DNA from: Bryobacter aggregatus MPL3
Lineage (GTDB): Bacteria > Acidobacteriota > Terriglobia > Bryobacterales > Bryobacteraceae
DNA: 64,000 bases
Reading direction: 5' to 3'
Assembly: GCF_000702445.1 (NCBI RefSeq)
Contig: NZ_JNIF01000003.1
Coordinates: forward strand, 4,154,001-4,218,000
Shown: positions 1 to 64,000 of the stretch, piece by piece
Layout of the letters: each line of letters opens with the position of its first letter
Numbering within the stretch: the stretch's first letter is position 1
Made by a program: the position numbers and the translations under genes
Notes under the pieces: model-generated
What the model saw: the letters and a program-made list of their open reading frames with translations, nothing else
Database searches by the model: none
Told to the model about the DNA's origin: nothing

Positions 1-1175
1 TAGCTGCCATTGATTTCAATGTACCCCTCGGTGAAATCGCAGGTCCAGAATTCTGCGGAGCCTTTGCCGGCACCGGCAATGCGGAGGTCGATGACGACAT
101 CCTTGGCGTCGAGTTTCGCTTTGAGTTTTGCTTCGTCGAAGGGGGCAGCGAGGCCTGCCTTGCAGACACGCTTCCCCTGGAGATAGATGTCCGTTGCGGC
201 GGGGAGGAAGTTGGCTCCTGAATAACCAGCGGCGCAGATGATCCGGCCCCAGTTGGGATCGGAACCTCCAATGGCCGTCTTGACCAGCGGAGAATTGGCG
301 ATCGCCCGGCCGATCTTTTCGGCGTCCGCTTCGGACTTTGCCCCACTGACCAGAACCCGGATGAGCTTCTTGGCGCCTTCGCCGTCGCGGGCGATCTGGG
401 CGGCCAGATTCTGCATCACGCGGGTGACGGCCTCGGCGACGAGCTGCAATTCGGCTGCGCTGGGTTTGACGCCGCTGGCCCCGTTGGCCAGGAGGACGAC
501 CGTGTCATTGGTACTGGTGTCGCCATCGACGGTGAGGCGATTGTAGCTGAGCTGGGTGGCGCGGGTGAGGATCTTCTGGAGTGCCGGAGCCGGGATTGCG
601 GCGTCGCACATGAGATAGCCGAGGGTGGTTGCCATGTTCGGCTGGATCATTCCTGAGCCCTTGGTCATTCCGGCGATGCGGACTTTGCCTTGCTTGAGGG
701 TAATCGTTTCGGAGGCTGTCTTCATGACGAGGTCCGTGGTCAGAATGGCCCGGGCAACGTCTTCAAAGCGCGAGGCGCTGAGACCTGCGAAGAGAGCGGG
801 GAGCGCCTTGGTGATCTTTTTGACGTCGAGCTCGACGCCGATGACGCCGGTGGAGGAGGGCAGGACTTGTGCGGGGTCGCAGGCGGCCAGATCGGCCACT
901 GCGTCGACACTGGTCTCGGCCACCTTGGCTCCCGTGCGGGTGGCGCAATTGGCATTTCCGGCATTGATCAGCAGCGCCTTGACCTTGCCCTTGGAGATGG
1001 CGAGGTTCTGACGCGAGAGCACAACCGGGGCGGCGGCCACCAGGTTTTGAGTGAACACAGCCGCGGCATTGGCCGGTTGGTCGGAGATGATGAGGGCAAG
1101 GTCATCGCGTTCTACCTTGCGGATGCCTGCATAGACGGAGCTGTACTGATAGCCAAGAGGAAGCTGAATTTTCAC
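1..1175 (-). CDS. argJ: ArgJ bifunctional glutamate N-acetyltransferase / ornithine acetyltransferase (3' end cut by window)
   Basis: Arginine biosynthesis: moves acetyl from N-acetylornithine to glutamate (and in bifunctional forms acetylates glutamate with acetyl-CoA). Translating the minus strand from GTG at 1175 gives 391 visible residues. They contain the ArgJ self-processing region KGSGMIQPNMATTLG (residues 172-186); cleavage is expected between Ala182 and Thr183, Thr183 becoming the nucleophile. The last visible residues, ending EINGS, match the family's C-terminus, so only a few codons are missing. The GTG start directly follows the fmt stop codon (TAA then GTG) and has a GGGTGA-like ribosome site inside the end of fmt, suggesting translational coupling. 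It is the last gene of aroC-def-fmt-argJ. No ATG upstream fits. Assignment is firm; whether the enzyme is mono- or bifunctional cannot be read from sequence alone. Confidence 0.95.
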   Translation of the reverse strand, partial: MKIQLPLGYQYSSVYAGIRKVERDDLALIISDQPANAAAVFTQNLVAAAPVVLSRQNLAISKGKVKALLINAGNANCATRTGAKVAETSVDAVADLAACDPAQVLPSSTGVIGVELDVKKITKALPALFAGLSASRFEDVARAILTTDLVMKTASETITLKQGKVRIAGMTKGSGMIQPNMATTLGYLMCDAAIPAPALQKILTRATQLSYNRLTVDGDTSTNDTVVLLANGASGVKPSAAELQLVAEAVTRVMQNLAAQIARDGEGAKKLIRVLVSGAKSEADAEKIGRAIANSPLVKTAIGGSDPNWGRIICAAGYSGANFLPAATDIYLQGKRVCKAGLAAPFDEAKLKAKLDAKDVVIDLRIAGAGKGSAEFWTCDFTEGYIEINGS

Positions 1176-2114
1176 TTAATCACCCAAGAGTTCATTTTCG
1201 GCGATGCGCAGGCCGTTGCGGAGGTCGGTGCCCGAAACACGGGAGCGGCCCTCTTGCTGGACTTCCAGCAGTTCCAGGACGGTGGATTGGCCGCAGGCGA
1301 CGCGCAGCGGACCTTTGGCGCCGAGGACACGGCCTGGTTCGTGAGTTGTGGAGTCCTCGGAGACACGGGTTTTGGAGATGCGGAGGGTTTGCCCTCGGAA
1401 TTGGGTTGCGGTGCCGGGCCAAGGGAAGAAGCCGCGCGTGCGGTTGTGGATCACAGTGGCGGGCCAGTTCCAGTCAATGGCGGCGTCGAGACGGCTGAGG
1501 ATGGGGGCGTGGGTGGCCTCGCTATCCTGCTGTGGAATCGGAATCATCGTGCCTTGCTCGATGGCGGTGAGGGTCTCGAGCAGCAGGGTGGCCCCCATTG
1601 GAGCGAGACGGGCTCCCAGCTCGACGGCTGTCTCGTTCGGATCGATTTCGGTGGCGGCCTTGAGCAGCATGTCGCCCGTGTCGAGGCCGGCGTTGATCTG
1701 CATGGTGGTGACGCCGGTGGCGTGTTCCCCGTTGGCAATGGCCCACTGGATGGGTGCTGCGCCGCGATAGCGCGGGAGCAGCGAGCCGTGGACGTTGACG
1801 ATGCCAAAACGAGGAATGTCAATGATACTTTGCGGGATGATCTGGCCATAGCCGACGATGACCATGATGTCGGGGGCATCGGCTTTTAGCTCTTCGACAA
1901 TTGCCGTGTTCCGAATCCGCTCCGGCTGCCGCACGGGCAGACCGAGGGCGAGCGCGGAGTTCTTGACCGGGCTCATGGCCAAAGACTGGCCGCGTCCTTT
2001 AGGGCGGTCGGGTTGCGTATAGACCGCCAGGATCTGGTGGCCGGCATGCGCCATCGCTTCTAAGCTGGGCACGGCGAATTGCGGCGTGCCCAGGAAGATG
2101 GCTTTTATTCCCAC
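1176..2114 (-). CDS. fmt: methionyl-tRNA formyltransferase
   Basis: Transfers formyl from 10-formyl-THF to Met-tRNAfMet for translation initiation; cytoplasmic. The 312-aa length is standard. The N-terminal formyltransferase fold starts IKAIFLGTPQFAVP; the catalytic set is visible as Asn107/His109 in VNVHGSLLPRYRG and Asp145 in GLDTGD. The C-terminal OB-like tRNA-binding domain occupies roughly residues 205-312. The start overlaps the end of def by 10 bases, the usual def-fmt arrangement coupling formylation and deformylation, and the stop abuts argJ. Nothing unusual. Confidence 0.97.
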   Translation of the reverse strand: MGIKAIFLGTPQFAVPSLEAMAHAGHQILAVYTQPDRPKGRGQSLAMSPVKNSALALGLPVRQPERIRNTAIVEELKADAPDIMVIVGYGQIIPQSIIDIPRFGIVNVHGSLLPRYRGAAPIQWAIANGEHATGVTTMQINAGLDTGDMLLKAATEIDPNETAVELGARLAPMGATLLLETLTAIEQGTMIPIPQQDSEATHAPILSRLDAAIDWNWPATVIHNRTRGFFPWPGTATQFRGQTLRISKTRVSEDSTTHEPGRVLGAKGPLRVACGQSTVLELLEVQQEGRSRVSGTDLRNGLRIAENELLGD

Positions 2115-2626
2115 TCTCCGGCCTTCTCCAGCTTGCGGATTTTGCGGCGGATGATGTCGCGCTTCAGCGGGCTGATGCGATGGATAAAGAGGATGCCGTC
2201 GAGATGATCGTTCTCATGCTGGATGGCGCGGCTCAGGAGGTCTTCGCCCGTAACTTCAATCCACGCGCCATGCTCATTCTTGGCACGGACGGTGGTCTTT
2301 TTCGCACGATTGACGGGCTCGCGGAAGCCGGGGATTGAAAGACAACCCTCTTCTTCTGAGAGGCTGCCCTCCTTCGAGAGGATCTCGGGGTTGATGAGCA
2401 CGAGCCGCTGGAGGGGATCTTCGCCCGAGGAGGGGTCGATCACGGTGATGCGTTTGGTGAGGCCAATCTGCGGCGCGGCGAGGCCAACGCCCTTTGCTGC
2501 GTACATGGTGGCGAACATATCTGCGACCAACTGCTTCAGCTCAGACTTGCCGAACTCGGAGTCTGCGACAGGTTCGCAGACCACTTCGAGCACCGGGTTG
2601 CCGTATTTCACAATCTTGTAAATCAT
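2105..2626 (-). CDS. def: peptide deformylase
   Basis: Removes the N-formyl group from nascent proteins; metal-dependent and ribosome-associated. All three motifs are present in 173 aa: GVGLAAPQIG (residues 47-56), EEGCLSIPG with metal ligand Cys95, and QHENDHLDG with His137, catalytic Glu138 and His141. It carries the EGCLS form of motif 2. The ATG lies directly against the aroC stop codon, and the 3' end overlaps fmt by 10 bases, so the three genes are co-transcribed. Confidence 0.97.
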   Translation of the reverse strand: MIYKIVKYGNPVLEVVCEPVADSEFGKSELKQLVADMFATMYAAKGVGLAAPQIGLTKRITVIDPSSGEDPLQRLVLINPEILSKEGSLSEEEGCLSIPGFREPVNRAKKTTVRAKNEHGAWIEVTGEDLLSRAIQHENDHLDGILFIHRISPLKRDIIRRKIRKLEKAGEWE

Positions 2627-3799
2627 CTAAAACTCACGCACCTGCGTTTGATAGTTTGCAAAATTCCGCTTTGCTTCGCGAAGCGAATCGCCGCCGAATT
2701 TCTCGAGCATGGCCTGGGCCAGAACCAGCGCGACCATGGCCTCGCCAATGACTCCCGCTGCAGGAATGACCGCGACGTCGCTGCGTTCATAGACCGCAAG
2801 GGCGGAGTCTCTGGTGGGCAGGTCGACGCTTTCCAGGGGACGTCGGAGTGTCGAGATCGGCTTCAAATGGCCGCGGACGATGATGTCCTGCCCATTGGTG
2901 ATGCCTCCTTCGAGACCGCCAGCACGATTGGCGCCCCGGAAGAATTCACGTTCTTCTTTGTTGTAGTGAATGGTGTCCTGAACTTTACTGCCGAAACTCT
3001 GGGCTCCTTCGAGCGAATAGCCGACTTCAACGCCCTTGACCGCTTGCATGGAGACAATGGCCTGCGCCAGTTTGCCGTCGAGACGGGAATCCCAAGTGAT
3101 ATGAGAGCCCAAGCCAATCGGTACGCCATGGGCGCGTACTTCAAAGATGCCGCCGACCGTGTCCCCGGTGCGGTAGGCCTCGTCTACGACAGCCTTGAAG
3201 CGGACTTCGGTTTCGGGGTCGACGGTGCCGAGCAGGACTTCCTCTTTTTTGCTAAGCGCGACGAGGTCTTCCCAGGTTGCTTCGTAGGTGGAGGTTTCGC
3301 GCCCGACACCAACGACGTGACTCAGTACCTCAATGCCGAATTCGGCGAGGTAGGCCTTGGCGATGGCTCCGACGGCAACACGGGCCGTCGTTTCGCGAGC
3401 GCTGGCACGTTCCAGGATGTAACGGGCGTCATCGAAGTCGTACTTGATGCAGCCGATGAGGTCGGCATGGCCAGGACGCGGACGCTTCACTTCTTTGAAG
3501 TGTTCGGCCGCACCGTCGAAATCTTCGACTGGCATGGACTGCGTCCAGTTCTTCCAATCACGATTGGCGATGATGCATGCAATGGGTGCACCGATGGTCT
3601 TGGAATGCCGCACACCGGAAACGATGTGCGCCGTGTCTGTCTCGATCTTCATGCGGCCGCCACGGCCGAAGCCCTGCTGGCGGCGCCACAATTCACGATT
3701 GATTTTTTCTAGGGATATCGGGATGCCAGAGGGCAGGCCGGTGATCGTAGCCACCAGACATTCGCCATGGCTCTCGCCCGCGGTCTCAAAGCGAAACAT
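2627..3799 (-). CDS. aroC: chorismate synthase
   Basis: Last shikimate-pathway step: EPSP to chorismate, using reduced FMN. The 390-aa protein has the signatures FETAGESHG at the N-terminus, RPGHADL followed by KYDFDDARYILERASAR, and GGITNGQDIIVRGHLKP with STLRRPLESVDL near the C-terminal third. It is the first gene of the minus-strand operon with def, fmt and argJ; the 23-base gap to the upstream histidine kinase stop is too short for much of a promoter, so transcription may partly come from upstream. Chorismate made here feeds trpD (59021), which is elsewhere in the window and not linked. Confidence 0.97.
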   Translation of the reverse strand: MFRFETAGESHGECLVATITGLPSGIPISLEKINRELWRRQQGFGRGGRMKIETDTAHIVSGVRHSKTIGAPIACIIANRDWKNWTQSMPVEDFDGAAEHFKEVKRPRPGHADLIGCIKYDFDDARYILERASARETTARVAVGAIAKAYLAEFGIEVLSHVVGVGRETSTYEATWEDLVALSKKEEVLLGTVDPETEVRFKAVVDEAYRTGDTVGGIFEVRAHGVPIGLGSHITWDSRLDGKLAQAIVSMQAVKGVEVGYSLEGAQSFGSKVQDTIHYNKEEREFFRGANRAGGLEGGITNGQDIIVRGHLKPISTLRRPLESVDLPTRDSALAVYERSDVAVIPAAGVIGEAMVALVLAQAMLEKFGGDSLREAKRNFANYQTQVREF

Positions 3800-3822
3800 T
3801 GTACTTGTAAGTCACTAGTTTA

Positions 3823-5859
3823 TCAGGAGCTTTGCTCCTGCATCGCCAGGACACGGCGAAGAACATCGCTGAGTTGGTGGATTGTGAGAGGTTTGGCGAG
3901 ATAGTCTGTCATTCCGGCGGCCAGGCACAGGTCCTGGGCTCCGGCCATCACATTGGCGGTGAGGGCGACGATGGGCAGAGATTTGCGGCCTTCGTTCCTC
4001 TCCCATTCGCGAATTGCGGCGGTTGCGGCATATCCGTCCATCCCGGGCATCTGGCAATCCATCAGTACGACATCGAAGTCGCCCTCGCGCAGGTCTTGGA
4101 AGGCCTGGCTTCCATCGGCAGCAATCGTGACTTCGCAGCCCAAACGTTCGAGCATGATCCGGGCAACCTTCTGGTTGACCGGATTATCTTCTGCCAGGAG
4201 CACCCTGGCAGAGATGGGATCCAAGCTGCTGCTTTCCTCCTCCAGCGGTGACTCCGGAGTGCAGATGGCGTGGTTTAATGCGGCTCGGAGGGCTTCGGGT
4301 TGTACTGGTTTGAGCAGGCAGGTATCGATTCGCAGATTGTTCAGCAGCTTGCGGTCCAGGTCGTGAGCCGATGAGCCGAGAAGAATCACCGGAAGCTGTT
4401 GGAGGCCCGGCTGCGAGCGAATGGCCCGGGTGAGCATGAGTCCATCCATCAGAGGCATTTCAACGTCAATGATGGCCGCATCAAAAGGCTGTTCGGCCTG
4501 CAGCGCCTCCAGCAGGATTCCGAGGGCATGAGTGCCCGAGGAGGACTCGACGAGTTGGACTTGTTCCACGGTGAGCATATGGCAGAGAATGCGCAGGTTG
4601 ATCTCGTTATCGTCGACGGCAAGGATGCGCCGGGTGGCCAAGGTTGCGGCGGGAGTGGGGGGATTGGGCAGCGAGTTGGCCAAGGGGAGTTCGATTGTGA
4701 ACCAGAAAATTGATCCTGCGTGCTCCCGGCTGATCACGCCAATGCGTCCGTGCATCATCTCGACCAGGCGTTTAGAGATGGCAAGACCGAGTCCCGTGCC
4801 GCCGTAGCGGCGGTTCATGGAGGAATCTGCCTGAGTGAAGGCCTCGAACAGATGAGCGTGTGCCGCCTCGGAAATGCCGATTCCCGTGTCGGCAACCTCG
4901 AAGCGGAGCGAGGCGTGAGTGGCGGTACGGTTGAGAAGCGTTACTTTACAGGAGACTTCGCCCTGGGGCGTGAACTTGACCGCGTTCGACAGGAGATTGA
5001 CCAGAATTTGCCGCAGACGAACACTGTCGCCCAGCAGCGCCTCCGGAATCTCGTCGGAAATGCTGCGCCGTAATCCGAGATGCTTGCGCCGGGCGCCAGC
5101 GGCATTGAGCGCGATGGATTCTTCGACAACCTGACGTGGATCGAATGGGGCCGCTTCCATCGATAGCTTGCCTGCTTCGATTTTCGAGAAATCGAGAATG
5201 TCATTGATCACGGTGAGGAGTGCATCGCTGGAGAGGCGAATGGTGTCGAAGAGATCGTTTTCTTCAGCAGGGAGTGCAGAGGGTGGAATGAGTCCCAGGG
5301 TGCCGATGATGCCGTTGAGTGGAGTGCGGATTTCGTGGCTCATGGTCGCCAGGAAATTCGATTTGGCTCGATTCGCCTCCACCGCTTCATCCCGTGCGGA
5401 GGCGAGTTCCTTCGTGCGCTCTTCTACCTTTCGTTCGAGTTGCGCGTTGAGGAGCGCCAGCCGGTTGTTCGCATCTTCGAGATCTGCGGGAGAGGGGTAC
5501 TTTGAGGCGACCTTGATCAACTTAAATAGCATTCCCGCTGTGCAGATGGAAACAATGCCGGTTGCGAGTTTCAGGAGAACTTCAAAGCGATAAATGGGAT
5601 ACCAGAGGACATAAATACTGACCGCATGAGTTGCGCCGCAAAGGAGGATAAATGCGGCAAACATATAGAAAATCCAATTGAATACCAGATCTCTGCGGCG
5701 GTAGACAAAGCCAATCAGCGTGATGGGGATTGTGATGTAGGCCAGAACTATGAGCGCATCTGCGAGAACCGAAAGCCAGAGAATCTCAGGTCTCCACGCA
5801 AAACAATAACCGTGCGGCATGAAATCCGCTCGAAATAGGTTCGCGAAGAAGCGGAACAT
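3823..5859 (-). CDS. hybrid sensor histidine kinase with an ethylene-receptor-like N-terminal membrane domain
   Basis: 678 aa. Residues about 27-115 form three hydrophobic helices that match the ethylene-binding domain of plant ETR1 and cyanobacterial relatives: Asp34, Tyr41, Ile44 and Pro45 keep the spacing of ETR1 Asp25/Tyr32/Ile35/Pro36, and FILLCGATH gives Cys74 and His78, equivalent to the copper ligands Cys65/His69. Then come a coiled coil (about 125-165), HisKA with MSHEIRTP (His175), HATPase motifs DTGIGI and GGTGLGLAI (about 280-392), and two receiver domains with phospho-acceptors Asp465 (IIDVEMPLMDG) and Asp601 (LMDCQMPGMDG). No GAF domain separates sensor and kinase, unlike ETR1. 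No clear ribosome site precedes the ATG; Met14 (MPHGYC) is an alternative start. An inverted repeat lies just upstream. No cognate regulator is adjacent. The family match is by memory of ETR1 residues; ethylene or copper binding is inference. Confidence 0.9.
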   Translation of the reverse strand: MFRFFANLFRADFMPHGYCFAWRPEILWLSVLADALIVLAYITIPITLIGFVYRRRDLVFNWIFYMFAAFILLCGATHAVSIYVLWYPIYRFEVLLKLATGIVSICTAGMLFKLIKVASKYPSPADLEDANNRLALLNAQLERKVEERTKELASARDEAVEANRAKSNFLATMSHEIRTPLNGIIGTLGLIPPSALPAEENDLFDTIRLSSDALLTVINDILDFSKIEAGKLSMEAAPFDPRQVVEESIALNAAGARRKHLGLRRSISDEIPEALLGDSVRLRQILVNLLSNAVKFTPQGEVSCKVTLLNRTATHASLRFEVADTGIGISEAAHAHLFEAFTQADSSMNRRYGGTGLGLAISKRLVEMMHGRIGVISREHAGSIFWFTIELPLANSLPNPPTPAATLATRRILAVDDNEINLRILCHMLTVEQVQLVESSSGTHALGILLEALQAEQPFDAAIIDVEMPLMDGLMLTRAIRSQPGLQQLPVILLGSSAHDLDRKLLNNLRIDTCLLKPVQPEALRAALNHAICTPESPLEEESSSLDPISARVLLAEDNPVNQKVARIMLERLGCEVTIAADGSQAFQDLREGDFDVVLMDCQMPGMDGYAATAAIREWERNEGRKSLPIVALTANVMAGAQDLCLAAGMTDYLAKPLTIHQLSDVLRRVLAMQEQSS

Positions 5860-5875
5860 AGATTCTTTATAGCTT

Positions 5876-5897
5876 ACAGTAAGGTGGATTTTACTGT
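5876..5897. promoter_or_regulatory. inverted repeat upstream of the ethylene-receptor-like kinase
   Basis: ACAGTAA, 8-base spacer, TTACTGT: a perfect 7-base inverted repeat 17-38 bases upstream of the kinase ATG at 5859. It sits where an operator or a 5'-UTR hairpin would be. The 114-base gap (5860-5973) contains nothing else recognised. Function is inferred only from position and symmetry. Confidence 0.35.
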
Positions 5898-5973
5898 TAG
5901 TTAGATTTCTTGCCTGATGGATTTTTATTGCTTGATGGGTAAGGTCTCCGCAAATATGGCAGAAAGGTACAGA

Positions 5974-6741
5974 TTAAGGCGCGGCTACAAGGGCAACTGG
6001 CCGGACCGGAGAACCGGTAGCTCCGTTGAGCTTGAGAGGGAGGCAGATGAAGAAACACTCTTTCACTCCGGTGGTAGCAAGCTCTTCGAGATTGAGATTC
6101 TCAATGATATAGATCCCTTTCTGCGGGAGAAGGTAAAAGTGGGCAAAGAGCGTAACTCCGGTTTCGGGATCGACCACACCGGGGACATCCCAAGCCATGT
6201 TGTCCGCACCGACGGCAGACACTTGGTGATCTGCGGCCCAGAGGGTCGCAGACTTGTGAGCGCCAGCCGCTTTGAGATAAGCCGCCTCATCGTGCCAGAG
6301 CTTGGCAAAGCCGGTGCGGACCAGCAGGATGTCGCCGGGGTTGGGGCGCGTGCCACCGAGCGCGCGTTCGAGGTCGTCTGCGGTGAATTCGTACTCGGCA
6401 GGAAGGGGCGCGAGATCGGCAAAGACGGCACGGCGGAGGAGCGGTGGAATTTCTTCGACACCGTGTTGGGAGAAGCCGGCGGGCGATTCCACTTCGTGGG
6501 CGTTCACTCCACCATGCAGGCAACCGTGTGCGGCTTGGTGCGAGAGTGCGTCGATGTGAGTGCCGGTGTGTTCCATCATCGTCAGCACGCCGCCAGCGCT
6601 GGTGCGGGGGGTGCCGGTTGGGTCGGAATGCCGGCGGTGTAGCGCGTAGAAATATCCGGGTTTGTGAGCCGGATGGATGGGCATACCAGTGAAGCGGGGT
6701 TGCTCGAGGTCGATGATGCGAGCGTTGGTGAGAGGGTTCAT
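5974..6741 (-). CDS. cyclase-family (kynurenine-formamidase-like) metal-dependent hydrolase
   Basis: 255-aa cytoplasmic protein of the cyclase superfamily (PF04199 type), whose members include bacterial kynurenine formamidase KynB and isatin hydrolase. The metal-binding signature HTGTHID is at residues 58-64, with a further His68 (DALSHQ). The substrate cannot be deduced; no tryptophan-catabolism genes are nearby. Its start codon overlaps the stop of the upstream Ser/Thr kinase by ATGA (6738-6741), so it is translated from the kinase message, an unusual partner for this hydrolase. No signal peptide is visible. Confidence 0.85.
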   Translation of the reverse strand: MNPLTNARIIDLEQPRFTGMPIHPAHKPGYFYALHRRHSDPTGTPRTSAGGVLTMMEHTGTHIDALSHQAAHGCLHGGVNAHEVESPAGFSQHGVEEIPPLLRRAVFADLAPLPAEYEFTADDLERALGGTRPNPGDILLVRTGFAKLWHDEAAYLKAAGAHKSATLWAADHQVSAVGADNMAWDVPGVVDPETGVTLFAHFYLLPQKGIYIIENLNLEELATTGVKECFFICLPLKLNGATGSPVRPVALVAAP

Positions 6742-9350
6742 TGTGCGGTTTCTCCGAGGATGTGTTGGTTTCCCAGGGAGCGCCAGAAGCCGTAGATCGC
6801 CAGGACTGCGGCCATCACGAGGGTAGTGATCGTAAAGGGCATGAACCAGTCGAAGGGGTCAGTGGAAGTGGCTGCGCGTCCGAGGGAGTTGGTGATGAAT
6901 ACGGCTACGAGCGTGGTGAGGAGTCCAAAGCGAATGAGGCCAATCATGATGAAGAGGCTGATCAAGGTGTAAACACCTGCGTCGAGCCAGACGTTTTGCG
7001 ATTGGAAGAGTTGGCCGTTGGTGAGGGAGAGCAGGATCGCAGAGACCACGATGGCGGGGAGCTCGCGGCGGAATAAAACTTTGAGTCCGAAGATGACGAA
7101 GAAGAAGAGCAGTCCGACACTGAGGGAACTGTTGGCAATGAGAAGGTGCGAGGCGATCCAATCGCGGGTGGAGAGATCGCTGATGTTCCCGGTGCTGAGC
7201 AAGCCGCTGCGTTGGAAGCTAAACCAATCTCTAACGAGAAAGGCGGAGGTGATGATGATCCCCATGGCCACGCCCATCAGGATGTGGGATCCGACTGCGG
7301 GGTCAGTGAAGTTGCCGGAGAGAATCCGGTTCCAGGTGATGATCGACTTCGGCCAACGGGCGCGCAGAGCCGGTTCGAGAGCGAGGTAGAGCTGCCATAA
7401 AACCAATCCGCTGAGAAGCGCTTCCGCGATGGCAAAGCCAGCGAAACTGAACATCCGGAGGTCCGGGATGTAGTGTGCACTCAGCAACCAAGCGGAGAGA
7501 AGCAGAATCATGCGGATGACGAAGAGATGGAATGCGCCTCGCCGATCGGCACGGTTGCTGATCCAGTTCTTGTGGGCGAGACTGGCACTGAAGAAAAGAA
7601 AGCCGAGCAGAGCGAGCGTGATGAAGTGCTGCTGGACGTTCTGTGCTTTATCCAGCATTCTGCCGCTATCGCTGATGGGCGGCGACCAGGGAGCCTGGAT
7701 GTAAAGTGAGGTGAGGCGGCCTTTCCATGTGGTGTATTGGAGGTCGACTGTGGTTCCTGGCAGTCGAGGGTGGGGGCCACGCAGACTCACCCGCTGGTCA
7801 AAGACGCTGCCGGGTGTTCGGAGGGCGGGGGCTTCGGCGAACTTCGAGCGATCGAAGCTCATGGCCTCAAAGAGGTGATTCTCGTTCCAGGGGATTGTTG
7901 GGCTCTCTTCTTTGCGGGAGGGAATGGCTTCAAACAGGATCAGATTTCCCATGCTGTCGAGCATGAGCCGGACCATGCCTGGCGCGTCAAAGCCAGGACG
8001 GTTCCAACGTACGAGACCATCGGGACTCTCGGTGAGATAGTCGTTGCTCTGGCGGTAGGCATACAGAATGGGAGACTCCGCGGCAAAGAGCTTGTTCCAG
8101 TCGCGACTATTCTGCTTCTCCAACCATGTTTTCACCCCGCCTCGAGTTTCGAAGAACTGTTCCCAATCCATGGGTTTCTCCGGGTAGCCGAAGGTTTTGA
8201 TGAGTTCCTGGGAACGTGCCTGCAAGGCCGCCGGCGCCAGATCGAGTGGCGTGTAGTCCAGGGTCTCGATGTGTCCTTTGAAAAAGGGAAAGCTTGCGAG
8301 AAAGAGCAGGCAAAAGGCGAGGAGCGGGATGCTGTGGCGACGGCCGAGACCTTCGCTTCTGCTGGCGGCCACCAACTCCGGGCTTGGGGTTTGGCCAGCC
8401 GCGAGCGCGGCCGTAAGAGGATCGCCACCGGGCAAGCCCGCGGATACGATGAGGGCGGTTTTGGGCCGGTGCGCGGGAGTGGGATCGAGGCAAAGGCGAA
8501 TGACCTTCTCGACAGAAGGATCAATGTCGGTTGCCAACGAAATCATGCTGGTGATCGACATGGCCTCCTGCTGGTTTAGCAGTTCGTTGGCCGTGGTGCC
8601 TGAGTACGCTTTGCGGGCGGTGAAGATTTCGTAGAGGACCAGGCCGAGCGAATAAATGTCGCTTTGTTGGGTGACTTCGGTGCCTTTGAGTTGCTCGGGG
8701 GCCATGTAGGCGGGCGTGCCCTGGCGGGATTCGGGACCACTCAATTGATCGGCGACAGCGGCAAGTCCGAAATCGCAGATGAGCACCTCGCCACGCTTGT
8801 CGAGCATGATGTTCTGCGGTTTGAGGTCGCGATGGATGACGCCGCGATCGTGGGCCGCGGCCAGACCGGCGCAGATCTTGCGTGAGATCTCGAGAGCCTT
8901 GTCAGTGGGCAGGCGTCCGATGCGGAGCAGGAGGGTGGAGAGATCTTCTCCGTCGACGTATTCCATCGAAAGGAAGGGAAGTCCTTCACTCTCGCCGATG
9001 TCATAGACACGGCAGACGTTGGGATGAGAGACCTGGCGGGCGATGCGGACTTCGCTGTGGAAGCGTTCGAGCCAGCGAGGATCATTGTCGACGAGGTGGG
9101 GGAGAAACTTCAGGGCGACAGACTGGCCGAGCGTGAGGTCGGTGGCGCGGTAGACTTCGCCCATGCCGCCGCGGCCGAGCAGAGCGATGATGCGGTAGCG
9201 GCCATTGAGCAGGGTTCCCGGGGGAAATCGGCCTTCAATGGGGTGTGGCTGAGAAGAATGCGAGCTGGGAGTTGTGCTTCGCGCAGCCTGGACCGCGCCG
9301 GTGCCGACGACGGTCTGAGTGAAGTCGGCTGGCGAATCATCAGGCATCAT
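6738..9350 (-). CDS. membrane-anchored Ser/Thr protein kinase with large multi-pass C-terminal domain
   Basis: 870 aa. The Pkn-type catalytic domain (about 50-310) has the glycine loop LGRGGMGEVYRA, Lys81 (ALKFL), HRDLKPQN with Asp175, DFGLA with Asp193, and TPAYMAPEQL, so it appears active. One transmembrane segment follows (about 343-360), then an extracytoplasmic region of about 230 residues, then roughly eight hydrophobic helices from about residue 570 to the end (starting HFITLALLGFLFFSASL). The C-terminal polytopic region matches nothing I recognise. It may sense a membrane signal. The 3' end is coupled to the cyclase-family gene. The start ATGATG at 9348-9350 lies only 4 bases from the divergent amidohydrolase start, so its promoter must lie within that gene or the true start is further inside. 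Confidence 0.9.
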   Translation of the reverse strand: MMPDDSPADFTQTVVGTGAVQAARSTTPSSHSSQPHPIEGRFPPGTLLNGRYRIIALLGRGGMGEVYRATDLTLGQSVALKFLPHLVDNDPRWLERFHSEVRIARQVSHPNVCRVYDIGESEGLPFLSMEYVDGEDLSTLLLRIGRLPTDKALEISRKICAGLAAAHDRGVIHRDLKPQNIMLDKRGEVLICDFGLAAVADQLSGPESRQGTPAYMAPEQLKGTEVTQQSDIYSLGLVLYEIFTARKAYSGTTANELLNQQEAMSITSMISLATDIDPSVEKVIRLCLDPTPAHRPKTALIVSAGLPGGDPLTAALAAGQTPSPELVAASRSEGLGRRHSIPLLAFCLLFLASFPFFKGHIETLDYTPLDLAPAALQARSQELIKTFGYPEKPMDWEQFFETRGGVKTWLEKQNSRDWNKLFAAESPILYAYRQSNDYLTESPDGLVRWNRPGFDAPGMVRLMLDSMGNLILFEAIPSRKEESPTIPWNENHLFEAMSFDRSKFAEAPALRTPGSVFDQRVSLRGPHPRLPGTTVDLQYTTWKGRLTSLYIQAPWSPPISDSGRMLDKAQNVQQHFITLALLGFLFFSASLAHKNWISNRADRRGAFHLFVIRMILLLSAWLLSAHYIPDLRMFSFAGFAIAEALLSGLVLWQLYLALEPALRARWPKSIITWNRILSGNFTDPAVGSHILMGVAMGIIITSAFLVRDWFSFQRSGLLSTGNISDLSTRDWIASHLLIANSSLSVGLLFFFVIFGLKVLFRRELPAIVVSAILLSLTNGQLFQSQNVWLDAGVYTLISLFIMIGLIRFGLLTTLVAVFITNSLGRAATSTDPFDWFMPFTITTLVMAAVLAIYGFWRSLGNQHILGETAQ

Positions 9351-9354
9351 CGAT

Positions 9355-10611
9355 ATGCTAACGCTGATGCGATTCTTATTGCTTCTCTCTGTTCTGACCG
9401 TTTCTCTTGTTCAGGCGTGCTCCTTCGATCTTGTGATCAAGAACGGGCATGTGATCGATCCCGCAAACAATCGCGATGGGCGCATGGATGTCGCCATCGC
9501 CGGAGGTAAGATCGCCCGCGTCGAGGCGAAGATTGCGACTGAAGCCGATTGCAAGGTGGTGGATGCCAGTGGCCTTTACGTGACGCCAGGGTTGATTGAT
9601 ATCCACGCGCATGTCTATGCGAATACCGGTTTGATTGCGCAGTATGCGGGTGAATTTTCGCTGATGCCAGATGCAATTGCGCCGCGCAGCGGAGTGACGA
9701 CGATTGTCGATGCCGGCACCTCCGGCTGGCGGAACTTTGAGGATTTCAAGAAGCGGGTGATTGATCGGTCGCGAACCCGGGTGCTCGCATTTGTGAATGT
9801 CGCGGGGTTAGGGATGAGCGGCAATCAGAATGAGCAGAATAGCGCGGACATGAAGGGCGATGAAGTGGCGGCGATTGCGAAAAGATATCCGGAGATCATC
9901 GTCGGGGTGAAGACGGCTCACTATGGCGCACCGGACTGGATTGCCGTGGATCAGGCGCTGGTGGGGGGCGTGGGGGCGAATATTCCGGTGATGGTTGATT
10001 TTGGGTCGCGCAAGCCGGAGCGCACGATTGAAGAGTTGCTGCTGAAGAAGCTCCGTCCGGGGGACATTTATACCCATGTGTTCTCAGGACTGCGGAACGA
10101 ACAACTGCCAAACGGGAAGCTGAATCCGGTGCTGTGGGAGGCACGCAAGCGCGGTGTGTTGTTTGATCTGGGACATGGCAACGGAAGTTTCTTCTGGACT
10201 GTGGCGAAGGCTGCCTTTGCGGAGAAGTTCTATCCCGATACCTTGTCGACGGATCTGCACATCCGGAGTTGGAGCGAAGGCATGAAGGACCTCAACAATG
10301 TGATGTCGAAGTTTCTGATTCATGGACTGCCGTTGCAGCAGGTGGTCCGGATGACGACCTCGTCGGCAGCCAAGGCGATCAAGCGGCCGGAGCTTGGAAC
10401 GCTCAGCGTTGGCTCTGATGCCGATGTGGCGGTGCTGCGTTTGACGAAGGGGAAGTTCGGTTATCTGGATAACCGTGCGCAACGGGTGAATGGCAATTTA
10501 CGGTTGACGACGGAGCTGACGCTGCGGGGTGGGAAAACGATCTATGACTTGAATGGAATGGCGGCGCCCGAGTGGAAGCCTGGGACGTTGCCGGGCGCGC
10601 GGATGCCGTAG
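9355..10611 (+). CDS. exported amidohydrolase / deacetylase-family metallohydrolase
   Basis: 418 aa from ATG 9355. An N-terminal hydrophobic stretch (RFLLLLSVLTVSLVQAC) is a signal peptide, possibly a lipoprotein signal although Gln at -2 is atypical. The mature protein is an amidohydrolase-superfamily enzyme: the small beta domain includes LVIKNGHVIDPAN, then DIHAHVY (metal HxH), VKTAHY (candidate carboxylated Lys), THVFSG, and a later LSTDLH (metal Asp). It most resembles the dihydroorotase-like deacetylase group (EF_0837/AHA_3915 type). The substrate is unknown. An upstream ATG-like start at 9319 would overlap the divergent kinase and push the signal peptide inward, so 9355 is preferred. 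Confidence 0.85.
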   Translation: MLTLMRFLLLLSVLTVSLVQACSFDLVIKNGHVIDPANNRDGRMDVAIAGGKIARVEAKIATEADCKVVDASGLYVTPGLIDIHAHVYANTGLIAQYAGEFSLMPDAIAPRSGVTTIVDAGTSGWRNFEDFKKRVIDRSRTRVLAFVNVAGLGMSGNQNEQNSADMKGDEVAAIAKRYPEIIVGVKTAHYGAPDWIAVDQALVGGVGANIPVMVDFGSRKPERTIEELLLKKLRPGDIYTHVFSGLRNEQLPNGKLNPVLWEARKRGVLFDLGHGNGSFFWTVAKAAFAEKFYPDTLSTDLHIRSWSEGMKDLNNVMSKFLIHGLPLQQVVRMTTSSAAKAIKRPELGTLSVGSDADVAVLRLTKGKFGYLDNRAQRVNGNLRLTTELTLRGGKTIYDLNGMAAPEWKPGTLPGARMP

Positions 10612-10616
10612 AAAAG

Positions 10617-10651
10617 AAAAAGAGGCGCGATGGGGATCGCGCCTCTTTTTT
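10617..10651. terminator. bidirectional intrinsic terminator
   Basis: A-run, then GAGGCGCGA-T-GGGG-A-TCGCGCCTC, then a T-run: a 10-bp GC-rich stem with a GGGG loop flanked by A's on one side and T's on the other. It lies between the convergent stops of the amidohydrolase (10611) and citrate synthase (10668) and should serve both. Confidence 0.9.
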
Positions 10652-10667
10652 GTTTATGGAGCTTGTT

Positions 10668-11939
10668 CTATTTGACGTTGCGTTCGCCGGAGCCGAGATA
10701 GACCTGGCGCGGACGGCTGATCTTCGTATCGGCATCCTTCGATTGCTCTTCCCAGTGAGCGAGCCAACCGGAGGTACGGGGAATGGCAAAGAGGACCGTG
10801 AACATCTCGGGACGGAAGCCCATGGCTTCGTAGATGATGCCGGAGTAGAAGTCGACGTTCGGGTAGAGGCGGCGCTTGACGAAGTATTCGTCGCTGAGCG
10901 CGATCTTCTCGATCTCACGGGCGATGTCGACCTTGGGGTTGCGGCCGGTAACGGCAAAGACGCTGTCGGCGGTTTCTTTGATGACCTGAGCGCGCGGATC
11001 GTAATTCTTGTAGACGCGGTGGCCAAAGCCCATGAGCTTGCGCTCGCCCTTCTTGACGCTTTCGATGAAGGCGGGAATGTGTTCAATGCTGCCGATCTCA
11101 TCGATCATGCGCAGTACTTCCTCATTGGCTCCACCGTGCAGCGGACCACTGAGTGCGGATGCTGCGGCGGCCATGCTGAGGAAGGGATCGGCTTGTGAGG
11201 ATCCGACGACGCGCATGGTGGAGGTGGAGCAGTTCTGTTCATGGTCGGCGTGGAGGATGAACAGGATGTCGAGCGCGTGGGCCAGGACGGGATTGGCGAG
11301 GAACTTCGGCTCGGCCATCTTCCAGAGCATGTTCATGAAGTTGGCCGTGTAGCTGAGCTCGTTGTCGGGATAGACAAAGGGCAGGCCGTTGGTATGGCGG
11401 AAGGCGTAAGCGGCAATGGTCGGAATCTTGGCGATGAGGCGGATGGCCATCAGTTCGCGGACTTCGGGATTGTGGACTTCGCGGGCATCGGGATAGAAGC
11501 TGGACAGCGCGGCAATGGAGCTAACGAGCATGCTCATCGGATGGGCGTCGTAGCGGAAGCCCTCCATGAACTTCTTCATGTTTTCGTGGATGAAAGTGTG
11601 GCGGGCAACGCGCGCCGTGAAGTCGCTGAGTTTCTTCTCATCCGGCAGTTCGCCATAGAGAAGAAGATAGGCCGTTTCGAGGTAGCTGCACTTGGCGGCC
11701 AGCTGCTCAATTGGGTAACCGCGGTAGCGCAGGATGCCGAGATCGCCGTCAATAAAGGTGATCCGGCTCTCACAAGCTGCGGTATTCAAGAAGGCGGGGT
11801 CATAGGACATCACCCCGAAATCTTTCTCAGTCGTTTTGATCTGCCGGAGATCCATGGCGCGAATGTTGCCATGCTTCAACGGCAGCTCGTAAGACTTGCC
11901 GGTTCTGTTGTCGGTAATTGTTAGGCTTTCGTTCCCCAT
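10668..11939 (-). CDS. gltA: citrate synthase
   Basis: TCA entry: acetyl-CoA plus oxaloacetate to citrate. 423 aa from ATG 11939 (MGNESL); a TTG six codons upstream is possible but the ATG is preceded by a GGAG/AGAGTGAG stretch. The N-terminal beta-rich extension (LTITDNRTGKSYELP) is typical of the hexameric, Gram-negative-type enzyme. Catalytic regions are visible: SGPLHGGANEE and MGFGHRVYKNYDPRA, plus the C-terminal FYSGIIYEAMGF. It stands alone, divergent from the operon starting at 12075, with a 135-base shared upstream region. Together with sucCD at 56931-58975 it is TCA-cycle machinery. Confidence 0.97.
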   Translation of the reverse strand: MGNESLTITDNRTGKSYELPLKHGNIRAMDLRQIKTTEKDFGVMSYDPAFLNTAACESRITFIDGDLGILRYRGYPIEQLAAKCSYLETAYLLLYGELPDEKKLSDFTARVARHTFIHENMKKFMEGFRYDAHPMSMLVSSIAALSSFYPDAREVHNPEVRELMAIRLIAKIPTIAAYAFRHTNGLPFVYPDNELSYTANFMNMLWKMAEPKFLANPVLAHALDILFILHADHEQNCSTSTMRVVGSSQADPFLSMAAAASALSGPLHGGANEEVLRMIDEIGSIEHIPAFIESVKKGERKLMGFGHRVYKNYDPRAQVIKETADSVFAVTGRNPKVDIAREIEKIALSDEYFVKRRLYPNVDFYSGIIYEAMGFRPEMFTVLFAIPRTSGWLAHWEEQSKDADTKISRPRQVYLGSGERNVK

Positions 11940-12074
11940 GCTCACTCTTTGCTCCAAAGCTAGATTATGTCTCGGAATTGGGTGCTCTGGGACAAGGCGG
12001 TTGGAAAATCTTCACGAATTGGGTAACGAGATCCACGCTGTTTCGTCCGTGTTAGAGTAGGCTCAATCTGGCTG

Positions 12075-12887
12075 ATGGCGAAGAAAAAATACCTCCGCGC
12101 GCTGTGCATCGTGATCATGCTGGCCGGGGTTGCGCTCGCCTTCCAGCGGGGCCGGAATCGACCGTCGTTCCTGGACGGGGATGACGATCCGGAACCTTAT
12201 CCCACCGATGCTGCCGAGAAGACCGAATGGACTTTTGCGCGCCTTCGTTATAACTCCTATCGACAACAAGCGGGCTATTGGGGCGTGCGTGGGAGCTGGT
12301 CTACGGATGCGCCGAAAGCAGAGCGTCATTTAGCGCAGGGCATTCGCCGGCTTTCGCGTGTGCATGCGCGTAGTGTCGAAGAAGTGGTGGATCTCGATAC
12401 CGATAAGATTTTCGACTACCCGTGGCTCTACGCGGTGGAAGTGGGGCATTGGGATCTGAGCGATACGCAGGCAGCCAAGTTGCGCGAGTATCTAAATCGC
12501 GGTGGCTTTCTGATGGTGGATGACTTCCACGGCACCATTGAATGGGAAATTTTCATGCGCTCGATGAGCCGCGTGTTTCCCGATCGACCCGTTGTGGATA
12601 TCAACAATAAAGACGCGATCTTCCATATTCTTTTCGACCTCGACGATCGCATCCAAATTCCGGGAATTGTGATGTTCTACACTGGGCAAACCTATGAGCA
12701 GGACGGCGTCAAGGATAAATGGGGCGGCATCTACGACGATAAGGGACGCATTGTTGTCGCCATTTGCCACAACATGGACCTGGGCGATGCCTGGGAGCAT
12801 GCGGATATGCCGCAATATCCGGAGCGGTACACGTCGATGGCCTATCGCATTGGCTTGAATTACATCATTTACAGCATGACGCACTGA
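12075..12887 (+). CDS. DUF4159 domain protein, exported or membrane-anchored
   Basis: 270 aa. Signal peptide or anchor at 7-22 (LRALCIVIMLAGVALA). The rest matches the DUF4159 pattern: FARLRYNSY near the start, YAVEVGHWDLSD, LREYLNRGGFLMVDDFHG, and a C-terminal MAYRIGLNYIIYSMTH. This family recurs beside MoxR/vWA genes and has a flavodoxin- or GATase-like fold; no catalytic activity is known. It is the first of eight co-directional genes (12075-25953), 24 bases before the next. The upstream region shared with gltA (11940-12074) must hold the operon promoter; TTGGAA-17-TAACGA is a weak candidate only. Confidence 0.85.
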   Translation: MAKKKYLRALCIVIMLAGVALAFQRGRNRPSFLDGDDDPEPYPTDAAEKTEWTFARLRYNSYRQQAGYWGVRGSWSTDAPKAERHLAQGIRRLSRVHARSVEEVVDLDTDKIFDYPWLYAVEVGHWDLSDTQAAKLREYLNRGGFLMVDDFHGTIEWEIFMRSMSRVFPDRPVVDINNKDAIFHILFDLDDRIQIPGIVMFYTGQTYEQDGVKDKWGGIYDDKGRIVVAICHNMDLGDAWEHADMPQYPERYTSMAYRIGLNYIIYSMTH

Positions 12888-12911
12888 GCCGTCACCGAAT
12901 CACTCTCAAGC

Positions 12912-15176
12912 ATGTTTGAATCGCTGTTTCTCTATCCTTCGCGACTCTTCTCGAAAGGCGAATTTGTTTTCGCCTCCGGGTGGTCTGTGTGGCTGCTGTT
13001 GCTTCTCTGTGCCGGCATTGCGGCGGGGATCGCGTTTGTTGTCCTGAAGCGCCATGGCGCGAATCTGAAGGGCGCGCGTTGGATTGTCATTGCTGCATTG
13101 CAGACCTTTGTGCTTTGCCTGCTGCTGTTCCTGCTTTGGCGGCCGGGCCTTCGCGTGACTGCCTTGAAGCCGCAACAGAATGTGGTGGCTGTGGTGATCG
13201 ACGATTCGAGCAGTATGAAGCTGCCGAATGAGGGGAGCAAGCAGAGCGCGACGCGCATCGATACCGCAAAGAGCCTGTTGAACGAAGGGTTGCTGCAGAA
13301 GCTGCGCAATCGCTTTCAGGTGCGTGTGTACCGGGCGGGAGCGAATCTCGAACGGATCCAGGGCCTTGATGCGGTGAGCGGTGGCCAGAGTACGACGCAT
13401 CTCGGGACGGCGATGAAACAGATGATGGAGGAGTCCGCGAGTCTGCCGATTGGGGCCGTGGTGTTGTTGAGCGATGGCAGCGATAACGCGGGCGGCATGG
13501 AAGCCGATTCGCTGAATGAGATTCGCCGCCGCCGCATTCCGATTCACACGGTTGGCTTTGGCGCCGAACGGCTGACGCGCGATGTCGAAGTGATCGATCT
13601 CGATACGCCGCAGCGCGCACTGTCCGATAGCCGCATTGGGGCGGCAGTCAGTTTTCGGAATTATGGCTACAAGGGGCAGAAGGCGAAGCTGATGCTGAGC
13701 CTGGACGGCAAGATTGTCAGCTCTCGAGAAGTGACGCTGGGAGATGAAGGCGTACCGCAAACCGAGACGCTGTTGTTCAATGCCGGGCTGGCTGGGGCGC
13801 GCAGTGTCGAGGCACGCATCGTGAAGCTGGCCGATGAGGAGAATAGCAACAACAACGCGCAACTGCGGTTGGTGAATGTCGAGAGTTTGAAGCCGCGCAT
13901 TCTCTATATCGAAGGCGAGCCGAAGTGGGACTTCAAGTTCATTCGCCGCGCGCTTGATGGGGATCGCAATGTCCAACTGACGACGATGCTGCGGACGACA
14001 CAGAACAAGATCTATCGCCAAGGGGTAGAGAACGCGAAGGAACTGGAGCAGGGTTTTCCAGATAAGGAAGAAGAACTGTTCAAGTTCAGCGGGCTGATGA
14101 TTGGCGGTGTCGAGGCGAGCTACTTTACGCCGAAGCAGCAGACGATGATCAAGGACTTTGCCGACCGCCGCGGCGGCGGGGTGATGTTTGTGGCGGGTCG
14201 GGGTGCGCTGAACGATGGCGGCTATGCGGCCAGTTCGATTGCAGAGATCATTCCGGTGACGCTGAGTGACCGCAAGGGAACTTTTCATCGCGATCCGGCA
14301 ACGGCGGAACTGACGCAGGCGGGCCGCGATAGTCTGATTGTCCGCATTGAAGAAGACGCGGCAAAGAATGTTGAGCGCTGGAAGACTTTGCCGTTTATGG
14401 CGAATTATCAGGAGACTGGCACGGCCAAGGCGGGCGCAACGGTATTGATTGATGCACTGCCAACCAGCAAAGGACGCTTTCCGCTGTTGGTGACCGAGCG
14501 CTATGGCCGCGGCCGCACGGCCGTGTTTGCCAGCAGCGGCACCTGGCGCTGGCAGATGAGCCAGGATGCCAAAGACATGAGTCATGAATTGTTCTGGCAG
14601 CAGCTTTTGCGCTGGCTGGTGAGCGAGACGCCGGCTCAGATTGCGGCGAGTCCAAGCAAGCAGGTGTTGCTCGATGAGGGGAATCTGGAGTTCCGGGCGG
14701 ACATTCGGGATAAGGCCTATCATCCGGTGAGCGCGGCGACGGTGGAGGCGCGGGTGTTGGGTCCGGGTGGTGCGGCTTCGATGATTCCGCTGACGCCCGA
14801 TGCGACGCAGCCGGGGATCTTCACTGCGAAGTGGGATGCGCCGAAGGCCGGCAGCTATGTTGTCGAAGTACTGGCGAAGAATGGCAAGGAAGAGATGGGC
14901 CGCGATGTTTTCACCTTTGTGCGGCAGGATGGGGTTGCCGAGAATTTTCATGCGGAGCAGAACAAGCAGTTGCTCGAAGGCTTGAGCCGGCAGACGAATG
15001 GCAACTATTACACGCCGGCGACGGCGAGCACACTGCCCGAAGATATTGCTTATTCTGAAGCCGGCGTCACGACACGCGAGACAAAGGATCTTTGGAATAT
15101 GCCCGCATTCTTTCTCGCGCTGTTTGGCGCGAAAGGTGCGGAATGGCTGCTACGCCGCCGTTGGGGAGCTGTCTAG
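12912..15176 (+). CDS. membrane vWA-domain protein with GATase-like middle domain
   Basis: 754 aa. Two N-terminal transmembrane helices (about 22-45 and 55-77) precede a von Willebrand factor A domain starting at about 90 with a MIDAS DxSxS at Asp97-Ser101 (IDDSSSM) and VVLLSDGSDN later. Residues about 325-560 (from RILYIEGEPKWDFKFIRRAL) resemble the glutamine-amidotransferase-like fold found in such proteins, with no obvious catalytic triad. An Ig-like segment follows and a final hydrophobic stretch (MPAFFLALFGAKGAEWLL) may be a third membrane helix. Its stop codon directly abuts the ATG of the next gene. Likely a metal-dependent adhesion or scaffold partner for the MoxR ATPase encoded downstream. 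Confidence 0.85.
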   Translation: MFESLFLYPSRLFSKGEFVFASGWSVWLLLLLCAGIAAGIAFVVLKRHGANLKGARWIVIAALQTFVLCLLLFLLWRPGLRVTALKPQQNVVAVVIDDSSSMKLPNEGSKQSATRIDTAKSLLNEGLLQKLRNRFQVRVYRAGANLERIQGLDAVSGGQSTTHLGTAMKQMMEESASLPIGAVVLLSDGSDNAGGMEADSLNEIRRRRIPIHTVGFGAERLTRDVEVIDLDTPQRALSDSRIGAAVSFRNYGYKGQKAKLMLSLDGKIVSSREVTLGDEGVPQTETLLFNAGLAGARSVEARIVKLADEENSNNNAQLRLVNVESLKPRILYIEGEPKWDFKFIRRALDGDRNVQLTTMLRTTQNKIYRQGVENAKELEQGFPDKEEELFKFSGLMIGGVEASYFTPKQQTMIKDFADRRGGGVMFVAGRGALNDGGYAASSIAEIIPVTLSDRKGTFHRDPATAELTQAGRDSLIVRIEEDAAKNVERWKTLPFMANYQETGTAKAGATVLIDALPTSKGRFPLLVTERYGRGRTAVFASSGTWRWQMSQDAKDMSHELFWQQLLRWLVSETPAQIAASPSKQVLLDEGNLEFRADIRDKAYHPVSAATVEARVLGPGGAASMIPLTPDATQPGIFTAKWDAPKAGSYVVEVLAKNGKEEMGRDVFTFVRQDGVAENFHAEQNKQLLEGLSRQTNGNYYTPATASTLPEDIAYSEAGVTTRETKDLWNMPAFFLALFGAKGAEWLLRRRWGAV

Positions 15177-16088
15177 ATGAAGCTGTTATTTCTACTTGCG
15201 TCTCCGGTGATGGCCGCGACCTTCTATGTGAATGTCGGCGGACTGGGCGGACAGGAAGATTACGAGACTCGCTTCAAGAGCAACATTGAAGAACTGGATA
15301 AGCTGACCAAGGCAGCGCCCGATGCAAAGGTGTTCAGTGTCAGCGGCGCGCAGGCTACGAAAGTGCGTCTGAAGGAAATCTTCGCGCAGGTGGCCCACGA
15401 GGCGAAGCCAGACGATACGGTTGTGGTGACCTTGATCGGCCATGGCACCTTTGACGGCTTTGACTATAAGTTCAATCTGCCGGGCCCGGACATGGCGGCG
15501 AAGGATCTGGCCTTGTGGATGTTGCCCATTGCGGCAAAACGCCAGGTGGTGGTGAACACGACGAGTGCGAGTGGCGGCAGCCTGGCTGCCTTGCGCCAGG
15601 AAGGGCGCGTCGTCATTACGGCAACCAAGAGCGGCACCGAGAAGCTGTCGACGGTGTTTCCGCGTTACTGGCTCGAGGCCTTGCGCGACCCGCAGGCCGA
15701 TGCCGACAAGAACGAGACGATTACGGCGCTTGAAGCCTATCGCTACGCCGAGTCAAAGACCACGAAGTACTACGAGACGAACAAGCGTCTGGCGACCGAG
15801 CATCCGTTGCTGGCCGATACGGCCAGTGCGGCTGGATTCCGTATTCCCGATACGACCAAGGGCGAAGCGGTGATTGCGATGCGGACGCCTGTCTTGTTGC
15901 TGGGAAGCCTGCAGAATGCGGCGAAGACTCCCGAGAAGCAGGCGCTCTTGCGGCAGCGGGAAGCGCTCGAGCAGCAGGTGGACAATCTGAAGCTGCGCAA
16001 GGCGGCGATGCCGGCCGATCAATACCGGCTGGAGCTGCGCAATCTGATTCTGCAACTGGCTCGTGTCCAGCAGGAGTTGGACAAGTGA
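15177..16088 (+). CDS. exported caspase/legumain-fold-like protein lacking the catalytic cysteine
   Basis: 303 aa with a short signal peptide (LLFLLASPVMA). Residues 80-140 look like a clan CD peptidase core: a beta strand then LIGHGTFDG (His89 where the catalytic His sits), and VVVNTTSASGGSL (125-136), where caspase-like enzymes have D-A-C-x-S-G. The Cys position is Ser130, so thiol protease activity is unlikely. An Ala/Glu/Gln-rich helical segment closes the protein (about 235-303). It abuts the vWA gene and overlaps the next ATG by one base (TGATG). Fold assignment is from motif spacing only and could be wrong; a role as a non-catalytic binding partner is inference. Confidence 0.65.
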   Translation: MKLLFLLASPVMAATFYVNVGGLGGQEDYETRFKSNIEELDKLTKAAPDAKVFSVSGAQATKVRLKEIFAQVAHEAKPDDTVVVTLIGHGTFDGFDYKFNLPGPDMAAKDLALWMLPIAAKRQVVVNTTSASGGSLAALRQEGRVVITATKSGTEKLSTVFPRYWLEALRDPQADADKNETITALEAYRYAESKTTKYYETNKRLATEHPLLADTASAAGFRIPDTTKGEAVIAMRTPVLLLGSLQNAAKTPEKQALLRQREALEQQVDNLKLRKAAMPADQYRLELRNLILQLARVQQELDK

Positions 16089-18331
16089 TGAAAGTCAGCC
16101 TCATCGGCCTGCTCACGATGTCTGCGCTGCTGGCGCAGGCTCCGATGCCGAAGGTGAAGATGCTGAGCGCTGTGAAGCCAACTTATGACACCTCAAAGGC
16201 GGCGCGATGCTGGGACTTGCGCAAGCAGCGTAAGGTCGTGGAGTCGACGCAGTGCTTTGTCGGCTTGCTGGCGGAAAAAGAAGCGGCGATCCAGGCAGAG
16301 GGTCTTTGGGGCACGGGCAAGTATGAGGATGCGCTGCGGGAGTTTGACCTCGCTCGTGAGGTACACCCGCAGGATGCGGAAGTGCGGATTCGCGAAGGGG
16401 CGTTGTTCTTTGAGCGCTTTAATGAGCCGGAGGCGATCAAGTCCGTTTCTGAGGCCCTGGAGATGGATGCGGCCAATGTGCGGGGCCTGATGTTGATGGC
16501 CAAGATCTTGTCGAAGCGATTCGATACGAAGGCGGTCGAGCTGGCGCAGCGTGCCGCTGCCGCTGACCCGAAGCTGTACCAGGCTCATGAACTGCTCGCG
16601 CAGTTGGCGCTTGAGAATTCTGAACCCGTGAAGGCCGCCGAGGAGGCGCAGAAGGCGCTCGCGATCAACGCGAAGGCACTGAATGCAATGGCGACTCTGG
16701 GGACCATCGAACTGCTGCAGAACCGGCCGACCGATCAGATCGAGAAGGTGCTGGCGATTGATCCTAGCTATGGAGAAGCCTGGTATTGGGTAGGCCATCA
16801 CTTTGTTCTGAACCGCCGCTATGAAGAGGCGATTGCATACTACAAGAAGGCTGTCGCCTTGACGCCAGACTTGTGGGTGGCACGCGAACAGCTTGGCATC
16901 AATTTGATGCGCACGGGAAAGCCAGAGCCGGCCCGGGTGGAACTAGAGACGGCTTATAACGCTGGATTCACTTCGACCGAAGTGGTGAACTCGCTGCGGC
17001 TGATGGACAAGTATTCAAAGTTCATCTCGACGAAGTTTGAGGGCGGTGAGCTGCGCCTGGACCAGAAGGAATCAGCGATTCTGCAGCCTTACTTTGAGCA
17101 GGAAGTGCGCAAGGCCCGGCTGAGCTTTGAGGCGAAGTACAAGATGCATCTCGATGCACCGCTGGAGGTGGAGGTCTATCCGAATCACGAAGACTTTGCT
17201 GTGCGCACGATGGGCATGCCGGGGCTGGGAGCCACCGGCGTGAGCTTTGGTCCGGTGGTGGCGATGGATTCGCCGTCGGCCCGCAAGGCCGGTGAGTATC
17301 ACTGGGCCTCGACGCTTTGGCATGAGTTGAGCCATAGCTACATCCTGGTGGCGACGAAGTTTCTGACGCCGCGCTGGTACACCGAAGGCATCAGTGTTCA
17401 TGAGGAGACAATGGTGTCGCCCGAGTGGGGCGATCCGCCCGATCCGGGGACGCTGCTGGCTTTGAAGGAAAAGAAGTTTCTGCCGATTGCCGAACTCGAT
17501 CGTGGCTTTGTGCGGCCGAAGGAACCGAATCAGGTGCAGTTGAGCTATTTCCAGGCAGGGCAGGCGATTGACTGGATTGTCCTGACCTATGGCCAGGACA
17601 GGCTGAACGCGATGACCAAGGGATTTTCCGAGCACAAGACCACGGTTGAGGTGATTGCCGAGCAGTTGAAGCTGAAGCCCGAAGAGTTTGATGAAAAGCT
17701 CTATGCGTTCATGAATGAGCGCTACGGCAAGGCGGCTTCAAAGATGAAAGAGATTCGCGAGGCGATGGCGGCGGCAAGCAAGGCCTTGACTGCGAAGGAC
17801 TACGATACGGCGATCGCCGAAGGCAAGAAGGCAACGGATGGCTATCCGGTGACGGCGATGTTGCCGGTGGGTTATGAGTTGTTGTCGAAGGCCTATCTGG
17901 CGAAGAAGGACAAGGCGAAGGCTCGCGAAGTACTGCGGGAATACGCGAAGGCAGCGGGCCGCAATCCGGAAACTTTGAAGCAACTCGCGCAGTTGGAGGA
18001 AGAGGGGGGCGATAAAGCGATGGCCGCCGCCGCGCTCCAGCGTCTGATGTATATTTCGCCGGTGGGGGACGAGGATCTGCATCGCAAGCTGGGCGAATAC
18101 TATCTTGATCTCCAACAGCCGCAGCGCGCGCTGCCTGCTTTCCAGGCCCAATTGGCCTCAAAGCCGGTGGACCCCGCGGGTGCATATTACAATTTGGCCA
18201 GAAGCTACCTGGCCTTGTCTCGCCGCCCCGAAGCGAAAGAGGCGCTGTTCCAATCGCTCGAATTGGCACCCAGCTTCAAGCCGGCCCAGAAGTTGTTACT
18301 CGAGCTTGAGAGCCGTTCGAGCAATCAATAA
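16088..18331 (+). CDS. exported TPR protein with HEXXH gluzincin-like peptidase domain
   Basis: 747 aa from ATG 16088 (TGATG overlap with the previous stop; a GTG one codon earlier is less likely). Signal peptide MKVSLIGLLTMSALLAQ. TPR repeats fill about 55-300. The central domain holds HELSH (His412-His416) followed 15 residues later by WYTEGISVHEE, the pattern of peptidase-MA-like gluzincins where the Glu of W-x-x-E-G is the third zinc ligand. More TPR repeats follow (about 560-745). Likely a periplasmic metallopeptidase or a peptidase-like scaffold in the MoxR/vWA operon. Substrate unknown. The next gene, moxR, begins 15 bases later after an AAGGA ribosome site. Confidence 0.85.
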   Translation: MKVSLIGLLTMSALLAQAPMPKVKMLSAVKPTYDTSKAARCWDLRKQRKVVESTQCFVGLLAEKEAAIQAEGLWGTGKYEDALREFDLAREVHPQDAEVRIREGALFFERFNEPEAIKSVSEALEMDAANVRGLMLMAKILSKRFDTKAVELAQRAAAADPKLYQAHELLAQLALENSEPVKAAEEAQKALAINAKALNAMATLGTIELLQNRPTDQIEKVLAIDPSYGEAWYWVGHHFVLNRRYEEAIAYYKKAVALTPDLWVAREQLGINLMRTGKPEPARVELETAYNAGFTSTEVVNSLRLMDKYSKFISTKFEGGELRLDQKESAILQPYFEQEVRKARLSFEAKYKMHLDAPLEVEVYPNHEDFAVRTMGMPGLGATGVSFGPVVAMDSPSARKAGEYHWASTLWHELSHSYILVATKFLTPRWYTEGISVHEETMVSPEWGDPPDPGTLLALKEKKFLPIAELDRGFVRPKEPNQVQLSYFQAGQAIDWIVLTYGQDRLNAMTKGFSEHKTTVEVIAEQLKLKPEEFDEKLYAFMNERYGKAASKMKEIREAMAAASKALTAKDYDTAIAEGKKATDGYPVTAMLPVGYELLSKAYLAKKDKAKAREVLREYAKAAGRNPETLKQLAQLEEEGGDKAMAAAALQRLMYISPVGDEDLHRKLGEYYLDLQQPQRALPAFQAQLASKPVDPAGAYYNLARSYLALSRRPEAKEALFQSLELAPSFKPAQKLLLELESRSSNQ

Positions 18332-18346
18332 TCCAAGGAATCATTC

Positions 18347-19375
18347 ATGAGCACGATCCCGACTGAAACGCCCATCGACACGACTGATATCAAAGCCCGC
18401 GTGGCGCGTTTTCAAAGCGTTCAACAATCACTGGTCAGCGAAGTTCACAAGGTCATCGTGGGCCAGGAAGAAGTGCTGGATCAAGTGCAGATCGCGCTCT
18501 TCGTCGGTGGACATTGTCTGATCACCGGCCTGCCGGGTACGGCCAAGACTTTGCTGGTGCGGACTCTGGCCGACATCCTCGGTTTGAAGTTTACCCGCAT
18601 CCAGTTCACGCCCGACCTGATGCCGTCTGACATCACCGGCACCGACATTATCGAAGAAGATCCGGCCACGGGACGGCGCACCTGGAACTTTGTCCAGGGT
18701 CCGATTTTTGGCAATGTGGTGCTGGCCGACGAAATCAATCGCACGCCTCCAAAGACGCAATCGGCTTTGCTCGAGGCGATGCAGGAGCGCACGGTGACGG
18801 TGCGCGGCAATCACTACAAACTGCCGAGCCCCTTCTTTGTGCTGGCGACGCAGAACCCGATTGAACTGGAGGGCACCTATCCGCTGCCTGAGGCGCAGTT
18901 GGATCGCTTCTTGTTTAATACCGTGCTCGACTATTTGAGTGCTGAGGATGAGCTGAAGGTGGTGAGCCTGACGACGAGCACGACGACGGCGCGCGCCTCG
19001 GCGATCACGACGGCGGAAGAGATGCTGAGTTTCCAGCAGTTGGTGCGCATGGTGCCGATTGCCGAAAGCGTGGCCCGTTATGCGGTGTCGCTGGTGCGGG
19101 CCTCGCGGCATAGCGATGCCTCCGCGCCGGACTTTGTGAAGAAGTATGTGAATTTTGGGGCGAGCGTACGCGGCATTCAGAATCTGGTGCTGGCCTCGAA
19201 GGCCCGCGCCTTGATGAAGGGCCGCTATCACGTCACTTATGAGGATGTGCAGAAGCTGGTGACGCCGATTCTGCGGCATCGCATTTTGCTGAACTTCCAG
19301 GCCGAGAGCGAGCGCCTGACAACCGATGCGCTGCTCACCAAACTGATCGACTTCGTTCCCGTTCCGAAAGAGTAG
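18347..19375 (+). CDS. MoxR-family AAA+ ATPase
   Basis: 342 aa. MoxR ATPases act as chaperone-like remodelers with vWA partners. Walker A GLPGTAKT (61-68), Walker B VVLADEIN (Asp128-Glu129), then the PPKTQSALLEAMQER helix and sensor 1 in FVLATQNPIELEGTYPLPEAQLDRF; the lid domain follows. ATG at 18347 with AAGGA at 18336-18340. It sits directly upstream of DUF58 and BatA-type genes, the conserved MoxR-DUF58-vWA order. Cytoplasmic. Confidence 0.95.
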   Translation: MSTIPTETPIDTTDIKARVARFQSVQQSLVSEVHKVIVGQEEVLDQVQIALFVGGHCLITGLPGTAKTLLVRTLADILGLKFTRIQFTPDLMPSDITGTDIIEEDPATGRRTWNFVQGPIFGNVVLADEINRTPPKTQSALLEAMQERTVTVRGNHYKLPSPFFVLATQNPIELEGTYPLPEAQLDRFLFNTVLDYLSAEDELKVVSLTTSTTTARASAITTAEEMLSFQQLVRMVPIAESVARYAVSLVRASRHSDASAPDFVKKYVNFGASVRGIQNLVLASKARALMKGRYHVTYEDVQKLVTPILRHRILLNFQAESERLTTDALLTKLIDFVPVPKE

Positions 19376-19378
19376 CCC

Positions 19379-20263
19379 TTGCAGCAGAATTTTCTCGATC
19401 CGCAAGTACTGGCCGCGATCTCGGGGCTCGACCTCGTCGCAAAGACGGTGGTGCAGGGCTTCGTGAACGGTCTGCATCGCTCCCCCGACTTTGGCTTCAG
19501 CCAGGAGTTTGCCGAGTACCGGATGTACACGCCGGGCGATGACCTGCGCAGTGTGGATTGGAATGTCTACGCCCGCACGGATCGTATCTATCTGAAGCGT
19601 TATCGCGGTGAGACGAATACGCGGATGACGGTGTTGCTCGACTTGTCGAAGTCGATGAGCTTTGGGGCCAAGCCGAACAAGCTGGACTACAGCCGATTTC
19701 TGGTTTCGAGCCTGCTCTATCTGGCGGTACAGCAGCGCGATGCGGCGGGTCTGATTCTGTTTGACGATGAGGTGCGGCAGTTCATTCCGCCGTCCTCGCG
19801 CGTGGGCCAACTGCAACGCCTGCTGCATGCTGTTGAGCATGCCGAGGTGGGACAGCATACCGATTTCTCAAAGCCCTTCCGGCACTTTCTTGAACTGATC
19901 CGCCAGCGGGGACTGGTGATTGTGGTCTCTGACTTTTATGCGAAGCCGGAAGAGGTGATCGAGACAATCTCGCCGCTGCGTTGGAAGAATAACGAAGTGG
20001 TGCTGTTCCACATTCTGGACCGGCAGGAACTGGAGCCGAGTCTGACCGGGCCGGCGACGATGATCGATATCGAAAGCGGTGAAGCGATTGAAGTGACGCC
20101 GGAATATGTGAAGACCGAGTACCGGGCGAAGATGGACGCGCACATTGAAGATTTGCGGAGCCGGGCGCAGGGCGCTGGGATGGATTACTTTCTGATGCCG
20201 ACCGATAAGCCGCTCGACGCAGGCCTGCGCGAGTATCTGGCGGCGCGTCAGGGGAGGATGTAA
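19379..20263 (+). CDS. DUF58 domain protein (vWA-like)
   Basis: 294 aa. The DUF58 signature is seen in EFAEYRMYTPGDDLRSVDWN and the basic WNVYARTDRIYLKRY; a vWA-like core follows with a MIDAS-like DLSKS (in TVLLDLSKSMSF). The chosen start is TTG 19379, three bases after the moxR stop; no ATG fits before the conserved region, which begins within the first 40 residues. Unlike many DUF58 proteins there is no N-terminal membrane segment, so it is probably cytosolic and docks MoxR to the membrane vWA proteins. It ends three bases before the next gene. Confidence 0.92.
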   Translation: MQQNFLDPQVLAAISGLDLVAKTVVQGFVNGLHRSPDFGFSQEFAEYRMYTPGDDLRSVDWNVYARTDRIYLKRYRGETNTRMTVLLDLSKSMSFGAKPNKLDYSRFLVSSLLYLAVQQRDAAGLILFDDEVRQFIPPSSRVGQLQRLLHAVEHAEVGQHTDFSKPFRHFLELIRQRGLVIVVSDFYAKPEEVIETISPLRWKNNEVVLFHILDRQELEPSLTGPATMIDIESGEAIEVTPEYVKTEYRAKMDAHIEDLRSRAQGAGMDYFLMPTDKPLDAGLREYLAARQGRM

Positions 20264-20266
20264 GCG

Positions 20267-22270
20267 ATGGGCCTGCTGTCTCCCTGGTGGTTGCTTGGTG
20301 GCGTGGTGGCGGCTGGTTTGCCGGTGTGGTTGCACCTGTTGCAACAGCACAAGCAGGACCCGATCCAGTTTGCTTCGACGATGCTGATGGAGCGCCGCAC
20401 GGAATCGACCACCTACCAGCGGCGGCTGAAGTACAAGGCGCTGATGGCGCTGCGGCTTTTGCTCTTATTGCTGATCGCGCTTGCTTTTGCGCAGCCCTTT
20501 TTGAACAAGCCGCCGGCGATTCTGAATGCGGCGAATGTGCTGCATCTGATTGTGGTCGACAATTCGTTTTCGATGCGCGAGGGCGATCGTCTGAATGCAG
20601 CGCGCACCGCAGCGCTGGCCGCTTTACCGAGCGGCGGCGTGGCGCAGGTGTGGAGCCTGGGCAGCCATGTGAGTTTCTTGTCGCCGGTTACGAAGGACCG
20701 CAACGAACTGACTGGGGCCATCAATAGCGTTGGGCCGAGCGATGAGAAATCGAGCTTTGCGGAACTGGCGCGTGCGCTGCGCGATGCAGGGCGATCGAGT
20801 GGCCGCGCCTTGCAGGTGAGCTTTGTGACGGACGCGCAACGGACGGCGATGCCGCCTTCCTTCAGCGACTTGGTGCTCGAACCCGGCAATGAGCTGAAGG
20901 TGATCGATGTTGGACGCAAGATGCCGAACTATACGGTGGAGACAGTGAATGCGCCGCGTACGATTTCCGATTTGAGCAAGGCGAAGGTCAACGCGACGCT
21001 GACTGCTTTTAACGCGCCCGCAGCGAAGAAGACGGTGGTGCTGCGCATCAACGGGAAGCAGATTGCCTCGAAGACCGTTGAGGTGCCGGAGAACGGAAGG
21101 GTCACGGTAGAGTTCACTGGGCTGGAAGGGCCTTATGGTTGGTTGCGCGGGGAAGTTGCCATTGCCGATGCTGATGCCCTTGAGGCTGATAACAAGTTCT
21201 ATTTCACGGTGGAGCGTGCGGATCCGCGGAAGGTTCTGCTGATTGAGGAGCAGCGTGGATCCCGTGCCGGCATGTATTTCAAGACGGCGCTCGAGTCCAG
21301 CACAGAGTCGTTCTTCCGCGTGGAGGAGATGAGCGCGGGGAATGCGGCGAGCGTGAATTTGTCGGGCTACGCTTTTGTCGTGTTGAATGATCCGGGGCTG
21401 GCGGTGAAGGGGATGGAAGCCGCGCTTAAGACTTATGTGGAAGGCGGTGGTGCTTTGTTGATTGCCGCCGGAACGCAGACCGGCAGCCTGCCGGTGATTC
21501 CGGTGGTGGGCATCAAGAGCGAAGGATCGAAAGTGGCGACGCGTGGGGCGCAGCGCTTCTATGCAGCGGCTAATGTAGACCCGACCTTTCCGTCCTTGCG
21601 CCGGGCCGGCCGCCTCGAAGGCGTCCGCTTCTTCCAGTTCGCTGGCATGGAAGTGCCCGAAGGGGCTGTGGTGGCGGCGAAGCTTGATGACGGGAGTCCG
21701 TTGTTGCTTGAGAAGAAGATGGGAGAAGGCAAGGTGCTGGTCTTTGCCTCCAGCTTCGATAATGTGTCGAACGACTTTCCGGTGAAGCCGGGCTTTGTGC
21801 CATTTATCGAACAGACGGCTGCTTATCTGGGCAACGTCGAAGAGCGGACCTCGAGTTATCTGGTGGATTCCTATCTTGATCTGCGCGCCGATCAGAAACG
21901 TGCCTCGTCGGTGGAAGTGTTGGGGCCGAATGGGGAGCGGGCGCTCAGCCTCAAAGAGGCGGCTGCGGCGAGTAGCTTGCGGCTAGGCGAATCGGGATTC
22001 TACGATGTGCGCCGCGAGAATGGACGGCAGGAACTGGTGGCGGTGAATGTCGATCGTCGAGAGAGCGACCTCGATCCGACGCCGCGTGAGAATCTGCAGT
22101 TGTGGGAACAGACCGGCAAGTCCGCCGGCGGTACCGGACAAGCTGGTAGTGTGGTGGACACGCCCCAACCGGAGCCGCAAAGCTTCTGGTGGTGGGTGGC
22201 GCTGTTCGCATTTGTGACGCTTCTTGCCGAGAGTTTGCTTTCGGCCCGTTATTTGCAAGCCCAAGCTTAA
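20267..22270 (+). CDS. BatA-type membrane protein with vWA domain
   Basis: 667 aa. The N-terminus matches the aerotolerance-regulator BatA domain: SPWWLLGGVVAAGLPVWLHL, then FASTMLMERRTE and a second helix (ALMALRLLLLLLIALAFAQP, 59-78). A vWA-like domain follows with IVVDNSFSM (DxSxS MIDAS), then Ig-like and GATase-like regions (VLLIEEQRGSRAGMYF; a glycine-rich YVEGGGALLIAAG) and a C-terminal membrane helix (WWWVALFAFVTLLAESLL). It shares architecture with the vWA gene at 12912; both probably assemble at the inner membrane with MoxR and DUF58. Confidence 0.9.
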   Translation: MGLLSPWWLLGGVVAAGLPVWLHLLQQHKQDPIQFASTMLMERRTESTTYQRRLKYKALMALRLLLLLLIALAFAQPFLNKPPAILNAANVLHLIVVDNSFSMREGDRLNAARTAALAALPSGGVAQVWSLGSHVSFLSPVTKDRNELTGAINSVGPSDEKSSFAELARALRDAGRSSGRALQVSFVTDAQRTAMPPSFSDLVLEPGNELKVIDVGRKMPNYTVETVNAPRTISDLSKAKVNATLTAFNAPAAKKTVVLRINGKQIASKTVEVPENGRVTVEFTGLEGPYGWLRGEVAIADADALEADNKFYFTVERADPRKVLLIEEQRGSRAGMYFKTALESSTESFFRVEEMSAGNAASVNLSGYAFVVLNDPGLAVKGMEAALKTYVEGGGALLIAAGTQTGSLPVIPVVGIKSEGSKVATRGAQRFYAAANVDPTFPSLRRAGRLEGVRFFQFAGMEVPEGAVVAAKLDDGSPLLLEKKMGEGKVLVFASSFDNVSNDFPVKPGFVPFIEQTAAYLGNVEERTSSYLVDSYLDLRADQKRASSVEVLGPNGERALSLKEAAAASSLRLGESGFYDVRRENGRQELVAVNVDRRESDLDPTPRENLQLWEQTGKSAGGTGQAGSVVDTPQPEPQSFWWWVALFAFVTLLAESLLSARYLQAQA

Positions 22271-22281
22271 GGAGTACCGTT

Positions 22282-25200
22282 ATGGCATTCGAGTACCTGA
22301 ATCGATACGTAGAGCGCGTCAAGCGCCGCTTGCTGGCGTCTGCGGTATTGAAAGGGTTGGCGATTGCCGCAATGGTGGCACTGTTGATGACGGTGCTGCT
22401 GGTGGCTGTGAATTATCGCCTGGATGTCCAGGCGGAGAATTGGAACTGGTCGCGGGCCCTGCTCTTCCTCAGCATTGCTGCCGCGATCACCTTCGGTATC
22501 GCGCTTCCGGTGATGTTGATCAATCGCCGGCGTGCAGCGCAAAAGGTGGAGCAGACGGTGCCGGGTCTTGATCAGCGTCTGATCACTTGTCTTGAGAACA
22601 AGGACGAGTCGAATCCGATGGTGGCGCTGGTTGCCGAACAGGCCTGGGAGAAGGCGCGTGCGTATGAGCCATCACAACTGGTAGGCAGTTCCTGGATCGC
22701 GAGCTTTGCGGGCACGGCCGTGGTGAGTTTGGGTGTTTTAGCTTGGTTGATTTTGGCGGGTCCGGGTTGGTTGGGGCAGGGCAGTGCGCTGCTCTGGGGC
22801 GGGGTTCCGAAGGGTGCGAGCGTATTCAATCGGGAACTGAAAGTGGAACCTGGTTCGACCAAAGTGCGCCGCCGGGCTGACATGATGGTGACCGCGCAGG
22901 TGAGTGGGATGAACCCGCCGAGTGTCCGCATCTTTGCCCGTTTCCACAAAGCCGGCACCTGGGAAGAAGTGCCGATGATGCCGGTGAATGGGGCGACGGA
23001 CAAGTGGAATTTCCTGTTTGCCGGGCTTGCCGACAGTGTGGATTATTATGTTGTCGCCGGGAGCCTGAAGAGCCAGCAATACACGCTGACGGCTGTCGAT
23101 CTGCCCGGGGTCAAAAAGATCAAGACCACCTACCACTTCCCGTCCTGGTCTGGAATGCCGGATCAGATCGAGAACCCGGGCGGCGATCTCCGCGCGGTGA
23201 CAGGTACGGATGCCTATCTCGAGATCGAGACCGATAAGCCACTCGAGAAGCCGGTGCTGCTGATGGACGACGGGACGCGGGTGCCGGTGCACAGCAAGAG
23301 TCCAATCACTCATTTGGTGACGGTCAGCATTCGCAAGGATGGCTCTTTCCATCTGGCCATGCTTGAGAACGATAAGGCGATCCGTCTGACCGATGACTAC
23401 TTTGTCGAAGCATTGAAGGAAGGTCCGCCTGAGGTGAAGATCTCGCGGCCGGGACGCGATGCGAAGGTGAGCCCGATCGAAGAGGTTGCCTTCGAGATCA
23501 GTGCGACTGACGACTTCGGATTGCATGCGCTCAGCTTCCACTATTCGGTGAATGGGGGGACGGAGCAGACCGTGCAGTTGCCTATCCACCGTGGATCGAA
23601 GAATGGTTCTGGCAGCTACCAGTTGAACCTCGAAGATTTTAAGCTTTCCCCTGGTGACAATGTGATGTTCTACGCCAAGGCGCACGATGCGAAGTCGGAG
23701 TCTTCGACGGATGTCTTCTTCCTCGAGGCGCAGCCTTATGAGCGGGAGTTTTCACAGAGCCAACAGCAGGGTGGCGGGGGTGGTGGACAGCAGGATCAGG
23801 ATGGCAATATTGTCCAGCGGCAAAAGGAAATCATCAGCGCCACCTTCCAGGAAGACAAGACGAAGAAGAACGCGAACGAAGCCAAAGAGAACGCAAAGTT
23901 TTTGAGTGAAACGCAGGAGAAGCTGCGGCAGCAGGCGCAGACCTTCGTACAGCGCATTCGCGCCCGGCAACTGGCTGGACAGAACGAGACGATCGAACTG
24001 ATGGCCAAGGATATGACGGAAGCGGCCAACGCGATGTCGCCTGCAGTGGAGGCCTTGCGAGGCCAGAAGTTCAAGGATGCGTTGCCGCATGAGCAGAAGG
24101 CGTTGCAATACTTGCAGCGGGCTGAGGCGCGGCGCAAGGAAATCGAAGTTGCCATGGGGCAGCAAGGGGGCGGCGGAGGGGGTGGCGCTCAGCGTGATCT
24201 TGAGAGTCTGCTCGATCTCGAGTTAGATACGGAGAAGAATCAGTACGAGACCGGCCAGCAGATGAGTGCCGAGCAGAAGCAAAGGGAAACCGATGAGGCA
24301 CTGCGGAAGCTGGAAGAGCTCGCCCGCAGGCAGCAGGAATTGGCGAGCAACAACCGGCAGAATCAGCAATCGCCGGAGCAGCGTTGGCAGCAGGAGATGT
24401 TGCGCCGTGAAGCGGAGAAGTTGCAGCAGGAACTCGAGCGCTTGCAGAAGAACCAGCAGCAGAGCCAGCAACAAGCTGGACAGCAATCGCAGAGTGGCCA
24501 ACAGTCTCAACAAAGCGGTCAGCAGGGGCAGAGCGGGCAACAGAGCCGCCAGCAACAGAAGTTGAATCGCGATCCTCGCCTGGACAAGGCAATGGAACAG
24601 TTGAAGGAAGCGGCCAACGATATGCGCCGCGCGACAGCGAATCAGCAGAACGGGCAGCAGAACGATGCGGAAACACGCCGTGCCGCCGAGCGGCTGAATG
24701 AAGCTCGCAACCTGATGCGGGACAGCGAGAAGTCGGGACGAGAGCAGCAACTGAGCGACTTATCGAGGCGGAGCGAAGAGCTGGCCCAGCGCCAGCGTGA
24801 CTTTGAGAAGCAGATGCGCAACCAGTATGGGCAGGGCGAGAACCGGAACCCGAATGCCCGCAGCGATTCCTTCAAAGAGGGGCAAGATCCGCAGAAGGCG
24901 AATCAGCTGGCCGATGAGAAGGCAAAGATGATGGAGGATTACCAGAAACTCGAAAAGGATCTGCAGGATGCCGCCCGTCAATTGCGGAGTTCGCAGCGCA
25001 GCGCCTCGGCGAAGCTTCAGGAAGGCTTGGGCGATGCCCAGAAGGAAGACCTCAACCTGAAGATGAAGATGATGAGCGAATACATCCGCCGTGGGTATGG
25101 GCAATACATGGCGGGTCGCGAGAAGGAAATCACAAAGGCTCTCGATGCGTTGCGTGACAAGGTGAAGGAGGCCGAGAAGATGGCTGGCCCGGGCGGCAAT

Positions 25201-25953
25201 CCTCAGGATCCGAATGAGAAGGCGCTCGCGCAGGTAGAACGTCTGCGGCAGCAAGTGGCCGAATTGACCCGGCAGCAGGGGCAACAGGGCGGCAGCCAGC
25301 AGGGGAATCAGAAGGGGCAAGGACAACAGTCCAAGCAGGGACAACAGCAAGGCCAAGGACAGCAGCAACAAGGGCAACAGGGTGGCCAGCAAGGCGGGCA
25401 AGGACAGCAGCAAGGGCAGGGACAGGGGCAGCAGGCTGGCAATCAGCCGGGCCAGGGCCAGCAACAGGGGCAGGGTCGTGGCCAGCAGGGCAACCCGAGC
25501 GAACAACGCGGTGGCGGGGGCAGTGGTACAGATCGTGGTGCCATGAATATGGGCGAGCGCCAACCTGGTCTGCCGAATGCTGCCGAGATGCGTGGGATGC
25601 AGCAGAATTTCTCGCAAGGTCTGCGGGATCTTGAAGCAAACCGAAATCGCTTGGGCAGCACTCCAGAAGATCAGGCCGAGATCCAGAAACTGCTTCGCGA
25701 GATGGCGGCCTTAGACCCGAATCGCTTCAAGGGCAATCCGGCTCTCGTCGAACAGATGCGAAGCCAGTTGCTCCCTGTGCTGGAGCAATTGGAACTGAAG
25801 CTTCGCCGCGAGATGGATGCGAAGGAAGCAGGAAGCCAGGCGCGCAGTGCGACTCCGGACCGTGTTCCTACAGGTTATGCCGATCAGGTCGCGGAATACT
25901 TCCGGCGCCTGAGCAAGGGCAGCGCGACGTCCACGACACCCAAGAAGAATTAG
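22282..25953 (+). CDS. giant DUF4175-like membrane protein with Gln-rich coiled-coil tail
   Basis: 1223 aa from ATG 22282, preceded by AAGGAG at 22269-22274. Hydrophobic helices lie at about 24-50, 58-80 and 160-185 (VVSLGVLAWLILAGPGWL). An extracytoplasmic Ig-like region follows (about 200-500). From about residue 520 to 1110 the protein is charged coiled coil interrupted by low-complexity Gln/Gly/Ser tracts (24450-24560 and 25260-25520), then a compact C-terminal segment of about 120 residues. This fits the DUF4175 layout found at the end of MoxR/Bat clusters in Acidobacteriota and Planctomycetes. It is the last gene of the operon, followed by transposon debris. The Gln tracts are encoded mainly by CAG/CAA, an internally repetitive region prone to length change. 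Confidence 0.85.
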   Translation: MAFEYLNRYVERVKRRLLASAVLKGLAIAAMVALLMTVLLVAVNYRLDVQAENWNWSRALLFLSIAAAITFGIALPVMLINRRRAAQKVEQTVPGLDQRLITCLENKDESNPMVALVAEQAWEKARAYEPSQLVGSSWIASFAGTAVVSLGVLAWLILAGPGWLGQGSALLWGGVPKGASVFNRELKVEPGSTKVRRRADMMVTAQVSGMNPPSVRIFARFHKAGTWEEVPMMPVNGATDKWNFLFAGLADSVDYYVVAGSLKSQQYTLTAVDLPGVKKIKTTYHFPSWSGMPDQIENPGGDLRAVTGTDAYLEIETDKPLEKPVLLMDDGTRVPVHSKSPITHLVTVSIRKDGSFHLAMLENDKAIRLTDDYFVEALKEGPPEVKISRPGRDAKVSPIEEVAFEISATDDFGLHALSFHYSVNGGTEQTVQLPIHRGSKNGSGSYQLNLEDFKLSPGDNVMFYAKAHDAKSESSTDVFFLEAQPYEREFSQSQQQGGGGGGQQDQDGNIVQRQKEIISATFQEDKTKKNANEAKENAKFLSETQEKLRQQAQTFVQRIRARQLAGQNETIELMAKDMTEAANAMSPAVEALRGQKFKDALPHEQKALQYLQRAEARRKEIEVAMGQQGGGGGGGAQRDLESLLDLELDTEKNQYETGQQMSAEQKQRETDEALRKLEELARRQQELASNNRQNQQSPEQRWQQEMLRREAEKLQQELERLQKNQQQSQQQAGQQSQSGQQSQQSGQQGQSGQQSRQQQKLNRDPRLDKAMEQLKEAANDMRRATANQQNGQQNDAETRRAAERLNEARNLMRDSEKSGREQQLSDLSRRSEELAQRQRDFEKQMRNQYGQGENRNPNARSDSFKEGQDPQKANQLADEKAKMMEDYQKLEKDLQDAARQLRSSQRSASAKLQEGLGDAQKEDLNLKMKMMSEYIRRGYGQYMAGREKEITKALDALRDKVKEAEKMAGPGGNPQDPNEKALAQVERLRQQVAELTRQQGQQGGSQQGNQKGQGQQSKQGQQQGQGQQQQGQQGGQQGGQGQQQGQGQGQQAGNQPGQGQQQGQGRGQQGNPSEQRGGGGSGTDRGAMNMGERQPGLPNAAEMRGMQQNFSQGLRDLEANRNRLGSTPEDQAEIQKLLREMAALDPNRFKGNPALVEQMRSQLLPVLEQLELKLRREMDAKEAGSQARSATPDRVPTGYADQVAEYFRRLSKGSATSTTPKKN
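24450..25520 (+). repeat. low-complexity CAG/CAA-GGN tracts inside the DUF4175-like gene
   Basis: Two dense runs (about 24450-24560 and 25260-25520) of CAG, CAA, GGC/GGG and AGC codons encode Gln/Gly/Ser-rich segments such as QQSGQQGQSGQQ and GQGQQQGQGQGQQ. Units are imperfect and of variable length, so this is codon-level low complexity, not a spaced direct-repeat array. The stretch between them is coiled-coil coding sequence. Confidence 0.85.
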
Positions 25954-26026
25954 GACAGTTGGGCCTCCTCGCGCTTGAAGTTTGTGCTGCAACAGATGTG
26001 CACTCCGCAGCGCGTCAGGTACGATC

Positions 26027-26876
26027 CTAGAGGCTGTAATTCACTTTTGAGACGCTGAAGGGCTGGCGCCTTCCCCCCGAAGCCCGAAAGCGATATCCGT
26101 CCGACGTGAGCGATGAAGAATTGGGCCTTTGTGTCAGGCTACCTGACATTGCTGGATGAAGCCGCACCACGCGCAACCATGATCTGAGAGAGGTCTTCAA
26201 CGGGCTGCGCTACATCATCAGAACGGGAGCCTCTTGGCGTTGGATGCCGAATGATCTGCACCCTGGGAGGTGGTTGATCAGCAGGCGCAGCGTTGGATTC
26301 AAGCGCAGGTGTTTGAAGTCATGGTTCAGGACCTGCGAGAGGTATTGCGCTTGCGGGAAGGGCGCAAAGCGCAACCGGGCGCGGCGATTCTCGATAGCCG
26401 TACCTTGCAGTCGACGCCGGAACGCGGGGCGCGCGGTGGCTACGACGGAGCCAAGAGAAGAAAAGACACTATTGCCGTAGATACCCTGGTCCATCTGTTG
26501 GCTCTCCATGTCACTCCGGCCGCTGAGCAGGATCGAGCTCAAGTGAGTGCACTGGCCGCTCAAATCCAACTGGTGACGGGAGAGGATGAGGGTGATACCG
26601 GACAAGTGGCAGCTGAGGCGGCCCAACAACACGGGATCGAACTGGAAGTCGTCAAGTTACCGGAGGCCAAGAAGGGTTTTGTCCTGTTCCCGCGGCGCTG
26701 GGTTGTGGAACGGAGTTTCGGTTGGACCATCCGCTTTCGCTGTCTCGCCCGTGATTTCGAACGCCTTCCTCAAACCGTTGCCGGACTCCACTTCCTCGCT
26801 TTCGCCTGCCCCTTCCTCTTCGCCTGCCCCTTCCTCAACCGCGCCTTTCTGGATCTAAGTGAATTACAGGCTCTAG
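26027..26876 (+). mobile_element. degenerate IS5-family insertion sequence with CTAG target duplication
   Basis: The element spans 26031-26872 (842 bases, close to full length for the IS427/IS5 class). Its ends are inverted repeats AGGCTGTAATTCACTT (left, 26031) and, read on the minus strand, AGCCTGTAATTCACTT (right, ending 26872), one mismatch in 16. It is flanked on both sides by CTAG (26027-26030 and 26873-26876), consistent with the YTAR target of IS5 elements. The transposase inside is broken. It lies 73 bases after the DUF4175-like stop. Confidence 0.85.
26088..26872 (+). pseudogene. broken IS5-family transposase
   Basis: Transposase segments can be read but not in one frame. Near 26088-26280 are pieces like YPSDVSDEE, DLREVFNGLRYIIRTGASWRWMPNDL, joined by frameshifts; from about 26270 one frame runs VVDQQAQRWIQAQVFEVMV, then AAILDSRTLQSTPERGARGGYDGAKRR, then FVLFPRRWVVERSFGW and LARDFERLPQTVAGLHFLAFAC. 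Compared with intact relatives, several codons are missing after GAKRRK and about ten before the QVAAEAAQQHG segment (where the DQGYTG motif belongs). The DDE chemistry is therefore lost. A short duplication (GCCTGCCCCTTCCTC, twice at about 26807-26835) adds to the decay. Confidence 0.85.
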
Positions 26877-27170
26877 CTGTTGCGTCCTTGATCGCGCGGT
26901 TCATCTGTTCGACTTGGCCGTTGGTCCATGGATGCCTGATCTTGGTGAGCTGGTGTTCGATGGGGTTTGCGGCGACGCATGTCGAACATGTGGCAATGTA
27001 GCGTGGCCAGGAATGCAGATGCTGATCTCGGTGATACGGACCTCAGCATGTAAATAGCCCATCGGGTATGTCTTGAACTTGCGCTCCGGACGAAAGGAAT
27101 CTTCCACCAGTCCACAGTGCCGTGCATCGGATTTCTCAAGATACTGCTTTCGAGACGATGATGGCTTCTC
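26877..27170 (-). pseudogene. IS481-like transposase remnant
   Basis: Read on the minus strand, 26877-26960 encodes IEHQLTKIRHPWTNGQ followed by VEQMNRAIKDATA, the conserved integrase-core segment of IS481-type transposases, and about 27020-27090 gives KFKTYPMGYLHAEVRITE, resembling their upstream strand (KFKxYPIGYFHIDI). The pieces are in different frames and the region between them is too short, so internal sequence is deleted. The fragment stops exactly at the CTAG flank of the IS5 copy. No start, stop or terminal repeat was found. 27171-27276 holds nothing else I recognise. Confidence 0.7.
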
Positions 27171-27276
27171 TCGTCTCGAAACGTCAGGATCGGCGGGGAA
27201 ATCGAAGTTCTCAAGTGCAGCCTGCTTCTGGCGCGTGAGGAAAACTCGGCGCGCCACGCTTGGCGGCAAAGAAGAA

Positions 27277-28269
27277 TTAGAAGAAGGCGCGAATCGCGTC
27301 GTACTCGGTGTCAAATTGCTCAAGGAGCTTGGGGGCAACGGCGTGAAAGCCAAACATCTCCAGCGCGGCCAGCGCATTGGCCCGGGACGGCTGTGCTGGA
27401 CCTTCCGCAGGCAGAACATGTAAGCCCAGGTGATGAGCAATGACATCGGCAATGAAGATCAGCCGGCCGAGGAGAATGCCTTTCACGGGCGTAGCAAGTA
27501 GCGCGGCTTCTTCCTCCGGCTGATGGTGGAACTCTACGCCACGTACGATGTCTTCCGGAAGATTCCACGCTTTGAGTGTCATGGCGGAGAGCTCCGCGTG
27601 TGTGAAGCCGGTAACTTTTCGTTCGCAATCGATGAGAGAGCTTTCCTCTTCGCTACTGAGCTTCAGAATCTCCAGAAACTGTTCGGGCAAGGCGGCTGCA
27701 ATCAGGAGTTTGCCATAGTCATGCAGGAGTCCGGCGAGAAAAGCACCTTCGGGGTAGGAGCAATCACAGTGTTGCGCCAGGAGGTCGGCCATCAGCGCAA
27801 CGGCTGCTCCATGCAGGTTGAACTTCGCCATGGACCAGGGGGTTTGGGTGCGTGTGCTTTGCCAGAGGCGGGCAATCGAGAGGCTGAGCAGAAAGTTTCG
27901 TAGCCGGACAATACCGAGGACACTCACCGCATGGGAGATCGAATTGATGCGGCTCCGGCGGGCCATCGCTGCGCTATTGACCAGACGGAGCACATGGCCG
28001 CTGAGTACAGTATCTTTTTCAATCAGACTCGCCAACTCACTAAACCGGACATCCTCACTGGCCAAACTGGCGAGGAGGCGGTTCAGGATCGGGGAGAAGG
28101 CGGGCAAATTGTTGAGAACGCGCTGGAGCTTTGGTCGATAGAGCAATTGCTTGTTTTCGACGCTCAGGATATCGGACTCCTTGTCGGCGATCGTGATGAG
28201 CTCCACTCTGGCCTTATCGGAACTGGGTAGTGGAACTTGAAGGGGGATAATACAAAAAGTGTTAGCCAT
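27277..28269 (-). CDS. HDOD domain protein
   Basis: 330 aa. The HDOD domain fills about 50-260: LPAFSPILNRLLASL, then LIEKDTVLSGHVLRLVNSA, SISHAVSVLGIVRLRNFLL, and GAFLAGLLHDYGKLLI with an HD-like His-Asp pair in LLHDYG and later VEFHHQPEE. HDOD proteins act in signalling and rarely have confirmed phosphodiesterase activity. The ATG at 28269 overlaps by 11 bases the GTG start of the divergent ABC gene; an internal GTG at 28206 (VELITIADKE) would remove the overlap at the cost of 21 residues. No signal peptide or output domain besides the HDOD fold. Confidence 0.88.
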   Translation of the reverse strand: MANTFCIIPLQVPLPSSDKARVELITIADKESDILSVENKQLLYRPKLQRVLNNLPAFSPILNRLLASLASEDVRFSELASLIEKDTVLSGHVLRLVNSAAMARRSRINSISHAVSVLGIVRLRNFLLSLSIARLWQSTRTQTPWSMAKFNLHGAAVALMADLLAQHCDCSYPEGAFLAGLLHDYGKLLIAAALPEQFLEILKLSSEEESSLIDCERKVTGFTHAELSAMTLKAWNLPEDIVRGVEFHHQPEEEAALLATPVKGILLGRLIFIADVIAHHLGLHVLPAEGPAQPSRANALAALEMFGFHAVAPKLLEQFDTEYDAIRAFF

Positions 28270-28999
28270 CGAGATTAAGAATCTGAGAAAAACCTATGGC
28301 GCCAAGGCGGCGGTAGACGGTTTGAACCTGTCGGTGCCGCAAGGATGTTTCTACGGTTTTCTGGGTCCGAATGGCGCCGGAAAGACGACGACCATCAAGA
28401 TGATGATGGGCGTGGCGCAACCGAGTTCTGGCGAGATTCTTCTGCTGGGCGATTCGATCGAGAAGGCTCGTCCGAACCTTGGTCTTGTGCCCGATGAATC
28501 ACTGCTCTTTGACAATCTGACGGGGCCGGAGTATCTCGAGTTCATTGGCCGTCTTTATCGCCTCGAGCGGCCTGTCGCGCAGGAACGGGCGAAAGAACTG
28601 ATTGAGTTTTTTGAACTCGGGGGCGCGGGCCGGAAGTTGATTGCCGAGTATTCCAAAGGCATGCGGAAACGTGTGGCGATGGCGGCCGCACTCATCCACC
28701 GGCCGAAGTTGTTTCTGATGGATGAGCCCTTTGAAGGCGTCGATGCGGTGGGGGCGCGCTTGATGAAGGACTTGCTGCTCGATCTGGTCAAGGGCGGCGC
28801 GACGATCTTTCTCACCTCGCATGTGCTCGAAGTGGTGGAGCGGCTCTGCGACCGGATTGCAATCATCCATGAGGGCAAACTGGTAGCAGAAGGAACTTTG
28901 GATGAATTGCGGCAGGGTGGGGAGTCGGAAACGCTGGAAGACCTGTTTGTGCGCACAGTGGGCGAGACGCATCGATCGGCAGACCTTTCATGGCTATAA
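28259..28999 (+). CDS. ABC transporter ATP-binding protein
   Basis: 246 aa, starting GTG 28259 (MLAIEIKNLRKTYG); a GGGGG at 28242-28246 is a distant ribosome site. Walker A GPNGAGKTT (36-44), signature YSKGMRKR (131-138; a SKGM form typical of export-type ABC-2 systems), Walker B LFLMDEP (151-157) and a switch His in TSHVLE. It overlaps the permease start by 10 bases. Together they form a two-gene exporter of unknown substrate. The start region overlaps the divergent HDOD gene. Confidence 0.93.
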   Translation: MLAIEIKNLRKTYGAKAAVDGLNLSVPQGCFYGFLGPNGAGKTTTIKMMMGVAQPSSGEILLLGDSIEKARPNLGLVPDESLLFDNLTGPEYLEFIGRLYRLERPVAQERAKELIEFFELGGAGRKLIAEYSKGMRKRVAMAAALIHRPKLFLMDEPFEGVDAVGARLMKDLLLDLVKGGATIFLTSHVLEVVERLCDRIAIIHEGKLVAEGTLDELRQGGESETLEDLFVRTVGETHRSADLSWL

Positions 29000-30609
29000 A
29001 GGCAATCCTCTGGGCTCAGTTCCGGACCCTGGTGAACTTTTATCGCAAGCCGCAGATGGGCGGGTATTGGGTCGGTACCATCGTCATGGCGATCTGGTAC
29101 CTGATGGTGGCGGCGCTGAGCGTCGGTGTTGCCTTTGCGCTCGGCTCAGTGCATCCCAGCCGGGTTCCGAAACTGGAATCGTTTGTTACTTTCGGTTTGC
29201 TGGCAGCCTTTCTGTATTGGCAGGTGGTGCCGGTTTTTCTCGCCTCCACCGGCATGTCGCTCGATTCACGCAAGCTCATCGTCTATCCGGTGCCACACAA
29301 TCAGCTCTTCCTGATAGAGGTCCTGTTGCGCCTCTCGACGGGAATCGAAGTCGTGTTGTTTTTGACCGGCGCGTTTGTCGGTTTACTCTCCAACGCGGAG
29401 ATTCCAGTCTGGGCGCCTTTTACGCTCCTGATCTTCCTCGTCTTTAACCTGTATCTCTCGGCGGGGATCAAGGATCTGGTGGCCCGGATCATGGAGCGAA
29501 AGGGAATTCGGGAAATCGCGGTGTTGTTGATGGTGGTGGTGATGGTGAGTCCGCAGATGATTGCGCTGCTGGGCTTACCGCAAGGCTTCAAAGAGGCTGT
29601 GATGGGCTTCAATCAGTCGTTCTTGCCTTGGGGGGCGGCGGCCGGGTTGGCCTTGGGAAGACAGCCGCAAGTGCACCTGCCACTGATGCTGGGCTGGACC
29701 GTGTTGGCGATCTGGTTTGGCCGCCGGCAGTTCGAGCGCGGACTGCATTTTGATGTCGATGCGGCGCGTGCCGATGCCGGGCATGGGGGAACCACTTCGG
29801 GGCGGGGCTGGGTCGGGCTGCTCTTTGAGTGGCCGCGCCGCATTTTTCCCGATCCGCTTGCCGCACTGGTGGAGAAAGAGATGCAGAGCCTGGCGCGGAG
29901 TTCCCGCTTCCGGCTGGTGTTTTTCATGGGCTTCACCTTTGGTCTGGTGGTTTGGTTGCCGCTTGTTTTCAGCCGTGAGATTGCGACGCCAGGCGGCGTG
30001 ATGCAGCGAAATTTTCTCACTTGGATCAGTGTGTATTCGGTGATGATGCTGGGGGAGGTGGCGCTGTTCAATCACCTTGGTTTTGATCGGAGCGCTGCGC
30101 AGTTGTACTGGGTTGCGCCGGTGAAATTCCGGACGGTGCTGCTGGCGAAAAACATCACCGCAAGTGTCTACATCTTTCTAGAACTCGTTCTGGTGACTGG
30201 TGCCTGCCTGTTGCTGCGGCTCCCGGTTGGGGGCGTTCAGATTGCGGAGGCCTTTGCCGTCACCGGCGTGCTGGCGATCTTCTTCACCGGTCTGGGGAAC
30301 ATCGGGAGCGTCTATTACCCGCGGCCTTCGAATCCGCAAAGCTCTTGGCGGGCGCGGCAAGGTGGCCAGTTCCAGGTGTGGATGTTGTTGGCCTATCCGG
30401 TGTTGGGGATTCCGATTGGGCTGGCCTATCTGGCTCGCTATGCCTTTGAAAGTGAGTGGGCCTTTTTTGGGGTGCTGACGCTGAACGCCGTACTTGCCGC
30501 TGTGTTTTACCGAATTGCGATGGATACGGCCGAGCGCGGAGCCCAGGAGCGCAAAGAGCAGCTTCTCGCAGCGCTGAGCGTGGGCGAAGGTCCGATTGGC
30601 GCTGCATGA
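28990..30609 (+). CDS. ABC transporter permease, large polytopic
   Basis: 539 aa with roughly eleven or twelve hydrophobic helices, e.g. GTIVMAIWYLMVAALSVGVAF (about 30-50), FGLLAAFLYWQVVPVFLAST, VLLFLTGAFVGLL, LVFFMGFTFGLVVWLPLVF and LVTGACLLLRLP. The first 270 and last 250 residues could be two repeats, as in fused ABC-2-like permeases. Substrate unknown. Overlaps the ATPase by 10 bases and the ftcD-like start by ATGA (30606-30609), so the exporter and the folate/lipoate genes are one transcript. Confidence 0.85.
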   Translation: MAIKAILWAQFRTLVNFYRKPQMGGYWVGTIVMAIWYLMVAALSVGVAFALGSVHPSRVPKLESFVTFGLLAAFLYWQVVPVFLASTGMSLDSRKLIVYPVPHNQLFLIEVLLRLSTGIEVVLFLTGAFVGLLSNAEIPVWAPFTLLIFLVFNLYLSAGIKDLVARIMERKGIREIAVLLMVVVMVSPQMIALLGLPQGFKEAVMGFNQSFLPWGAAAGLALGRQPQVHLPLMLGWTVLAIWFGRRQFERGLHFDVDAARADAGHGGTTSGRGWVGLLFEWPRRIFPDPLAALVEKEMQSLARSSRFRLVFFMGFTFGLVVWLPLVFSREIATPGGVMQRNFLTWISVYSVMMLGEVALFNHLGFDRSAAQLYWVAPVKFRTVLLAKNITASVYIFLELVLVTGACLLLRLPVGGVQIAEAFAVTGVLAIFFTGLGNIGSVYYPRPSNPQSSWRARQGGQFQVWMLLAYPVLGIPIGLAYLARYAFESEWAFFGVLTLNAVLAAVFYRIAMDTAERGAQERKEQLLAALSVGEGPIGAA

Positions 30610-31421
30610 TCGTTGAGTGCGTTCCGAACTTTTCAGAAGGCCGCAATGCCGCCACTCTCGATGCGATTGCCGCGGCATTGACCGGAGTGACACTGCTCGG
30701 GCGCACGGCGGATGTTGATCACAATCGCAGTGTGTTTACCCTTGCTGGTGAGGCGAAGGCTGTGCTCGATGCTGCCGTTCGTGCGGTGGGCGTTGCGGTG
30801 GAACGCATCGATCTCACGCAACAAGTGGGCGTCCATCCGAGAATTGGCGCGGCTGATGTGGTCCCTTTCGTCCCCGTGCAGGGGGCGACGATGGAGGACT
30901 GCATCGAGATTGCCTGGGAAGCCGGAGCAGAGATCTGGCGGCGCTTCGGCGTGGGGGTTCACTTTTATGAAGCGGCGGCAAAGGTACCAGAGAAGCGGCG
31001 TCTCGAGGTGGTGCGGCGCGGTGGCTTTGCTCCCGATTTGGGTGCCCCGCATCCAACAGCCGGTGCCACGGTCGTCGGCGCACGGCATTTTCTGATTGCC
31101 TACAACCTGAACCTGACAACAAGCGATGTTGCAATTGCGAAGGCGATTGCAACAAAGATCCGTACGAGTTCCGGTGGCTTGCCTTGCGTGAAGGCCTTGG
31201 GTTTGTTTCTGGAATCGCGGGGCATCGCACAGGTGTCGATGAACTTGACGGACTTTGCCGTCACCAGCGTAGATGAGGTTTATGCGGCTGTTGAGGCAGA
31301 AGCCGCCGCATATGGAGTGGGGATTCTCGAGCCGGAACTGATTGGATTCATTCCGCGCGCAGCGGTCGGACGGCAATCGTTCCGGCCTAATCAGATCCTC
31401 GAGGATAAACTAGGAATATAG
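30606..31421 (+). CDS. ftcD: glutamate formimidoyltransferase
   Basis: 271 aa from ATG 30606 ([14 protein letters not shown], the family's N-terminus). Transfers the formimino group from formiminoglutamate to tetrahydrofolate in histidine breakdown. Motifs: [39 protein letters not shown] with the catalytic-region His, and the substrate-binding region near [20 protein letters not shown]. Slightly shorter than the usual 300 aa; no cyclodeaminase domain is attached, as in most bacterial forms. No other hut genes in the window. The stop shares one base with the lipA GTG start. Confidence 0.92.
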
Positions 31422-32290
31422 TGCTTGTATCCATTGAGCCTGCTCGTCCGACACGGCCCGCCTGGTTGAAGGCTCCCGCGCCGGTTGGCGATAACTACCG
31501 CGATCTGAAACAACTGGTCACCGATCTGAAACTGCATACCGTGTGTGAAAGCGCGGCCTGCCCCAACATCGGAGACTGCTGGAATCGCAAGACCGCGACC
31601 TTCATGATTCTGGGCAATGTCTGCACCCGCCGCTGCGGATTCTGCGCCGTGCAGAAGGGCGCGCCGCTTGAGGTCGACTATGACGAGCCGCGCCGCGTTG
31701 CCGAAGCCGTCTCGCAGATGGGCCTGCGCTTTGCCGTCATCACCAGCGTGAACCGCGACGATCAGGCCGATGGCGGCGCTGGCGTATTTGCGGCAACGAT
31801 CCGCGCGATTCGCGAACGTGTGCCGGGCTGTGGGGTCGAGGTGCTGGTGCCCGATTTTCAGGGTTCGCATGCGGCGATGGATATCGTGGTCGAAGCCCGT
31901 CCCGATGTGCTGAATCACAACACGGAGACCGTGCCGCGTTTGTACAAACAAGTCCGGCTGGGAGCGCGCTTTGAGCGCAGTCTCGAGATGTTGCAGTATG
32001 CCAAGCGCAAGGCGCCAGAGATGCCCACCAAGAGCGGCCTGATGCTGGGCCTGGGGGAGACGCTGGAGGAGGTTCGCGAGGCAATGCGGGCCTTGCGCGC
32101 GCACGATGTCGATATCGTCACACTTGGCCAATACCTGCGTCCTTCGAGCAAGCATTTGCCGATTGTGCGCTATGTGCCGGTGGACGAGTTTGCGGCGCTG
32201 AAGAAGTATGGCTTTGAGCTCGGTTTCCAACATGTGGAAAGCGGCCCCTTAGTTCGTTCTAGCTATCACGCCGACGAAGCCGTAAAATAG
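31421..32290 (+). CDS. lipA: lipoyl synthase (radical SAM)
   Basis: Inserts two sulfurs into octanoyl-lipoyl domains. 289 aa from GTG 31421, sharing one base with the preceding TAG. Auxiliary 4Fe-4S ligands Cys42, Cys47, Cys53 in [13 protein letters not shown] and the radical-SAM triplet Cys68/Cys72/Cys75 in CTRRCGFC; the C-terminal RSSYHA supplies the auxiliary-cluster Ser. No lipB is adjacent. The GTG is favoured because the conserved N-terminal LKAPAP region begins within 16 residues and there is no in-frame ATG before it. Confidence 0.97.
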
Positions 32291-32308
32291 GCGAAGAGAT
32301 CACGAATA

Positions 32309-33493
32309 TTGGCGACGAGTCTGCACGAGCAGCTTGCCCTTTTGCGCAAGCGCATCCAGAAAGTCGAGGCCCGTTTTGCTCCGGCCACTGAGCCGGAAGA
32401 CGCGTCTTGCCTGGGAGGCGCGGAAGTAGAAACGGCGTTGGGCAAGCATTGGGAACTGACTCGCACCTATCCGCATGAACATCTGCATGGCAAACTGCCA
32501 GTGGAACGCTTGCGGGACTTGTCGGCGAAGCCTTGGGTCTATCTCGATACGGAGACGACGGGACTGGCCGGGGGCGCCGGGACGATGGCGTTTCTGATCG
32601 GCGCGGCCAGTGTCGAAGAGGACGGCTTCGTGATGCGGCAGTGGTTCATTCGCGAGCATGGCGAGGAGGCAAGCGCGCTGTCGTCGCTGGCCGAGTATCT
32701 GACTCGCTTTGACACTCTGGTGAGTTACAACGGCCGGAGCTACGATCAGCCGCTGCTTGAGACGCGCTATACGCTGTCGCGGCAACGCACGCCGTTCAGC
32801 CGCATGGAGCATCTGGACCTGTTATACGGGGCACGCCGGCTTTGGAAGCTTCGCTATGAATCCTGCCGCCTGGTGGAGCTGGAGCGCCAAGTGTTGGGGC
32901 ATGAACGGGTGGGGGATGTGCCGGGCGAACTGATTCCGCAGTTGTACTTTGAGTACTTGCGCACGCGCCGGGCGGGGAAGCTGAAGCCTGTCCTCGAGCA
33001 CAATGCGCTGGACATCCTTTCGCTTGCCTTTCTCGCGGCGATCATTCCGGCGGTGTTCGACGATCCGCGCGCTTGTTCGCTGGGCCATGGTGCGGAGCTG
33101 AGTGGGGTGGCGCGCTGGCTGGTGTCGCAAGACCGGCTGGACGAAGCCGCAGAGATGTACAGGCGGAGCATCGATGCTCCGATGGGTGACGAACTGCTGT
33201 TCCGTGCGCTGTGGGAATGGGCGCTGGTCGAAAAGAAACGCGAGAATGCGGCGGGAGCGCTCAGTATCTGGAGCGATCTGGCGCGCAGCAAGAACCCTTA
33301 TCGTGCCGAGGCGCTTGAGGAATTGGCTAAGTATTACGAGCACACGGAGAAGAACCTGTTCATGGCGCTCGAATGCGTGGTGGAGGCCGAGGCGCTCGGG
33401 AAGACCATGGAACTCCGCCATCGCCGCGAGCGCCTCGAACGGAAACTCGCTAAACCCAGCGAAGGTCGAGGGTTGTGGGGAACTCGGGGTTGA
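32309..33493 (+). CDS. YprB-like ribonuclease-H-fold exonuclease with C-terminal TPR-like repeats
   Basis: 394 aa starting at TTG 32309, 18 bases after lipA, with GAAGAG as ribosome site. An N-terminal coiled segment is followed by a DEDD-type exonuclease domain (about 75-245): VYLDTETTGL with Asp80 and Glu82, LVSYNGRSYDQPLL, HLDLLYGARRLWK and LEHNALDILSL. This is the YprB-like RNase H-fold family, of uncertain substrate (often placed near helicases; none here). The last 130 residues have TPR-like helices (DEAAEMYRRSI, LEELAKYYEHTEKN). The 3' end overlaps the convergent transglutaminase gene by 44 bases. Confidence 0.85.
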   Translation: MATSLHEQLALLRKRIQKVEARFAPATEPEDASCLGGAEVETALGKHWELTRTYPHEHLHGKLPVERLRDLSAKPWVYLDTETTGLAGGAGTMAFLIGAASVEEDGFVMRQWFIREHGEEASALSSLAEYLTRFDTLVSYNGRSYDQPLLETRYTLSRQRTPFSRMEHLDLLYGARRLWKLRYESCRLVELERQVLGHERVGDVPGELIPQLYFEYLRTRRAGKLKPVLEHNALDILSLAFLAAIIPAVFDDPRACSLGHGAELSGVARWLVSQDRLDEAAEMYRRSIDAPMGDELLFRALWEWALVEKKRENAAGALSIWSDLARSKNPYRAEALEELAKYYEHTEKNLFMALECVVEAEALGKTMELRHRRERLERKLAKPSEGRGLWGTRG

Positions 33494-36400
33494 TGCGAAG
33501 TTCCGGGATTTCGACTTTGCCCGTAGTGCCGCTATAAGCGAGGAAGCGCGCCGCACGGCGGGCCTGGGCCTCGTTTGCGTTGACCGGGAAGGTGTCGTAA
33601 TTGCGTCCGCCGGGATGGCCGACATGATAGATGCAGCCGCCACGCGAGAGCTTGGTTTCGGTATTGATCAGATCGAAATGGAGCGGCGTGTGGACCTTGA
33701 TCGTAGGGTGCAGGCACTTCGGCGGCTGCCAGGCACGGTAGCGGACGCCGCAGACATATTCACCTTTGACGGCGGTAGGGCGTAACGGCAGACGGCGTCC
33801 GTTGCAGGTGACCACAGTGCGCTCGCCAGTCAAGTTGCGGACGCGCACCTGCAGGCGCTCGACGGAGGAATCGACAAAGCGCGTGGTGCCGCCCGCGCTG
33901 CCCTCTTCACCCAGGACATACCAGGGTTCGATGGCCTGCCGCAGTTCGAGCTCAATGCCATCGTAGGTGACGGTGCCGTAGACGGGGAAGCGGAACTCGA
34001 AGTGAGGCGCGAACCAGGAAGGGTCCATGGGATGGGGGAGTGTAGCGAGCACTTCGGCGAAATCCGTTTGGACAAAGGCAGGCAGCAGGAACTGGTCGTG
34101 CAGCCGCGTGCCCCAGCGGATGGGGTTTTGGTGATAAGGATGATTCCAGAAATGCGATACCAGGGCGCGGATGAGCAGTTGCTGGGTGAGGCTCATGCGC
34201 GCGTGCGGCGGCATTTCAAAGGCACGCATCTCGAGCAGACCCAGGCGGCCAGTGGCGGAATCTGGCGAATAGAGCTTGTCGATGCAGAACTCGGCGCGGT
34301 GGGTGTTGCCGGTGACGTCGACCAGAAGATTGCGAAATAGACGGTCTGTGAGCCAGGGGAGATAGCGGTCTTCGAGGCCGTGGGTGTCCAGTTGCTGGCA
34401 GGCGATCTCCAGTTCGTAAACCGCATCGGGACGCGTTTCGTCGACGCGCGGGGCCTGGCTGGTGGGCCCGATGAAGGTGCCCGAGAACAGATAGGACAGC
34501 GAGGGGTGGTTGAGCCAGAAGAGGACGAGGGAACGGAGCAGGTCGGGACGGCGCAGGAAGGGGGAATCGGCTGGTTTGGCGGCGCCCATGACGATGTGAT
34601 TGCCGCCACCGGTGCCGGTGTGGCGGCCGTCGAGCATAAACTTCTCAGCGGCCAGACGGCAGTGCCGGGCCTCGTGGTAGAGCTGTGTGGTGCCGTAGAC
34701 CAGATCGCGCCAGGAGGCGGCGGGGTTTGTGTTCACTTCGATGACGCCAGGGTCGGGAGTGACCTTGAGGCTACGGAGGCGATGGTCAAAGGGCGGCGCA
34801 TAGCCTTCGATGAGGACAGGCAGATCGAGTTTGCCAGCGGTTTCTTCGACGGCGGCGATCAGCTCAACGTATTCGGCTGCGCTTTCAACCGGGGGCATGA
34901 AGATATGCAAACGGCCGTGCCGAGGTTCGACGGACAGCGCGGTGCGGACGGTGGCGTCGGGTTTTGCGGAAAGTGTCTGCTCGCGAACAATCTGCCGGGG
35001 CGGGCTTTGGAGGAATTCACCCCAGAGCCCGATCTGCGGCGGACCCTCGGAAATGGGCAGTGGACCGCGCGGCGCCATTGGGTCGATCTCATAGATCTTT
35101 CGGATACTGGAATCGGGTTCGTTGGGAAGACTTTGCAGCGGCAGCCGGTAGCCCACCGGCGAATCGCCTGGCACGAGGAAGAGGTGGCGGGCGCGGAGCA
35201 GCCAGAGTCCGCTTTGCCAGGCAGGGCCGTCCTTGGTTTCCAGCTTTTGTAAGGGGAGGACGAAGCCGGACGGTGTGTCGAGGCCACGCTCGAAGACGCG
35301 GCGGAAACGGTCGCGCTCTTCGGGGTTGGCCAGACGGTTGTCGAGCGGATCGACGTTGATCGGCAGTTGGCGTTCCTTGTGGACCCATTGGAGAGGATCC
35401 TCATAGGCGGCGATGACGAAGTCCGGGGAGATGGTGAGGCGTTCGGCAAGCGCTTCGGCAAAGCACAGCGCCTCGCCGGTGCCGTGCCCGTAGTTCTGTT
35501 CGGGGTTGGCGATGAGCCGGTCGTCCTGCCAGAGCGGGGAGCCATCGCTACGCCAATAGCAGGTGAAGGCCCAGCGGGGCAAGGTCTCTCCCGGATACCA
35601 TTTGCCTTGTCCGTAATGGAGCAGGCCTTGGGGCGCGACAAGAGAGCGGAGGCGGCGGATGAGTTGCCCGGCGCGGCGTTCCTTTTCAGAGCCAAGTGCT
35701 TCGGTATTCCACTCCGGACTATCCATGTCGTCCATTGAGACAAAGGTCGGTTCGCCTCCCATGGTGAGGCGGATGTCGGCAGCCTCGAGATCCTGATCGA
35801 CCTGCTCGCCCAAGGCGTCGATGGCCTGCCACTGCTCGTCGGTGTAGGGTTTGGTGACTCGCGGATCTTCGTGGGCGCGCGCGACGCGCATGAGGTGTTC
35901 GAATTCTACCTGACTCGGGCTAACCAGACCGCTGACCGGGGCGGCTGAGGCAGGCTCGGGAGTGGCGGCGAGCGGGATGTGGCCCTCGCCGGCATAGAGA
36001 CCGGAGGTGGGGTCGAGCCCGACCCAGCCGGCGCCGGGTAGATAGACTTCTGTCCAGGCATGGAGGTCTGTGAAGTCTGCCTCGGGGCCAGACGGGCCGT
36101 CGATCGACTTCTCGTCAGCCTTCAGTTGGATGAGATAGCCGGAGACGAAGCGGGCGGCGAGGCCGAGATGACGGAGGGTCTGGACGAGCAGCCAGGCCGT
36201 GTCGCGGCAGGAGCCGCTGCGCAAGGTGAGGGTTTGCTCGGGCGTCTGGACGCCGGGTTCCATGCGGATGGTGTAGCGGATGAGGTTCTGGAGGCGGGAA
36301 TTGAGGTCGACGAGAAAGCTGGCGCTGAGGCGGGGACTGAGGTCGATGGAATCCACAAAGCTCTGGAGTGCGGGCGTGATTGGGTTCGTTTCGAGAAAAG

Positions 36401-36746
36401 GACGGAGTTCGCGGGCGAGTGATTCTTCGTAGTGAAATGGGAAATTTTCGGCGTACGGTTCGAGGAAAAAATCAAAAGGATTGATCACGCTCATGTCGGC
36501 GTGCAGGTTGACTTCGACGGAGAAGTGGGTGGTGGGTTCGGGGAAGACCAGCCGGGCGAGGTAGTTGCCCTGCGGATCCTGCTGCCAGTTGATGAAGTGG
36601 TTGGCGGGCTGGATCTTCAGGGCGTAACTCAAGATTGGAGTACGGCTGTGCGGAGCGGGACGGAGCCGGACAACCTGAGGCCCCAGCGTGACGGGACGAT
36701 CGTAGTTGTAGCTGGTGCGATGGTGGAGGGCTACGCGAATTGCCAT
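33450..36746 (-). CDS. transglutaminase-like / DUF2126 fusion protein
   Basis: 1098 aa. The N-terminal third is a bacterial transglutaminase-like N domain (ALHHRTSYNYDRPVTLGPQ) and core with an intact triad: Cys180 (RSGSCRDTAW), His229 (DLHAWTEVYLP), Asp245 (GLDPTSG). From about 320 to the end is DUF2126 (QDLEAADIRLTMGGEPTFVS, GTGGGNHIVMGAAKPADSPFL, LLEMRAFEMPPHARM), a family usually found with circularly permuted ATP-grasp and alpha-E proteins in predicted peptide-ligation/modification loci. Those partners are absent within the genes on either side. No signal peptide. It is convergent with, and overlaps by 44 bases, the exonuclease gene. Start ATG 36746, 71 bases below the metallothionein stop. 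Confidence 0.9.
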   Translation of the reverse strand: MAIRVALHHRTSYNYDRPVTLGPQVVRLRPAPHSRTPILSYALKIQPANHFINWQQDPQGNYLARLVFPEPTTHFSVEVNLHADMSVINPFDFFLEPYAENFPFHYEESLARELRPFLETNPITPALQSFVDSIDLSPRLSASFLVDLNSRLQNLIRYTIRMEPGVQTPEQTLTLRSGSCRDTAWLLVQTLRHLGLAARFVSGYLIQLKADEKSIDGPSGPEADFTDLHAWTEVYLPGAGWVGLDPTSGLYAGEGHIPLAATPEPASAAPVSGLVSPSQVEFEHLMRVARAHEDPRVTKPYTDEQWQAIDALGEQVDQDLEAADIRLTMGGEPTFVSMDDMDSPEWNTEALGSEKERRAGQLIRRLRSLVAPQGLLHYGQGKWYPGETLPRWAFTCYWRSDGSPLWQDDRLIANPEQNYGHGTGEALCFAEALAERLTISPDFVIAAYEDPLQWVHKERQLPINVDPLDNRLANPEERDRFRRVFERGLDTPSGFVLPLQKLETKDGPAWQSGLWLLRARHLFLVPGDSPVGYRLPLQSLPNEPDSSIRKIYEIDPMAPRGPLPISEGPPQIGLWGEFLQSPPRQIVREQTLSAKPDATVRTALSVEPRHGRLHIFMPPVESAAEYVELIAAVEETAGKLDLPVLIEGYAPPFDHRLRSLKVTPDPGVIEVNTNPAASWRDLVYGTTQLYHEARHCRLAAEKFMLDGRHTGTGGGNHIVMGAAKPADSPFLRRPDLLRSLVLFWLNHPSLSYLFSGTFIGPTSQAPRVDETRPDAVYELEIACQQLDTHGLEDRYLPWLTDRLFRNLLVDVTGNTHRAEFCIDKLYSPDSATGRLGLLEMRAFEMPPHARMSLTQQLLIRALVSHFWNHPYHQNPIRWGTRLHDQFLLPAFVQTDFAEVLATLPHPMDPSWFAPHFEFRFPVYGTVTYDGIELELRQAIEPWYVLGEEGSAGGTTRFVDSSVERLQVRVRNLTGERTVVTCNGRRLPLRPTAVKGEYVCGVRYRAWQPPKCLHPTIKVHTPLHFDLINTETKLSRGGCIYHVGHPGGRNYDTFPVNANEAQARRAARFLAYSGTTGKVEIPELRINPEFPTTLDLRWV

Positions 36747-36817
36747 GGTGGTGGTTCCACGATTTTGGCATGATCGGCGTAGGCTCCGGCAGTATTTGCC
36801 CCGGTGGGGCTGTAACG

Positions 36818-36961
36818 CTAGCTACAGCTTGCGTGTCCGCAACTGCAAAGAATATCGGCCGTCTGGGCCTGCCCTTCGCAGAAGGTGCTGCAGTATTTAC
36901 TATTTGGCACTGCCTTGCATTTGCAACTTGGGTGAGCGCACTTCTCTGATTTCTGTTCCAT
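36818..36961 (-). CDS. small metallothionein (SmtA/PmtA-like)
   Basis: 47-aa cytosolic metal-binding protein. Eight Cys (8, 13, 15, 24, 28, 39, 41, 46) and two His (10, 43) are arranged as CAHPSCKC, YCSTFC and CSCGHASC, the layout of bacterial metallothioneins, which bind Zn, Cd or Cu in a single cluster. Compared with cyanobacterial SmtA one Cys of the first motif is His10 and the last Cys is absent. The start is well supported by AGGAG eight bases upstream of the ATG on the minus strand. No ArsR/SmtB-type repressor gene is adjacent. The upstream 118 bases (36962-37079) should hold its promoter and that of the divergent membrane gene. Confidence 0.85.
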   Translation of the reverse strand: MEQKSEKCAHPSCKCKAVPNSKYCSTFCEGQAQTADILCSCGHASCS

Positions 36962-37079
36962 GAGAGGATCTCCTGCACGGAAGATTGCGCCGGACGCCTA
37001 CCTGTTACCGGATCCTTGGGGGGCCAGATACTGGATAGAATTACAAGATGTGTTTGCGAGTGTTTGTTGGAGGTTGGGT

Positions 37080-38334
37080 TTGAATCGTAGCGGAATCGCA
37101 CTTATTTTTTGTGTCTTTTTGAGCGCGGCACTCTTCTTTTTATATTCGGCTCCTTTGAGTTTGCAGCCCGATGATGTGATGAATACCTGGGTTCATTCCA
37201 TTCCACGATCCTGGGGTACAGAGATTCGCAATCTGTTCACTTTTGAGATTCCACTCGACCGGTCGACGGCCGCCTTGTTCTACCGGCCGATGTATGAACT
37301 GTTTGGCTTTCAGCCGCTTCCGATCCGGATTTATCTCGCAGTGTTGCAATCTGTTTGTGTGGTTCCTGGTGTTTCGTTGCCATGCCTCGGAGCTGACGGC
37401 TCTTCTTTGCATGATTGCGGTGGCCTATTTCCCGCAAATGCAGGATGCATATTTTGGGGCACATATTGTCTATGACACGTTGGCGAGCTTGTTTGGCTGG
37501 GCCGCCTATGTTTGTCTGAAGCGCGCCGGGAATCGCTACCAATTGGTGATTCTGGGTCTGTTTCTTTATCAGCTTGCATTGGGAGCGAAGGAAGTGAGTG
37601 TGTGCATTCCTTTTGTGTTTCTGTTCTGGAAGGACTGGCGGAGCGCTCTGTTGCTTGCACCACAAACGATCTGGTATCTGGTCCGGAAAAGCGCGATGAC
37701 GGCCAATGGCGGCTACTCGCTCGAGTTCAGCATAGATCGTCTCCATCGGAATTTGTCGTGGTATCTCGGGTGGGTTAGCGACTTTACGATTCTCGATGCT
37801 GCTTGGTGGCAGATTGCGATCGTGGCGAGTTTGCCGCTGCTGTTGGCGCTACTGCTGCGGGACCGGCGGCCACTGCTGGGTTGGTGGTTGATTCTGGTGG
37901 TGAGCGGGCTGCTTCTGTTTGCTTACAAGCGGAACATCTACGTCTTTTTCATTGCGGTTCCTGGACTGGGATTCTGCCTGCTGCCCTTGCTCGAGAAGCT
38001 GCAATCCCTTGGGCGGCCGGTCTGGGTGCCGGCGATGCTTTGCTATTGTTTGCTGATTGCTTTTTGGAATGTGCAGCGAGGGGAGAAGTACCGGGTGCCG
38101 TTTTATCTTGATTCGGCGCCGGTGCGAGAAGTGATGGCATCGGAGCAGTACCGCAAGCTGCAAGTGCCCGCGGGGGGATTGGTCGTGGTGGAACAGGATT
38201 CGTTTCCCTTTGATGATTACAATTTGCAGATGCTGTTGAGTTTGAGGATGCACGATGAGCGCTTACGAGTGGTGCGGTTGAAGTATCATCCAATGCCTGC
38301 AGAGAAGGTAGATGCGGTGGTTCGGTTTCCTTAG
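37080..38334 (+). pseudogene. polytopic membrane protein (GT-C-like) interrupted by one frameshift
   Basis: A TTG at 37080 preceded by GGAGG (37069-37073) opens a frame encoding MNRSGIALIFCVFLSAAL, then PLSLQPDDVMNTWVH and PMYELFGFQPLPIRIYLAVLQ. Around 37350 coding continues in the +1 frame: NLFVWFLVFRCHASELTALL, then ten or so hydrophobic helices to the stop at 38334. Either half alone is incomplete. The early Asp-Asp in an extracytoplasmic loop and the helix count suggest a GT-C-type glycosyltransferase or related acidobacterial membrane protein, but no family is certain. The frameshift could be a true lesion, a sequencing error or, less likely, programmed. Confidence 0.7.
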
Positions 38335-38433
38335 AGACGTCTCTGTTCTTACGGAGAGCACTTTCTGAAGCGGCGGGCGATGGTGATTCTGCGCGCTGCG
38401 GAGAGTCCTAAGATATTGGGCAGGAGCCAGTCG

Positions 38434-39231
38434 ATGAGTCTTCGTTCCCTGCTTGTGTTGCTCTTGCCGCGGATGAGGACACTGCTCGCAAAGAGAAGCT
38501 CATGAATCAGCTTGTGAGCGCAGAGTTGGATCGTCGAGACGGCCGCGTGCTTGATCCTGGCCGATTGAGCTATGTCCATCGAGTTGCCAGCCAGGTGGGG
38601 GGCCTCGATGTCGAGTTTCGAATCAGTCGTGGTGTCGAAGCCTCTACGGAGGCAGTCAGTTAGAGGTTGGTGTACCTCAGCGGTGCGCTCTTGTTGCGAG
38701 TTTCGAATGAGACTGAGCTTGCAGCCCTTCTCGCGCATGTACTGGCGCATGGAGACCGTAAGATTGGTCGGATGCCGGAGTGTGTCTTGACGTCGCCGAT
38801 CACGTTTGTCATGAGGCGTCGGGAATCGGAAGCGAGAGCACAGAGAGTGGCCATGGAGTTGTTACAGTCTTCTGGCCATGACCCTACGGCGTTAACGGTG
38901 CGGTTCTCGAAGCCTCAATTTGCGAATGCGTTTGTGCAGGAAGACTTGTTGGCGTTGGGCACTGGAACGGCGCCTGTTCTCGCGGTAGTTCTGGATCGGT
39001 CAGAATTTGGAGCGCAGTGGGAACGGCTGCGAGATCATCTCGGACGAAAGATGAGAACTCTCTTTGACAGCCCCAAGCAGGTGGCGCGCAAGGCCTATGA
39101 AGTGGATAGCATTCCGACGCTGGTGGTGATTGATCGCGAGGGCATTGTGCGCGGTGGAAACGGGCATGAGTGCTGAGGCAGAGGACACAGTGCGAGCGGC
39201 GTTGCGGAAGCTGGGCGTGAGGCTTCCTTGA
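38434..39231 (+). pseudogene. broken M48-type metallopeptidase with redoxin-like tail
   Basis: AGGAG precedes ATG 38434 (MSLRSLLVLLL, a signal peptide). A frameshift at about 38465 leads into ALAADEDTARKEKLMNQLVS, which runs to an in-frame TAG at 38661-38663, then continues RLVYLSGALLLRVSNETELAALLAHVLAHGDRK. M48 proteins have HExxH here; this copy has HVLAH, so the catalytic Glu is gone. About 38940-39160 resembles the end of a thioredoxin fold (KAYEVDSIPTLVVIDREG), and a second frameshift moves the tail into TGMSAEAEDTVRAALRKLG ending at 39231. Stop, two frameshifts and a lost active-site residue make this a clear pseudogene. Confidence 0.75.
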
Positions 39232-39296
39232 GGTGACATCTATCTGTTAGGAATCGTTCATTAAATAGACATTTCTGCTTGGTACTTCTAAGGACC

Positions 39297-42200
39297 ATGC
39301 ATAGGTTTTTGCTGTCTTTCGCCACGCTATTTCTGGCGAGTGTCGTGCCGTTGTTCTGCCAGTTCGATACGGGAAACATTCTGGGGAACGTTTCTGACTC
39401 GTCGAGTGCGCCATTAGGGTCTGCTGGTGTCTTCATTGAGGAAGTGCGCAAGGGAGTTAGCTTCCGTGCGCAAAGCAGTGAGACGGGTAGCTTTGAGTTC
39501 CTTTCCATTCCGATTGGACGATACCGGGTTCGAGTGGAAAAGGATGGATTTCGTCCACAGTCGAGTCCGGAATTTGAACTGACGATCGGAGCGCGGCAGC
39601 GCGTGGATTTCAAGCTCGAGCTTGGTTCGGTGCAGACAAGCGTGCAAGTGACGGCGGAGGTTTCTGTTCTCCAGGCGGACAGCTCGGATCGAGGACAAAC
39701 GATTGGGGCGGCGCAGATTCGTGAACTGCCCCTGGCAGGACGTGCTTATTCCGAGCTGGTCTATCTGAGCACGGGCATTGTCCGGACACCAAGTTCGGGC
39801 GTCGGTTCGGCGCAGCGAGAAGCTTCGTTTAGCGTGAATGGATTGCGAAGTACGGCGAATAACTTCCTGCTGGATGGATTGGACAATAATTATTTCGGAA
39901 CTTCCAATCAGGGGTTCTCCAATCAAGTGGTGCAGCCTCCGCCAGATGCTGTAGCAGAGTTTCGTGTGATTACGAACAACATGAGCGCGGAGTATGGGCG
40001 GGCCGGCGGGGCGACCGTGAATGCGAGTCTGCGTGGGGGCACGAATCAGTTTCATGGCGCAGCCTGGGAATTCTTCCGGAACACGGAGCTGAATGCCGTT
40101 GGCTTCTTTAAGCCGACGACGGGACGGCCAATTCAGAATCAGAATCAATTCGGATTTACACTGGGCGGCCCGATTCTTCGCAATCGCACCTTCTTCTTCC
40201 TGGACTATGAGGCCTATCGCGAGGTAAATTCCTCGGTTGCTTATGCGACCTTGCCGAACGCGGCGCAACGCTCGGGAAGTCTGGGTGTGCCGATCAAGAA
40301 TCCGTTCACGGGAGAGATTTATTCTGACGGTGTGATTCCGGCGAGTGCGGTGATTCGCTATGCGCGGGGCGTGCTGGATGCGCTTCCGGCGAATACGAGT
40401 GCAGCTGCGGCCAATAACTATCAGAGCCTGCGCCGCATCACGGATTCGCGGGACAAGGGAGACTTCAAAGCGGACCAATACTTCTCCGACAAAGTGCGCG
40501 GATTCTTCCGCTTTAGTAAGAGCCGCTTCGATGTGTTCGATCCGGGCACGCTTGGCGTGGGGCTGGCAGGTGGCAATGGCAATGGATTTCAAAAGGTGCC
40601 GTTGACTTCGTTCGCAGGTGGCCTCACCTGGACGATCAATGAGAAGTCGATCCTTGAGGCCCGTCTGGGTTACTCCGCTTCCGAGGCCGGTAAGGACCCG
40701 CCACTGAGTGGCGGACCGAGCTTGCTCGATCTGTTTGGGATTCCGGGATTGCCTACGGACAAGCGTTATACCGGCGGCATCACCGCTGAGACCTTGATCA
40801 GCTTTACTTCGCTGGGCCGTCAGGGGACGAGCCCGCAGTTCCAGCACCCAAGGCTGTGGAACCCGAAGCTGAACTACACACGGATTGCGGGCCGCCATAC
40901 GTTGAAGGCCGGTGTGGAATATCAGTGGCTCGGCGTCGAAACGCTGGATGTGAGTCCGATCATCGGTCGTAATACTTATACGGGATTGTTCTCCGTGCCG
41001 GCAGGTGTGACCGCTACGGCGGCAACACAAGGAATCTATAGCCTTGCAGACTTCCTATTTGGCGCGCGCAATACCTATCAGTTGGTGAACCCGGGGCTGG
41101 TGAATCACAGGCAGCAGTCCTTCTTTACGTACTTCCAGGATGACTTCAAATTGAACTCCAAGTTGACTTTGAATCTGGGGCTTCGTTATGAGTTGGCCAC
41201 GCCGTTTTATGAGCGGGATAACTTACTGTCGAACTGGGATCCGGTAACAAATAAGATCCTCACGGCAAAGAGTGGATCGATCTATGACCGGAGCCTGGTG
41301 CATATGGATACCAACAACTTCGCGCCTCGGCTGGGGCTTGCCTGGACCTTTGCTCCGAAGACGGTTCTGCGCGGCGGCTATGGCATGGGTTACAACAGCT
41401 TCAATCGTACCGGCACGAGCTATCTGGCCTATAACGCGCCACGTTTTGTGTTGGCCAGTGCGGCGCAGACGCCGGGGCAGCCTGGGTTCTTGAACACGCA
41501 GCAAGGTTTCCCGGCTGACTTTACGGCACCGGAGAAGTTCGATCCGCGCAAGAGTACGGTGCAGTATGTGGATCCGAATTCGCCCTGGGGCACAGTGAAG
41601 AGCTGGTTTGTTTCGATCCAGCATGAATTGCCGAAGGGGATTCTGTTGGACGTCGCTTATGTGGGGAACAAGGCCGATCATTTGGCGACCATCAATGACC
41701 TGAATCAGGCGAGGCCAAATGCGATTGGCGAGAACACAAATATCGAAGACCGTCGTCCGAATCTGGCTTACAGTTCCATCTCGGGTACGGTTGCCAATGG
41801 ATTCTCCAATTATCATGGCCTGCAGGTGCGCGCCGAGAAGCGGAGCGAAGCAGGACTTTACTTCCTGAACAGCTTCACTTGGGCGAAGGCGATTGATAAT
41901 TCCAGCCAGGCCTTTGACAGCAGCAACGGGAATGGAACAAGCTTCCAAAATATTTATGACATTGGAGCAGATAAAGGAATCTCAAATTACAATCGCAAGT
42001 TCAATAACATCACGAGCCTGGTCTATGAGTTGCCGGTTGGACGGGGAAGGCGCTTCCTGCAGAGCTCTCATCGGGCCGTAGATCTGGTGTTGGGTGGTTG
42101 GCAGGTGAATTCGATTGTGAACATGCGTGCGGGCGAGCCTTTTACGATGAGTTATACGGCTGCGGCAAGGAGCCAGGTGGCTCCGTTCCTGACGCTGCTG

Positions 42201-42560
42201 GGCTTTAATGCTTTCCGCCCCAATGTGTCTGGAGATCCGTTGATGCCAGAGGGGCAGCGAACGGTGAACTCCTATCTAAACAGGAACAATGTCTCGATTC
42301 CGGACTACTATCAGCCCTTTGGCAATGCGGGCCGGAATATCACGAGAGGTTTTGCCTTCTATCAGGTGGATCTGGGCTTGTCGAAGAACTTCGCGATCAC
42401 CGAGCGGCTCCGGATGCAGTTCCGCGCCGAGGCGTTCAATGTGATGAATAAGGCCAACTTCAGCGCACCGAATGCAAATATTTCGAGCACTGCTTTCGGT
42501 ACGATCACATCGACCTATGATCCCCGGAAGTTGCAGCTTGCTTTGAAATTGCAATTCTAA
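39297..42560 (+). CDS. TonB-dependent receptor, Oar/CarboxypepD-regulatory type
   Basis: 1087 aa from ATG 39297 after AAGGA; a TTG at 39279 is a weaker alternative. Signal peptide MHRFLLSFATLFLASVVPLFCQ. Residues about 25-105 form a carboxypeptidase-regulatory-like Ig domain (GNILGNVSDSSSAPL, FEFLSIPIGRYRVRVEKDGF). The plug region follows (GAAQIRELPLAGRAYSELV, FSVNGLRSTANNFLLDGLDNN, FRVITNNMSAEYGRAGGATVN), then a large beta barrel ending in LQLALKLQF with a terminal Phe. This class dominates acidobacterial outer membranes; substrates are probably large organics or glycans but not deducible. It is 10 bases upstream of an exported lipase-like gene and likely co-transcribed. 39232-39296 should contain the promoter; no confident -35/-10. 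Confidence 0.93.
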   Translation: MHRFLLSFATLFLASVVPLFCQFDTGNILGNVSDSSSAPLGSAGVFIEEVRKGVSFRAQSSETGSFEFLSIPIGRYRVRVEKDGFRPQSSPEFELTIGARQRVDFKLELGSVQTSVQVTAEVSVLQADSSDRGQTIGAAQIRELPLAGRAYSELVYLSTGIVRTPSSGVGSAQREASFSVNGLRSTANNFLLDGLDNNYFGTSNQGFSNQVVQPPPDAVAEFRVITNNMSAEYGRAGGATVNASLRGGTNQFHGAAWEFFRNTELNAVGFFKPTTGRPIQNQNQFGFTLGGPILRNRTFFFLDYEAYREVNSSVAYATLPNAAQRSGSLGVPIKNPFTGEIYSDGVIPASAVIRYARGVLDALPANTSAAAANNYQSLRRITDSRDKGDFKADQYFSDKVRGFFRFSKSRFDVFDPGTLGVGLAGGNGNGFQKVPLTSFAGGLTWTINEKSILEARLGYSASEAGKDPPLSGGPSLLDLFGIPGLPTDKRYTGGITAETLISFTSLGRQGTSPQFQHPRLWNPKLNYTRIAGRHTLKAGVEYQWLGVETLDVSPIIGRNTYTGLFSVPAGVTATAATQGIYSLADFLFGARNTYQLVNPGLVNHRQQSFFTYFQDDFKLNSKLTLNLGLRYELATPFYERDNLLSNWDPVTNKILTAKSGSIYDRSLVHMDTNNFAPRLGLAWTFAPKTVLRGGYGMGYNSFNRTGTSYLAYNAPRFVLASAAQTPGQPGFLNTQQGFPADFTAPEKFDPRKSTVQYVDPNSPWGTVKSWFVSIQHELPKGILLDVAYVGNKADHLATINDLNQARPNAIGENTNIEDRRPNLAYSSISGTVANGFSNYHGLQVRAEKRSEAGLYFLNSFTWAKAIDNSSQAFDSSNGNGTSFQNIYDIGADKGISNYNRKFNNITSLVYELPVGRGRRFLQSSHRAVDLVLGGWQVNSIVNMRAGEPFTMSYTAAARSQVAPFLTLLGFNAFRPNVSGDPLMPEGQRTVNSYLNRNNVSIPDYYQPFGNAGRNITRGFAFYQVDLGLSKNFAITERLRMQFRAEAFNVMNKANFSAPNANISSTAFGTITSTYDPRKLQLALKLQF

Positions 42561-42570
42561 GGAAGACACC

Positions 42571-43833
42571 ATGCAGAAGCTTCTCTTCTCTCTCTTGGCT
42601 TTGAGTCTGCTTGCTGCGGCGCAGACGCCGATCATCTTCGTTCATGGGAACGGAGATGATGCGACCAAGTGGTTGCCGGTGATCTGGATGTTTGAATCGA
42701 ATGGGTACCGGGCGGATCGTTTGTTTGCGATCCGCTTCACAGACCCGGTGGCTCGCCGTGAGAACCATCGAGCGGAACCTTTCCGTTCCTCCACTACCGA
42801 TCAGGCGAGCGAATTGAGCGCGCTGGTGACACGCGTATTGCTCGAGACAGGCGAGAAGAAAGTCGCGCTGGTGGGCAGCAGCCGTGGCGGAATGACGATC
42901 CGGAACTATCTGAAGAATGCAGGTGGCGCAGCCGTCGTATCGCATGCCGTGCTTTGCGGGACGCCGAATCACGGCGTGATGCAAATGGATACAGGGCTGG
43001 AAGGAGAGTTCAATGGGAAGGGACATTTCCTGCGGCAATTGAATGAAGGCTCAGAGGTGGTGGAGGGCGTAAAGTTCCTTACCTTGCGAAGCGACAAGAT
43101 GGATAAGTTCGCGCAACCGAATGTGGGATATGACGGTCCGGAGTTGAAGGGGGCAGAGAATGTGGTACTCCCTGGGCTTGATCATCGGGAGGTGGCCTTC
43201 CACCCGCTGGCTTTTGCTCAGACCTACCGTTTTCTGACAGGTGCGGCGCCAAGCGTCGCAAAGGTGATGGCAGAGACCAAGCCTACCTTGAGCGGTGTAG
43301 TGACGGGCTTTGCAGGAATGGCGGCCACAAACCGGCCGGTAGCTGGACTTCGCTTTCGCGTGTTTGCTTTACAGGCAGGGACTGCGGAGCGTGACGGCGA
43401 GGCTGTTCTGGATCTGACGACTCCCGAAACAGGTGCTTGGGGGCCGTTGGCGGTCCAACCCGAGCGTGAGTATGAGTTTGTCCTGGAGAAGGATGGAAGA
43501 GTGGTGCGTTACTTCATGGCCGGACTCTTGCGCTCCACACCCTTGCTGAACTTTCGCTTCTTGCCGGCTGCGGCGATGGAGGGATTGCGTGGGCCGCGAC
43601 TGTTGGTGCATCGGCCCCAGGGATATCTCTCGAAGGGCCGGGATGCTCTGACCATGGATGGCGCCGCGGTGGAAGCGCTGCTACCGGGAGTGCCGACGCG
43701 GGATTCTGTCGCCGTGGCGGTGCCGGAAGCGAAGAAGGCGGGCGTCCGGGTGGAACTACGCGGCGAAGTTGTCCATGCCCGGGCGGCGGAAGCGGAGCAT
43801 GAAATGAATGTGGTGGAGCTGATCTGGGAATAG
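42571..43833 (+). CDS. exported alpha/beta hydrolase (lipase/esterase-like) with C-terminal beta domain
   Basis: 420 aa. Signal peptide LLFSLLALSLLAAAQ, then TPIIFVHGNGDDATKW with the oxyanion HGN, VALVGSSRGGM giving a G-x-S-x-G with Ser104, and LDHREVAFHP with the likely catalytic His. After about residue 225 the protein becomes beta-rich (GVVTGFAGMAATNRPVAGLR, FVLEKDGRVVRYF), like the lipid-binding or adhesion domain of some secreted lipases. It follows the TonB receptor by 10 bases, suggesting release of a ligand that the receptor imports. Substrate unknown. Confidence 0.85.
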   Translation: MQKLLFSLLALSLLAAAQTPIIFVHGNGDDATKWLPVIWMFESNGYRADRLFAIRFTDPVARRENHRAEPFRSSTTDQASELSALVTRVLLETGEKKVALVGSSRGGMTIRNYLKNAGGAAVVSHAVLCGTPNHGVMQMDTGLEGEFNGKGHFLRQLNEGSEVVEGVKFLTLRSDKMDKFAQPNVGYDGPELKGAENVVLPGLDHREVAFHPLAFAQTYRFLTGAAPSVAKVMAETKPTLSGVVTGFAGMAATNRPVAGLRFRVFALQAGTAERDGEAVLDLTTPETGAWGPLAVQPEREYEFVLEKDGRVVRYFMAGLLRSTPLLNFRFLPAAAMEGLRGPRLLVHRPQGYLSKGRDALTMDGAAVEALLPGVPTRDSVAVAVPEAKKAGVRVELRGEVVHARAAEAEHEMNVVELIWE

Positions 43834-43836
43834 CCG

Positions 43837-44499
43837 TTACTTTGCTTTCCTCATCATCCAGCGGAAGCGGACCTGATCGCCCTGTTGCCATTCGGACCAA
43901 TCGGTGGCTTGGGTCACTCGTCCGGCTTGCGCGATGGGGAAGCTTTGGCGCTTGCCTTCATACTCGAAGATGGCGAGGCGCCGGGAGGGGAAGTCTGTCA
44001 TCTGGATGGCCCCTGTGAGGATGCAAACCCCGTTGGCACATTGTTCGTTGAAGAAGGGCGAATCCGCTTTCTCCTCGGGAGACTCGCCAGAGTAGCCCCA
44101 ATGGAATTTTTCTTGATCTTTGTAATCCTGGATCTGGCTGGCTGGAACTTCAAACTCAAGCTCCAGGTCGAAAGGCGCTCGTGAGGCGCGTTCCTGGAGT
44201 GTGTTGACGACAGGGATAGCAAAGGCAATCAAGCCAATCGCGAATACGATCCCACCGGCCCAGAACAGGCCAGTGGTTAGGCCGCGAGACGCATCGGAAT
44301 AGCGGAGAAATACTGCGGCTCCGAGGAGAAAGCCGGCCAGCAGGCCAAAGGGTCCAATGTAGAAAAAGCCACCCATGGCACTCCCGCCGCTGTTGGCGCC
44401 ATACATCTCGGTGTAGACGGTCGCCGCACCCAGTCCAACGCCGAAGCCGAGTGCCGCCCCGACAATCAATCCAACGACAATGGCAGCTAGATAGATCAT
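43837..44499 (-). CDS. hypothetical membrane protein with glycine-rich first helix
   Basis: 220 aa. The N-terminal half carries three or four transmembrane helices (IYLAAIVVGLIVGAALGFGVGLGA, GFFYIGPFGLLAGFLLGAAVFL, GLFWAGGIVFAIGLIAFAIPVV). The C-terminal 110 residues are a soluble beta-rich domain (FDLELEFEVPASQ, RRLAIFEYEGKRQSFPIAQ) with two cysteines (QCANGVCIL). No family recognised. Its ATG overlaps the stop of the next gene by ATGA, forming a small minus-strand operon with 44496-45577. Confidence 0.7.
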   Translation of the reverse strand: MIYLAAIVVGLIVGAALGFGVGLGAATVYTEMYGANSGGSAMGGFFYIGPFGLLAGFLLGAAVFLRYSDASRGLTTGLFWAGGIVFAIGLIAFAIPVVNTLQERASRAPFDLELEFEVPASQIQDYKDQEKFHWGYSGESPEEKADSPFFNEQCANGVCILTGAIQMTDFPSRRLAIFEYEGKRQSFPIAQAGRVTQATDWSEWQQGDQVRFRWMMRKAK

Positions 44500-45392
44500 G
44501 GTTTCGATATCTCCTCAAAGTCTTTTAGTTTGCTGCTGAGTTGATTCCAGGCGGCCTGGGAATCCGGTTCCGCGAACTGCAAAAAGATAGGGCGCTGCTT
44601 CCAATCGAATGTTTCGGCGCTCAGTCCGCAGAAATAGTAGAGCAAGGCAGCCATGTGAACGCGAGTGGGTGCATCGCCACTCCGGGCTCTCTCAAGAGCT
44701 GCGCTGCGGACCGCCGGGGTGTTGTATTGCGACGCCAGATCGATCACTCCGGCAAGACCGTCCAGCGCGGCAGCGCTTTGGATCGCTTGAATGACCTCGG
44801 TCTCCGAGAGCGGTTGCTGTTGCTGGGTGAGTTGCAACGTGAAATTCCGAACGTCTGCATTCCGATTCTGGCGGGCGGCCTGGACGGCGACTCGTGCCGC
44901 CGGGCTATCGATGGCGTGGAGCGCTTCGACGTCGCGCCAGTCCGGATTGGCGCTCAGCTTGGACAGCAGTATCTTTTCGGCTGCGGCCCGCTCGGTGCTG
45001 TTCATTTGCGGGAGCAGCGCCAGGTCATAGCTTTCCCCGTCGTGCCACTTGTCATAGTTGAGGACCATGCTGGCCTGGAACTTGTCGAGAAGAGTCGGGG
45101 GCGCACTCACTGCGGGCTGCGGGGGCAGTTCTGGTCTCGGTGCCTCCAGGAGGAAGAAGTAGCCTTGCTCGTCGGTGAATTCGCCTGAGTAGAGTGGACT
45201 GTTTCTGACCCGGTAGCGCAGATCCCCGTGCTCCGTTTGGACTGGATCCCGGAGCAGAACGTAGGCGCCGCATGGGGCGGCCGGGAAGCTGTGGCCCACT
45301 TCGAGAATTTCGTTTCCGGCGGCGAGTTCGGCGTCGAGCAGTTTGCGGAGAGGCGGGGGCAGCGCGGCGAGATCTTGAGCCAGGTGGTTCAT
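44496..45392 (-). CDS. hypothetical protein
   Basis: 298 aa from ATG 45392 (MNHLAQDLAALPP). This start overlaps the preceding small ORF's stop by ATGA and is preceded by GAAGAAGTGG; longer upstream reading has no protein-like character. The first 120 residues look like a compact domain (LLDAELAAGNEILEVGHSFP, APCGAYVLLRDP, LLEAPRPELPPQP); the remainder is alpha-helical, perhaps repeat-like (AADGEARIAVQAA style, e.g. DWRDVEALHAID, AAALDGLAGVIDLASQYN), consistent with HEAT/ARM-like helices. No signal peptide. Function unknown. Confidence 0.65.
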   Translation of the reverse strand: MNHLAQDLAALPPPLRKLLDAELAAGNEILEVGHSFPAAPCGAYVLLRDPVQTEHGDLRYRVRNSPLYSGEFTDEQGYFFLLEAPRPELPPQPAVSAPPTLLDKFQASMVLNYDKWHDGESYDLALLPQMNSTERAAAEKILLSKLSANPDWRDVEALHAIDSPAARVAVQAARQNRNADVRNFTLQLTQQQQPLSETEVIQAIQSAAALDGLAGVIDLASQYNTPAVRSAALERARSGDAPTRVHMAALLYYFCGLSAETFDWKQRPIFLQFAEPDSQAAWNQLSSKLKDFEEISKP

Positions 45393-45577
45393 GATCCACT
45401 TCTTCTGTTCCGCTGGCGGGTGGCCGTGACGAGCAGCAGAACGCCAACGCCCAGGACCAGGTCTGTTTTCGCACTTGCCACGCTCTCGAGCGCGAGATTG
45501 CTGAGGGAATTCGCAGTGGCGTTTGCACTGGTGCAAAGGGAGATGGCGATCGCGGCAGTCTGAAGGAGGGATTGCAT
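45389..45577 (-). CDS. small membrane protein, 62 aa
   Basis: Starts ATG 45577 with an AGAAGA just upstream. N-terminal signal-like segment MQSLLQTAAIAISLC, a Ser/Ala/Asn-rich stretch, then a transmembrane helix TDLVLGVGVLLLVTAT followed by a basic tail RQRNRRSGS, a conventional positive-inside layout. Its stop overlaps the next ATG by ATGA, which supports reality. No homology recognised. Could still be a chance ORF. Confidence 0.5.
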   Translation of the reverse strand: MQSLLQTAAIAISLCTSANATANSLSNLALESVASAKTDLVLGVGVLLLVTATRQRNRRSGS

Positions 45578-45682
45578 TGTCTTCTATGGAGCAATGCGCA
45601 GAAAGAGGAGAGAAGCGATCAGCAGGAGGGAGAGTTTTTTGTGGCGGGACGAGAGGAACTCATGCCCGCCACCGTTTCGAGC

Positions 45683-46708
45683 TTATTTCTTTGCAGCCAG
45701 GTTCGCCATGATCTTCTGCGAGAAGTAATTTCCGACCTTCGCATCGTTCCGGGCGGTCTCGTAGAAGGCTGCTTTGGCGAGTTGGTCCTTGCGGGTCACC
45801 AGGCCTTCACGAATGCCTTGTTGCACGCGAGGATCATTCAGGTCGCGCTGTCCGGCAGGCTCCTTGGCGATCACCTTCAGGATGCGGAAACCTTCCTGGG
45901 TCTTGATGATCGAGGAGACGGCGCCGGCCTGCAGGCTCATGATCAGCTTGCGGAGTTCCGGATTGGCCTTGTCCAGGGTGCTTTCGCCCATGAAGCCGAG
46001 ATCCCCACCATTGGCGGCAGTTTGCGGATCTTCCGAGAAGTTTGTCGCCAGAGTGCCAAAGTCCTCCCCACCTTTCAGGCGTTGCTCGATCATGATGATC
46101 TTGGCCTGCGCTTGCGCTTCGGTCTTGGCCTTGTCATTTTTCAGGTTGCGGACCGTAGGATCGTCGATCGGCGTGACGAGGATCTGGGCGAGGTGCACCT
46201 GCGGCTCTGGCAGATTGAAGTTTGCCTTGTTGGCGTTGTAGTAGTCTTTGATGTCCTGGTCGGTGATATTGATCAGGCTGCGAATCTCTTTGTTGAAGAG
46301 TTTTTCAATCGAAAGTTCGCGCCGGATCTGGCCCTTGAGATCGTCGACCGACATCTTACGTGCGGTCAGATGCTTCTGGAACTCCTCTTGGGTGTAAGGA
46401 GCCTTCATCTCATTAAGTTTGGCGTCGACATCGGAATCGGTGGCCAGAAGACCGAGTTTCTCTGCCTTCTGGAGCATGATTTCGTTGTCGATCAATACCC
46501 GGAGAAATTCGAGTTTCTGGATGGTGAGTTGGTCGTCGCTAGTACGGTCCGTTGCGCCTCCGAACTGAAAAGCAAACTGCTTGTCCAGATCTGCGTAGGT
46601 GATCGGCTTGTCGTTCACGGTTGCGGCCACGTCGGGCGAGGGTTTGCGGTTGCAACTTGACCCAAGCAAAAGCACCCCAATCGAGGCGCAGAGCAGTGCG
46701 TTTTTCAT
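45683..46708 (-). CDS. SurA/PrsA-like peptidylprolyl isomerase lipoprotein
   Basis: 341 aa. N-terminus MKNALLCASIGVLLLGSSCN is a lipoprotein-type signal with Cys19 as likely lipidated residue (Gly at -3 is not ideal). The SurA-N-like helical chaperone region occupies about 25-165 (NDKPITYADLDKQF, YTQEEFQKHLTARKMS) and a parvulin-type PPIC domain about 175-275 (VHLAQILVTP, GGDLGFMGE, AGAVSSIIKTQEGFRILKV). A helper for folding outer-membrane proteins such as the two TonB receptors flanking it. It ends Ala-Ala-Lys-Lys. Divergent from 46745 with a 36-base gap. Confidence 0.88.
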   Translation of the reverse strand: MKNALLCASIGVLLLGSSCNRKPSPDVAATVNDKPITYADLDKQFAFQFGGATDRTSDDQLTIQKLEFLRVLIDNEIMLQKAEKLGLLATDSDVDAKLNEMKAPYTQEEFQKHLTARKMSVDDLKGQIRRELSIEKLFNKEIRSLINITDQDIKDYYNANKANFNLPEPQVHLAQILVTPIDDPTVRNLKNDKAKTEAQAQAKIIMIEQRLKGGEDFGTLATNFSEDPQTAANGGDLGFMGESTLDKANPELRKLIMSLQAGAVSSIIKTQEGFRILKVIAKEPAGQRDLNDPRVQQGIREGLVTRKDQLAKAAFYETARNDAKVGNYFSQKIMANLAAKK

Positions 46709-46744
46709 CGGAAACCCTTATTGTAGTCAATAGATGGGGTATTG

Positions 46745-47653
46745 ATGCGAATCATTGTGGGTCTGTTGTTTGCCGCGGCAAGTTTCAGTTCGTGCGGCGG
46801 GGGCATGGCGGTGCGGCGGGAAGCGGAAAAGACGGCGGTCGATCGGCGTTATGACAGCGTATTTTGGGATACCTGGGGCGATGGGTTTGCTGAAGTTTCC
46901 GTCTATGGCTTTGAGACTCCCCGGGATGGCGAACTCCGGGATGGCGAATCGATTTTAATTTTTTCCAGTGAGAAGTTAGGCAAGATTCCGGTGATCAAGT
47001 TGAATTGGCTGCGCAACTTTCAGACCGGCATCTCCGATTTCAGCGAGATGAACACCAGCTTCCTGAGCCTGGTGAACGGTAGGATGGCGAAAACGAGTTT
47101 CTCCCGGCAAAATTGGGATGGCCATCTCTTTGCCCAGGCGGTTTTTGATCCTTCCGGCATCAGGGTGATGGATGGGGATGCAGCCCTGCAGACTCTCGAG
47201 AACCAGGAAAATTGGATGAGTGAGGATGGGCTGATCTTCTGGGCGCGGGGCATGGCTGGGCCATTTCTGAAGCCGGGTGAGACCGTCACACTCCCGTTTT
47301 TGACCGGATTGCGCAGTGCCAAGGATGCGAGACAGCCGATGGCCTGGTCCCGAGTCCAATTGACGCGCGGTGCGGAGGCGGAGAAGGTGGAGACGTCTGC
47401 GGGGGAGTTTGTTGTCGAACTCTATAGCGCTGATTTGCCGAGCGGGAAGGGATTCCGTTTCATGATCGAGAAGGATGCGCCATACCGGATGGTGCGCTGG
47501 CAGACCACCGCGGGAGAAGTGGGAGAGTTATACGCGAGTGAGAGGGTGAAGTATTGGGAAATGAATCTGCCAGGAGGGGAGGAGGCGCTCCGGCAGCTCG
47601 GGTTGGAGCCTAGAACGCCTCGATTGATTCCGGATGAACCTCAGAACGAATAG
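46745..47653 (+). CDS. hypothetical lipoprotein
   Basis: 302 aa from ATG 46745 (a TTG one codon earlier is possible). N-terminal RIIVGLLFAAASFSSCGGG is a lipoprotein signal with Cys at the F-S-S-C box. The mature part is soluble and beta-rich (YDSVFWDTWGDGFAEVSVYGFE, ESILIFSSEKLGKIPVIKLNWLRNF). It has acidic WxD/E-type segments and a conserved-looking FMIEKDAPYRMVRWQTTAGEVGEL near the end, recalling DUF3108-like or septum-site lipoproteins, but I do not recognise the family. The last 13 bases overlap the convergent TonB receptor gene. Confidence 0.65.
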   Translation: MRIIVGLLFAAASFSSCGGGMAVRREAEKTAVDRRYDSVFWDTWGDGFAEVSVYGFETPRDGELRDGESILIFSSEKLGKIPVIKLNWLRNFQTGISDFSEMNTSFLSLVNGRMAKTSFSRQNWDGHLFAQAVFDPSGIRVMDGDAALQTLENQENWMSEDGLIFWARGMAGPFLKPGETVTLPFLTGLRSAKDARQPMAWSRVQLTRGAEAEKVETSAGEFVVELYSADLPSGKGFRFMIEKDAPYRMVRWQTTAGEVGELYASERVKYWEMNLPGGEEALRQLGLEPRTPRLIPDEPQNE

Positions 47654-50076
47654 CCGAGCGATGCGCTGAAGGCGCGCGGCGTGACGTAGTGAGTGCCGCC
47701 AAAGGTGGACTGGAAGTTATACAGAGCCACTTTATTGGTTAGATTGATCACGTTGAAGCGAATTCCGATCTTGTGCCGGTCTGCATGCAGAAGGTTGTCA
47801 TGGCCGATGCCGATGTTGTAGAGATTGCGGCTCTTCATCCGGCCAGGGTTGTGGTCGGCGTTTTCGGTGCCAGGGGCAGGGATGGTGATGAGCGCGGCGC
47901 CACAGCCGTTGTCGTTCCCGTAAAAGCCGATGGTCTTCTTCGTGTGATCGCTGAGGGCTTCAGCGTCCTCACAACTGCTAATGCCATTGACCAGCCCAGA
48001 ATCGAAACGCCAGGTGAAGGCCAGCCAGGGGCCGGACTTGTGCTGGTAGCGCAGATTCGTCGTCTGTTGGAACTTCTGGTCGTGATCGATGCGGAAGACA
48101 CCGTCGTCCTCAATGGGGTTCTGGAAGAGGAGTCCTCCAGCAGAAGGTGGGAAGAAGCGGGCGCGCGTGGAGCCTACTGTGGTGGAACCCTGCAGTCCGT
48201 GCCATTCGCGGCTGGAGACGCGCCCGCTGATGCCAACAATGTTGCTCTTGCGCCAACTGATCGGGAAGGTGATGGGCGTGTTGTAGAGGACGCCGAAGTC
48301 GAAGGCGTTGCGGGTGTACTTCCAAAAGTAATCGGCATCGAGGATGAAGTACTTGCCGAGAGCCTGTTGGATGCCGGCATTGTACTGGTTGCGGCCTCCC
48401 GGGTTGAGTGGTTTCGAGCCAAAGCCGAAGAACACATTTGCCGCCAATCCGCCGCTGCCGGTGGAACTCGAGAGCAGGAGATTCTCGTTATAAGGCGTCT
48501 CCATCGTGCGCGAGTAAGAACCGCGAATGACGGTGGCAGTCCGCTTGATCTTGTAGGAGAAGCCGGCTCGCGGCTGGACACCGGTCTTGGTGACGAGACC
48601 TGCGTAATAGTCGATGCGCAAGCTCGTGTTGACAATCAAATTGCCGAGGGTGAGCGAGTTTTGCGCATACCACGCGAACTGATTGATTCCAGACTGGGCA
48701 TGGAAGCGGAAGGGGGTTCCTCCAGGCGTGCCGAGCACATAAGGTAAGAGCGAATCCGGGACGCCGCCCTCGAAACTGTCGGGATTCGTGATGCCGAACG
48801 AGAAATCTTCTCTGAGCGCGGTGTGGGTATATTGAATCCCGGTTTTGAAATCAAAGCGGCCTTTGACGTGGGAGAGGTCTGTGCGGAACCCGCTATTGCT
48901 GAGGGTGCGGGATTGCGAGGCAGAAACAGGGTCATCGGCGAAGACGTTCCGGGATGGGAAGTAGTCGATGGCGTCGCGGCGGAAGAAGGCATTGACGCTC
49001 AAGAGAGTCGTCGGGCTGATGATGCGTTGGTAGCTGGGCGCGATATTAAAGGTGCGGGTGAGCTGGCGCTGATCCGCGTTTGGAGTCTCAAATGGGTTGG
49101 GGATCTGGAACCAGTTGCGGGAGTACATCAGGTTGAGGTGCAGACTGTCCGACTCCCGAGGCTGGAGATCGAAGCGATCAAAGAAGGTCTGGGTGTTGCC
49201 GATGGCGTGCGCGGGACGGAATTCCGGTGTGTCGAGGAAGCGGCCGCTGCGTTCCGCATTCGCAACCAGAAAGTTGCCCCATTTCTTGCCGCCGATCGCG
49301 ACGGAGCTTTCGATACTGGGCGTGCCAAAACTACCGTAGCCGAGCCAGATTTGCCCCGTCGGCCGGTCGACTCCCAGACCGGACTTGGTGACCGTATTGA
49401 CCACCAGACTGGACTTGTCTCCGTACTCCGCGTTCGGTGCGCCAGTGATGAGCTCCATCGAACGGATGGCGTTAACCGGCAATTGCGTTGAGAAACGCTT
49501 CGACTGCTGATCGGTAACAGGCTGACCATCGATGCTGAAACCGACCTGAGCATGATCTCCCAGCGGGTGGAAGAAGCCGTCGGAGTCTGCTACGACGCCG
49601 GGCGTCGAGTAAGTGATTGCATCGCTGAGTCCGGAACCGGGGGAGTGAATCGGTAAGTGGCGGAGTGTCGCACTATCGGCATCCGTATGGGCATAGGGTA
49701 CGTTTTCCAGGACGTCGTCGCCAAAGCCATGGACTTCCACTTCGGTCTGTTGGCCCGCTAACTGGAGCTTGAAGTCGATCGTCTGCGGCACCTGATTGCG
49801 GACGATCAAGTCGCGGCTGAGCGGCGCGAAACCCTGCTGGGTCAGTTCGAGGTGATAAGTATTGGGAGGAAGGTTGTTGAGTTTGTACTCTCCGGCGGCG
49901 CCTGTTTTTGAAGTTACTTTGAAGTTCGTCAGCAGGTTGACTATCGTGATCAACGCCCCGGGGACTGGTGCTCCGGAAGGATCTTTGACGGTGCCCTGTA
50001 CAGTGCCGCTGGAGGTGGATTGCGCCTGGAGGATGGCGAGAGAAGTTGCAAGCAGCAACAGCAATCGGGAAATCAT
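47641..50076 (-). CDS. TonB-dependent receptor with carboxypeptidase-regulatory-like domain
   Basis: 811 aa from ATG 50076 (MISRLLLLLATSLAILQAQ, a clean signal peptide); upstream frame extension to 50130 would bury the signal. Residues about 22-105 are a CarboxypepD-reg-like Ig domain (GTVQGTVKDPSGAPVPGALI, YHLELTQQGFAPLSRDL). Plug motifs include SIDGQPVTDQQ and SMELITGAPNAEYGDKS; the barrel ends ASLGYSF with a terminal Phe. It is smaller than the receptor at 39297 and not obviously a paralogue. The palindrome ATTATCGATAAT (50075-50086) overlaps the start codon and lacks a ribosome site beside it. Confidence 0.92.
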   Translation of the reverse strand: MISRLLLLLATSLAILQAQSTSSGTVQGTVKDPSGAPVPGALITIVNLLTNFKVTSKTGAAGEYKLNNLPPNTYHLELTQQGFAPLSRDLIVRNQVPQTIDFKLQLAGQQTEVEVHGFGDDVLENVPYAHTDADSATLRHLPIHSPGSGLSDAITYSTPGVVADSDGFFHPLGDHAQVGFSIDGQPVTDQQSKRFSTQLPVNAIRSMELITGAPNAEYGDKSSLVVNTVTKSGLGVDRPTGQIWLGYGSFGTPSIESSVAIGGKKWGNFLVANAERSGRFLDTPEFRPAHAIGNTQTFFDRFDLQPRESDSLHLNLMYSRNWFQIPNPFETPNADQRQLTRTFNIAPSYQRIISPTTLLSVNAFFRRDAIDYFPSRNVFADDPVSASQSRTLSNSGFRTDLSHVKGRFDFKTGIQYTHTALREDFSFGITNPDSFEGGVPDSLLPYVLGTPGGTPFRFHAQSGINQFAWYAQNSLTLGNLIVNTSLRIDYYAGLVTKTGVQPRAGFSYKIKRTATVIRGSYSRTMETPYNENLLLSSSTGSGGLAANVFFGFGSKPLNPGGRNQYNAGIQQALGKYFILDADYFWKYTRNAFDFGVLYNTPITFPISWRKSNIVGISGRVSSREWHGLQGSTTVGSTRARFFPPSAGGLLFQNPIEDDGVFRIDHDQKFQQTTNLRYQHKSGPWLAFTWRFDSGLVNGISSCEDAEALSDHTKKTIGFYGNDNGCGAALITIPAPGTENADHNPGRMKSRNLYNIGIGHDNLLHADRHKIGIRFNVINLTNKVALYNFQSTFGGTHYVTPRAFSASLGYSF

Positions 50077-50086
50077 TATCGATAAT
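50075..50086. promoter_or_regulatory. 12-bp palindrome at the TonB receptor start codon
   Basis: ATTATCGATAAT is a perfect palindrome overlapping the ATG of the minus-strand receptor gene. No Shine-Dalgarno sequence is visible there. It could be an operator or a start-site hairpin; equally, AT-rich palindromes of this length occur by chance. Confidence 0.25.
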
Positions 50087-50150
50087 AATATCGCAATTGA
50101 AAAACGATCACAACGGGAACTTTTCAGCATTGGGAGTGTCCAACTTCGTC

Positions 50151-51392
50151 ATGCAAGGTGGCGGGTCACTTTCGGCTTGGGTCGGGCTCGTCGTTGCTTT
50201 TCTTGGCGCCGGACTGCTGCAACGGAGTTCGCCGGGCAATCTGCAGAGTGTTCTCAATTCCTTTGTGTTTCTCAGTGGGCTGGTTTTGCTTGCCGTGCTC
50301 ACTGCTTTTATCGGTGCGTTGGTTCCTGAAGAAGGGACGCCGAAGTCGGCCTGGATCAGCGCGCGGCGCGTAATCTTGCCTGCCTTGTGGATTGGTCCGA
50401 CTCTGGTGCTGCTCAGAGAGCACTCGTTGATGGCGCTGGTGACGGGGCTCTTTCTGTTTGTGAGTGCAGCGGGTCTGCTCTCGAGCGTGGAGATACTGGA
50501 GGATCTGCGCTTGTGGCGGTCTGTGCTGGTGGCGGTTGCGTTGCAGGCCGTGGTGGTGTTGTGGACTGCGCGGTTGACGACGGCGTCGGTGCTCGTGATG
50601 GGTTGCGCCATCGTCAGTTTGATCTACTTAGTCCGGTTGGCTCGTGGATTCGCCAGCGCTGGCCGCCGTCCGTGGAGAGGTGTTGTTTCTGGTCTGCTCG
50701 CTTGCCTGGTGACGGTATTGTTGCTGTTGCCGAAGGTGCCGCCGGTGGGAGATGGAGAGCAGGGAGTGGCCGCGGCCAAGGGGCAATCCCAGATTGGGAA
50801 AGAGGGCGGAGATGCGGCCCATGTCGATGCGGATGATGCGCATAAGGGGATCATTCTGTGGCCGAAGCTGAAACAGAAGGCCGTGATGATTCCGCCACCT
50901 TCTGCCTACCTTCGCGCTGGCCTGACCGCGCAAGCAGAGTTGCCGCTGGAACTGAATTTCAGCGGTGTCTATTGGCTGTTTCAGCCGCCTTGGCCGCGCC
51001 CGCCGGAGAATTCGCCGGTGGAGCACGGAACTCCCATCGACTTCCATTTCCGTTCGAACGATCGAGCCACGCTGCGGCTGGAGGCTCGTCAAGGGATGCC
51101 ACAGCGGATGCCGCTGGCGCGGCTGACCAGCATCGGCATCCGCATGAAGGATGAAGATCAATTTCCGAATACTGTGATGGTGGAATTACTGCTGGTGGAT
51201 AGCCGGAGTCCGGTGCAGCCGATCAGCTTAGGCCGTGTCAGCTTGGTAGACCAGGAGATGCAATACCGGGTGCCGATGCGCTCGATGATCGACGGGTTTG
51301 ATGAGATGATTCTGCGCTTTCACGGCGCCCCACAACGATCCTTTATTGCGCCAAGAATCGCAGTGGAGAAGTTCATCTTCCATCGGCTTTAA
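50151..51392 (+). CDS. polytopic membrane protein with C-terminal soluble domain
   Basis: 413 aa if started at ATG 50151 (MQGGGSLSAWVGLVVAFLG); GGGAG is 14 bases upstream, and GTG 50136 is an alternative. Six or seven helices in the first 210 residues (VLNSFVFLSGLVLLAVLTAF, SLMALVTGLFLFVSAAGLL, VLVMGCAIVSLIYLV). A soluble domain of about 190 residues follows, with FSGVYWLFQPPWPRPP and DRATLRLEARQG, beta-rich, probably periplasmic. No family recognised beyond similarity to acidobacterial hypotheticals. Its last 20 bases overlap the convergent lhgO. Confidence 0.7.
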   Translation: MQGGGSLSAWVGLVVAFLGAGLLQRSSPGNLQSVLNSFVFLSGLVLLAVLTAFIGALVPEEGTPKSAWISARRVILPALWIGPTLVLLREHSLMALVTGLFLFVSAAGLLSSVEILEDLRLWRSVLVAVALQAVVVLWTARLTTASVLVMGCAIVSLIYLVRLARGFASAGRRPWRGVVSGLLACLVTVLLLLPKVPPVGDGEQGVAAAKGQSQIGKEGGDAAHVDADDAHKGIILWPKLKQKAVMIPPPSAYLRAGLTAQAELPLELNFSGVYWLFQPPWPRPPENSPVEHGTPIDFHFRSNDRATLRLEARQGMPQRMPLARLTSIGIRMKDEDQFPNTVMVELLLVDSRSPVQPISLGRVSLVDQEMQYRVPMRSMIDGFDEMILRFHGAPQRSFIAPRIAVEKFIFHRL

Positions 51393-52581
51393 TCTGGTCG
51401 AGTAAGTGATCGGCAATCGCCAAACTGGCTGTGGCGCCCGGGCTCGGAGCGTTGAGTAAGTGGAGCGCGCCGGGACGGAGTTCGATCGCGAAGTCCTGGA
51501 GCAGCGTGCCGTCCGGGGCCATCGCCTGGGCGCGGACGCCAGAGCCGCCAGGGAGCAGATCCTGCTCCTGGACTTCGGGCACCAGGCGCTGGAGGCTGCG
51601 GGTGAATTCTGCTCGGGAGAGGCTACGTTTCACCTCATACCAACTCATGCCGGGATACTTGGCCAGAAACTTCCAAAGGCCCGGGAAGCGTAAGGAGTCG
51701 AAGGTGTCGCGAAGGGAGAAATCGCTCCAGGAATAGCCTTCGCGTTCAAGCGCCAGGACGGCGTTGGGCCCGCATTCGATGCCACCGTGGATCATGCGAG
51801 TGTAGTGCACGCCGAGGAAGGGAAACTTCGGGTCGGGGACCGGATAGATCAGATGCCGCACCAGCTTCTGCGCTTCTGGACGGAGCTTGAAGTACTCGCC
51901 GCGGAAGGGGATGATGCGGGTGGCGGGCGTCTCGCCGGTGAGCGCCATCACGCGATCGCATTGGAGCCCGGCGCAGTTGATGAGATAGTCGGCTTCGAGA
52001 TCTTCCTTGACGGTCTGGCAATGCCAGAGATCGCCGTCCCGCCGGAGTGCCTGGAGACCGCTGGCCGTTCTCACCTCGCCGCCATTGGCTTTGATCTTGG
52101 CCTGCATTGCACGGCAGACGGCAGGGTAATCGACGATGCCCTCTTCGGGCACCTCCACAGCCGCGACTCCGCGAACGTGTGGTTCCCGCTCGCGAATCTG
52201 TTCCGGACCGCACCAGCGCAGGCCGGACAAACCATTGGCCGTGCCTCGTTCGTAGAGCTCCTTGAGGCGTGGAACTTCGTCCTCCGTTACTGCAACCACC
52301 AGCTTGCCGCAGATCTCGTGCTTGACCTCATGCTCCTGGCAGAAGGCGATCATGCGGCGGATGCCGTGGACCGCGAGCCGGGCCTTCAGGGAGCCGGGTT
52401 GATAGTAGAGGCCAGCGTGGAGGACGCCGCTATTGTGGCCGCTTTGGTGCTGGCCTACCGCAACTTCCTTCTCGAGAATCGTGATCGAGGAACCGGGCCA
52501 GCGCTCGGTGGCGCGGAGACCGGCCGCAAGACCAATGATGCCGCCACCGACGATGACAATCTTTTGCGGAGGCCGTGTCAT
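51373..52581 (-). CDS. lhgO: L-2-hydroxyglutarate oxidase
   Basis: 402 aa from ATG 52581 (MTRPPQKIVIVGGGIIGL); a TTG five codons upstream is less likely. FAD-dependent DAO-family enzyme that oxidises L-2-hydroxyglutarate to 2-oxoglutarate, membrane-linked in E. coli. Rossmann motif VIVGGGIIGLAAG, then the family region GQHQSGHNSGVLHAGLYYQPGSLKA, REPHVRGVAAVEVPEEGIVDY, FRGEYFKL and the C-terminal LLNAPSPGATASLAIADH. It is 14 bases from the divergent HNH gene and overlaps the convergent membrane gene by 20 bases. No csiD or gab genes nearby. Confidence 0.93.
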   Translation of the reverse strand: MTRPPQKIVIVGGGIIGLAAGLRATERWPGSSITILEKEVAVGQHQSGHNSGVLHAGLYYQPGSLKARLAVHGIRRMIAFCQEHEVKHEICGKLVVAVTEDEVPRLKELYERGTANGLSGLRWCGPEQIREREPHVRGVAAVEVPEEGIVDYPAVCRAMQAKIKANGGEVRTASGLQALRRDGDLWHCQTVKEDLEADYLINCAGLQCDRVMALTGETPATRIIPFRGEYFKLRPEAQKLVRHLIYPVPDPKFPFLGVHYTRMIHGGIECGPNAVLALEREGYSWSDFSLRDTFDSLRFPGLWKFLAKYPGMSWYEVKRSLSRAEFTRSLQRLVPEVQEQDLLPGGSGVRAQAMAPDGTLLQDFAIELRPGALHLLNAPSPGATASLAIADHLLDQIKADGR

Positions 52582-52595
52582 TCTGAGATTTTCCA

Positions 52596-52895
52596 ATGCT
52601 GTTGTGTGAACTCTGCGGCCGGAAGCAATTGGCCCTCACTCGTCATCATCTGTTTCCTCGATCCCGGCAGAAGAAGCCGCGATTCCAGCGTTTGCACACG
52701 AAGCAGGAGGGGATGACTGAGATTGCGATGCTTTGCAAAGGTTGCCATGGGTTTGTCCATCAGATTTTGACCGAAAAGGAATTAGAACAGAGCTACCACA
52801 GTATTGGGGCACTGCGGGAGCATCCGGCGATTTCTAAGTTTGTGGAGTGGCTCTCGAAGAAGCCACCGGGGTTTGAACCGCAGTTGCGGCGTTAG
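52596..52895 (+). CDS. small HNH-type nuclease-like protein
   Basis: 99 aa, ATG 52596. The zinc-ribbon CELCGR (Cys4, Cys7), RHHLFPRS with the H-H of the HNH motif, then MLCKGCHGFVHQ (second Cys pair and final His) fit the compact HNH endonuclease fold. Its length means it is a stand-alone domain, with a C-terminal tail (FVEWLSKKPPGFEP). Role is unknown; such proteins are often orphan in acidobacteria and need not cut DNA in vivo. The stop overlaps the convergent thioredoxin gene by 4 bases. Confidence 0.8.
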   Translation: MLLCELCGRKQLALTRHHLFPRSRQKKPRFQRLHTKQEGMTEIAMLCKGCHGFVHQILTEKELEQSYHSIGALREHPAISKFVEWLSKKPPGFEPQLRR

Positions 52896-53374
52896 TTCTT
52901 CTTGAGCTCTACCCGGGCGAGGAGGGCGCGCAGACTCTCTTCGCCGCCTGAGCCTGCCTGGACTCCGGCCACGCGGCCTTCTTTGTCGAGAAGCACATAG
53001 AAGGGGAAGCCTTGGGGGGCAATGAGGGCAGGGAGGTTGCTGTCTTCATTGAGGACAATTTTGACGCCGGGACGCGGATTCTCCTTGAGATAGTCCTCGA
53101 CCTTCTTGCGGCTCTCCCCGACATTGATTGCGACCACCGCGAGCCCTTTTGCCTTGAACTCCTCGGAGAGCTTTTCGAGAATTGGCTGATCGCGGCGGCA
53201 ATAGCCGCACCAAGTGGCCCAGAGCTGGATCAGGGCGGGCTTGCCAGCCAGATCCTGGTTGCTGAGGCCCTCCCCCTGGATTCCGCGCGCACGGTAGGGC
53301 GGCATCTTTTCCCGCGCGGGTTCTTGCGAGAGAAGAGTGAGAGCAAGGCAAAGGAGAATGCTAAAGCGTTTCAT
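52892..53374 (-). CDS. TlpA/ResA-like thioredoxin-family protein
   Basis: 160 aa. Signal-like N-terminus MKRFSILLCLALTLLS, then GLSNQDLAGKPALIQLWATW leading to WCGYC with Cys56 and Cys59, and GFPFYVLLDKEGRVAG, the cis-Pro loop region. Probably a periplasmic disulfide reductase. The ATG overlaps the sigma-factor stop by ATGA, so sigma and thioredoxin genes are coupled; convergent overlap of 4 bases with the HNH gene at the other end. Confidence 0.88.
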   Translation of the reverse strand: MKRFSILLCLALTLLSQEPAREKMPPYRARGIQGEGLSNQDLAGKPALIQLWATWCGYCRRDQPILEKLSEEFKAKGLAVVAINVGESRKKVEDYLKENPRPGVKIVLNEDSNLPALIAPQGFPFYVLLDKEGRVAGVQAGSGGEESLRALLARVELKKN

Positions 53375-53955
53375 GCGGTGGTGGCTGGTCCCATCTTGGA
53401 AATTAGAAAGGCGCGGGCGAAGGCCCAGTCGCGCTTCATCGTGGTGCGGGAGAGGCCAAGCAATTCGGCCACCTCATCTTCTTTGAGTCCGGCGAAGAAG
53501 CGAAGTTCGACAACCTTGTGCGCCCGTTCGTCGAGCTTTTCGAGTTCGTTCATTGCTTCTTCCAGCGCTTCGAGATCATCGGCGCGCATGCCGGCGGGAG
53601 AGCCTTCGAGTCCGCTGAGCGTGACGAAGAAGCGTTCTTCCCCACGGCCTTTCCGTTTGCGGGCGTAGTCGACAAGAATGCGGCGCAGCTGGCGGGCAGC
53701 GACGGCAAAGAAGTGTGCCCGATCCTGATAAGGAACGCTGGAACCCTTCATCATGCGCAGATACAGCTCGCTGACGAGGCCAGCAGGTTCGAGAGTGTGA
53801 CCGCTGCGCTCGTTGCGCAAGTAGGAGCCTGCCATGCGCTCGAGTTCGCGGTAGAGCAGCGAGATGATTTCGCTGCCTGCTTCCTCGCGTCCCCCGCGCC
53901 AGTCGCTCAAGAGTTGTGTCACTTCCCCAGGGTGGGGCCGGTCTTCTGTGCTCAT
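53371..53955 (-). CDS. ECF-type sigma-70 family RNA polymerase sigma factor
   Basis: 194 aa from ATG 53955 (MSTEDRPHPGEVTQLL). Region 2 is RELERMAGSYLRNERSGHTL, then LVSELYLRM and the helix RRILVDYARKR; region 4 is ELRFFAGLKEDEVAELLGLS followed by RTTMKRDWAFARAFL. This matches the large ECF_sigma70/PF07638-type group, commonly next to Ser/Thr kinases in acidobacteria. The divergent kinase gene begins only 18 bases away (53974). No anti-sigma factor gene is adjacent, so phosphorylation by the neighbour kinase is a plausible but unproven control. Confidence 0.9.
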   Translation of the reverse strand: MSTEDRPHPGEVTQLLSDWRGGREEAGSEIISLLYRELERMAGSYLRNERSGHTLEPAGLVSELYLRMMKGSSVPYQDRAHFFAVAARQLRRILVDYARKRKGRGEERFFVTLSGLEGSPAGMRADDLEALEEAMNELEKLDERAHKVVELRFFAGLKEDEVAELLGLSRTTMKRDWAFARAFLISKMGPATTA

Positions 53956-53973
53956 CCCTCTATAGGATAGAAG

Positions 53974-56433
53974 ATGGTGAATCCGAAAGTAGATTTGCGA
54001 GCCCTCTTTGAGCAGGCAATTGACTTGCCTCCGATCGAGCGTGCTCAATTCTTACGTGAGGTGCAGTTCAAATCGCCATTGGTCTATCAGCAACTGCGAT
54101 CTTTGCTGATCGCCCATGAGGGGCCTTCCGCATTCTTTGAACAGGACGGAGGCATGTGGGCGCAGTTGACGCCAACCGTGTTGATCGGCCGGCGCTTTGG
54201 GGCTTACAAGATCGAAGAAGAGATTGGGCGCGGTGGGATGGGGGCTGTGTATCGAGCCAGCCGGGCGGATGACGCTTTCCATAAGACGGTGGCGATCAAG
54301 ATCATCTCCGGGGGCGCGATCCTTTCTGAGAGCGCGCTCGATTCCTTCCGGCGCGAACGGCAGATTCTGGCCCAGTTGGAACATCCGCATATTGCGCGTC
54401 TGCTCGATGGCGGCGCAACCGACGATTCGCTGCTGTATCTGATCATGGAGTTTGTCGACGGGCAGCCGCTCGATACCTATGTCGAGCAGCGGAAGCTGGG
54501 CGTCGAAGAGATTTTGAAGCTTTTCCTTGCCGTGTGCCGCGCCGTTGCGTTTGCGCATCGGAATCTGGTGGTGCACCGGGATTTGAAGCCGTCGAACATC
54601 ATGGTAAAGGCCGATGGCGACGTGAAGCTGCTCGACTTCGGGATCGCAAAAGTCCTATCACCGAATCGCGACGAAACGGCGACGGTGGCCGTGCGGCTGA
54701 CGCCTGAGTTTGCCAGTCCGGAGCAGATTCGCGGGGAGCCGATTTCGACTGCGTCGGATGTCTATTCGCTCGGTGTTCTCCTATTCCATGTGCTGACGGG
54801 AGGAGCGCGGCCTTACCGGGCAACTTCACAAGCGGTGCCCGATCTTCTCCAGGCCGTGCTCGACAGTGAGGCGCCAAAGCCAAGCTCGGTTGCCCCGGCG
54901 CATCTGGCGAAGAAGCTGCGTGGGGATCTAGACCGGATCACGTTGAAAGCAATGGCGAAGGAGCCATCACGGCGCTATGCCAGTGTCGATCAGTTGCGCG
55001 AAGACATCGAACGGCATCTGAGCGGCCGGCCGATCCATGCCCAGGCCGACGATTGGACCTATCGCGCCATGAAGTTTGTCCGGCGCAACCGTCTGGCGGT
55101 GAGTGCCGCTGCTGTGATTGCGTTGACGATGGTGGCAGGTGGGCTCACCACCCTCTGGCAGGGCCGGATTGCCCAGGAGCAGCGAGCCGAAGCGATTGCC
55201 GCGCGTCAGGTTGCCGAGGAACAGCGGAAGACGGCGGAGGCGCAACGGCGTCTTGCCATCGCGGCGCAGCAACAGGCCGATGCACAGCGGCGTTTGGCCG
55301 AGCGCCGGACGGCAGAAGCACTTGGGGAACGAGCGAAGTCGGACTCGCGCTACCAGAATGTCCGCAGTCTGGCGACGGCGGTGTTGTTTGATGTCAATGA
55401 AACGCTGCGCGATGTTCCCGGAGCGGGCCCGGCGCGCAAACAGGCGGTGCTCGCTGCGCTCAAGCACCTGGAGAGTCTGTCAGAGAAATCGAAGGACGAT
55501 CCGTCGCTGACGGCCGATCTGGCTGGGGCCTATGAGCAGGTGGGGGACATCATGGAGAGCCTCTTTGCGGATTCGAAAGACGGCGCATCGATGGCGATTC
55601 CGGCTTATTTGAAAGCGGTTCGTTTGCGCCAGACGGTGTTGCGGCGGAGTGCGGACGAAAGCTTGCGTTTGTCGGAGGTGCAACGGCGTCTTGGGAATGC
55701 GCAGTTAAACGCAGGGCAGGTGACGCCGGCGACACAGAGCTACCGCCAGTCCCTGGCGACTGCGATGTCGCTCGGAAAAACAGACGACGCGCTTCGATTG
55801 GGTGCGCTGGCGCGCAGTAATCTTTGCACGGCCAATACCGTGGCGGGAAACCATCAGGCAGCGATTCCGGATTGCGAAGAAGCGGTCCGGATTCTGGAGA
55901 ATGTGAAGAACACCCGGGACGTTCCGCGTCTCCGGTTGCTGACGAAGTTGCGTTTGGGCAATGCCCTGAAGCGGGAGGGACAGGCTGCTGCGGCTCTGGC
56001 GCAGTACCGGGATGTGTTGCGTGATGCAGATCCGATGGATCCCCAGACGGGTTTGATTGTGAATGAATTGGTCGAGGTACTCGGAGAGCAAGAGGGTAGC
56101 TTACTGGGGGCGGCACTGCGCAAGCAGGCCGTGTTTGCTTCGCGCAATGGCCAGCGGGATTTAGCGCTGGAGCGATTCGAGCAGGCGATGAAGGTAACTG
56201 GGCATCCACAACCCGCAATGAAGGACGTCGTAGCCTATGGGGAAGCGGCGACTGAAGATGCGCAGGCGGTTGTGTATTTTCGAAACGGTCAGGTGCGGCA
56301 AGCTATCGAGTCCTCCAAAAAGGCGCTCAGCCGGTTGGCTACGAACACCTCTACGCCCGCGAACATCCTCCGAAGCGAAATCGAAGCCAATTTGAAGAGC
56401 TTCGAGGCCGCATTCGCGTCAGCGTCCCGATAA
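53974..56433 (+). CDS. Ser/Thr protein kinase with transmembrane segment, coiled coil and TPR-like tail
   Basis: 819 aa. An N-terminal extension (1-75) of the acidobacterial type precedes the kinase domain: IGRGGMGAVYRA, Lys109 (VAIKI), HRDLKPSN with Asp203, DFGIA with Asp221, and FASPEQIRGE in the activation loop. A transmembrane helix lies at about 374-392 (LAVSAAAVIALTMVAGGL), followed by a charged Gln/Arg/Ala coiled coil (EEQRKTAEAQRRLAI), and a TPR-like helical tail to the end. Ribosome site AGGATAGAAG sits in the 18-base gap to the divergent ECF sigma gene; the promoter must overlap coding DNA. Confidence 0.93.
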   Translation: MVNPKVDLRALFEQAIDLPPIERAQFLREVQFKSPLVYQQLRSLLIAHEGPSAFFEQDGGMWAQLTPTVLIGRRFGAYKIEEEIGRGGMGAVYRASRADDAFHKTVAIKIISGGAILSESALDSFRRERQILAQLEHPHIARLLDGGATDDSLLYLIMEFVDGQPLDTYVEQRKLGVEEILKLFLAVCRAVAFAHRNLVVHRDLKPSNIMVKADGDVKLLDFGIAKVLSPNRDETATVAVRLTPEFASPEQIRGEPISTASDVYSLGVLLFHVLTGGARPYRATSQAVPDLLQAVLDSEAPKPSSVAPAHLAKKLRGDLDRITLKAMAKEPSRRYASVDQLREDIERHLSGRPIHAQADDWTYRAMKFVRRNRLAVSAAAVIALTMVAGGLTTLWQGRIAQEQRAEAIAARQVAEEQRKTAEAQRRLAIAAQQQADAQRRLAERRTAEALGERAKSDSRYQNVRSLATAVLFDVNETLRDVPGAGPARKQAVLAALKHLESLSEKSKDDPSLTADLAGAYEQVGDIMESLFADSKDGASMAIPAYLKAVRLRQTVLRRSADESLRLSEVQRRLGNAQLNAGQVTPATQSYRQSLATAMSLGKTDDALRLGALARSNLCTANTVAGNHQAAIPDCEEAVRILENVKNTRDVPRLRLLTKLRLGNALKREGQAAAALAQYRDVLRDADPMDPQTGLIVNELVEVLGEQEGSLLGAALRKQAVFASRNGQRDLALERFEQAMKVTGHPQPAMKDVVAYGEAATEDAQAVVYFRNGQVRQAIESSKKALSRLATNTSTPANILRSEIEANLKSFEAAFASASR

Positions 56434-56436
56434 AAG

Positions 56437-56485
56437 CGAAAGCCACACCAGACCGTTATCTAAGTAGCGGCGGTGTGGCCTTCGT
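56437..56485. terminator. possible bidirectional terminator
   Basis: GCCACACC (56442-56449) pairs with GGTGTGGC (56472-56479) around a 22-base loop, extended by CGAA/TTCG. It lies between the convergent stops of the kinase (56433) and ndk (56511). The flanking T-run is short (TTCGTTTGG), so termination is plausible, not certain. Confidence 0.5.
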
Positions 56486-56510
56486 TTGGTCCAAAATAAT
56501 TTGGAAAAAT

Positions 56511-56924
56511 TTAGAGCAGAGCGGTGCCGGGGAAGAAGTAGGCGAGTTCGATCGCCGCGTTCTCTTTGCTGTCGCTTCCGTGGGCGCAGTTGCGGCCGAC
56601 GCTCTTGGCGTAGGTCTTGCGAACGGTGCCTTCGGCTGCATTGGCCGGATTGGTGGCTCCCATCACGTCGCGCCACTTGGCAACGGCGTCTTCGCGCTCG
56701 AGAGCGAGAAGAACGCAGGGGCCTTCGCTCATGAACTCGACGAGTTCACCAAAGAAGGGGCGTTCGGCGTGGACCGCATAGAAGCCTTCGGCTTCCTTGC
56801 GGGTGAGGTGCTTCATCTGTGCGGCGCGGATCTTGAAGCCAGCGGCTTCCGCCATGGCGAGGATGCCACCGATGTGGTTGTCGGCAACGGCGTCCGGCTT
56901 GATAATTGCGAATGTCTTTTCCAT
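56511..56924 (-). CDS. ndk: nucleoside diphosphate kinase
   Basis: 137 aa, standard length. Transfers gamma-phosphate between nucleotides through a phospho-His: the active-site motif [12 protein letters not shown] carries the catalytic His. N-terminus [12 protein letters not shown] and mid-region [14 protein letters not shown] are family-conserved. It follows sucD by 6 bases in the sucC-sucD-ndk operon, a common pairing because succinyl-CoA synthetase makes NTP that Ndk equilibrates. Confidence 0.97.
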
Positions 56925-56930
56925 AAATCC

Positions 56931-57821
56931 TTACTTGAGCAGTCCGGCTTCTTGCATCCGGAGTTGGGTGGTGGTGCCGAGGTCGGCGGGGGTCTTGCAG
57001 ACGGTGATGCCGGCTGCCGTCATGGCATCCATCTTGTCGCTGGCCTTGCCGCTGCTGCCGGAGATGATCGCACCGGCATGGCCCATGCGGCGGCCTTCGG
57101 GAGCGGTCTGGCCGGCAATGAAGCCGATGACGGGCTTGGTGCTCTTGGTACTGGCGTAGTAGGCGGCGGCGCTCTCTTCGGCATCGCCACCGATTTCGCC
57201 AATCATGATGATGGCGTCGGTGTCGGGGTCGGCGAGGAGCAGCTTCAGCGCGTCGGTGTGGTTGGTGCCGATGATCGGATCGCCACCGATGCCGATGCAG
57301 GTGCTTTGGCCGATGCCAAGACCGGTGAGCTGTCCGACGGCTTCATAGGTGAGGGTTCCCGAGCGGCTGATGACGCCGACTCGGCCTTCCTTATGAATGT
57401 GGCCAGGCATGATGCCGATCTTGCACTTGCCAGGGGAGATGACGCCGGGGCAATTGGGGCCAATCAGGCGCGAATTGCCATTCTTGATCTGCGCCCAGAC
57501 CTTGGCCATGTCGAGGGCCGGGATGCCTTCGGTAATGCAGACGATCAGCGCGATGTTGGCCGAGGCTGCTTCGAGGATCGCGTCGGCGGCAAAGGGCGGC
57601 GGGACGAAGATCACGGTCGCATTGGCGCCGGTTTCTTTTACGGCGTCGGCAACGGTGTTGAAGACCGGCCTTTCGAGGTGCAGCGCTCCGCCCTTACCGG
57701 GGGTGACGCCGCCCACCACGTTGGTGCCATAGGCCAGCGCCTGTTGCGCGTGGAAAGTGCCTTCTTTGCCGGTGAAGCCCTGGACAATCAGGCGTGTGTT
57801 TTTATCTACGAGAACGCTCAT
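56931..57821 (-). CDS. sucD: succinyl-CoA synthetase alpha subunit
   Basis: 296 aa. TCA-cycle substrate-level phosphorylation, heteromer with SucC. CoA-binding Rossmann region starts [38 protein letters not shown] and the phospho-His region [12 protein letters not shown] are present. It overlaps sucC by ATGA (57818-57821). Confidence 0.97.
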
Positions 57822-58975
57822 TTTGCGAGTGCCACAACTTTCTCGGCCCCGTCCTTCATACCGTCGGCGAGCCCAAAATTCAATCCGGATTCACGCAAGA
57901 TCTGCTTGCCCAGTTCTACGTTGGTGCCTTCCATGCGGACGACGATCGGAATTTTGACGTCGAGTTCGCGGGCTGCCTTGACGACGCCATTGGCCAGCGT
58001 GTCACAGCGGAGGATGCCGCCGAAGATGTTGATGAAGATGGCGCGGACATTCGCGTCGCTGAGCAGGATGCGGAAAGCATTGCGGATCTGCTCTTCATTG
58101 GCGCCGCCGCCGACGTCGAGGAAGTTTGCCGGCGAGCCGCCCGCGTACTGAACGATATCCATCGTTGCCATCGCGAGGCCGGCGCCGTTCACCATGCAGG
58201 CGACCGTGCCGTCGAGCTTGATGTAGTTGAGGCCGAACTTGGAGGCTTCCACTTCAAGCGGATCTTCTTCGCTCAGATCGCGCAGACCGGCGAGATCCTT
58301 GTGGCGGAACATCGCATTGTCGTCGATGGCGATCTTCGCGTCGAGAGCGATGATGCGGCCGTCCTTGGTGAGCAGAAGGGGATTGATCTCGGCGAGCGAA
58401 GCGTCGATGGCTTCATAAGCCTTGGCCAGTGCCTGCATCGCCTGGACGGCGGCATTGATGCTGCCGGTGGGGATGCCGATGCCGAAGGCGAGGTTGCGCG
58501 CCTGGTAGGCTTGCAGACCCATGCCGGGTTCGATCACTTCTTTCAGAATCTTTTCGGGTGTGTGCGCCGCTACCTCTTCAATGTCCATTCCTCCTTCGCT
58601 GGAGGCCATGAAGACGAGTTTGCCGATCGCGCGATCAAGCACGATGCCGGCATAGAACTCTCTGTCGATGGGCATCTGCTCTTCGATGAGGAGACGCTGG
58701 ACAAGGCGGCCTTCCGGCCCCGTCTGGTGCGTGACGAGGGTCATCCCGAGAATTTTCTCGGCCTTCTCCCTGGTCTCTTGAGGATTCGCGGCGAGTTTGA
58801 CGCCACCGCCTTTTCCTCGACCGCCTGCATGGATTTGTGCCTTGACGACAACGCCTCCACCCAGTTGTTCTGCTGCTGCTACAGCTTCGTCAACGGAGTA
58901 GGCCACGATGCCTTTAGGCACAGGGACTCCGTACTTGGCCAGGATTTCCTTGGCCTGATGCTCATGGATTTTCAT
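57818..58975 (-). CDS. sucC: succinyl-CoA synthetase beta subunit
   Basis: 385 aa with ATP-grasp N-terminal fold: [40 protein letters not shown], and nucleotide-binding [19 protein letters not shown]; the C-terminal ligase domain has [14 protein letters not shown] and the end KVVALAK. It is the first gene of the minus-strand operon; 45 bases separate it from the divergent trpD, so promoters for both are packed there. Confidence 0.97.
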
Positions 58976-59020
58976 TGGATCTGTCCTATGCTGGGGACTG
59001 CTGGAATTTTCAAGTTTATC

Positions 59021-60040
59021 ATGCCGTTTTTAGATCACCTTCATAAAGTCTGTGCCCGCAAAGGGCTCAACCGCGAGGAAGCTCGCGACGCGATGGAAAG
59101 TATTCTGAATGGGTCCGTTTCAACGGCTCAGATTGCGGCCTTTCTGGCTGCGGTCAAAGTGCTGGGGGATGGCGTCGACGAGGTGACCGGTTTTGCCGAG
59201 GCGATGCGGGCCCATGTCACCAAAGTGGCCACGCCGCCTGGCGAGTCTGTCCTCGATACTTGTGGCACCGGCGGCGACGGCTTGTCGACCTTCAATATCT
59301 CGACTGCCGTTGCGATTGTGGTGGCGGCCTGCGGCGTGAAGGTGGCCAAGCACGGCAACCGGGCCTTCTCTTCTCATACCGGAAGTGCCGACGTGTTGGA
59401 GATGCTGGGTGTGAAGATTGATTTGACCCCGTCTCAGATGTCGCATTGTCTGGCGCAAGCGGGAATTGCGTTTCTCTACGCGCCGAATGTCCATCCAGCG
59501 ATGAAGCATGCTGCCGAAGCACGTCGCGAACTGAAGATGCGTACGGTCTTCAACTTGTTGGGCCCCCTGTCGAACCCGGCTGGGGCACAGCACCAGTTGA
59601 TTGGCGCGCCGAATTTTGAGGCGGCCCGGATCATGGCGCAGGCGCTGGCGCAACTTGGCACCTTCAAGTCGATTGTGGTTCATGGTGAGGATGGTCTCGA
59701 CGAGGTGACGACGACGGGCCGCTCAATGATGTACGACATCGTGGGTAATTCCATCACCCGGCGTGCGATCAAACCGGACGATTTCGGCGTGCCGATGGCA
59801 ACGATGGATGAGTTGCGTGCGGAGACGGGTGAGGATTCGGCGCGGACGATTCGCGACATTCTCGATGTCGTGCCGAGCGCGAAGCTGGATATCGTAATGG
59901 TGAATGCTGCTGTGGCGCTCTATGCTGCGGGCGTGGTTCCGGATTTCAAGGCTGGTGTCGCCAAAGCGTTTGGCGTGATTGCCAGCGGAGCGGCCAAGGC
60001 AAAATTGGAAGATCTCAAGCGCGTCAGCAACGCTGTTTAG
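59021..60040 (+). CDS. trpD: anthranilate phosphoribosyltransferase
   Basis: 339 aa from ATG 59021 ([15 protein letters not shown]); an earlier ATG at 58988 would add 11 residues. Tryptophan synthesis: anthranilate plus PRPP. Motifs: [17 protein letters not shown] (PRPP/phosphate), [18 protein letters not shown], and [11 protein letters not shown]. No other trp genes follow; the next gene is a GMC-dehydrogenase subunit, so trpD is an orphan here. No strong ribosome site is visible before either ATG. Confidence 0.96.
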
Positions 60041-60063
60041 CGAGTTGATACAATCGCGAGCAA

Positions 60064-60594
60064 ATGCAGAATTCCCGCCGGACTTTATTGATTGGAATCG
60101 CTGGCGCTGGGGCGCTGGCCGCCTCAGACGATCATTCCCATGTCCATCCGGATCAGGCGCCGAGCGAGCCGGCTGCGGCCTACGCTCCGAAGGTCTTTAG
60201 CTCTTCGCAACTGGCGACGGTCGGGGCGCTCTGTGAGACCATCCTGCCGCGCACCGATAGTCCCGGCGCTCTCGATGCAAAGGTGCATGAACTGATCGAC
60301 GAGAATCTGGCGCTACGCAAGGCGGAACAACCTGTGTGGATCGCGGGACTGGCGGAGGTGGATGCGATCTCGAAGCGTCTCTCCAAGAAGTCCTATCTCG
60401 ATCTCGATGACTCCAATCGCGTGGCGGTGATGATGGAACTCGAAGCGAAATCGAAGTTCTTCACCACGCTGAAGGATGCGACCGTAGAGAATTACTATTC
60501 CACCCGGGAAGGCTTAATGGTTGAACTTGGGTGGGATGGTGCAAAGCCTCTGGCGAAATTCGAGGGATGCACGCATCCCGAACATCAGCTCTAG
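60064..60594 (+). CDS. gluconate 2-dehydrogenase subunit-3-like protein, Tat-exported
   Basis: 176 aa. N-terminus MQNSRRTLLIGIAGAGALAA has the twin-arginine motif (RRTLLI) and hydrophobic core. The remainder is helical with FSSSQLATVGALCETILPRTDSPGA, the family's conserved segment, and a C-terminal GWDGAKPLAKFEGCTHPEH. This small subunit partners a GMC flavoprotein (here 61448) and is needed for its Tat export or maturation. It starts 23 bases after trpD; the GMC gene is not contiguous but lies beyond a minus-strand gene, and the 3' end overlaps that gene by 4 bases. Confidence 0.88.
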   Translation: MQNSRRTLLIGIAGAGALAASDDHSHVHPDQAPSEPAAAYAPKVFSSSQLATVGALCETILPRTDSPGALDAKVHELIDENLALRKAEQPVWIAGLAEVDAISKRLSKKSYLDLDDSNRVAVMMELEAKSKFFTTLKDATVENYYSTREGLMVELGWDGAKPLAKFEGCTHPEHQL

Positions 60595-61412
60595 TTGTTC
60601 AGATTCAGCAGCCCAAAGTCGGGTCTGCGTCCCGCGGCAAGGTCCTTGCGCCAATCGGTCGCTTTGGAGCTTTGCGGCGCTGTGCTTTGCTCGATACCGG
60701 CGAGGAATTGATCGACGGTCTGCAATTTGTCCAGATCGAGCAGTGCGCGGGCCAGCCGCAGATTGGGTCCGTTTCCTCCGATGGGCGCTTTTGAGGATTC
60801 AATCAGCGTTTTCTCTGCCGCCGCGATGTTTCCCTGGCCGAGTTCTGCAAGACCTCGAATGGTGAGCGCCGATTGGCGGGAACTCAGAGGATTGGCGAGC
60901 AGGTCCGTTGCTACTTTTTGCGCCAGCGTCCATTCCTGATTGTCGATGGCGGCGTAGCCGAGGACGCGTAAAGTATTGACATCAGGAGACTCCTTGTAGT
61001 CTTGCTGTGCGAAAACGAGCTTGCGGTAGCTAGGGACGTCGGCCCATAAACCACTGAGGCCGATGCCCAGCAGCAGCGCCTGCGCGTTGGCGTCTTCATA
61101 ATTTTTGGTCGCCATTTGCGTCTGGAGCAGTGCAATGGTGCTGAGAATCGCGGTGCCGCTGGCCATCTCCTTGATCCGGCTCTGCAGCCCAGCGTCGAGC
61201 TTGGGGAATCGATTGTTCAGCTCCAGGCGGATTGCCGTTTGGATGGGGAACAATTGCAATGCGGCCTTGTCGTAGCGGCTCCGGTTGACTTCGGTGATCA
61301 TGGCCTCGAAGTTGGCCGTGAAGTCCTGCGCGCTGGCAAGCGACGTGCAAATGACGAGAATTGCGAGAGTTGTTCTGATAGCAGTGACCACCTTTGATAT
61401 AGTGCGATGCAT
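60591..61412 (-). CDS. exported tetratricopeptide-like helical protein
   Basis: 273 aa from ATG 61412 ([22 protein letters not shown], a signal peptide ending SLASAQ), with GAAGATGC upstream; longer starts bury the signal. The mature protein is mostly alpha-helical with TPR-like segments ([60 protein letters not shown]). No catalytic motif. Family unrecognised; perhaps a periplasmic scaffold. It is inserted antisense between the two subunit genes of a GMC dehydrogenase. Confidence 0.7.
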
Positions 61413-61447
61413 TGGAAGCATCTTCAGTTTCCAGCCTCTCACAAGCC

Positions 61448-63109
61448 ATGCAAACCACGAAATCGACGCAGATTCAGACTCCAGCAAAACGTTATGACGT
61501 CGTCATTGTCGGAAGCGGCGCCGCCGGAGGGATGGCCGCCTGGAATCTCACCCGGCAGGGCGTCAGCGTTCTGGTGCTCGATGCCGGTCAGAAATTCAAT
61601 CGTGGCGGCTTTTGGTCGCATGTCCGGCCTTGGGAGGCGCGTCAGCGGTCGCGGAAAGGCCAGCGTCCTCCGCAGTTTTTGTTGAGCAAAGAGGAACAGC
61701 CCTATCTCACGCCGAACGAGCAGGACTTCGACCTTTGGCGGGTCTGGGGCCGTGGCGGCAAGACAAATATTTGGGGGCGGGTGAGCCTGCGCTACTCGGA
61801 GGCGAATTTCCAGGAACCGGCGCGCGATGGACACGAGATCCCTTGGCCCATCCATTACTCTGACATCGCGCCCTACTACGACAAGGTGGAGGATCTGATT
61901 GGAGTTTGCGGGGAGGGGAACGATTCGGAATTTCTGCCGGGGTCGAAGTTCTTGTTGCCTGCGCCCGCGCCCCGTTGTGGCGAACAGTTGTTACGCAAGG
62001 CTGCGAAGGGAATCGGAATTGAGATCGGCAGCACGCGCCGCGCCGTCCTGACCAAGGAACATCACGGCAAGGCGCCTTGCCATTACTGCGGCGCTTGCGG
62101 CAAGGGTTGCGATGTTTCTGCGTTCTTCAATTCGACGGACTATCTGCTGGAACCCGCGGCGATGACCGGCAAGCTGCAGATTCGCGACAACGCGGTGGTC
62201 TCCCATGTGACGGTGAATGACCGCGGACTGGCCGACGGCGTGCATTTCTTTGATCGCAATACGGGCCAGGCTGAAGAGGTGAAGGCGCGCATTGTGGTGA
62301 TGGCCGCCAGTTGTGTTGATTCGACGCGGATTCTATTGAACTCGAAGTCCAATCGCCATCCCAACGGCATCGGGAACTCGAGCGACGTGATTGGCCGCTA
62401 CCTCTGCGAACAGGTGCGTTTTCATATCTACGGCTTTGTGCCCGAACTGATGGGGAAGAAGGCGCAGAATGACGATGGCATCGGTGGCGAACATATCTAT
62501 ATGCCGCGCTGGGCCGGACAATCGAAGTCGCGTAAGTATCTGCGTGGTTATGGGAGCCAGTTCTGGAATACCGGCGCGCAAACAGGCGTATCCTATGCGA
62601 AGTCGTTGCCGGGCTTCGGCAAAGGCTTTAAGGAAAATGTAAAGCGCCATTACCCGGCGCTGGTGGCAATGCACCCTTATGGCGAGGTGCTGCCTTATGC
62701 GGACAACCGGATTACGCTGGACGCCACGCGCAAGGATAAGTGGGGCATTCCTGTGCCGGTGATCGATTACAAGATCAAGGAAAACGAGCGGGCGATGATC
62801 CAGGATATGTACGATACGACACTTGAAATCCTAAGCGCCGCCAAGGCGGAGGTTCTGCCGTATGAGCGCGGTTGGATCGATCGTCTGGGCAGCGCCATTC
62901 ATGAGCATGGTACCTGCCGGATGGGCGCGGACAAAAAGCGCAGTGCGCTCAATGCCTACAACCAGTCGCACGATGTGAAGAATCTGTTTGTGGTGGACGG
63001 GTCGAGCTTTACGACGGCCAGTGAGAAGAATCCAACGCTGACGATTCTCGCGCTCGCCTGGCGCGCCACCGACCATCTTGCTGCCGAGATGAAGAAGGGG
63101 AACGTCTAG
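61448..63109 (+). CDS. GMC-family flavin dehydrogenase, large subunit
   Basis: 553 aa from ATG 61448 ([18 protein letters not shown]). FAD-binding [18 protein letters not shown], then [19 protein letters not shown], a Cys-rich segment [12 protein letters not shown] in the middle, and the C-terminal active-site regions [12 protein letters not shown] and [20 protein letters not shown]. This fits the gluconate/sorbitol/lactose-type membrane dehydrogenase subunit that pairs with the subunit-3 protein at 60064. Acceptor and sugar substrate are undetermined; no cytochrome subunit is in the window. No signal peptide of its own, consistent with hitchhiker Tat export. Confidence 0.9.
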
Positions 63110-63187
63110 AACTACCAGACTTTCCGCTTCGGCCTACCGGAATTCCGGGATGTTGCTTTTTCTTATTGCGGCGCATACTCAACATGC

Positions 63188-64000
63188 ATGCCCAGCAAAT
63201 GGATTCTGTTTGTTCTGATTGTGTGGCTCGCTGCCTGCGCCCACCGCGAAGAGGCCAAACAGCAGAAGGACGATCTGCCAGTGGTGGCTGCGGTGCAAGC
63301 CACACGCCAGTCTATTGATCGTACGCTCCAGCTTGTCGCAGAGTTCCGGCCTTATCGTGAAATCGACCTGATGGCGAAGGTCTCAGGTTACGTCAAGCAG
63401 ATCAATGTCGACATGGGGGACCGGGTCCAGGTTGGACAGGTGCTTGCGACGCTGGAGATTCCGGAAATGGCGGACGATCTCAATCGCGCCAATGCCTCCA
63501 TTCGACGTTCCGATGCGGAGGTGGCGCGCGCCCGCCAAGAAGTGAAGCGCGCCGAGACGGCTCGCGAACTGGCCCAGTTGCAGGCGGATCGATTATCGAA
63601 CGTGGCAAAGTTGCGTCCTGGCCTGTTGGCGCAGCAGGAGATTGACGCGGCGAGGTCGCGTGCGCTGGAGGCGGCTGCGCAATGGTCTGGAGCGAGTTCT
63701 GCGCTGATCGCAGCCGAGCAAGGGGTTCAGGTGATGCGGGCCGAAGAGCAACGCGTGACCACTCTGTTGAATTACACGCGCGTGACGGCTCCCTTCGCAG
63801 GTGTGGTGACGCGCCGCTTTGCTGAAGTCGGTTCGATGGTGCAGGCCGGGACGGCATCGCAGACGAATGTTCTGCCGGTGGTTCGTCTCTCGCAGGACAG
63901 TGTGTTGCGGTTGTACCTGCCGATTCCAGAGTCTGTGGTGCCGCTGGTGCGGGTTGGGTTTCCGGTGCAAATTTCCGTGCCGACTTTGGATCGCGAGATC
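63188..64000 (+). CDS. RND-type efflux periplasmic adaptor (HlyD family), 3' end cut
   Basis: 271 residues visible. From ATG 63188, PSKWILFVLIVWLAACAHRE is a lipoprotein signal with the L-A-A-C lipobox. Then a lipoyl-like half-motif DLMAKVSGYVKQINVDMGDRVQVGQVLATLE, a long coiled-coil hairpin (63480-63760), the second half VTAPFAGVVTRRFAEVGSMVQAG, and the start of the beta-barrel domain. The membrane pump gene should follow beyond the window. The 78-base gap after the GMC gene (63110-63187) shows no recognised feature. Confidence 0.92.
   Translation, partial: MPSKWILFVLIVWLAACAHREEAKQQKDDLPVVAAVQATRQSIDRTLQLVAEFRPYREIDLMAKVSGYVKQINVDMGDRVQVGQVLATLEIPEMADDLNRANASIRRSDAEVARARQEVKRAETARELAQLQADRLSNVAKLRPGLLAQQEIDAARSRALEAAAQWSGASSALIAAEQGVQVMRAEEQRVTTLLNYTRVTAPFAGVVTRRFAEVGSMVQAGTASQTNVLPVVRLSQDSVLRLYLPIPESVVPLVRVGFPVQISVPTLDREI

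Follow-up and report, generated by a model that had tools for sequence, protein, structure and literature searches.

The window, i.e., the whole stretch of 64,000 nucleotides from Bryobacter aggregatus MPL3 that we analyzed, carries on its minus strand an open reading frame (5859..3823, 678 aa) for a hybrid histidine kinase with an ethylene-binding domain (EBD); coordinates, strand, and length had been given correctly by a first-pass annotation made from the sequence letters. Upstream on the same strand lie a Ser/Thr kinase gene and a putative cyclase gene (PF04199), and downstream follow aroC, with 23 bases between the EBD kinase stop and the aroC start, and the genes for polypeptide deformylase (def), formyl transferase (fmt), and argJ. 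The features of the locus are compiled in Table 1. By eye, the C-terminal half of the Ser/Thr protein kinase (window 6738-9350, 870 aa) looks hydrophobic and multi-helix.

Table 1. Features of the EBD kinase locus in window coordinates
Feature	Position	Strand	Basis
EBD hybrid histidine kinase gene	3823..5859	-	ORF and Pfam matches
Ethylene-binding domain ETR1_N (PF25487), residues 26-118	5506..5784	-	Pfam; three-helix model
N-terminal P15-H16-x2-C19 motif, predicted periplasmic	5803..5817	-	Residue survey; short model helix 16-20
Cys74 to His78, putative Cu(I) ligands	5626..5640	-	Residue positions and AlphaFold model
Continuous helix, residues 124-162, from sensor to HisKA	5374..5490	-	AlphaFold model
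HisKA, residues 165-230, phospho-acceptor His175 by motif	5170..5367	-	Pfam and motif
HATPase_c, residues 277-392	4684..5031	-	Pfam
First receiver, approx. residues 412-523 (limits by eye), phospho-acceptor Asp465 by motif	4291..4626	-	Pfam and motif
Second receiver, residues 553-667, phospho-acceptor Asp601 by motif	3859..4203	-	Pfam and motif
aroC (chorismate synthase PF01264), downstream neighbor, outside the sensor	2627..3799	-	Profile match
Putative cyclase PF04199, upstream neighbor, outside the sensor	5974..6741	-	Pfam

The first-pass annotation had proposed a profile search with an ethylene-binding domain model, and this search matched residues 26-118 to ETR1_N (PF25487) with 106.9 bits (E 6.4e-31) against a cut-off of 27. 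The Pfam matches run in the order ETR1_N, HisKA, HATPase_c, and two receiver stretches, the better receiver match being that at residues 553-667. Consistent with the annotated build, in which the sensor feeds into HisKA/HATPase and two receivers without a GAF domain, we found no Pfam match to GAF or PAS in the 678-aa kinase, and residues 118-165, where the helix 124-162 lies, were empty; likewise, no HPt domain was matched within the kinase. As judged from motif positions, HisKA carries the phospho-transfer motif SHEIRTPLNG with His175, the HATPase has DTGIG and GGTGLGL, and the receivers carry Asp465 (first) and Asp601 together with Thr634 and Lys656 (second), so all parts of a hybrid histidine kinase (i.e., HisKA, HATPase, receivers, and phospho-acceptor residues) are there. 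Chance resemblance to ETR1_N can be excluded, because the profile match is strong, a PF25487 search of the host genome (5.75 Mb, 98% complete) turned up the window kinase alone, and all 14 control genomes were free of matches. Misassembly or a foreign contig was ruled out as well, given that the contig measures 4.26 Mb and the gene order is also kept in a genome of the same genus.

We compared the sensor with plant ETR1, whose ethylene-binding residues are D25, Y32, I35, P36, I62, C65, and H69. All seven counterparts (D34, Y41, I44, P45, I71, C74, and H78) are present, and Lys97 matches ETR1 K91; the first-pass annotation had placed D34-x6-Y41-x2-I44-P45, Cys74, and His78 accurately, and I71 and K97 match in addition. 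That ethylene binding in ETR1 needs seven residues has been reported (PMC11819568; PMC6682694), and ETR1 D25, C65, H69, and K91 align with D35, C75, H79, and K98 of the bacterial receptor AzoEtr1 (PMC11819568). The second proposed check, a structure prediction of the sensor, was made with AlphaFold2 for residues 1-163 using an alignment that included as relatives 71 of the 80 named loci described below, and yielded a mean pLDDT of 94.4 and a pTM of 0.78. The model contains helices at residues 2-6, 16-20, 24-54, 61-86, 90-118, and 124-162, i.e., three long sensor helices as anticipated, with Cys74 and His78 predicted to lie four residues or one turn apart in the second of them (as read from the helix places), and with residues 124-162 forming a single helix that runs into the HisKA domain. 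From hydropathy, the helices 24-54, 61-86, and 90-118 would span the membrane, and because arginines at 54-56 sit between helices 1 and 2 and the kinase is cytoplasmic, the positive-inside rule suggests an N-out, C-in topology. A Foldseek search of the PDB with the sensor model returned no match below E 0.001 (best 0.82), and in a separate search by sequence no solved structure among the matches listed (60 of 272) covered the sensor, the best stretch starting at residue 124 or later. Taken together, the profile match, the residues, the model, and the named relatives support a real EBD hybrid kinase in an acidobacterium, and the protein is an intact and probably functional hybrid kinase of the ethylene-receptor type.

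The slot between cyclase and aroC was read in five genomes of the genus (window included), and the EBD kinase fills it in two of them. More specifically, genome G004 of the same genus has the order cyclase, EBD kinase, sulfatase, aroC, def, fmt, and argJ, its EBD kinase being 60% identical to that of the window over 670 aa; aroC comes right after the cyclase in G001 and G005, where the gap between the matches measures 36 and 27 bases; and the slot of G003 holds a sulfatase that is 81% identical over 528 aa to the G004 sulfatase. The slot (window 2627-6741) is thus empty in two genomes and holds a sulfatase in one, the EBD kinase in one (the window), and both in one. No sulfatase of the G004 type was found within the first 15 kb of the window. 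G005 gave no PF25487 match; what it does have, beyond an amidohydrolase gene, is a sequence that matches the window protein at 31% in the kinase part. A functional tie to aroC, def, fmt, and argJ was rejected, as the slot lacks the kinase in three of the five genomes, and the EBD kinase gene appears to ride as a passenger among clustered housekeeping genes.

To place the domain in a wider context, we counted genomes with PF25487 matches at E <= 0.001. Of 61 relatives, 12 had such a match, and of 396 genomes sampled from the phylum, 18 had one (own genome in both counts). In the phyla to which a Methylomonas and an Obscuribacterales genome belong, the figures were 23 of 299 and 74 of 292, respectively, these two sets presumably representing Pseudomonadota and Cyanobacteriota; two genomes of the host-phylum sample had four matches each. 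A separate named scan, from which 80 of 115 confirmed loci were kept, covered Acidobacteriota, Bacteroidota, Pseudomonadota, Myxococcota, and others, and of its two best matches one came from an Acidobacteria genome and the other from that of a Bryobacter sp., in line with the acidobacterial setting that had been proposed. In the first-pass view that such domains occur outside plants mostly in cyanobacteria and scattered bacteria, "scattered" understates a family of several phyla. In a tree of the EBD (96 rows), the window protein formed one clade with the proteins of loci L044 and L045 (100/95), and within it grouped with L044 (100/90); the phyla were interleaved, with support below 80 on 31 of 92 inner branches. 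Both clade mates belong to the same genus (60% identity over 670 aa for L044 and 50% over 671 aa for L045) and share the order EBD-HisKA-HATPase-REC-REC, as confirmed with Pfam. L044 (JANXLY010000375.1, an acidobacterial metagenome genome) differs from the window by a sulfatase gene (PF00884) between kinase and aroC, and L045 (JANXUM010000412.1, likewise an acidobacterial metagenome genome) by a different gene context.

Across the 80 named loci and the window, in part of which start codons are approximate, 18 of 81 encoded hybrids with a receiver and six of these had two (L044, L045, L078, L084, and L098 besides the window), according to home-made profiles, of which that for HATPase missed at least L094 and left 21 loci without HATPase, three of them cut by contig ends. 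An EBD kinase with two fused receivers is, in other words, a minority build that is not unique. A gene for a receiver-domain protein was adjacent on the same strand at 29 of the 81 loci and within three genes at 12 more, and 40 had none, a class that includes L047 and L058, which came without a neighbor table. Some other builds were seen. In two acidobacterial proteins (L118:7989-11135 and L109:2636-3547) the EBD is followed by CHASE3, giving two sensor domains in one chain, and an EBD hybrid kinase from Obscuribacterales (L079:1030-3078) bears, within a single chain, an HPt domain of its own in addition to a receiver.

The least ordinary feature of the protein is the N-terminal P-H-x2-C motif, which is predicted to lie in the periplasm just before helix 1. 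Because the patterns used to pick the 80 named loci included this motif, we assessed its conservation not on them but in a survey of sequences retrieved with PF25487, a profile that matches behind the motif. The survey comprised 92 of 95 loci (L031, L037, and L162, missed by the profile search, were left out), and the share from the Obscuribacterales-centered phylum consisted of the 30 top-scoring loci. Cys74 and His78 were both kept in 79/92 sequences and all seven residues in 57/92. Among the 79 with an intact Cys74/His78 pair, His16 was present in 76, Cys19 in 76, Pro15 in 78, and all three in 74, as compared with core residues Asp34 (74), Tyr41 (75), Pro45 (63), and Lys97 (68). In bacteria, the motif is thus conserved about like the best-kept core residues. 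His16 and Cys19 occurred together with the intact pair in 74/92 sequences, a broken pair went with loss of His16 and/or Cys19 in 11/92, and 7/92 were mixed (5 and 2). Co-loss of motif and copper ligands was rejected as proof of a link, since in the 13 broken-pair sequences many other columns drop too (Tyr90 and Thr107 to 2/13): divergent members lose most conserved columns, and the tally ignores kinship. Divergent PF25487 members lacking copper-ligand and/or motif residues include L026, L027, L028, L030, L033-L036, and L038 from the host phylum.

Plant ETR1 is not known to have a histidine that matches His16, and the accessible text of the cited papers does not refer to this histidine. Plant ETR1 has two N-terminal cysteines, whereas the window protein has one, in P-H-x2-C, and cyanobacterial receptors are described with one N-terminal cysteine and a possible disulfide (PMC6682694). 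As a tentative and rather doubtful proposal, the motif may be a second functional element without a plant counterpart that either loads or gates Cu(I) or closes a redox-sensitive dimer disulfide, in which case the kinases would respond jointly to ethylene and to copper or redox state.

Arabidopsis ETR1 resembles the window protein in its EBD residues (D25, Y32, I35, P36, I62, C65, H69, and K91) and in having a kinase followed by a receiver. It differs in possessing a GAF domain and a single receiver (PMC6586836), as compared with no GAF and two receivers here, and it acts on CTR1 (PMC7700396). SynEtr1 (Synechocystis slr1212) and AzoEtr1 (Azospirillum brasilense) are published functional bacterial ethylene receptors (PMC11819568), and putative ones have been stated for further bacterial phyla (PMC11819568; PMC7700396). 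Like the window protein, AzoEtr1 combines a bacterial EBD and seven binding residues with histidine kinase output, and the numbering of its D35, C75, H79, and K98 exceeds that of D34, C74, H78, and K97 by one in each case (PMC11819568). AzoEtr1 is, however, a 525-aa protein with a PAS domain and a paired response-regulator gene, no receiver being mentioned in the accessible portion of the source (PMC11819568), whereas the window kinase lacks PAS and has two receivers fused to it, and none of the three genes to each side of it codes for a receiver domain. SynEtr1 is likewise a bacterial EBD kinase, in which mutation of the matching Cys abolishes binding, but it doubles as a light receptor and has its response regulator as a separate protein (PMC11819568), whereas the window protein has the Pfam-matched domains alone. 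Among its top-listed papers, our literature search, whose reach excluded most subscription journals, showed none on an acidobacterial ethylene receptor.

We propose, with a probability of about 0.68, that the protein is a copper(I)-dependent ethylene-sensing hybrid kinase of the inner membrane, of the bacterial SynEtr1/AzoEtr1 kind, with output via an unlinked HPt protein and response regulator. Cu(I) would be held by Cys74 and His78 of helix 2, aided by Asp34 (helix 1) and Lys97 (helix 3), and ethylene on the copper would shift the helices; the shift may then pass along the continuous helix 124-162 to the HisKA dimer and alter autophosphorylation at His175, from which phosphate could move to Asp465 and/or Asp601 of the receivers. 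Because the kinase contains no HPt domain, the receivers would pass phosphate to a separate HPt protein and thence to an unlinked response regulator. Three HPt matches were found in the genome, one of them in a short open frame (118 residues, with a 115-aa ORF; contig C3 1854712-1855059, L135:5713-6060), and this short protein is a possible candidate for the relay partner. By eye, the frame adjoining it resembles a kinase-receiver protein.

Counted in favor of this reading were the PF25487 match, the seven binding residues plus Lys97, the confident three-helix model, the catalytic motifs, the short HPt protein, the sensor and domain order kept in L044 and L045, and the binding of 14C-ethylene by the first 130 residues of AzoEtr1 expressed in Pichia (PMC11819568), with matching residues. 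Counted against it were the patchy presence of PF25487 in the genus (four of eight genomes, own included), in view of which the EBD kinase is not essential to the lifestyle, the lack of a receiver-domain gene nearby, the lack of any recognized ethylene-linked gene among the neighbors, and the finding that an ACC deaminase model had no match in the genome. The last two points also fit a real Cu(I) site whose natural signal is another pi-acceptor or gas of the soil (CO, acetylene, propylene, or other short alkenes), with ethylene merely able to bind, and indeed Cu(I) bound by Cys/His is not chemically specific to ethylene. We nevertheless consider such a signal unlikely, because SynEtr1 and AzoEtr1 bind ethylene through matching residues (PMC11819568), and the window protein retains both Asp34, which corresponds to the ETR1 residue that sets ethylene affinity (PMC13012798), and Lys97, whose counterpart is tied to receptor output (PMC11819568).

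The first-pass annotation had suggested that ethylene or copper is sensed. For ethylene this is the reading that we favor, as an inference; a copper sensor, in which kinase activity differs between the apo and copper-loaded forms and ethylene is irrelevant, would suit the conserved Cys/His pair of helix 2 and the second conserved His and Cys at the N terminus. The plant ETR1 sensor, however, binds one Cu(I) per monomer with a Kd of ~1.3e-15 M (PMC6586836), an affinity better suited to a cofactor than to a graded signal, and copper is therefore likelier to be a fixed cofactor than what is sensed. By eye, no copper gene was recognized among the nearest neighbors either, and copper sensing seems quite improbable to us. 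We give still less credence to the sensor being a relic, i.e., a fold kept as a dimerizing membrane anchor of a kinase that answers to something else. PF25487 members without Cys74 and/or His78 do exist (13/92, among them the truncated match of L029), but all key residues are intact in the window protein and in its two clade mates (L007 and L013 in the survey are the same genes as L044 and L045), although the domains are only 56-68% identical, which implies selection.

The window kinase belongs to a known, widespread bacterial family and is a good, if unsurprising, lead. Were ethylene bound, common and hard-to-grow soil bacteria would be able to sense a gas that plants and soil life give off. 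The two-receiver build would then constitute a phosphorelay form of receptor, a form that the accessible text of the cited papers does not list as tested. Of wider use is the comparative set, in which the N-terminal His/Cys motif is common to bacterial members of several phyla; this motif is the part most worth specialist attention, and assays that already work for AzoEtr1 and SynEtr1 (PMC11819568) are at hand for it. A further build encountered in this set was an EBD fused directly to a GGDEF diguanylate cyclase (L107:8001-8969 and L114:7998-8954, Pfam-confirmed), which by shared sequence behind the EBD is likely also present at L089, L099, L100, L101, L104, and L106; the hosts of these fusions are Arsukibacterium, Rheinheimera, and one Gammaproteobacteria genome.
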